Source: a virus
Length of the DNA stretch: 26,175 nt
Strand: one strand, 5' to 3'
Virus record (IMG/VR): IMGVR_UViG_3300042373_000214
Span: 1-26,175 of that record
Part shown: positions 1-26,175 of the stretch, piece by piece
Position numbering within the stretch: the stretch's first letter is position 1
Layout: the number at the start of each line of letters is the position of its first letter
The notes under the pieces: model-generated
Told to the model about the DNA's origin: nothing
What the model saw: the letters and a program-made list of their open reading frames with translations, nothing else
Databases searched by the model: none
Program-made: the position numbers and the translations under genes

Positions 1-583
1 CGATGAACGGCTCCAACTGCACCGCCACCGGCTCGGCCTGCCGCTTCGGACACTCATCGCAATACCCGCCAACGCCGCACGCTCCGCCGTCGCACTGCGC
101 TTTGTCGGCCACCGGCTCGGCCTGCTGGGGGCGATAAGACTTGAGACGCGACAGAACGTCTGACCCGGTGTGCCCGTCAAACTCAAACAGCGCTTTCTCA
201 GCTTGGGGGATATCGAAAAGATCCCAGTATTTCTCCTTGTAGTGATTACTGATCTGCCCCTCTGGCAGGACCGCTACCACCACAAAATAGCCGCCGCCAA
301 AGCACAGTTCGCCGTCGTGATGCCTGCGCGACTTGTGAACAGAGTGCTTGCCGCTCTCGGCCCACTCATTGAAAAGCGCCGCGTTGTACGACATCCGAAA
401 ATCGTACAGTTCGTTGAACGTGTGATAGCCGTCAGACGTATTCCCATCAACCACCGGCTCGGCCTGCTGCTGCGGGCGCGGGTACACCTTGTCGCCTTTC
501 TTAAGTCCGGGCGCTCGAACGACCACGGTGTCGCCGACCGTTGCGGTGACGACCCAATGCGCTGCCTTCTCTAAGTCAGTCAT
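1..583 (-). CDS. Conserved phage protein with QAEPV linkers (3' end cut by window edge)
   Basis: The frame is open from an ATG at 583 to the window edge, giving 194 visible codons; the stop lies outside. The start forms an ATGA overlap with the upstream gene's stop and has GGAG upstream. Residues 51-150 form a compact domain (DGYHTFNELYDFR, then HKSRRHHDGELCFGGG, then WDLF and FDGHT) that I recognise as a recurrent small-phage-protein domain of unknown function. The core is bounded by QAEPV linkers at residues 40-44 and 154-158, and a third lies at 182-186. Between the last two, C164, C169, C175 and C178 make a CX4CX5CX2C cluster that could bind a metal; this is inference. The linker DNA is a 17-bp direct repeat. 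No enzymatic function can be assigned. It is the most distal gene seen in the leftward operon. Confidence 0.85.
   Translation of the reverse strand, partial: MTDLEKAAHWVVTATVGDTVVVRAPGLKKGDKVYPRPQQQAEPVVDGNTSDGYHTFNELYDFRMSYNAALFNEWAESGKHSVHKSRRHHDGELCFGGGYFVVVAVLPEGQISNHYKEKYWDLFDIPQAEKALFEFDGHTGSDVLSRLKSYRPQQAEPVADKAQCDGGACGVGGYCDECPKRQAEPVAVQLEPFI
25..467 (-). repeat. Three copies of a 17-bp direct repeat encoding QAEPV linkers
   Basis: The identical plus-strand 17-mer ccaccggctcggcctgc occurs at 25-41, 109-125 and 451-467. Distances (84 and 342 bp) are multiples of three and all copies are read in one frame as Gln-Ala-Glu-Pro-Val, so exchange between copies would keep the frame. Confidence 0.9.
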
Positions 584-891
584 TTCATCTCCTTTCCAAT
601 CTCTGCCGCTGCGCGGACGATGGTTCGTCGGGTTGCGGCGTAGGGGTCATTGCCATAAAACTCGTTTACTCGGCGCAGGTTGCTGAGTTCAAACCAAACC
701 TCCACGCTTACGTCATATTCGCCGTTTTCAATACTCAGCTTCAGTTTCACCGCCAACCTAAAAGCATCGCCGTCATCGGTGAGCGGGTTCCACGGAACAT
801 ATTCAACATCCGCATCAAGCCAGACACTACCGTCGTGCCATTTCATTCCCGCCGCTTTCGCGGCAAGCTCAAGCAGTTCTCTATCCGTCAT
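580..891 (-). CDS. Conserved phage hypothetical protein (103 aa)
   Basis: ATG at 891 is preceded by GGAG about 6 nt upstream, and its TGA overlaps the next start as ATGA. The N-terminal segment LLELAAKAAGM, the central WNPLTDDGDAFRLAV (residues 34-48) and the C-terminal AATRRTIVRAAAEIGKEM form a pattern common in small proteins of phages of Gram-negative bacteria. No function is established to my knowledge. It is soluble, mixed alpha/beta and mildly acidic, with no signal peptide or membrane segment. It sits between a 48-aa membrane protein and the AEPV-linker protein in the accessory end of the early operon. Confidence 0.85.
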   Translation of the reverse strand: MTDRELLELAAKAAGMKWHDGSVWLDADVEYVPWNPLTDDGDAFRLAVKLKLSIENGEYDVSVEVWFELSNLRRVNEFYGNDPYAATRRTIVRAAAEIGKEMK

Positions 892-900
892 CCCTCTCTC

Positions 901-1047
901 CTAAAAGTAAACCGTGCGGATAATGTTGATAACAAAACCAAGCACGAAGTAAGTAACGGCCCCGACAAGGATGGCGGGGAGGATAAGCCAGCCGATAAAC
1001 ACAACAGCAGCGGCGGCTTCGCGGATGATTTCCTCGCGGCGGGTCAT
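901..1047 (-). CDS. Small membrane protein, 48 aa
   Basis: Read directly from the minus strand: ATG at 1047 overlaps the upstream gene's TGA (ATGA), and the frame ends in TAG at 901-903. The protein starts MTRREEIIREAAAAVVFIGW and continues with a hydrophobic stretch to residue about 42, ending RTVYF. Residues 12-42 could make one long or two short membrane helices, with a basic/acidic N-terminal cytoplasmic head. The gene fills the only slot between two well-supported genes, and its stop is followed at once by the Shine-Dalgarno site of the next gene. Function is unknown. It is shorter than usual gene-caller limits, so it is easily missed. Confidence 0.75.
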   Translation of the reverse strand: MTRREEIIREAAAAVVFIGWLILPAILVGAVTYFVLGFVINIIRTVYF

Positions 1048-1304
1048 CGTTCGTACTTTTCTTTCAGGCGGGCCAGGGTTTGCCTTTCTTTGGCTTCTTC
1101 GGCGATCTTGCGGCGCTCTTCTTCCTCACGGTAAACCGCGGCTTGGAAGTCTGCATAAGCATCGTTATAACAATGTACGAACCACTCCGAGATGCGCTCA
1201 TCACATTCGCCTGGGTGCGCAGCCCAGTGCAAGCTGGCTTCCCGCGTGAAATCTTTGCCGTAAATACTGAACTTCACTTCTAAGTGAAACCTGTCGTCGC
1301 TCAT
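1044..1304 (-). CDS. Hypothetical protein with charged C-terminal helix (86 aa)
   Basis: I chose the ATG at 1304 over an in-frame start about 100 nt upstream because it has AAGGAG six bases before it and overlaps the preceding gene's TGA. The longer frame would also run through the small membrane gene at 1301-1420. Residues 1-57 look like a small alpha/beta domain containing FSIYGKDF, HWAAHPGECDERISEWF and the aromatic-rich CYNDAYADF. Residues 58-86 form a highly charged Glu/Lys/Arg helix, probably a coiled coil. I do not recognise the family. It ends with an ATGA overlap into the 48-aa membrane protein. Confidence 0.75.
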   Translation of the reverse strand: MSDDRFHLEVKFSIYGKDFTREASLHWAAHPGECDERISEWFVHCYNDAYADFQAAVYREEEERRKIAEEAKERQTLARLKEKYER

Positions 1305-1420
1305 CTGTTGCTCCTTGATAACAACCCGGCCAAGACGCCGAGAGCAAAAATGATAAGCGTTTCTAGCTTCACAGAATGTAAAACCTTTGTGTATTCCATA
1401 CACACTTCCGGCACATTCAT
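1301..1420 (-). CDS. Tiny single-pass membrane protein, 39 aa
   Basis: Read directly from the minus strand: ATG at 1420 lies one base after the RNA ligase stop, and AAGGAGAAGTGAG (the ligase's last codons) supplies the ribosome site. The TGA at 1301-1303 overlaps the next gene's ATG. The protein is MNVPEVCMEYTKVLHSVKLE followed by a hydrophobic segment (TLIIFALGVLAGLL, residues 21-34) and a basic SRSNR tail. This suggests one membrane helix with the positive C-terminus inside. It exactly fills what would otherwise be a 117-bp gap in an operon that has almost no gaps. Function is unknown. Confidence 0.72.
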   Translation of the reverse strand: MNVPEVCMEYTKVLHSVKLETLIIFALGVLAGLLSRSNR

Positions 1421-1421
1421 C

Positions 1422-2444
1422 TCACTTCTCCTTGAGCAAGTATTCGTTGCTGACCGCTTTCCAGTGTTCGTAACCGTCAACCTGTTTGAACACTAATCCC
1501 TCGCGGGACTTGTAGGGACTCAGCAGGCTCTTTCCATCAGCCATCATGAGGATGTCCGCGACCGGGTAGACTTCTTGGGTAAACGGGGCGTAAATCACAG
1601 GTACTGGGCAAAACGAAGGGTCGATCACGGGCACATGATGCAACCCTAGTGATTGGCAAAACTCTCGGCGTGCATATGGATTAAGGTAAACGCCATCTTT
1701 GATGCTATACACACCAAACACAAAGAACTCATGCTGTGAAAGGTTGTAATAGTTACCTTGGATACCCGGACCAATAAGCTCGCCTTGCAGCACCAAGTTA
1801 TCAAAGTCTTGTAGCTTCGACTCCAAGTCTTCTCGGATAGCCACAGCCCAGAAGTTCCCGCCGTCTTCACGATCCAGCTTGACGTTGCGGCTGCACACAA
1901 TGAACTCACCGTGTAACTTACCCACGGTCATGGAGCTACCTTCAAGCTTCTCTGTGACTTCATAACAAAGTTGCCGCAACGCAGGCCACTCGCGGGTCAA
2001 GTTCTGAATACGCTCTTCATCGGTCTTGGGAATCTCCGCAGGCCAATTGCTAACAGCGCCTTGCCGTTGGCTACCTTCAACTACGTGCGGCTCCCACTTC
2101 TGAATGCCCAAAAGCTCGGAGACATCATCGCCTTCAACTGCATCTGGCAGCGCCTTCATCGACAACACCAAACCCTGCGACAACTGCCCACGCAGCTTGA
2201 TAGTACGCAGCCGCTCACCCAGCACACCATTGAACGCTCGCGGCGGATTGCCTCGACTCAGGAACGGCGCAAGCTCGTGCGGAATCCAGCTATCAACTTC
2301 GCAGTAAACAACCAGATCGCCCACCGCATACTCACCGCGCTGGATCACAACCTTCCAGCCATCGATAACAGCACAATCAATTGCATCTGCCCCCGGTATA
2401 GGCAGGATCTCAGAGACACGCCGGATCGTTGCCAGCTTACGCAT
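1422..2444 (-). CDS. RNA ligase, DRB0094/DraRnl type
   Basis: A 340-aa ATP-dependent RNA ligase that should seal nicked RNA through enzyme-AMP and RNA-adenylate intermediates. The N-terminal about 110 residues match the OB-like domain of the Deinococcus DRB0094/DraRnl group (LATIRRVSEILPIPGAD at 4-20, GDLVVYCEVDSWIP at 42-55). The nucleotidyltransferase domain follows: motif I KLEG with adenylated K166, motif III-like FFVFGVY near 240-246, motif IV EGLVFK at 315-320, and motif V around WKAVSNEYLLK at 328-338. All catalytic landmarks are present and the length is normal for the family. It overlaps the upstream coiled-coil gene by 8 bp (ATGCGTAA), with AAGGAG 7 nt before the start. A role in repairing tRNA or other RNA cut by host nucleases is known for some phage RNA ligases and is only inferred here. 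Confidence 0.93.
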   Translation of the reverse strand: MRKLATIRRVSEILPIPGADAIDCAVIDGWKVVIQRGEYAVGDLVVYCEVDSWIPHELAPFLSRGNPPRAFNGVLGERLRTIKLRGQLSQGLVLSMKALPDAVEGDDVSELLGIQKWEPHVVEGSQRQGAVSNWPAEIPKTDEERIQNLTREWPALRQLCYEVTEKLEGSSMTVGKLHGEFIVCSRNVKLDREDGGNFWAVAIREDLESKLQDFDNLVLQGELIGPGIQGNYYNLSQHEFFVFGVYSIKDGVYLNPYARREFCQSLGLHHVPVIDPSFCPVPVIYAPFTQEVYPVADILMMADGKSLLSPYKSREGLVFKQVDGYEHWKAVSNEYLLKEK

Positions 2445-3003
2445 TCTTTTTCTCCTTCGCTTTCAACATTGCGTCCGCTTGTTCATATACCGCTTCAGCT
2501 ACCTGCTTTTCGCTGAACCCTTCAACCATCGCGGGGTTTGCATAAAACCCTTGCAGCACGACACAAGCAAACTGATCGCGCAGTTCGTCGTCCCTGATTG
2601 CTACGTCTTTGTCGCTATGCGAGGCTAGCGCAAGGTTGTTTAGCTCCACTACCAGCAGGTTGTTGGAGCTACCTAGCTCGATGTTTCTTTTAATCAAGCC
2701 GTCGTTCGCATGGGACACTTCTTTAACTTCCGCTTCCAGCCGGATGTTTTCTTCGATTAGTTTGTCGCGTTCTTTGACCGTGGGCGCGTACATCTTGAGC
2801 AGTTCGTCGTTATTTTTAGATACCATGTTGTACTTGTCGTTGGTTTCTCTAAGCTGCCGGATGTTTTTTTCTGCTAGTTCTTTAACCTCCGCTTCCAGCG
2901 TCTCAATCCTTTCGGCTGCTTGGCGGCACAGCAAATATAAATCGTGATAGGTACCGTAGTATTTACCAACATCTTTCAACTTCTCAAGCAATGTTTTATC
3001 CAC
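2437..3003 (-). CDS. Coiled-coil phage protein (188 aa, GTG start)
   Basis: The start codon is GTG (minus-strand GTGGATAA, overlapping the upstream stop by 8 bp), with AGGAGAAGAACG in front. Residues about 28-125 are dense in Glu/Lys/Leu/Asn with heptad-like spacing (RIETLEAEVKELAEKN, RLEAEVKEVSHAN), indicating a long coiled coil and probable oligomer. The C-terminal part (residues 135-184: AIRDDELRDQFACVVLQGF, then FSEKQVAEAVYEQADAMLKA) matches a short module I recognise from many small phage proteins, often at the end of unrelated N-terminal regions. No catalytic motif is seen. The last codons (KEKKN) double as the ribosome site of the RNA ligase gene. Confidence 0.85.
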   Translation of the reverse strand: MDKTLLEKLKDVGKYYGTYHDLYLLCRQAAERIETLEAEVKELAEKNIRQLRETNDKYNMVSKNNDELLKMYAPTVKERDKLIEENIRLEAEVKEVSHANDGLIKRNIELGSSNNLLVVELNNLALASHSDKDVAIRDDELRDQFACVVLQGFYANPAMVEGFSEKQVAEAVYEQADAMLKAKEKKNA

Positions 3004-3193
3004 CGTTCTTCTCCTCTACTTTGCACATGATGCGCGTGGTTTTGTTTTGAATGTAGCCCTGCTGTTTGCACTGTGATTCGATGTCTCCAAAGTGACGGTT
3101 ATCTGTGAATATAGCGATAATCCCAACCGCACTAAGCGCCGCAAGAACCACAACAGCAATAAAAACGGGAATAGCCCCCGGCGCGTCATCCAT
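2996..3193 (-). CDS. Small single-pass membrane protein (65 aa)
   Basis: ATG at 3193 sits in an 8-bp ATGGATGA overlap with the upstream gene and has GGGAG upstream. After a short acidic head (MDDAPGAIP) there is one strong membrane helix, residues 9-29 (VFIAVVVLAALSAVGIIAIF). A polar domain follows with two cysteines, C42 and C57, flanking a Gly-Tyr-Ile-Gln-Asn segment; a disulfide is possible if this face is periplasmic. The acidic N-terminus with a helix and a hydrophilic C-terminus would fit an N-in or N-out single-pass protein. Function is unknown. It ends in EEKNGG, encoded by the recurrent junction sequence. Confidence 0.8.
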   Translation of the reverse strand: MDDAPGAIPVFIAVVVLAALSAVGIIAIFTDNRHFGDIESQCKQQGYIQNKTTRIMCKVEEKNGG

Positions 3194-3374
3194 TGTTCTT
3201 CTCCCTGTACACTTTATAAGGTGCCATTAGTTGTTTTGCTAACTCAATCGCGCTGGTAAATTCTTCGGGGTTCAACCCAACAAAAACAAGTTTGTTAGCT
3301 GACTTTGAAATCAGCGTGCCCCTGTCCTCTTCAAGCTTTTTAAGCTCGGCAATGACTTTGGTTAGCTCATCCAT
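3186..3374 (-). CDS. Small hypothetical protein (62 aa)
   Basis: ATG at 3374 lies in an ATGGATGA overlap with the previous gene, with AAGGAGAAGAACA directly upstream, an excellent ribosome site. The protein is mostly helical: a charged helix (residues 1-20, LTKVIAELKKLEEDRG), then FVGLNPEEFTSAIELAKQL and a KEKNNG-like end. The FVGLNPEEF stretch resembles the WVGLT-x-x-(D/E)-I element of the next two genes, so it may be a divergent relative. I do not recognise a domain and infer no function. Confidence 0.78.
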   Translation of the reverse strand: MDELTKVIAELKKLEEDRGTLISKSANKLVFVGLNPEEFTSAIELAKQLMAPYKVYREKNNG

Positions 3375-3651
3375 TGTTCTTCTCCTTGAGAATCCGTTGC
3401 GTTGTAAGAATTACATCTTCCCTGTCTCGTGGACAATCGGCCTCGGTGTATGTGCAAACCTCTATATCTTCTTTGGTCAACCCAACCCAATTGCGCTTGC
3501 GAAAAAAACCAAGTTTGTTAAGCGCACCTTCAAGATTGAGCGCATCCTCCAGACTAATTTGAGAAAACATTGGTATTGGAGTAGGTGCGCTGACTGACAA
3601 AAAAGTTTTAGGATATTGCTGCAATTGTTCCGCCCAAAATTCAGGACTCAT
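3367..3651 (-). CDS. WVGLT-motif small phage protein (94 aa)
   Basis: ATG at 3651 forms an ATGA overlap with the upstream gene and has AAGGAGAAGAACAC before it. Residues 52-62 carry RKRNWVGLTKEDI, a short element also present in the neighbouring 63-aa protein and seen in many small phage proteins, where its function is unknown. The N-terminal half (MSPEFWAEQLQQYP, then SLEDALNLEGALNKLGFF) is unfamiliar. Two cysteines lie at about 66 and 73. The C-terminal KEKNNG is dictated by the downstream ribosome site. Probably soluble. Confidence 0.78.
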   Translation of the reverse strand: MSPEFWAEQLQQYPKTFLSVSAPTPIPMFSQISLEDALNLEGALNKLGFFRKRNWVGLTKEDIEVCTYTEADCPRDREDVILTTQRILKEKNNG

Positions 3652-3839
3652 GTGTTCTTCTCCTTAAGTTTTTCTGCGATGTCTTTTACCAGCGCACGGA
3701 AGTAAGCTCTGCCGTCAAAGTCAAACTTCTCAAAAAGATATTCAATCTCTCCATCAGTCAGTCCAACCCACTCACGCTTAGGCTCCGGGACGCGGGCCTT
3801 AACCCACTCCATGAACTGCTCGGCTTCTTTATTGTTCAT
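3648..3839 (-). CDS. WVGLT-motif small phage protein (63 aa)
   Basis: ATG at 3839 is in an ATGA overlap with the upstream gene, and AGGGGAAAAGA provides the ribosome site. The element REWVGLTDGEIEYLF at residues 22-36 is followed by an amphipathic helix (ALVKDIAEKLKEK) at the C-terminus. It shares the WVGLT element with the following 94-aa gene; the flanking sequences differ. Such proteins are frequent in the accessory early region of phages of Gram-negative bacteria with no known role. No membrane segment or catalytic motif. Confidence 0.78.
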   Translation of the reverse strand: MNNKEAEQFMEWVKARVPEPKREWVGLTDGEIEYLFEKFDFDGRAYFRALVKDIAEKLKEKNT

Positions 3840-4084
3840 TCTTTTCCCCTTGCTCGGATTGCGTCGGCAAACATAACCCCATAAAACGGATCAGTCTCCA
3901 AGCACACCCTCGCGCATTCTTCGCGCTCTGCTATGGCGGCGGCTTCGGTAACAAGGCGTGCGAAATTTTCTATTTCTTTGTCGGAGGCCAGCATGATGTC
4001 CCACGCATCTGGGCCGTGGTGACGAACGACGAGCGCCGAGTTCCGAAAACCAGCTTCTTTTGCCAGCCAACGAAAGTCGATCAT
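3836..4084 (-). CDS. AERE-CA-VC family small phage protein (82 aa)
   Basis: ATG at 4084 in an ATGA overlap, with AGGGGAAAAGA as ribosome site. The C-terminal half carries AAIAEREECARVC (residues 48-60) and ends in AIRARGKE. The same ending is found in the gene just upstream (4081-4404), so the two are likely related by duplication or share an exchangeable C-terminal module. The N-terminal part (MIDFRWLAKEAGF and DAWDIMLASDKEIENFARLV) differs from its neighbour. The AEREACAKVC-type module is common in phage early proteins; the paired cysteines could bind metal, but this is not established. Confidence 0.82.
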   Translation of the reverse strand: MIDFRWLAKEAGFRNSALVVRHHGPDAWDIMLASDKEIENFARLVTEAAAIAEREECARVCLETDPFYGVMFADAIRARGKE

Positions 4085-4105
4085 TCTTTTCCCCTTGCTC
4101 GGATT
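3836..4105 (-). repeat. 25-bp direct repeat at two successive gene junctions
   Basis: The 25 bases starting tcattcttttccccttgctc are identical at 3836-3860 and 4081-4105. Each copy encodes the IRARGKE end of one gene, its TGA, the ribosome site and the ATG of the next gene. The intervening unit is exactly one gene (82 aa). Confidence 0.9.
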
Positions 4106-4404
4106 ACAAATGCACAGTCAACTGGAGTCGGCCATTTACAACAATCTGTTCCCTCGGCTTTCCGCCCCATCTCATCACATACCTTCGCACACGCCTCGCG
4201 TTCGGCAGCGGCAACAAGAGCGGCAAAGTGATACCGCGTAAATTGCTCGCCATCTTTTATGGATTCGTACAACGCTTGATGCCATAGCGCGTCAAGCTCT
4301 TTTCGATCTTCTTCGCTTTGTTTTCTTCTGACTTCCTCAGCCATTTCCGTAAAAACCTTCCCGGTGTTGGCGATGGCCCTGCGTAAGTTGTCGGCGTGGG
4401 TCAT
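4081..4404 (-). CDS. AERE-CA-VC family small phage protein (107 aa)
   Basis: ATG at 4404 in an ATGA overlap with the previous gene. The N-terminal about 60 residues are helical and charged (NLRRAIANTGKVFTEMAEEV, EEDRKELDALWHQALYESI). The module FAALVAAAEREACAKVCDEM begins near residue 61, a further cysteine pair (CC) and a Cys lie near 88-97, and the protein ends IRARGKE. This C-terminal module is shared with the next gene down to the DNA level, with a 25-bp identical junction. Four to five cysteines in the module suggest possible metal binding, unproven. Function unknown. Confidence 0.82.
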   Translation of the reverse strand: MTHADNLRRAIANTGKVFTEMAEEVRRKQSEEDRKELDALWHQALYESIKDGEQFTRYHFAALVAAAEREACAKVCDEMGRKAEGTDCCKWPTPVDCAFVIRARGKE

Positions 4405-4733
4405 TCTGTTCCCTCCGCTTTCTTGATTGCGCTATCCATCATTTCCTGAGCAATTGCTCCAACATATACGCCGGTCTCTTTGATGCGCTTCAATGCCTCC
4501 AGAAGATCCGGCGCTGCCGCGATCAGATAAGCATCTTCGGGTGATATCTCAAGGTAATCGCCTGCCCAATGGTTGTTTGAAGCGCGTACCGGACCTATTG
4601 ACCTTGCGACCCACCACAACTCATCCCCAACTTTTGCGTTCGGCTTACCATTTTCTCGCCAGTGCGCGACATCACTACGATCCATACGGCAGACGAACTT
4701 TTCGACCTCCCACGGTCCCTTTGTATAGCTCAT
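4401..4733 (-). CDS. Conserved phage protein with TKGPWEVEK start and AAAPDLLEALK motif (110 aa)
   Basis: ATG at 4733 in an ATGA overlap. The protein opens MSYTKGPWEVEKF, has RSIGPV and NHWAGDYLEISPEDAYL in the middle, and LIAAAPDLLEALKRI at residues 70-84. This is a widespread phage family in which the AAAPDLLEAL segment is highly conserved. No function is known to me. The N-terminal half looks beta-rich with several aromatics, and the C-terminal half is an amphipathic helix. Length is typical for the family. Confidence 0.87.
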   Translation of the reverse strand: MSYTKGPWEVEKFVCRMDRSDVAHWRENGKPNAKVGDELWWVARSIGPVRASNNHWAGDYLEISPEDAYLIAAAPDLLEALKRIKETGVYVGAIAQEMMDSAIKKAEGTE

Positions 4734-4954
4734 ACCTCACCCCGCTCAACTTTCGTAACTGCTGCGACAATGGCTTCGATCTTGTTGCGCAGATCGCTCG
4801 GGACAAAATCAATGCAGTCTTCCAAGGTGGAGGTAATAAAGGTAATCACTAACTTGGCGTCCTCAGTAGCTTCGCGCAGGGTGAGGAGTTCTTTGTAATG
4901 CTCCAACGAAAGATCGTCGGACTGAAGTTCAAGGTGGTTGTACTTGTTGCTCAT
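4730..4954 (-). CDS. Small helical hypothetical protein (74 aa)
   Basis: I place the start at ATG 4954 (MSNKYNHLEL), preceded by GGAGG with a five-base spacer and overlapping the upstream TGA as ATGA. An in-frame ATG four codons earlier (4966) lacks this spacing. The protein is acidic and almost entirely helical (LSLEHYKELLTLREATEDAK, then LRNKIEAIVAAVTKVERG). I do not recognise it. It sits directly after the winged-helix gene, so translational coupling is likely. Confidence 0.76.
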   Translation of the reverse strand: MSNKYNHLELQSDDLSLEHYKELLTLREATEDAKLVITFITSTLEDCIDFVPSDLRNKIEAIVAAVTKVERGEV

Positions 4955-5145
4955 CTGATCCTCCAATAGTTAAGTTTGTTTGCGCCATTACGGATACTGC
5001 GTCTGACTAGCTTGAGATCCCACAGAACTACCAGTGCAGCGTAGACAGTCGCTCGTTTCATCCCCATCGCTTCGCATATTTGCTGAACAGTCTGCTCACC
5101 ATTTTTTTCAAGCACGCGAAGGATGAGGGTCTTGGTTGGACTCAT
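4951..5145 (-). CDS. Small winged-helix DNA-binding protein (64 aa)
   Basis: MSPTKTLILRVLEKNGEQTV at the N-terminus is a typical first helix and turn. The helix-turn-helix spans about residues 18-39 (TVQQICEAMGMKRATVYAAL), and a wing-like beta hairpin follows (VRRSIRNGANKLNYWRI, 47-63). The fold resembles minimal MarR/ArsR/TrmB-type winged helices used as repressors; no effector domain is present. The start at 5145 lies two bases after the upstream stop and has no clear Shine-Dalgarno site, so translation may depend on coupling. A role as a phage transcription regulator is inferred. Confidence 0.8.
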   Translation of the reverse strand: MSPTKTLILRVLEKNGEQTVQQICEAMGMKRATVYAALVVLWDLKLVRRSIRNGANKLNYWRIR

Positions 5146-5147
5146 AG

Positions 5148-5339
5148 TCAAACTTGGTAGGGAGTGCCGCCGTTCTCTTTCAAAAGCTTTATGTTTGCGT
5201 TCATCAATCGCATCTCGGTAATCGCATCGAAGACAAGCAGTGATGCCCGATCCCAATCCTTTTTTGCCAGAAGCTCTTCAATATCTTTCACCAGATGCTT
5301 GAGTGAAATGATGTGCGCCGAATAATCAACAACTGCCAT
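5148..5339 (-). CDS. Small helical phage protein (63 aa)
   Basis: Start at ATG 5339 (MAVVDYSAHIISLKHLVKD), with GGAG six bases upstream; it overlaps the preceding gene by 14 bp. An in-frame ATG at 5375 is rejected because it lies deeper in the upstream gene and has no ribosome site. The sequence predicts a two- or three-helix bundle: SLKHLVKDIEELLAKKDWD, then ASLLVFDAITEMRLMNANIKLL. Similar short helical proteins occur in many phage early regions; function unknown. The next gene begins two bases after its stop. Confidence 0.78.
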   Translation of the reverse strand: MAVVDYSAHIISLKHLVKDIEELLAKKDWDRASLLVFDAITEMRLMNANIKLLKENGGTPYQV

Positions 5340-5601
5340 TACTATCTCCTCTAAGTCCGAATTCCATGCGATCAAAGATTTCCAACTCCAGACCTTTCCT
5401 GTCTTTGTCGTTCATCTTTCGTTCAATTAACTTGGCTGGCTTTCCTTTTCGAGTAAGGATCACGTAGTCGCCATACCCGCCCTCTTCTGGCGCCCAGGTA
5501 TCTGGATGCCCACCCCACTTCGGCGGAAGGTATGGCTCCCAGCTAGTCACCTCAATGATGCAAGGGATGCCAAGAACCTGGGTTTCAAATGAGCAGATCA
5601 T
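5326..5601 (-). CDS. Hypothetical phage protein with GHPDTWAPEEGG motif (91 aa)
   Basis: ATG at 5601 forms an ATGA overlap with the ribbon-helix-helix gene; the longer frame to 5682 would run deep into that gene. Residues 1-60 appear beta-rich (FETQVLGIPCIIEVTSWEPY). A Trp/Pro/Gly-rich loop follows (YLPPKWGGHPDTWAPEEGGY, 34-53 region), then YVILTRKGKPAKLIERKM. The aromatic Gly-His-Pro-Asp loop could be a functional site, but I do not recognise a known enzyme family. The C-terminus is polar. Probably soluble. Confidence 0.76.
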   Translation of the reverse strand: MICSFETQVLGIPCIIEVTSWEPYLPPKWGGHPDTWAPEEGGYGDYVILTRKGKPAKLIERKMNDKDRKGLELEIFDRMEFGLRGDSNGSC

Positions 5602-5873
5602 TTTGATAACGCCAGTACTCTGTCGGACAACACAGCGCCCATGTCCCGGCCCTTGATTGCAACCATCTGGGCTTCCGGGCATTCGTAAATCACTTGCGCC
5701 GCCTCTTTGATGCCGGCGTTGTAGCCAGCCGTGTAAGTGTCGTTACCTGCCAAGATCATGTTGATGGCATCCCGAATCAAAGCGGACGCCTTTCGTTCCT
5801 TGGCAAACTCCTTTAGCTTGGCGTGGACATCTTCTGCCAAGTAAAAGGAGTAAGGGATCATCTTGTTTTCCAT
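5598..5873 (-). CDS. Ribbon-helix-helix type DNA-binding protein (91 aa)
   Basis: Residues 5-42 (IPYSFYLAEDVHAKLKEFAK, then ASALIRDAINMIL) match the beta strand and two helices of the Arc/MetJ/CopG fold, which binds DNA as a dimer through the strand. The C-terminal half (YTAGYNAGIKEAAQVIYE, then GAVLSDRVLAL) is a second helical region seen in similar phage proteins. Start ATG 5873 has GGAG eight bases upstream and overlaps the preceding gene by 16 bp; ATG 5861 (MIPYSF) is an alternative. Likely a transcription regulator of the early operon or host genes, by inference. Confidence 0.82.
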   Translation of the reverse strand: MENKMIPYSFYLAEDVHAKLKEFAKERKASALIRDAINMILAGNDTYTAGYNAGIKEAAQVIYECPEAQMVAIKGRDMGAVLSDRVLALSK

Positions 5874-6277
5874 GTCGCAAACTCCGTTTTAATGTCTTCC
5901 AGTCTTTGTCGGGCCAATACGTTAGTTTTTAATTCCGCCCGAGAGTCAATGCCCAATAAAGTGCGCAGCCACTCGGTAGCAAGCTGCTCATCCCGATAGG
6001 CAATGTGCCCAAAGTGAGATAAGAACTCCAAAAAACCTTCGTCCTTTACCAGCATGGCGGCGCTCTTGATTGCCTGCGATCCAACGAATTCATCCTGCCG
6101 ATCCATTGGCTCTTCGTGCTGGTTCAAGCGGACCATCACCACCTGATACCTCGCCCCGACCCAATCCCGAAGTAACGCCTCCGGGATCTCGTCGGGTTGC
6201 AGGCTCAGCGTGAGGACGTAGCCGGTCTTGTCTTGCTTTAACGCAACCTTCATTGCCTCAAACTGAAGGGTTTCCAT
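5858..6277 (-). CDS. Conserved phage hypothetical protein (139 aa)
   Basis: Start at ATG 6277 (METLQFEAMKVAL), overlapping the upstream membrane protein's stop as TAATG. The longer frame to 6358 would run antiparallel to nothing else but lies inside that small gene in another phase. The N-terminal half is beta-rich (ALKQDKTGYVLTLSLQPDEI, then LLRDWVGARYQVVMVRLN, residues 13-53). The C-terminal half is helical (KSAAMLVKDEGFLEFLSHFG, WLRTLLGI). I recall similar proteins next to phage recombination cassettes, with no assigned function. The position downstream of ERF and the SSB-like gene suggests a role in DNA metabolism, as inference only. Confidence 0.82.
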   Translation of the reverse strand: METLQFEAMKVALKQDKTGYVLTLSLQPDEIPEALLRDWVGARYQVVMVRLNQHEEPMDRQDEFVGSQAIKSAAMLVKDEGFLEFLSHFGHIAYRDEQLATEWLRTLLGIDSRAELKTNVLARQRLEDIKTEFATWKTR

Positions 6278-6441
6278 TACCACGCCCCAAGCCAAACGCC
6301 GGTACCGTGAATCCAGGCGATAGGAAAAACAAGGGCGCCGGCAATGAGGAAGCCCCAAGACGCGGTTTTAAGGCAGACCACGATGTGGGTAATCCACGAC
6401 AGGAATGCCCATGCGAGAAAGATCATCAGGCCGATATGCAT
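6277..6441 (-). CDS. Small two-helix membrane protein (54 aa)
   Basis: ATG at 6441 has AAGGAG seven bases upstream; the in-frame extension to 6597 lies inside the SSB-like gene and is a shadow. The sequence MHIGLMIFLAWAFLSWITHI to about residue 23 is one membrane helix. A short polar turn (LKTASWG) follows, then a second helix (FLIAGALVFPIAWIHGTGVW). The size and topology resemble small phage inner-membrane proteins; a holin is conceivable but the location in the recombination cassette argues against it. Function unknown. Confidence 0.8.
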   Translation of the reverse strand: MHIGLMIFLAWAFLSWITHIVVCLKTASWGFLIAGALVFPIAWIHGTGVWLGAW

Positions 6442-6452
6442 TGTGTTACTCC

Positions 6453-6761
6453 TTAGAAAGGTACGTCTGAATCGTCGTCGTCTTGCGACTCTTGGCGTCT
6501 GGCAATCCGAGAAGGCCTGGGAGACTCTTCCGGCTTGACGTAGGGGGCCGACATGCCAAGAGAGAAGCGGGTTCGACCGTTTGTCACTCCCTCCCATGCC
6601 GCAATGGCGATCTTCACAAGGCTATCGTTTGACTTGCCGAGCATCTCCTCAAGAAACTCCCGGTCAAAGAACAGGTCGCCCTTGAAGTCGGGGTGACTAT
6701 CGGCTTTCTTGTAGTCGTTTTCCCACAAGGTGCCGGTGTTAGGTTTCGGAACGAATGCCAT
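6453..6761 (-). CDS. SSB-like small protein with acidic C-terminal tail (102 aa)
   Basis: ATG 6761 lies three bases after the ERF stop, with GGGG about seven bases upstream. The N-terminus has PNTGTLWENDYKKADSHPDF, a short element found in several small phage/plasmid proteins. The rest is mixed. The C-terminus ends QDDDDSDVPF, closely matching the acidic DDD-x-PF tip by which bacterial SSB recruits repair proteins. The central region (LVKIAIAAWEGVTNGRTRFS, 49-68) could be part of an OB-like strand set, but I cannot confirm the fold. Position directly after ERF supports a single-strand DNA-binding or recombination-accessory role. Confidence 0.8.
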   Translation of the reverse strand: MAFVPKPNTGTLWENDYKKADSHPDFKGDLFFDREFLEEMLGKSNDSLVKIAIAAWEGVTNGRTRFSLGMSAPYVKPEESPRPSRIARRQESQDDDDSDVPF

Positions 6762-6764
6762 TGC

Positions 6765-7457
6765 TTACCCCGCGAATTGCGCTTTTGTGTTTGAAAAATC
6801 TTCCATCATCGCCTTGAAGTGAACCGGATCATGGGCCTTGATGGCATCGAACAACTGCTTGTTCTTCTTGAAGATCTGAAGCACATCGTCTGCGCTCTCA
6901 GCCATCGTGAGAGTGGTTGATACCGCTTGATCAACAAGCTCCAGCCAGTCTTCGGAATCAGGGGTGATCGAGACCTTGATCTGCCACTGACCATCCTTCC
7001 CAACAATCTTTGTCGGGGCGGCCTTGGCGGCAGGCTTAGCGGCAGGCTTCGGCTCCTGAGCTTTTACCGGCTCCCGATCCTTGACCGGCTCCGCTGAATC
7101 AATCGCGTCATGCTCGACGATTTCCATAGCAGCGAGCCACAGGTACCGGCGCTGGTACGATTGAACTGCACCCAGGTTCTGAATGGGGTGCGTCCCCTTG
7201 AGATTGGCTTCAGCCATGGGGCTGGTGATGGTCACCGCCGAGTTGTCTTCGGTATCGGTGATCGTCAGCGAGGCCAGATCTTCTGTGAACGAAACCACAC
7301 TTGCCAGTTGCAGCTTGTGGAAGATGGTCATCGTTGCCGGCAGGAAATCCCCAAGCTCAAAATAGGAGTAGCCGGCGAACTTGTTGAGGCCACTCTTTTT
7401 GAGGTCGTTTTGGTTCAGCGAAATCCGCGCTTCCATCAGCTTTTTAAGCACACTCAT
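6765..7457 (-). CDS. erf: ERF-family single-strand annealing protein
   Basis: A 230-aa recombinase expected to bind and anneal complementary single-stranded DNA during phage recombination. The ERF signature is visible in the N-terminal domain: KKSGLNKFAGYSYFELGDFL (20-39), TITDTEDNSAVTITSP (65-80), and LGAVQSYQRRYLWLAAMEIV followed by HDAID (95-120). A flexible Lys/Pro/Ala linker with EPVK repeats (122-150) leads to a helical C-terminal domain (151-230). ATG 7457 overlaps the DUF3310 stop and has AGGAG six bases upstream. With the nuclease, SSB-like protein and RusA nearby, it forms a full recombination set. The linker repeat is shared with the giant virion protein. Confidence 0.92.
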   Translation of the reverse strand: MSVLKKLMEARISLNQNDLKKSGLNKFAGYSYFELGDFLPATMTIFHKLQLASVVSFTEDLASLTITDTEDNSAVTITSPMAEANLKGTHPIQNLGAVQSYQRRYLWLAAMEIVEHDAIDSAEPVKDREPVKAQEPKPAAKPAAKAAPTKIVGKDGQWQIKVSITPDSEDWLELVDQAVSTTLTMAESADDVLQIFKKNKQLFDAIKAHDPVHFKAMMEDFSNTKAQFAG

Positions 7458-7807
7458 TTAACGCTCCTTTTGTTCTTGACTCCGGGCGGACGGCCGCGGC
7501 GAGCGGGCGCTTTCTTGGCTGGCTCCGATACCCTCTTGGGCGATGACCCAATGACGCCAGTCATAGTCGTCAAGCCAACGGACATGCGCGGCTCGGGCGG
7601 CGGGTCGTCATTCAGTTCGATCAGCTTCTCAAGGTAATGCTTTGCCTTGTTCAGATCCTCGATGCCACCCTTCTTGGCGTGACGGGAAACGTACTTGATG
7701 ACGCAGCCTTCCAGATAGCCCAGGTTGTTGAGGGAAATAAAGTCCCATGGCTGGATGGCTTGGTTTTTGTAGTGGTCGCCGCCGATTTGAATCTCATTCG
7801 CTGACAT
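7454..7807 (-). CDS. DUF3310 family protein with AT-hook-like tail
   Basis: Start at ATG 7807 (MSANEIQIGGDHYKNQAIQP), AAGGAA five bases upstream, overlapping the nuclease gene by 14 bp; the frame further upstream to 8266 is a shadow of that gene. Residues 7-65 are a clear DUF3310 domain (GGDHYK, QPWDFI, GYLEGCVIKYVSRH, GGIEDLNKAKHYLEKLIE). That domain occurs in T7 gp1.7-like nucleotide-metabolism proteins and many other phages; its precise role is not settled. The C-terminal about 45 residues are disordered and basic, with RRGRPPGVKNKR at 103-114, an AT-hook-like minor-groove binding motif. The fusion suggests DNA binding, as inference. Confidence 0.9.
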   Translation of the reverse strand: MSANEIQIGGDHYKNQAIQPWDFISLNNLGYLEGCVIKYVSRHAKKGGIEDLNKAKHYLEKLIELNDDPPPEPRMSVGLTTMTGVIGSSPKRVSEPAKKAPARRGRPPGVKNKRSVK

Positions 7808-8684
7808 GATTGTTCCTTGATTGATATTCCTGCCACTGTTGGCAGTACGTGTTAACCGAACAAAAGTTCGCGCAACGCGACCGCTCGCCGGGTCGGACTT
7901 CAACTTCGTAGCCCTTCCCCAGCTTTTCGGCCGCCTGCTTGGCCTCCTCTTCGGATTCATGAAGCGACTTCGCCCGGACTCCGCCTGTCTTGCGCACTGC
8001 GAAGACAGCGGGCTTTTCCCACATCTCTTCTGGGGTGCAATCAGGCAACGGCTCTCCAGTCTCCATCGCAAACTCGCAGGCCGAATGCTTGGAGATGCGG
8101 TCCAGAATGAACTGCTCCCGCTCCTCCATCGACCACAACTTAATAGGCAACTCCTTAATCGGAGCTTCGGGATAACCCTCCCTACTGGCAGCATCTCGTC
8201 TGCTCCAGTCTCGGATGATCGCCACAATTCCCAAATCTTTGATCGGCGTACCCTTGACTTTCTCAATCAGGTATCCGTAGATATTGAGTTGCTGTTCCCA
8301 CTCAATCTTTTCATTCATGACCGCCCAGGCACTGGTCGTCTTGTAGTCACGGATGCTGACCGTGCTGTTGTCGTTCTTGATCTGAAGATCAATGGCCCCC
8401 GAGATATGCCAGCCATCGATCTCGATATGGACGCGCTCCTCGATGAGGTGCGTATCGTCTTTACCGTGTTCCAGTACGGCGTGAACGGCTGATCCGAACA
8501 GCGACCAGACCATATCAGCGACATCTTCTTCAAGATCGTCGTGATGCTTGGCCGTGAGGGCCACGATCTTCGGGCTGTTGATCAACCCAGTGGCTGATAT
8601 GTTTGCCCGTCCCTTGCTGTAGGTAGGGCGCTTCAAGACGTTGACGAACGTCTGAGGCAGGTTAAACTTGTTTGTGAGTTTCAC
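7794..8684 (-). CDS. PD-(D/E)XK nuclease with four-Cys cluster (RecB/Cas4-like)
   Basis: I place the start at GTG 8684, preceded by AAGGAG with a five-base spacer. The protein then begins KLTNKFNLPQTFVNVLKRP, as expected for this phage exonuclease family. Of 296 residues, the nuclease core shows H68, D99 (GAID), D113 and K115 (RDYKT), and Q132/Y136 (QQLNIYGYL), the expected metal and helix residues. C216, C271, C275 and C281 form a cluster (DCTPEEMW, then RCANFCSVNTYCQQW) consistent with an iron-sulfur site as in Cas4/AddB-type nucleases; this is inference. It likely processes DNA ends to give single strands for the ERF protein. It is the promoter-proximal gene of the leftward operon. Confidence 0.9.
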   Translation of the reverse strand: MKLTNKFNLPQTFVNVLKRPTYSKGRANISATGLINSPKIVALTAKHHDDLEEDVADMVWSLFGSAVHAVLEHGKDDTHLIEERVHIEIDGWHISGAIDLQIKNDNSTVSIRDYKTTSAWAVMNEKIEWEQQLNIYGYLIEKVKGTPIKDLGIVAIIRDWSRRDAASREGYPEAPIKELPIKLWSMEEREQFILDRISKHSACEFAMETGEPLPDCTPEEMWEKPAVFAVRKTGGVRAKSLHESEEEAKQAAEKLGKGYEVEVRPGERSRCANFCSVNTYCQQWQEYQSRNNHVSE

Positions 8685-8689
8685 ATGCG

Positions 8690-8695
8690 CTCCTT
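8690..8695 (-). promoter_or_regulatory. Ribosome binding site that decides the GTG start of the nuclease gene
   Basis: Minus-strand AAGGAG, followed by CGCAT and GTG at 8684. Upstream in-frame ATG codons (8717, 8756) lack such a site and lie in or beyond the promoter, so the GTG is preferred. Confidence 0.8.
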
Positions 8696-8708
8696 GTTTG
8701 GGGAGTTG

Positions 8709-8737
8709 ATTGTGCATCACCAGAATACCCATGTCAA
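8709..8737 (-). promoter_or_regulatory. Sigma70-type promoter of the leftward operon
   Basis: On the minus strand there is a perfect -35 TTGACA (8732-8737), a 17-base spacer, and a -10 CACAAT (8709-8714, four of six matches). Transcription would start near 8702 and leave about an 18-nt leader that contains the AAGGAG of the nuclease gene. Location upstream of a long gap-free operon makes it the likely early promoter. Confidence 0.68.
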
Positions 8738-8775
8738 CAGGTTGTACCCATACCATCTCATCTGATGATGCAAAA

Positions 8776-9126
8776 ATGAAACCGATACAGATCGTCTTGC
8801 CCTGGCCCCCCAGCGTTAACCACTACTGGCTACAGCGTGGCAAGGCTCGGTTCATTGGAGCGAAGGGTAAAGCGTTTCGTCAAGCCGTGGCAGAGGAGTG
8901 CGCGGCTCAGGAGATTGTGGCTATGGAAGGCAGGCTATCGGTGCATGTCGCTTTGTGGCCGCCGGATAGGCGCCGTAGGGACATCGACAACCCGCTCAAG
9001 GCATTGCTAGATGCCTGCCAGCACGCCGGCTGTTACGCCGATGATGAGCAGATCGATGAGCTACACATCGTCCGCCAAGAAATCTATCGAGGCGGACGGT
9101 GCGTAGTAGTGATCTTGCCTATTTGA
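8776..9126 (+). CDS. rusA: RusA-family Holliday-junction resolvase
   Basis: A 116-aa protein expected to cut four-way DNA junctions as a dimer with Mg2+. The N-terminus KPIQIVLPWPPSVNHYW is the typical RusA start. The catalytic block RRRDIDNPLKALLD and YADDEQIDEL supplies D69, D71, K75 and D90, matching D70, D72, K76 and D91 of E. coli RusA. Start ATG 8776 gives the family length but has no clear Shine-Dalgarno. A TTG at 8710 behind GGGGAG would add 22 unusual residues and is less likely. It is the only plus-strand gene, diverging from the nuclease operon and converging on the giant gene with an 8-bp overlap of stop ends (9119-9126). Confidence 0.93.
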   Translation: MKPIQIVLPWPPSVNHYWLQRGKARFIGAKGKAFRQAVAEECAAQEIVAMEGRLSVHVALWPPDRRRRDIDNPLKALLDACQHAGCYADDEQIDELHIVRQEIYRGGRCVVVILPI

Positions 9127-12100
9127 CCAAGACTTCCCTACGCAGTTCCTTGACGGGACTCAGCACTTCGTTACGCAGGCGCTGCAATTCAATGATCTCT
9201 TCTCTGCGTTCTTTGGGAGTCATGCCTGTATCTCTCGACTCGCCAAGGCGCCGAATCTCTGCGTTGATTTCTTTCAGATCCTGCTCGGCCTCAGTGATGT
9301 ACTCATACATCCCGGCAATGTCGCCGTTTTTGTCCAAGTACTTATCAACCGCATCGAAGTCTTCGCGCTCGATCAGCTTTTGCATCGTCTTGTACTTCTG
9401 CATGACGATACCTTTGAAGTCATAGAACAAGTCTTCGTTGCCCCGCGGAACCTCGTCTCGCTTGAATGCTCCGGTGATCGGCTTCTCACGTTCCGTCTGG
9501 GCTGGTCGAGTAGATCCTTCAATGCTGTTGGCAACCCATTGAGCCATGGCGCCCGCGGTTCCAAACAATCCCCGCACAAGGTGATCGGCTTCGATAGGAT
9601 TCAGCACTCGCTTCCCGTCGGTGCCTGGGATTGCCAGTAACGCACTGATCTTTTTGCCAAGCTCGGAGGTGCTTGCCACGTACTGCTCAGCGGCCTCGAC
9701 ATCCTTGACCGACTCTGGAACCACTGGCCTGCCGGTGAAGAAACTGTGATTGATCAGCACCTCTGTGAGTGGCTTGATACCGGCCGGGATAGGCTCCGGT
9801 CCCAGCAGTGAGTCGCGAGCAATCTGTGCCAGCGCCCTGCGAAGACGGCGAGCATCGTTCTCATTGTCGGTTCCATCCCGAGTAACTTTGTTGTAGATCA
9901 GTTCAGGGATAGCCTTAAAGAAGAATGCCGCGCTGGTATTCATCGGCAGGACGATCTTGGTGCCGGGGATGATGACGTTGCGCAGCTTGGTCTGGTCATC
10001 CAGTTCATCGTACTCAGGATCTCCGCCAACCAACATGCAGTAAAGCAGCGTCATCGTGGACAGCATAGATCCAGCAACAGCCAGCCTTGCCAAGGCTTTC
10101 CTGCGGCTCATTCCTTTAAGGCCGCCACCCATGAGGCTATTGACCAGCACATCAATCGAGTTAGACCAAGCGCCCATAAACGGGATCAGCTTCACCGCGG
10201 CTTGAGCAAACCCAGCGGAGCCGTGGTGCATGAAGTTGATGACGTTCGCTGCCTGATACAAAGCTTGCGTCTGGTCGCCGGTTTCCGCCATGACCCGGTC
10301 ATAAACAGCAACACGTTGGGCCATATCAGAAGAGTCGCCAATGTGATCCAGGCCTTTGATGACCGCCGAATACACATTGCGATTCATGATTCCAAGGCGA
10401 CGCTTAAGCTCCGCCTCCGGGGTACGGGAGATGTCTTGGAATCCACCAATACCCGCGGCTTTTAGGATGTCAATTGTTGGGCTGATGTTTACGCCAGCCT
10501 TCTTGAATGCAGGCTGGAGCAAGCTGGTCAAGAAGCTTTTCCAAACCCCTGCAATCAAAGCCAGGGGGTTGCGCACACCAGTTACCAATGCGGCAGTCGG
10601 TGCGTCTTTGAAAACCTGTTTGACTTGGAACACACCCGACAAGGTAATCGACCGACGCAAAACATTGGCTACCGCGGCCATCGGCTCCCACATCCTGAGG
10701 TTGATGTTCTCCATGCCGTAGATCGATGCAGCGACCAGCGGGTCTTGGATTTCGACAACCACTTTCTTGCCGTTAACCACCCACTCAAATCGACCTTGGG
10801 CGGGATCGACTGACGGGAAAATCATCACCTTGTCGTTGGCATTGCGGCTGGCGTATTCCAGAACAATCCTGTTCGCAGCGAACTGTCGAATCCCGTTCAT
10901 CGTCATCCGCATGACGTTACGGGTCATGTTGTCAACAATGTTCTGGATCTCGCGATTGGTTTCAAACACAACCAGATCGTTTTCTTGCAAGGCCATATCG
11001 ATGCGGACCTTGCCATCCGGGGTGGCAGTGATCAGATCTGGGCTGACTTTCTTGCCGTTAACCTTGACCTTCACCACCGAGGTCGGGGTGATCGTGAAGT
11101 CCTGCTGGCCGGCAGTTGCACGGAAGTCCACTACGTTGATCGGGCGGCCCCGCTTGAACAGTTTCTCGCGACCAATGTTAGCCATGGACCGAGTCGTAGA
11201 TTGAACCGCCTGTCCCGGCGAATGAACATCTTCGTCGCTCATGATTCGGTACCAAGGCACGTAGTCCTTGATTGCGGACAGCGTGTCGTACCGGCTTTGA
11301 GACAACAGACCAACCTGCCGCCATACCTTCAGCAGGTTTTGATTGACTGCCGTCCAGTTATCCATGAGCTTTCGTAGCTCAGGATGCTTGGCGTCGAGCG
11401 CAGCAAACTCCTCCATCTCTTGGTCGCTCATGTTGACGGAGGTGACCGCTTTGTTGATTGCATCAAGATCCAGCTTCAGGTCATCGACCAGAGCCTGGGC
11501 CTGCGCAATCTCTTCGGCCGGCATCTTGAGAGCCTTCATTGCCTCAAGGTTTTGCGTGGCATCTTCTAGCGCAGCGCCGCGATCAGCCAGTTCATCCATG
11601 ATGCTGATCGAACGCTTGGCCTCCAGATACCCTTGAACGATGTCGGTTCCAAGCTGGTCGCCCAGACGCTTCTTTATGGCAGCTTCCGCTTCATAGACGC
11701 CTCGCATACCAAGCTTGCTATCAACGGCCATAAAGTTACCCGCCTTGGCGTCGTACTTGAGGCCTCCTCTAAAGACAACCTCAACGCCAATGTTGCCGCT
11801 ACGGATTGCGTTATCGAGTGCAACAGATGCCACAACAGCATCTCCCGCGGCACGCATCTCGCCGTTGTAGCGAGCAAAGTCTCGCGACTCAAGGCCTGCC
11901 CCGTACCAAATCGTTTTGTTTCTTGCGCTCAGCAAACCATCCGTCACTGCTTTCTCGGCGGCAATCGTTGCTTGAATGGGGTTTGTCACGGCCTCGGTAA
12001 TAAGCTCTTTGCCGTTGGAGTACGTTTTGGTCAGGAAGGTTTTGAGGGGGGTGTTGTCCAGCATCGGCGTATGCGGCCGGCTGTATTTATCCATCAGGTC

Positions 12101-15100
12101 TTTTTCGTCCTGAATGTTCTCCAAGGTTGGCATCTTGAATTCACCAATAGCGTCTTGCACCATCGCTTTGGTTGTGCGCTCTCGATTGCCGCCCATGACT
12201 TGAGCAAAGACTTTGTGAATGTCTGACCGGTTATCAAAACCAAATACCTTCTTGACGCCCTCCCAAAGCCTGCGAATTGCACGCTTGAACTTATCCCAAG
12301 GTGTTCCAAGCTGCGCGTCCATCAGGCCTTCTGCGTTCACCGCCCAGAACTCGGATGGGGTAATGAACTGGTACATGTCGTAGCCGGGAAGCAACCGCTG
12401 CGCTTTGCCGTAATTGAACGCCGTTGGGCTATCCAGAAAATCTAGGACTGCGTTGAAGTAGTTTTGGTACTTCTCATCCGGGTACTTTTTGATGGCACGC
12501 TGGAATGCTTTGCCCCAGGCTTGAACAAGAATGCTGCGCTGCTCCGGCGTCATCATCTGTTCAAGAGAGTGCGTAAGCTCATGCCGAATGGTGCGGGGGT
12601 CGATAGCGCCGGATGTGCCTTTGTACAAAAGCACCATCCTGTTTATTGGAGCAAATCCACCGGCGGCTATTCCTCTTTCGGGAGCAGCACGCACTCGCAG
12701 CAACAAGCCTTCCAGTAACTCTGGATACTTTTGATAGGCCGTGTTGATTACATCCAGAACATCTTTTGAGATGTTGCCGGCGTCGTACTCTTTCAAAGCC
12801 TTGGAAAGAAACTGCTCTGCACTATCCAGCCGCGGCTTGGTGATTTTGATTTCGGTTTGCAGGTCACGAACCATTTGAATCAGTTCGGTCGTGTTGCGCT
12901 GCATATCAATGCTTGTCTTGCCTTCGGCTACTTGCTTAGGAACTCTAGCCAAAGCGGCGCGAAGCGTAGCGTATTGCTTGATTTGTTCATCTCGACTTGA
13001 CTTGAGTCCTGCGTCAATGCCCGTCGAGTCGATGTTGTATAGGATCGTAGACTTCAGCGATTCAACTTTGGCATCAAGAGCCTTCTCCGCCCCTTTGTAA
13101 TCCAGATTCATGTAGTACAGATCGTCGATTACATTGGAGATGTCGCCTTCCGACATTCCGGCATCAATGGCCTTCTGAAAGACGCCGCGATCCATCATGT
13201 CGTACTTGTTCGCAATTGCCATTACTGGATGGTCGATTGCGTTGTTCGCCATGAAAAACGAATAAGCAAACCCTTCCGGCGTTACGCTTCTGGCGTTCTT
13301 TGTCTCTTGCGATTTGCCGCCGTACATCGTGTGCATCTTTGAGCCTTCGGTAGGCTCAACAGGTGCAATCGGAAGCTCTGCGTTAAACCGACCCCACAAC
13401 AAAGTCTTCTTGGTGTAGGGGTCGCCCAAATGATTGGGATTAAATGCCAGTCGCCACGGAGGCAGGCCGGTCAGTTTCTCAATACGCCCAACAGGATTTT
13501 CAATTGCCCAGATTGAGGGCTTGAAATACTCAATCGTTGCAAGGGTTTGTTGAACCAGCTTTACCGACTCGACCGTGCGCCCATCCGCGTCTTTGGCGGC
13601 AAAGTGCCTGGCTCCACTGGAGGCAAAGTCTGTGCAAGGGCAGGCCGCAAGAATGGCGTAAACATCATTGCCTTCAAATGAACCAAAGATGTCATTAAAA
13701 AACTCTGTCGAGAACTTGTTGACATCACCAAACTCTGGGTCGTCTTGTATATCGAAGCGATACACTTGGTACCCAGCTTCTTCCCAGGGTTTGCTCCACT
13801 CTCCCGTGGTGTCAAACAACGACAATACAACTTTGTCTACGTTGCGGTTCGTTCCGCCTTGATCCAGCGCGTTCTTTTTCCACTCAGCAATCCGTTCCCT
13901 AGCTTGGGCAACGGTCATGTACCCGGCATCTTTTACATAGACGCGGGTTTTTTCTTCCAACCTAACAACATCAGTCTTTTCTGGCGCATCAAAAACGCGG
14001 GTAACGCCTTCATCTGCGGCTGCCTCTTGCGCCTTGTCAAACGCCTGCGCAACATCCGCAACCTCTTGGTCAGACGCGCCGCGGAAACCGGAGTCTTCTT
14101 CGTCTGGCTTATTTTCTACAGCAACCGCGGGCTCTGCTTTAGGTTTCCTTGCTCGCGGCTTCTTGACAGGCTCTGCTTTCTTAACAGGCTCTTCTGCCTT
14201 GACCGGCTCTTCCGCTTTGACCGGCTCCTTTGCCGCAAACAGATCTTCAGTAGGAGGAGTTTCCTGCTCGGGCGCGGGCGACGGAGTCAAGGCAAACATA
14301 TCGACTTCTCGATCCGCAATCTCTTTGCGTTCTTTGCCTTCTCTCTCTGCCGCTTCTTTTTCTTCCCTGGCTTGGCGTTCCGACTCAGACTCAGAGGTCA
14401 GTTCAAACGCAGGGGCAGGGGTGCCGCGAGCCGCACGAATCTGCCCAATCAAACTAGGATTGGTAGACCAGTTATCCCATTCGGCTTTTGCTTTTTTCAG
14501 TTCATCAGCCCGACGTTGAACCGCCGCGGGATCTTTAACATCAATCCCTTCTGCTCTGGCAATCTCTGGTCTTTTGGCCGCACCGGTAATGGCGTTCAAT
14601 CGATCTTGAATCTCTCTCTGTTTCTTGGCGGCAATCTTTGCCATCTCTTCGGCTTCTTTGATCGCGCTGTCGTCAAAGCCAAACATGTCGAGGGTCGTAT
14701 CGTTTTCGCTCGCCAATGCCTTAACGGCCTGAATCATGTTCGTTGCAGTGTTAGCTGACTTGCCGTCCATGATTGCTTTGATGCCAACTGCTTGCAATCG
14801 AGAATCGCCGGGAGCATTAATTGCTATTTCGTAGGCTGTTTTGTCGTCGATTCTGTCGGAACGAATTGCGGCAATGAGTTCCTCGCTGCCTTGAGTTGCG
14901 ATTCCGTAAGACCGCTTGCCCAGCGCTCGCGCCAATAATCCGCGTGCGTTTGCTTCTTCGCGGGTGATCCTTGAACCTTGGAAGTAGTTGACATAATCTT
15001 TTGCCTTTCCCTGTCCATCCCTAATGTTTAATTCGGCGTCCAAGGTGGTCGCTTGATCTAGCGTAAAACCTTTTGACTCGTCGTGGATCTGCGCCGGAAT

Positions 15101-17632
15101 AGTGGTTTTGCCGCTGCGCTTCGCAAGATCAAGGCGATGGCGGCCTGAAATAACTTCTAGCGATCCATCCAAACGCTTCCACAACTGAATTGGCGCAACC
15201 CCGGTGCGCTCAAACTTTCCGCCCAACGGCTCCACAACGCCCTCTGCGTTTGCTTCGGCCTTAAACTGCGGCACCTCTTTCGACAGCCTTAGATTGTTAA
15301 TTGGAGCTTCCACAATTGGCAGGCCAGACAACGTATGCTGCGGAGCGGAAGGTTCAAATTCTTTAACTGGTTTGGCCGGAGCAACAGTCGGCGTATCCGG
15401 CAGGCGAGCGGCAGCCTGGGTCGGCGCTACCGATCCTTTGAACTGCGGGCCTTTACCAGTCGGGGTGAATGGCAACTCAGCCGCGGGCTTTGCTTTCGGC
15501 GGAATAGAAATGTATTCCCGGCCATTGGTCGTATTAAACGTGACGCCGTCGTACCCGTCAGCGCGGGCTTTGTTAACGATGTCTTCCATCGTTGCTGATT
15601 GTTCCAAGCCAAGCTTTGCCTTGGCGTCCGCCCACCTCGGAACGTCGAGCAGGTTTTTGAAGTCGGCGTCCGTCTCTGTGACCGTGCCCTTCTCGCCGGC
15701 ATAGATTTCTGCAACCTTGCGGTCTGGCGACATGAACAACGCGCCGCCTACTGTCGGTTGCGTTTCCTGCCCTTCTCGCACTCCGCGATAAAGCTTGACT
15801 TGCTTAGGCGCTTCTTGGCTAGGAGTTTGAGTAACAGGTGTTACTGAAACTTCTTCAACCTCTTCACCGGTTGGCATACCGGGCACAACTTCTGGTGCGG
15901 CCGGCGTTGCTGGTGCAGGCGTTTGCGGGGCTGCTGGAGCCTCCGGGGTTGCGGGAGCGGTTGGGGTGGGAGTTGCTGGGGGCCGTGTGCTAACCGGCGC
16001 TTCCGGCGGCTTCGGGATAGACCCAGGCCTTTCTAGCGTTGACGATCCGCGCAGTGCAGCAATGGTTGGCTCGGTGCCGCTCGGGCCTTTGTCGATGGCC
16101 CGTGCGATGGCGCGATCTTTACTGATCGCCGGCAGAACTTTTTCGGAGTACGTGCGCTCGGCTTTGCTTGCACCATAGATCGCAGCGTTCGTTGAACCGG
16201 TTTGGATAACCGTTTGCCGCAGGGTTTCAGCGGCCTGCTCTAGGTAGTCTTTGAATCCAGCATTCTGACCAAGACCGATCTGGGGAAGCTTGTCTATCAA
16301 GAACTGCGACAAGGTTGTCGCTTGCTCAGCCGGCAGTTCCTTGATCATCGATGCCGCAAGGTAACCAGACAGTTCTTTGGTCGGGACTCGATCAATGACT
16401 CCGCGGATAGCTTTAAGCTGATCCCCCAGGCCATACCGTTCAAACACCAGTTCCGACACGGCCATCAAGCCTGCTCGGGTACTTGCTTCTGCTGGGGACA
16501 AGTTAGAGCTACGCCCTTGTCCGTAGTTCTGCATGAATGTTTCAAAGCCAACCTGAGCCAGCACCGGCATTGCCGTGCCGGTCATTGCTCCAAGAATCAT
16601 CATTGGAGCTTGGCCGCCAAGCGTGGCAATGGCCTGCTGGGCAGACCGCTCTGCAATCGAGTCGCCCTTGGGGATCGCTTCACCGCGGGCTGACTCAAGC
16701 TTTTGCCAAGCGTTCAGATCTCTTTGAAGCCCTTTGTCTCCAGCCAGATCGGCATACACCCTTGCCGCACCAAGAGATGTTTGACGCATCCGCGTTCCCA
16801 TCTCAGCGCCGACACGCTCTCCGAACCCGGCGCCTTCCATCTCCTTGCGTACACGCTCGCCTTCCAGCGCAGCTTGTTCGGCATCGACATCTGGCACGGC
16901 GGTCGGCAGAACTGCTGGAATCATGCCTCGACGCAAATCCCTTTGCGCGAAGAACTTCGCTGCCCGCGGGTCCATGTCGCCTTGAACCATAAGCTTGCCG
17001 GTCTGGGCTTCAAGTCGCGGATCAAATGCCTGCGTAGTAGCGGGGGAGGTAACCTTATCTAGCGCCTGATACTTGCCTTGAATAACTTTAGCGGCTCTGC
17101 CATAGACATCATTGCGCTGCGCCATGCCAGCCAAGGCTTTGTCGCGCTCCTCTTTGGGAAGAGAGCCAAGCCTTGCTTCGACCGTCTTGATCAGGGGGTC
17201 GGTAATGTCGCGCTCAACGCCAATAGGAGGCGGCGTCAAGTTAGTGGCTTGCACGCCCTCCATTACAGACTCAGGCTTTTTGATTGACTTACTGATTGGG
17301 CTGCCACCGCGCCCGCCAATGTCGCTCCATCTCTCTGGAGTTACCTTGGCTTGAGTTGAAAACAGCCCAGGCTTTTTCGGCTCTACGGCAGGCGCTTGTT
17401 CCGGTGACGCTGGTTGCTGGGGAACCAGCGTTCCGCCCAGCATCTTGAGGTCGTCCTCGGATGGGTTTGTCAGCGACTTGGCGATGTTGAGCGATTCCTG
17501 CCCGCCAAAGCTATACAGCTTGCCGTTTGATAAAAACTCCCGCTTAGGCTGCGCGGCTTGTTTTGGCGCGTCGAACTGGTCAAACGGATTTGCTTGAGTT
17601 TTTGGTGAGTCAAACTGATCGAAAGGGTTCAC
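9119..17632 (-). CDS. Giant 2837-aa polyvalent virion protein with ART-, ParB-, C5-methyltransferase- and HExxH-like domains
   Basis: Order along the protein: NPFDQFD repeated at 2-8 and 15-21; helical region about 70-530 with a hydrophobic segment near 335-362; Pro/Ala/Thr-rich linker about 535-605; ADP-ribosyltransferase-like domain about 612-715 (LYRG with Y615-R616, FMSPDRKVAEIYA, DGVTF, E706 in REYISIPP); ParB-like domain about 765-970 (GRHR at 830-833, then a KorB-like helical part); charged linker with EPVK repeats about 1133-1157; C5-cytosine-methyltransferase-like domain about 1265-1460 (SLFDTTG near 1273, PC with C1333, ENP 1378-1380, KKTLLWG); zinc-peptidase-like HELTH at 1684-1688; a long helical region typical of polyvalent internal virion proteins (FKDAPTAALVTG near 2343); hydrophobic segment near 2525; coiled coil about 2730-2837. 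The ATG overlaps the previous gene's stop. Likely packaged and ejected with the DNA to act on host defences, by inference. Confidence 0.9.
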   Translation of the reverse strand: MNPFDQFDSPKTQANPFDQFDAPKQAAQPKREFLSNGKLYSFGGQESLNIAKSLTNPSEDDLKMLGGTLVPQQPASPEQAPAVEPKKPGLFSTQAKVTPERWSDIGGRGGSPISKSIKKPESVMEGVQATNLTPPPIGVERDITDPLIKTVEARLGSLPKEERDKALAGMAQRNDVYGRAAKVIQGKYQALDKVTSPATTQAFDPRLEAQTGKLMVQGDMDPRAAKFFAQRDLRRGMIPAVLPTAVPDVDAEQAALEGERVRKEMEGAGFGERVGAEMGTRMRQTSLGAARVYADLAGDKGLQRDLNAWQKLESARGEAIPKGDSIAERSAQQAIATLGGQAPMMILGAMTGTAMPVLAQVGFETFMQNYGQGRSSNLSPAEASTRAGLMAVSELVFERYGLGDQLKAIRGVIDRVPTKELSGYLAASMIKELPAEQATTLSQFLIDKLPQIGLGQNAGFKDYLEQAAETLRQTVIQTGSTNAAIYGASKAERTYSEKVLPAISKDRAIARAIDKGPSGTEPTIAALRGSSTLERPGSIPKPPEAPVSTRPPATPTPTAPATPEAPAAPQTPAPATPAAPEVVPGMPTGEEVEEVSVTPVTQTPSQEAPKQVKLYRGVREGQETQPTVGGALFMSPDRKVAEIYAGEKGTVTETDADFKNLLDVPRWADAKAKLGLEQSATMEDIVNKARADGYDGVTFNTTNGREYISIPPKAKPAAELPFTPTGKGPQFKGSVAPTQAAARLPDTPTVAPAKPVKEFEPSAPQHTLSGLPIVEAPINNLRLSKEVPQFKAEANAEGVVEPLGGKFERTGVAPIQLWKRLDGSLEVISGRHRLDLAKRSGKTTIPAQIHDESKGFTLDQATTLDAELNIRDGQGKAKDYVNYFQGSRITREEANARGLLARALGKRSYGIATQGSEELIAAIRSDRIDDKTAYEIAINAPGDSRLQAVGIKAIMDGKSANTATNMIQAVKALASENDTTLDMFGFDDSAIKEAEEMAKIAAKKQREIQDRLNAITGAAKRPEIARAEGIDVKDPAAVQRRADELKKAKAEWDNWSTNPSLIGQIRAARGTPAPAFELTSESESERQAREEKEAAEREGKERKEIADREVDMFALTPSPAPEQETPPTEDLFAAKEPVKAEEPVKAEEPVKKAEPVKKPRARKPKAEPAVAVENKPDEEDSGFRGASDQEVADVAQAFDKAQEAAADEGVTRVFDAPEKTDVVRLEEKTRVYVKDAGYMTVAQARERIAEWKKNALDQGGTNRNVDKVVLSLFDTTGEWSKPWEEAGYQVYRFDIQDDPEFGDVNKFSTEFFNDIFGSFEGNDVYAILAACPCTDFASSGARHFAAKDADGRTVESVKLVQQTLATIEYFKPSIWAIENPVGRIEKLTGLPPWRLAFNPNHLGDPYTKKTLLWGRFNAELPIAPVEPTEGSKMHTMYGGKSQETKNARSVTPEGFAYSFFMANNAIDHPVMAIANKYDMMDRGVFQKAIDAGMSEGDISNVIDDLYYMNLDYKGAEKALDAKVESLKSTILYNIDSTGIDAGLKSSRDEQIKQYATLRAALARVPKQVAEGKTSIDMQRNTTELIQMVRDLQTEIKITKPRLDSAEQFLSKALKEYDAGNISKDVLDVINTAYQKYPELLEGLLLRVRAAPERGIAAGGFAPINRMVLLYKGTSGAIDPRTIRHELTHSLEQMMTPEQRSILVQAWGKAFQRAIKKYPDEKYQNYFNAVLDFLDSPTAFNYGKAQRLLPGYDMYQFITPSEFWAVNAEGLMDAQLGTPWDKFKRAIRRLWEGVKKVFGFDNRSDIHKVFAQVMGGNRERTTKAMVQDAIGEFKMPTLENIQDEKDLMDKYSRPHTPMLDNTPLKTFLTKTYSNGKELITEAVTNPIQATIAAEKAVTDGLLSARNKTIWYGAGLESRDFARYNGEMRAAGDAVVASVALDNAIRSGNIGVEVVFRGGLKYDAKAGNFMAVDSKLGMRGVYEAEAAIKKRLGDQLGTDIVQGYLEAKRSISIMDELADRGAALEDATQNLEAMKALKMPAEEIAQAQALVDDLKLDLDAINKAVTSVNMSDQEMEEFAALDAKHPELRKLMDNWTAVNQNLLKVWRQVGLLSQSRYDTLSAIKDYVPWYRIMSDEDVHSPGQAVQSTTRSMANIGREKLFKRGRPINVVDFRATAGQQDFTITPTSVVKVKVNGKKVSPDLITATPDGKVRIDMALQENDLVVFETNREIQNIVDNMTRNVMRMTMNGIRQFAANRIVLEYASRNANDKVMIFPSVDPAQGRFEWVVNGKKVVVEIQDPLVAASIYGMENINLRMWEPMAAVANVLRRSITLSGVFQVKQVFKDAPTAALVTGVRNPLALIAGVWKSFLTSLLQPAFKKAGVNISPTIDILKAAGIGGFQDISRTPEAELKRRLGIMNRNVYSAVIKGLDHIGDSSDMAQRVAVYDRVMAETGDQTQALYQAANVINFMHHGSAGFAQAAVKLIPFMGAWSNSIDVLVNSLMGGGLKGMSRRKALARLAVAGSMLSTMTLLYCMLVGGDPEYDELDDQTKLRNVIIPGTKIVLPMNTSAAFFFKAIPELIYNKVTRDGTDNENDARRLRRALAQIARDSLLGPEPIPAGIKPLTEVLINHSFFTGRPVVPESVKDVEAAEQYVASTSELGKKISALLAIPGTDGKRVLNPIEADHLVRGLFGTAGAMAQWVANSIEGSTRPAQTEREKPITGAFKRDEVPRGNEDLFYDFKGIVMQKYKTMQKLIEREDFDAVDKYLDKNGDIAGMYEYITEAEQDLKEINAEIRRLGESRDTGMTPKERREEIIELQRLRNEVLSPVKELRREVLVK
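14163..14234 (-). repeat. Four tandem 18-bp repeats encoding EPVK-type linker
   Basis: Four imperfect units of 18 bp (plus-strand core ttgaccggctcttccgct) begin at 14163, 14181, 14199 and 14217. They encode a six-residue Ala-Glu-Glu-Pro-Val-Lys-like repeat between the ParB-like and methyltransferase-like parts of the giant protein. The 12-mer ttgaccggctcc also occurs in the ERF linker at 7081-7092. Confidence 0.85.
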
Positions 17633-20076
17633 TTCAGGTACGCCTTGGATGCGCCCGGACCAAATTTCTTATCAAAGTCCGCAGCAAACTTAGGGTTCTG
17701 CTTTAGATAGTTAATGTGAGCTTGCTCTGGTACCGGATATACCGTTGAAGACGGGGCGGCTGGCGTAGGTTTAGCGGGCGCAGCGGGGGTTGCGGACGAC
17801 CCGCTCCTTGGTGCCATGTTTTCTAAGATAAATTTTTCCCTAAAAGCCTCTGCCGCCTGCGGATCTGTTTTCTTTATTCTGTTGTATTCGCGTTTCTTGG
17901 GACCGTATTCGTTTAGCTTGTCCCATGCATCAACCGCTGCATTGCGATTCCTTCTTTCTGCCTCATCAGCGCGAGCCTTCCGATCCAGGTCGGCAATTTG
18001 CGCCGTATTTAGCTGACCGGCTGTTTGCACCCCTTGCTGACCCGCTGCAATGTCTCTCTGCGCTGCGACTCTTGGCCCAGCATACCCATATTCTTTGAAG
18101 AAGACTCGATAGCCTTCGTCGCGAAGCACTTCATCCGGCCTGCTGTCGCCAGCGGCCTTTTGCATCTGAACGTAATTGTCGGCAAACTTTGCGCCAAGCT
18201 GACTATCTCTGGCAATGGCTGCGCGTGCGTCCCGGTCAAGCCTCTTCTCAAACAAGTCTGCCGCAGTCTTGACATCGCCAATCTGCTCTGCTCTGCGAGC
18301 TTCAGCCAAGTCGGCTTGAGCTTTCAGGCTTGCAAGGCCAGCCGCTTTCTGTCCTTTGACATCTTCAGCGTATCCAGCCAACGCAGGAGCAGAACCCCTG
18401 CCAATATTTTGCAACGCAAACTGACTAGGTTCGCCAAGAATGCCCAAGCCAGCTTGAAGCCACCTTGCGCCTTCCTGTTGTTTTCTGTCTTCGGGGGAGG
18501 CGGCTGCGGCCTTTTGTGCTGCTAGATATGCCTGAGCTTCGGGCGTTACAGCGCCTGTGATTCCGTATGCTTCCTTGGCTGCCTTAATGGCTAGCATCTC
18601 ATCCGCAAGCGTGCGCTCTTTAGCTTGGTCTTTGACTTGGTTGCCCGTGCTGAACGCCACGATTCCGCCGGTTGCCATCTGGGCTGGCAGGTTAGATTGA
18701 AGATTCTGGATTCCAACCGGGGTCATGGCTTCTTGTGCAATCGTCTGCTGGGGCGGAGCTTGCATCGGACCCTGCTGAGACATCTGTTGCTTTTGCAGCG
18801 CAACAGGAATGCCAATCAGGTCGCTGATCGTTTCGTTCTTGACGCCTTGCTGAACTTGGTCGAGCGTGACCGAGTTCGGATCGAACAGAACTTTGCGGTT
18901 AAGCGAAGGCAGTCCGCCGGTCGCCATCGCCTTGACTTTGCCGCCACTCGCCATGAGCTTGGATGCGCCATACGCTGCCGTTCCCAAACCAGCCAAGTTG
19001 GAGATCATTGATGGTGCGGCTTGGTATTGCGTTGCTGTTTGACCGGGAACTGCGTAGCCGCGCAGCAAGGCGTTGTAGGCGTTGTACTGTTGAAGCGGGT
19101 ACTGTCGAGCATTGGCAAAATTCTGGATTGCCTGATTGACTTTCATCTGCTCTTGATTCTGCTGCTGTCCGCCGAATTGGTTTTGCAGATTAATGATGTT
19201 TCTCTGCGCGTCCAGTTGCTGCCCGCCAATGTTGGCGACATTTGCTCCCGCTCGACCAAGCAAATCGTAGGCACCCAAGACATTGCTCATGCCTTGTTGT
19301 GCGCCAGCCATTCCCTGAAGGCCAAGGTTGGAACCAAACTGCTGGGCTTGCTGGGCATTCTGAAATGCGTTTTGCAGGCCGGTTGCTTGAATGTCCTGCT
19401 TTTGACGCATCAAGTCAGCCGCAGCTTGTGACTGCGCGATCCCTTGACGGCCGCCACCAAATCCGCCGCTTTGGGCAAACTTGGCATTCATTGCTTGATT
19501 GGCAATGTCGGCTTGTCGCTGAGCTTTTTGCTGCTGGACATTGACCACATTTTCCATGTATGGGGACATGAAGGCCCGCATCGAGCCTGGGTCCGAAGCC
19601 ATGCCAAGATACTGACCGCCAGCATTGGCTTGTTGCGAAGCAATGCCCGCGGCTTGCGGTGCAACGCTCAATGCTCCCTGTCCCGCTTGCTGGGCCATCT
19701 GCGTACCGGTGTTGAATTGACCGGGGACTTGCAGGTTGGCGGCGTTTTGGAAAGACTGGTTCTGCATAGGCGAGAACCCGGCAACATAGTCGCTAGGGTT
19801 CTGGCTGTACGGGACGAACGGCTTGACGCCAGTAATGCTCAGTTTGCCGTCTGCACCCGGTGTCGTATTGAACATCTCCTGCATGGAGCCGCCGAGCGTC
19901 GTCTCAACTTGCGGACGCAGCCAGTCAGGAATGTTTGATTGCGTAACCGTTGAGCTGCTTGGTCCCCCGCTACCGCCGCCACCTTGCCCATAAATGATGC
20001 GACCGCCAGTCTTGTGGGTGGCAGAGTTGCCAATGGGTTCGCCCATGGCATAAAGCTTTTGACGGGAGTAGTTCAT
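17629..20076 (-). CDS. Internal virion protein, Gln/Ala/Gly-rich (815 aa)
   Basis: Start ATG 20076 (MNYSRQKLYAMGEP, then TGGRIIYGQGGGG) in an ATGA overlap with the GNAT-like gene. Residues about 35-350 are low-complexity Gln/Ala/Gly/Asn helix-forming sequence, as in phage internal core or ejection proteins of podoviruses. A hydrophobic patch near 355-380 is followed by MATGGL- and MATGGIVAF-type elements; such GGI elements also occur in the 323-aa neighbour. A charged helical region follows (about 580-720). The last 33 residues contain AHINYLKQNP and FAADFDKKFGPGA, a C-terminal motif I recognise in many phage structural proteins. No lysozyme or transglycosylase motif is visible. A role in the DNA-ejection apparatus with the giant protein is inferred. 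Confidence 0.82.
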   Translation of the reverse strand: MNYSRQKLYAMGEPIGNSATHKTGGRIIYGQGGGGSGGPSSSTVTQSNIPDWLRPQVETTLGGSMQEMFNTTPGADGKLSITGVKPFVPYSQNPSDYVAGFSPMQNQSFQNAANLQVPGQFNTGTQMAQQAGQGALSVAPQAAGIASQQANAGGQYLGMASDPGSMRAFMSPYMENVVNVQQQKAQRQADIANQAMNAKFAQSGGFGGGRQGIAQSQAAADLMRQKQDIQATGLQNAFQNAQQAQQFGSNLGLQGMAGAQQGMSNVLGAYDLLGRAGANVANIGGQQLDAQRNIINLQNQFGGQQQNQEQMKVNQAIQNFANARQYPLQQYNAYNALLRGYAVPGQTATQYQAAPSMISNLAGLGTAAYGASKLMASGGKVKAMATGGLPSLNRKVLFDPNSVTLDQVQQGVKNETISDLIGIPVALQKQQMSQQGPMQAPPQQTIAQEAMTPVGIQNLQSNLPAQMATGGIVAFSTGNQVKDQAKERTLADEMLAIKAAKEAYGITGAVTPEAQAYLAAQKAAAASPEDRKQQEGARWLQAGLGILGEPSQFALQNIGRGSAPALAGYAEDVKGQKAAGLASLKAQADLAEARRAEQIGDVKTAADLFEKRLDRDARAAIARDSQLGAKFADNYVQMQKAAGDSRPDEVLRDEGYRVFFKEYGYAGPRVAAQRDIAAGQQGVQTAGQLNTAQIADLDRKARADEAERRNRNAAVDAWDKLNEYGPKKREYNRIKKTDPQAAEAFREKFILENMAPRSGSSATPAAPAKPTPAAPSSTVYPVPEQAHINYLKQNPKFAADFDKKFGPGASKAYLK

Positions 20077-20501
20077 AGCAGCACCTCAACCAAGGTTAGC
20101 CTTGGCTCAAAATCGTAACGCTTCCACAGTCGGACAATTGACTCTCGGCCGTAGCCTTGAATCTTGGTAGCGCCGCGCTGCTTCAGCAAAAGTTTAAGCT
20201 GTTCAAACGTATCTGAATTGGAGATTAACCTTCCGCCAATTGCCGTTACAAATGCAACACGATGAATGGGGTAATTGACAAACGAAACTGTGCAAGCCCC
20301 ACAAACTTTTCCATCGTCAACCGCAACAATCAGCAACCATGCCCCGTTCGTAAGGAACATTTGAAGGTGGTGAATATTGTAATTCTGATACCAGTCTGGA
20401 AAATCCGAGCTGCTATTCAACGCATCTGACAGAAACGGCTCAACAAGCGGCCATACCTGCGACACATTTGCAGTGTCAATGTGCTGAATAGCAATAGCCA
20501 T
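20073..20501 (-). CDS. GNAT-like acetyltransferase within the structural block (142 aa)
   Basis: The overall pattern is that of a small GNAT protein: an N-terminal helix (VSQVWPLVEPFLSDAL), a helix then strand AWLLIVAVDDGKVCGACTVS (54-73), a strand RVAFVTAIGG (81-90), a helix FEQLKLLLKQRGATKI and a C-terminal RLWKRYDFEP (residues 124-133). The canonical R/Q-x-x-G-x-G/A acetyl-CoA loop is degenerate (AIGGRLISNS), so activity is uncertain. Similar proteins lie among head-tail genes of many podoviruses. TAATG overlap with the upstream gene, ATGA overlap with the downstream one. Substrate unknown. Confidence 0.78.
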   Translation of the reverse strand: MAIAIQHIDTANVSQVWPLVEPFLSDALNSSSDFPDWYQNYNIHHLQMFLTNGAWLLIVAVDDGKVCGACTVSFVNYPIHRVAFVTAIGGRLISNSDTFEQLKLLLKQRGATKIQGYGRESIVRLWKRYDFEPRLTLVEVLL

Positions 20502-21010
20502 TACCGGTTTAGCCCAGAGATTCCATAGTCGGCATACTCGGGATGATTATAGAGGCTGGCGATTCCCTGCGAATTGCCTTGAGGAAACGGGTTTACAAAT
20601 GCCCCAAACGGATTGGCAATGCCCTGGCCGTAGTTGCTAATTGCATTCGTCTGCCCAGGCCCGTAATCCGTGTACGCCGGCTGATAAATGTTGGCGTTAC
20701 CTTGTGGTTGCGCCGGAGGCTGCGAGTTGTAGACGGGCGGTCCTTGATCGAAGACGCCGGATGTTTGATTGAAGACGCCGGGTGGCATCATGTACGCGGC
20801 ACTATCGGTCCATGGGTTGTAGGCGTCAGGAACTCCTGCGCTTACGCCAGCATCACCAATGCCATCGCCCGCAGGCCCAAGTCCGCCAGCAGGCCCCGTG
20901 CCTTCGTCGCCCGAAAACCCAAGGCCGCCATCGCCACCGCCATCGCCACCGCCGCCATCAAAGTACAAACGGCGACCAGCTACGTACCCGCTAAATTTGT
21001 TGTAGATCAT
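20501..21010 (-). CDS. Gly-rich virion-associated protein with NKF-x-GYVAGRR N-terminus (169 aa)
   Basis: ATG 21010, nine bases after the previous stop, with AAAGG five bases upstream. The N-terminus MIYNKFSGYVAGRRLYFDGG repeats the N-terminal motif of the upstream 323-aa protein. Residues 19-60 are mostly Gly/Asp/Ala, and residues 70-169 are Pro/Gln/Asn/Tyr-rich with no predicted fold (GVFNQTSGVFDQGPPVY, NPFGAFVNPFPQG). It looks intrinsically disordered. Location among internal virion genes suggests a minor structural or ejected protein. I do not recognise a family. Confidence 0.78.
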   Translation of the reverse strand: MIYNKFSGYVAGRRLYFDGGGGDGGGDGGLGFSGDEGTGPAGGLGPAGDGIGDAGVSAGVPDAYNPWTDSAAYMMPPGVFNQTSGVFDQGPPVYNSQPPAQPQGNANIYQPAYTDYGPGQTNAISNYGQGIANPFGAFVNPFPQGNSQGIASLYNHPEYADYGISGLNR

Positions 21011-21019
21011 GTTAGCCTT

Positions 21020-21991
21020 TTATGCTGGCATGAGCTTTTTTGGGTTGATCTTGCGACCCTGCTTCTTTCGACCAGTCCGAGCAGATCGAATCCTGTCCAT
21101 CATGGCGTACAGTTGCTTGGCTCCAGCATCAGTTGATCCATTGCCAAGATGCGATACCACATCCGCAGGAACAACAAACTCCCCGTCAGCCAGTCGAGCC
21201 GGTTGCTTTTGGGCAATCGTTGCCGGGATATTGTCCGACATACCATCGCCCGGACCTTTTAGGAGCCGGCCGCCATCTGAGTACGAACCAAGATCTGCGA
21301 TTCCGCCCTTGGCAAATTCCGCAATCCCGCCCTCGGCAAACTGTGGCGTGTACCGCGACGGGTCGTAGTTGAACTTCGACAACTGGCCGCTGTACGGCGT
21401 CTGACCCGGAACCTTGTTCCTTTGCAGCGCAGACAGCAGCCCAAGCCCACCCACCCCGCCGTAGAGCATCTTCTTTTCTGGCGACAGTTTGCTCCAAATA
21501 TCCATCAATCCCATGCCCGAAGACGGCGGAGGGGCGGAGAGCAGGCCTGCCTTAAAGCCTGGGGCCTCTTGTCCGAGCATCGAAAACGGGTTTGCTGCTT
21601 GCTGAGCAACGGGGGCCACGCCTTGAGCGCCGGCCAAGTCTCCAAACGCTCCCAGCCAATCGCCCGGACCTGATGCCAGTGCGGAGATTGGCGAAGAAGC
21701 TGCGCTGCTTAGGGCACTAGGCGCAACCGAGGCCGCGTTTAGGGCGCTTGGCGCGGCTGCTGTTGCAGCAGTTGTCGCGGCATTGGACCCGAGCAGGCTT
21801 GGCAACGCTGCACTGGCGGCACTTCCAATCCCGCCCGTCACGCCGCCCATGAGTGCGCCCTTAATTGGGTCGCCTCCCTGCAAGGCAGACGCACCGCCAC
21901 CAAGGGCTGCGCCAATGAGAATAGGCTCCATCCCCGTGTGGTAGGTACGGCGACCGGCTACATAACCATTGAATTTATTGGAGATAATCAT
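21020..21991 (-). CDS. Virion-associated protein with NKF-x-GYVAGRR N-terminus and DGEFVVPADVV motif (323 aa)
   Basis: ATG 21991 has AGAGG five bases upstream. The N-terminus MIISNKFNGYVAGRR is shared with the downstream protein. Residues 27-62 are a Gly/Ala-rich zipper-like hydrophobic stretch (IGAALGGGASAL, GALMGGVTGGIGSAASAA) that could insert in a membrane. The C-terminal part has AEGGIAEFAKGGIADLG (219-235), GPGDGMSDNIPATI (246-259) and PARLADGEFVVPADVVSHLG (264-283), then YAMMDRIRSARTG and a Lys/Arg-rich end. The GDGMSD...DGEFVVPADVVSHLG element recurs in podovirus internal or tail-associated proteins, function unknown. Probably part of the ejection apparatus. Confidence 0.83.
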   Translation of the reverse strand: MIISNKFNGYVAGRRTYHTGMEPILIGAALGGGASALQGGDPIKGALMGGVTGGIGSAASAALPSLLGSNAATTAATAAAPSALNAASVAPSALSSAASSPISALASGPGDWLGAFGDLAGAQGVAPVAQQAANPFSMLGQEAPGFKAGLLSAPPPSSGMGLMDIWSKLSPEKKMLYGGVGGLGLLSALQRNKVPGQTPYSGQLSKFNYDPSRYTPQFAEGGIAEFAKGGIADLGSYSDGGRLLKGPGDGMSDNIPATIAQKQPARLADGEFVVPADVVSHLGNGSTDAGAKQLYAMMDRIRSARTGRKKQGRKINPKKLMPA

Positions 21992-22015
21992 AGAAGCCTC
22001 TTACCCTAAATCGTA

Positions 22016-22663
22016 TCACCGCAACGGCGCAGATACAAAGGAAAGCGTAGTAATAACCGAGGGAATTGCAGGCCTTGTAGGAGAAGTTCCTGCGGCATAT
22101 GCAACGATGCTTGCGTCAACGCTGTCGGTGCGCCATGCCAGTTCCAAGTAATCCCCCTCTTTCATGTCCGCAAAAAAATTAAGCGAAGATAAAGTATGGG
22201 ATGGATTACCAGCACCTTTTCTTGCGGGCAACCCAAATCGACTATTTGAGTTTGGAATGTCTACGCCGTTTTGCCGAACCCAAATATCTATATCGTGCGG
22301 GGCGTTGCTGCTGTTGTTTAACTGCACGCTGAACTGAAGGTTGTACACACCCGCTTGTTCAACTGTCATCTTTGATCCGCCAACGACTGAAACCCCACTG
22401 CTAAACGATGTGGAGTTAAGCGTAATGACATACGCAGTCGTTGTGGATACCGCCGTATGCGCGGTCGTATCAAAAAACGCGCCGTGAGGAAAGCTTAGCC
22501 TGTACCCACCCCTAGTGCTTGTAAGTTGCTGAAGGCCATTGCTAAGCTGGTTGAAATACAGGCGCAGGACGTTTGAATACTGGTCGTGGTAACCCGAGTC
22601 CCAGTCCTTTGGGGAGATGGGCAGGCTTGGCCCCGGCGGGAATCGAAGATAGGTATTGCTCAT
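22016..22663 (-). CDS. C1q/TNF-like jelly-roll virion protein (215 aa)
   Basis: ATG 22663 in an ATGA overlap. The N-terminal part (SPKDWDSGYHDQYSNVLRLY, then FNQLSNGLQQLTS, about 17-50) is a helix commonly used to anchor such proteins on the virion. Residues about 60-215 are beta-strand-rich with the C1q-like pattern: SKMTVEQAGVYNLQFSVQL (97-115), IDIWVRQNGVDIPNS, FADMKEGDYLELAWRTD (164-180) and a Ser/Val/Ile-rich end. The fold is typical of trimeric phage surface or tail-fibre tips and head decorations. A receptor- or surface-binding role is inferred. Confidence 0.8.
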   Translation of the reverse strand: MSNTYLRFPPGPSLPISPKDWDSGYHDQYSNVLRLYFNQLSNGLQQLTSTRGGYRLSFPHGAFFDTTAHTAVSTTTAYVITLNSTSFSSGVSVVGGSKMTVEQAGVYNLQFSVQLNNSSNAPHDIDIWVRQNGVDIPNSNSRFGLPARKGAGNPSHTLSSLNFFADMKEGDYLELAWRTDSVDASIVAYAAGTSPTRPAIPSVITTLSFVSAPLR

Positions 22664-24765
22664 TTCCTGCCGTCTGTGCGAACGTCAATTCGCTGAGCGC
22701 CAGCTTGCCACGCAGTGTTCACTTGATTCGACTCAAGCCGCATAGTCATCTGCCGACCACGCAATCTTGTGTACACCTGACCGGTAAACTTTTCCGTGTT
22801 GGATGCTGTTTCTGGCGCGACCAATGTAACTGTTGCCGACTTGGCAGAAACGATGCCCGACCCGGAGTTTGTTAGCGCCGACAGAGTCATGTCGACTCTA
22901 GGGGATAAGCCGGTGCCTGGGTCATTCAAAGAGTTTGCAAACGTAACATCTGGAATGACGCGCCAGATAAACCCAAAGTTATAGCCGTCACCAATATCAA
23001 ACTCGCATGACCCAATGTAGGAGTTGATGGGCAGGTTTGCGCCGGTAGTGTTGTCGTTAAGCCCAGTCTCGTGCGCAATAAGCCGGCCGGTTTTGCTGGT
23101 CGGATCGTATGTCGTGCTAATTGGTAGCGGCCTCAGGCCAGAATCAATCCATGCGCTACGGTTAAGCGTGCCGTAATACCACACGTTTTCGGCGTAGTTG
23201 TAGATAACGTATCGATCTAGGTACGTTGCGGAGCTAGACGGATATAGCCACCAGACTTCATTAAAACCTTCGTTTGATCCAGAATAGACGGTGGCAGCTT
23301 GGGTTTTATTAAAATCATTAAATATAAAACGAAGCAAATCACAATTAAGTGTTTGCACCCGACCGTTATAAGAATAAAACTTGTCCACGCCCATCCAGTA
23401 CACAACGCCAGACGCTAGCGTTACGGCGTTTTTACTGACAATTGAAATGTTGTCAGCTAGCAATTGTGACCCCCACACAACCGGCGGGCCAAAGTACTGT
23501 AGCGAATGCAGGCTGGATTGCGTAAACAGCAACATCTCTTGGCGAGACATGATCCAAGACACAATCGATGAGCCGTGAGACAGCCTCAGGCTTCCCGCTT
23601 GGTTCGTGGCATCGGGCGTCCAGACATAAGGATTGTCTTGGTCGCTCCATCTAATGAGCATAGGGTCAAGCGTTGCTGACCCGTAATCATTACATCCCAG
23701 CGCCAGCACAAATCTATTGGTATCGGAAATGGCAATAGCGTTTTGTGTAGTCGGAACATCGACTAGCAGGGAGATTGAAAATGTCCCGCTGCCGGCGCCG
23801 GTTACGTTGACCAAACTGCCCGCTGTATTGAGCAGGTTTGCCGTCAATCCATTGACGTTGAACAGGTAATAAGTTGTGGCCGCAGAGATGCCGGTCGGCA
23901 GAGTTCCGCCGGGCGATACCGAAAACTGAATGGCAGTGCTTTCTGTCAGAACGGTCGATAGCGTTACGACTGTTGGGGATGCAACAGTAAAAGTTACAGA
24001 TCCACCAAGCGAGCCAAGCGGCACGCCCCGCGCCGACACTCCGACAGTAGCGTCCCAGTAGTAAATGCCGCCCCTGTTGGGGCCGTAAATTAAATCTTCG
24101 CCATAGTTTTGTTGCGACCAAGTGCGAAGATCGCTAAGTGTTGTGCTTGCAACGCCAATACCCCACGGTCCCGCGCCCCAGGCTCCCGATCCCCACCCAA
24201 TCAAAGCAGATGTCGTTTCTGGCCCAACCGGAAGTTGGTAAGCGGCCACTACCGCGGAGCCGCCGTAAGACCCTGCCGCAAGAGCCGACGCCGTTGTGAT
24301 GGTGTACGTGTTCACCGTCAATACTGTGATCTGAAACTCAGCATTCAGCGTGCTGGCATACGTTCCTGTTGCGCCGCTAAACGTCACGAAGTCGTCGGTA
24401 GACGCCCCGTGCGAGTTGTCCGTGACCGTGACGGTAGTTGTTCCGGTAGATGCAAACGGGTCGGTTCCCAGGGTTGCGGTGCGACGAATGGGCGTGATAT
24501 CAAACATCGATCCGCCGTCTTCGATGTAAAACTTCAGATGGGTACCGATGCCCATCAAGTTTGCGCCGGTCAGCGTTGCCCAATTCCAAAGAGAACGGCA
24601 CACGCCCTTGAAGACGTTCATTGAATAGGGCAGCCACCCGCCAATTGTTTCTGGCGTGCCTTGCCGGAATCGAATCTTGTCACACTCCCACCAACCACCT
24701 TCGTTGGTGTAGCGAGTGTTTTCTTTATTGACTCCGGGTTTAAAAGTGACTTTTTGTAGCGGCAT
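22660..24765 (-). CDS. Large beta-rich virion protein (tail/stabilisation type, 701 aa)
   Basis: I set the start at ATG 24765 (MPLQKVTFKPGVNKENTRYT), not the in-frame GTG at 24801, because homologous phage proteins begin with this segment. The opening with GGWWECDKIRFRQGTPETIG (23-42) is characteristic of a phage structural family. Residues about 95-175 resemble a small beta insertion (TVTVTDNSHGASTDDFVTFS) like the FCCH-type domains found in phage proteins, and a second such beta segment lies near 255-340. The remainder has repeated Trp/Tyr-rich strands (WSQQNYGEDLIYGPNRGGIY, NPYVWTPD, YAENVWYYGTLNRSAW), consistent with a beta-propeller as in P22 gp10-like proteins. That comparison is inference. 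No ribosome site precedes the start; a TATAAT lies 6 nt upstream. Confidence 0.82.
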   Translation of the reverse strand: MPLQKVTFKPGVNKENTRYTNEGGWWECDKIRFRQGTPETIGGWLPYSMNVFKGVCRSLWNWATLTGANLMGIGTHLKFYIEDGGSMFDITPIRRTATLGTDPFASTGTTTVTVTDNSHGASTDDFVTFSGATGTYASTLNAEFQITVLTVNTYTITTASALAAGSYGGSAVVAAYQLPVGPETTSALIGWGSGAWGAGPWGIGVASTTLSDLRTWSQQNYGEDLIYGPNRGGIYYWDATVGVSARGVPLGSLGGSVTFTVASPTVVTLSTVLTESTAIQFSVSPGGTLPTGISAATTYYLFNVNGLTANLLNTAGSLVNVTGAGSGTFSISLLVDVPTTQNAIAISDTNRFVLALGCNDYGSATLDPMLIRWSDQDNPYVWTPDATNQAGSLRLSHGSSIVSWIMSRQEMLLFTQSSLHSLQYFGPPVVWGSQLLADNISIVSKNAVTLASGVVYWMGVDKFYSYNGRVQTLNCDLLRFIFNDFNKTQAATVYSGSNEGFNEVWWLYPSSSATYLDRYVIYNYAENVWYYGTLNRSAWIDSGLRPLPISTTYDPTSKTGRLIAHETGLNDNTTGANLPINSYIGSCEFDIGDGYNFGFIWRVIPDVTFANSLNDPGTGLSPRVDMTLSALTNSGSGIVSAKSATVTLVAPETASNTEKFTGQVYTRLRGRQMTMRLESNQVNTAWQAGAQRIDVRTDGRK

Positions 24766-24771
24766 GACAAG

Positions 24772-24800
24772 ATTATAACTACAGTGTGACCGCTTGACCA
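24772..24800 (-). promoter_or_regulatory. Possible promoter giving a leaderless transcript
   Basis: Minus-strand TATAAT (24772-24777) sits only six bases before the ATG at 24765, with TGGTCA (24795-24800, four of six matches) at 17-base spacing. The gene has no Shine-Dalgarno sequence. The predicted start site would fall on or beside the ATG. The match may be chance. Confidence 0.35.
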
Positions 24801-25750
24801 CGGAAGAAAACTAGCTCTTTATCCTCATTGATCACGGTACAAAACTCGGGCGGCATGAGAATCCCGTCTTTGAATGTGATCACAGCAAAACCGCTGCGCC
24901 AATCGGAAGGAGTGCCCTGGCGATAATCAAATTGCGGACCATCCACCGCGGCCAAAGTCCCAACGTCAACGCCGTAAATCGTGTTTGTTCCGCCATTAAC
25001 TTTTGAAAGCGTGGTTCTGGGTCTGTACTGTTGTGAATGAAGATGTCCGCTGATCGTGGAAATATGCGCCATCTGCACGTTGTTGTACTGGGCGTGAATT
25101 CCGTAACGCATCCCATGAATCAACAGGGTGTGGTCGTTGATAATCACCCGAAGGTAGATTGGCTCTTCAACGTGGTCACGAAGCCGAGTCCCACGAATGC
25201 CCTTTGCCTCGCTGGCGTTCATCGCAAAGTACTTGTCAAACCTAGCCGCATGGTTTGAGTGAATCATTGCGTGGCTGGCCCCTTTCGATACCTCCTTGAT
25301 CTTCCTCTTTGCCATCAGCATCGCTTCGAGCTCAACGGCGAGTTTAGGCATATCAGTCCAACCGGTCGGCGGGTGCCTACTGACGCTGGCCGCATCAAGG
25401 CTATCCCCCAGATCCCAGACCCAGTTTGGCCTGATCTCAGGCAAGAGCTTGAGCAACGCACGGTTAGCACAAGAGTCAAGACCCGGCCAGAAGTGAGCGT
25501 CCGAGTACATCACCATCACAGAATCAACTACCTTGAGTTCTAGTGAGTCGTATTCGGGCGAATACTGCTCCCGTTTTTGTACTGTGGCGGACTCTACTTT
25601 GAAAGACTCACCCGTCCTTTTTTCGATATCGGCTAGTCTTTTATAAACCTGACGCTCACCAAGGCCGAGTTCCTTAGCGACTTTGATAGGGCTTTTTAGC
25701 GCCCGCATGGTATCCGTGAGTACCTTGTCTGGGATTTTAGATGTAGCCAT
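24779..25750 (-). CDS. Calcineurin-like phosphoesterase with N-terminal helix-turn-helix (323 aa)
   Basis: Residues about 18-45 (KSPIKVAKELGLGERQVYKR) form a helix-turn-helix. The metallophosphoesterase domain follows from about 75: D84 and H86 (SDAHF), D116 (DLGDSLD), N166/H167 (HSNHAA), H212 (IHG) and H236/H238 (SGHLH). All usual metal ligands are present; the third motif is SNHA where most relatives have GNHE/D, losing the acidic residue. Such proteins occur in many phages next to head genes and are annotated as DNA-repair exonuclease or phosphatase-like; the true substrate is unknown. TAATG overlap with the upstream GNAT gene. The C-terminal domain (PSDWRSGFAVITFKDG) is typical of this phage subfamily. 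Confidence 0.87.
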   Translation of the reverse strand: MATSKIPDKVLTDTMRALKSPIKVAKELGLGERQVYKRLADIEKRTGESFKVESATVQKREQYSPEYDSLELKVVDSVMVMYSDAHFWPGLDSCANRALLKLLPEIRPNWVWDLGDSLDAASVSRHPPTGWTDMPKLAVELEAMLMAKRKIKEVSKGASHAMIHSNHAARFDKYFAMNASEAKGIRGTRLRDHVEEPIYLRVIINDHTLLIHGMRYGIHAQYNNVQMAHISTISGHLHSQQYRPRTTLSKVNGGTNTIYGVDVGTLAAVDGPQFDYRQGTPSDWRSGFAVITFKDGILMPPEFCTVINEDKELVFFRGQAVTL

Positions 25751-26175
25751 TACAGTTTTCTAATCCAGTAAATACTGTGAGGCAAGCCCCACGGAGCCTT
25801 AGGCCAGTAAGGTCTGAACCCAGCTTTAATTAAGCTTCTGGCGGAGGCGGGATTTTCGGTTGTGCAATCAGTGATTGCGTGGGAGTTGCCAAGCGCACGG
25901 GCTTTGGCGAGTCGCGCCCTTATCAGACGCTTTTGAATTCCCTGTCCGCGATACTCGGGAAGAACCCCGGCGCGACACAGGTACATTGTTTGCTGCCACC
26001 GGTCTGATGACCGCATTCCTGCAAAACCTACTGCTTTTCCGTCTTCGTCTACTGCCAGCCACCACCAGCTTCCCGCCCTGGGAATCTCCGGTTCGTCACC
26101 GGGCAGGCAAGTTATCTGAAGATCGGTGAGGGCCTTGATCGCACTATCGACAGGGATAATGCGTATCGGGTTCAT
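25750..26175 (-). CDS. GNAT-family N-acetyltransferase (141 aa; may extend beyond the window)
   Basis: The acetyl-CoA binding core is clear: strand plus helix YLCRAGVLPEYRGQGIQKRL (65-84), with R76-G77-Q78-G79 forming the pyrophosphate loop. ITDCTTENPASARSLIKAGF (101-120) is the typical C-terminal motif with Asn/Ser and the Gly-Phe turn, and WWWLAVDEDGKAVGFAGM (37-54) is the preceding strand pair. The first ATG coincides with the last three bases of the window, so an upstream start cannot be excluded. It lies directly before the phosphoesterase (TAATG). Substrate unknown; phage GNATs may modify host or virion proteins, by inference. Confidence 0.88.
   Translation of the reverse strand: MNPIRIIPVDSAIKALTDLQITCLPGDEPEIPRAGSWWWLAVDEDGKAVGFAGMRSSDRWQQTMYLCRAGVLPEYRGQGIQKRLIRARLAKARALGNSHAITDCTTENPASARSLIKAGFRPYWPKAPWGLPHSIYWIRKL

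Follow-up and report, generated by a model that had tools for sequence, protein, structure and literature searches.

A giant phage protein of a known multi-tool kind, whose relatives exchange their tools and keep the chassis

The window, i.e., the whole stretch of 26,175 nucleotides that was analysed, comprises an entire IMG/VR virus record (IMGVR_UViG_3300042373_000214), which may itself be a fragment. Its giant gene, encoding a protein of 2837 amino acids, lies on the minus strand and runs from a GTG start codon without a single internal stop, and the plus-strand frame over the same positions is riddled with stops (Table 1). The first-pass annotation had given the extent of this frame exactly and had rightly called it uninterrupted; it had given no strand. 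The start of the giant gene and the stop of the ejection-protein-like gene overlap by four nucleotides (GTGA). Since an incomplete IMG/VR relative is 58–59% identical across residues 946–2833, the frame is not a chance ORF. An early-type module is also present in the window, including genes for an RNA ligase (1422–2444; phrog_968, E 3e-85), an Erf annealing protein (6765–7457) and an exonuclease (7794–8756).

Table 1 Features of the giant gene and its late operon (residues refer to the 2837-aa protein; positions and strand to the window)
Feature	Residues	Positions	Strand	Remarks
Polyvalent protein gene, 2837 aa	1–2837	9119..17632	-	GTG start at 17632; stop included
N-terminal region	1–510	16103..17632	-	Conserved in part; 51–78% in relative L056
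Tandem duplicated peptide NPFDQFD	2–22	17567..17629	-	Repeats recur in the family
ADP-ribosyltransferase (ART)-fold domain, predicted	604–715	15488..15823	-	Conserved R616, S635 (Ser/Thr), E706
ParB/Noc/KorB-like nucleotide-binding fold and HTH-like helical domain, predicted	764–980	14693..15343	-	GxxR at 830–833
Conserved helices after the ParB module	981–1075	14408..14692	-	
C5-cytosine-methyltransferase-like domain	1207–1516	13085..14014	-	phrog_757
HExxH domain, probable zinc peptidase	1560–1856	12065..12955	-	Conserved motifs
HELTH motif	1684–1688	12569..12583	-	
SEFWA	1760–1764	12341..12355	-	Candidate third zinc ligand E1761
Conserved C-terminal half ahead of LPD38	1880–2530	10043..11995	-	
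LPD38 (PF18857)	2538–2719	9476..10021	-	Pfam E 5.8e-23
DNA-ejection-protein-like gene, 815 aa		17629..20076	-	phrog_4287, E 2.8e-10; adjoins the giant gene upstream
Virion structural protein gene		22660..24801	-	phrog_3287, E 1e-56; same late operon, upstream

NCBIfam gave no matches and PADLOC a type II methyltransferase alone (E 7e-5), and profiles of the ART, ParB, methyltransferase and HExxH modules found chance-level matches only among PDB sequences. The first-pass annotation had placed ART-like, ParB-like, cytosine-methyltransferase-like and HExxH domains at residues 600–720, 760–970, 1260–1470 and 1640–1800, respectively, and had made its reading dependent on support for at least two of them. 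The ranges were accurate and three of the four domains passed tests by sequence or structure, so the reading is not refuted on that account.

The N-terminal tandem repeats form a property of the family. Among 84 non-redundant N-termini, 32 exceeded all shuffles, and 19 exceeded all windows elsewhere, with about 1.4 expected. The duplicated units are aromatic/acidic (NPFDQFD, FDPDAYL, FTTFTPL, GRDFSxELF and SPQEWLATQ) and were seen in the window protein and in relatives L056, L032, L025, L040, L073, L119 and L110; the duplication is common to relatives, and the unit itself varies from protein to protein. These tandem peptides are possibly a docking or encapsidation tag.

An AlphaFold model covering residues 600–1075 reached a pLDDT of 84, and about 95 in its ART part. 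All chains matched over model residues of about 5–115 were of ART type, though with middling Z values (overall range 5.7–7.6): the anti-CRISPR ART AcrIF11 (6kyf; PMC12421852) with Z 7.6, MbcT and diphtheria toxin with 6.9 each, ParT with 6.7 and PARP2 with 5.9. The segment has relatives in eight further loci, and R616 and E706 are invariant over the resulting nine rows, with Ser or Thr at position 635. The Pfam ART-PolyVal family (PF18760) was matched with an E value of 0.14 by the whole protein and 0.001 by the segment alone, scores (13.4 and 20.2 bits) that lie below the curated cut-off of 31.2 bits; eight of nine relatives of the segment matched it weakly as well. An ART fold is thus supported by the predicted structure together with the conserved residues. 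At the same time, the ARTs of polyvalent proteins (ART-PolyVal/Tox-ART-HYD2) have an H-Y-D active site as presented in the 2017 survey of Iyer et al. (PMC5512222), whereas this set is absent from residues 604–715 in the nine rows, R-S-E being conserved instead. Because of this difference, the domain was not assigned to the ART-PolyVal family.

The ParB part of the same model resembled ParB/Noc/KorB structures over 177–196 residues (Foldseek E 9e-6; VIA Z 12.1), and the match extended into the helical DNA-binding part. Pfam ParB_N was matched by 12 of 28 relatives, and over 75 rows the conservation of G830, R831, H832 and R833 reached at least 97%. The GxxR P motif, as defined in PMC12704722, and the predicted ParB-CTPase fold are both present here. 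No relative in set A7 matched ddrB-ParB (PF18763) at E 0.1. The ParB assignment, resting on the model, is considered firm; with its DNA-binding part, the module differs from the ParB described in the survey of polyvalent proteins (PMC5512222).

The methyltransferase assignment is likewise firm as judged from sequence. The PHROGs family phrog_757 (DNA methyltransferase) was matched at residues 1263–1468 with an E value of 7.6e-43, and the catalytic motifs P1332-C1333 and E1378-N1379-P1380 are conserved in 22 rows; F1273-D1274-x-x-G1277 is conserved as well. The Pfam C5 family (PF00145) scored 17.7 bits against a cut-off of 22. Among the domains of polyvalent proteins that the 2017 survey names in its main text, there is no C5 cytosine methyltransferase (PMC5512222).

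The HExxH domain is a probable zinc peptidase by its motifs. In 60 distinct rows, H1684, E1685, H1688 and the downstream E1761 are among just 19 positions that are at least 97% conserved. This part of the earlier proposal therefore stands for the motif and its downstream Glu, but the peptidase fold was not recovered: the model of the domain (pLDDT 71) lacked the expected sheet, and the fold search with it listed no zincin, the list being full of a helical hairpin (model residues 5–66). MPTase-PolyVal (PF18818) was matched by one of 24 members of the domain family (E 0.048).

The location of HExxH domains in relatives was examined in a slot defined as the 600 residues that lead up to and surround the beginning of the C-terminal half. 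This slot was filled in 23 of 38 sequence clusters, compared with 5.6 on average and at most 10 for random windows in the same proteins (1000 trials); the 15 clusters without HExxH in the slot as defined include as negatives four prophage relatives in which the motif lies just outside it. Since some loci had been fetched using the HExxH module itself, the test was repeated without the window-type peptidase, and 13 of the 28 remaining clusters were filled (null mean 5.2, maximum 9; 2000 trials). The HExxH found in the slot is of four sequence types, three of them with a downstream Glu-aromatic-Ala pattern. In hhalign comparisons, the window type is not similar to any of the others (probability 0.9–5.7%), and types b and c come near similarity at the motif helix alone (52%). 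Matches to HEGRHR in relatives were rejected as HExxH, being GxHR motifs of ParB/Srx. Among the indirect evidence, the recurrence of this slot speaks most strongly for a role where the payload meets the C-terminus. It fits self-processing, which the first-pass annotation had suggested might follow ejection, but the virion RNA polymerase (vRNAP) of phage N4, with a comparable layout, stays uncut.

The C-terminal match to LPD38, a domain of phage polyvalent proteins, is clear (82 bits, cut-off 27). Just one stretch of 19 residues in the protein is strongly hydrophobic (residues 2517–2535; positions 10028–10084; mean hydropathy above 1.6), and it directly precedes LPD38. Homologues of the 815-aa ejection-protein-like gene lie upstream of the giant gene in 63 loci, and an exonuclease and Erf lie downstream in 51 and 55, respectively, these three counts including some overlapping pieces of one contig; a phrog_3287-type structural gene lies upstream in 27 loci. 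The 4515-aa gp69 of phage JC1 carries LPD38 near its C-terminus (residues 4195–4401) and is abundant in virions purified on CsCl, where mass spectrometry detected 51 unique peptides of it (PMC9144972); gp69 and the window protein have just the LPD38 assignment in common, and the payload differs. The conserved operon and the presence of gp69 in virions make packaging of the 2837-aa protein likely, and its injection into the host is likely as well. The first-pass view of a polyvalent-type multi-tool, probably packaged, is thus borne out by LPD38, the late position behind the ejection gene and the JC1 virion proteome.

More than 100 loci with relatives were collected from IMG/VR and GTDB genome scans, and the named prophage hosts were mostly Gammaproteobacteria. 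The chassis in these relatives consists of the ParB module followed by the C-terminal modules, while the middle is exchanged, the payloads being C5 methyltransferase, adenine-type NPPF methylase, HATPase, ART-PolyVal, RadC, GNAT and DUF6884. Two loci demonstrate the exchange in opposite directions: the C-terminal modules of L056 are 76–83% identical to those of the window protein and its upstream genes largely 58–83%, with the methyltransferase and HExxH modules replaced, whereas the methyltransferase of L083 is 78% identical and its C-terminal modules just 38–45%. The middle of the L056 giant ORF (locus positions 10850–14098) holds DUF6884, a different HExxH and a second, GNHR-containing ParB/Srx-like stretch. 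DUF6884 (E 1e-13) was found in L056 and L021, and a GHKL-type HATPase (HATPase_c_3, E down to 3e-9) in the middle regions of L023, L020, L033, L040 and L041. In L001, the closest methyltransferase relative of the window protein, a clear member of the curated ART-PolyVal family (L001:2555–3043; E 2e-28) is located between the methyltransferase and HExxH.

The order ART-ParB-C5-HExxH-LPD38, which had been suggested to be possibly undescribed, was found in none of the isolate phages searched (tblastn, 50,697 phage records), but it recurs in one IMG/VR contig (L053/L154); on these grounds it is not unique but appears to be uncommon among cultured phages. The window-type ParB occurs in six of the 50,697 records, accompanied by adenine-type methylases where these were read, and tblastn found no window-type ParB in the record with the best C5 methyltransferase, that of phage 8P.

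The window protein can be compared with several known systems. As with the polyvalent proteins surveyed (PMC5512222), several disparate enzymatic domains and an LPD are joined in one chain in a late-gene context, and a zinc-peptidase-like motif, ART and ParB domains are common to both, although the active sites of the ARTs (R-S-E in the window protein, H-Y-D in the survey) differ. At least two disparate domains (ART, ParB and C5 methyltransferase), a late/virion context and an LPD support the placement of the 2837-aa protein among the phage polyvalent proteins. P1 DarB, JC1 gp69 and the DarB-like AEY69616.1 of phage PEp14 are, like it, giant phage proteins with a methyltransferase, and the PEp14 protein even has the HExxH region of the window protein (hhalign probability 99.6%). 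However, the DarB types combine an adenine methyltransferase with an SNF2-type helicase, whereas the window protein has a C5-type enzyme and no helicase was found in it; the DarB set (EcoKI-like adenine methyltransferase, SNF2 ATPase and LPD36) gave no Pfam match. Shewanella phage X14 carries a ParB that is 57% identical to that of the window, and X14 and Vibrio phage 1.183.O both encode giant late-gene proteins with a related C-terminal half, in which the places of the C5 methyltransferase and the window HExxH are taken by an adenine-type NPPF methylase and a different type of HExxH. The C5 module is 52–54% identical to that of 8P_023 (5145 aa) of Pseudomonas phage 8P, labelled a "structural protein" by annotation only. 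The N4 vRNAP is also an ejected giant protein in which a long helical C-terminal domain (CTD) comes after HExxH, with RNA polymerase as its payload, unlike the window protein. Homology of its CTD to the C-terminal half of the window protein is not claimed, since hhalign gave no match. In both N4 and the window, the giant protein is encoded by the last late gene, right behind the ejection-protein genes.

The analysis shows the open frame, the conserved motifs, the ART and ParB folds as predicted models, the mosaic exchange of modules, the conservation of the operon and the recurrent HExxH slot, whereas packaging, injection, every catalytic activity and cleavage of the window protein are inferred. 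The reading that we hold with fairly good confidence is that of a protein expressed late, located inside the virion head and ejected together with the DNA, whose chassis is conserved and whose payload can be exchanged. The LPD38-bearing C-terminal half, together with the N-terminal region, would place the protein in the virion and the ejection apparatus. Inside the cell, the predicted ParB-type module would bind nucleotide and DNA, recruiting the protein to DNA; the C5 methyltransferase could modify the incoming phage DNA and so hide it from restriction, and the ART could modify a host protein, both activities being supplied ahead of phage gene expression. Situated where the payload meets the C-terminal half, the HExxH domain would most likely process the chain and may separate its parts. 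A placement of the methyltransferase and ParB among virion or DNA-condensing parts or late packaging actors, rather than early counter-defence, would agree with the late operon, and phages commonly carry ParB-methyltransferase fusions whose roles are unproven (PMC12704722); we regard it as quite improbable, as the virion methylase-helicase DarB of P1 protects injected DNA in cis according to the survey (PMC5512222), and an assembly role is not obvious for the ART and the other enzymatic payloads.

The HExxH domain may, with a likelihood that is appreciable though well short of even, form with the C-terminal half a structural or autoinhibitory module that does not cleave, like that of the N4 vRNAP; this module would serve in packaging and control the payload through contact, the protein remaining one intact chain. 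In the N4 enzyme, a helical C2 of ~110 kDa comes after an HExxH subdomain, no degradation of the recombinant form is seen and the CTD is autoinhibitory (PMC12633501); moreover, it is described in the survey as packaged unprocessed, yet requiring its MPTase region for encapsidation (PMC5512222), and residues 1560–2837 of the window protein have a similar layout. Nevertheless, no sequence homology to the N4 CTD is detectable, P1 DdrB, with a C-terminal MPTase, is reported in the same survey to be processed prior to packaging (PMC5512222), and the occupation of one slot by four HExxH types, three of them with Glu-aromatic-Ala, looks like selection for catalysis. That the domain is instead an effector cutting a host protein after injection, with the ART and methyltransferase acting while linked, is an alternative listed for MPTases by Iyer et al. 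in their survey (PMC5512222), and HExxH is indeed one of several exchangeable modules; effectors should, however, turn up at varied positions, whereas HExxH is found mainly beside the C-terminal half, and we consider this unlikely. As a speculation that we likewise consider unlikely, the preferred reading of an ejected chassis with exchangeable payload could be extended: a ParB-type DNA clamp that depends on nucleotide, replacing the SNF2 motor of DarB, would hold the C5 methyltransferase on the incoming genome in cis, the interchangeable peptidase slot would separate the payload from the packaging half, and the N-terminal tags would dock.

The window protein is a multi-tool protein of a sort already known from phages, and its relatives swap tools and keep the chassis. 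It adds to the polyvalent proteins a payload of cytosine methyltransferase type and a module that resembles ParB/Noc/KorB and includes the DNA-binding part, and dozens of uncultivated relatives point to counter-defence tools being exchanged by phages on one chassis. Moreover, the recurrent HExxH slot makes self-cutting of such proteins a directly testable question.
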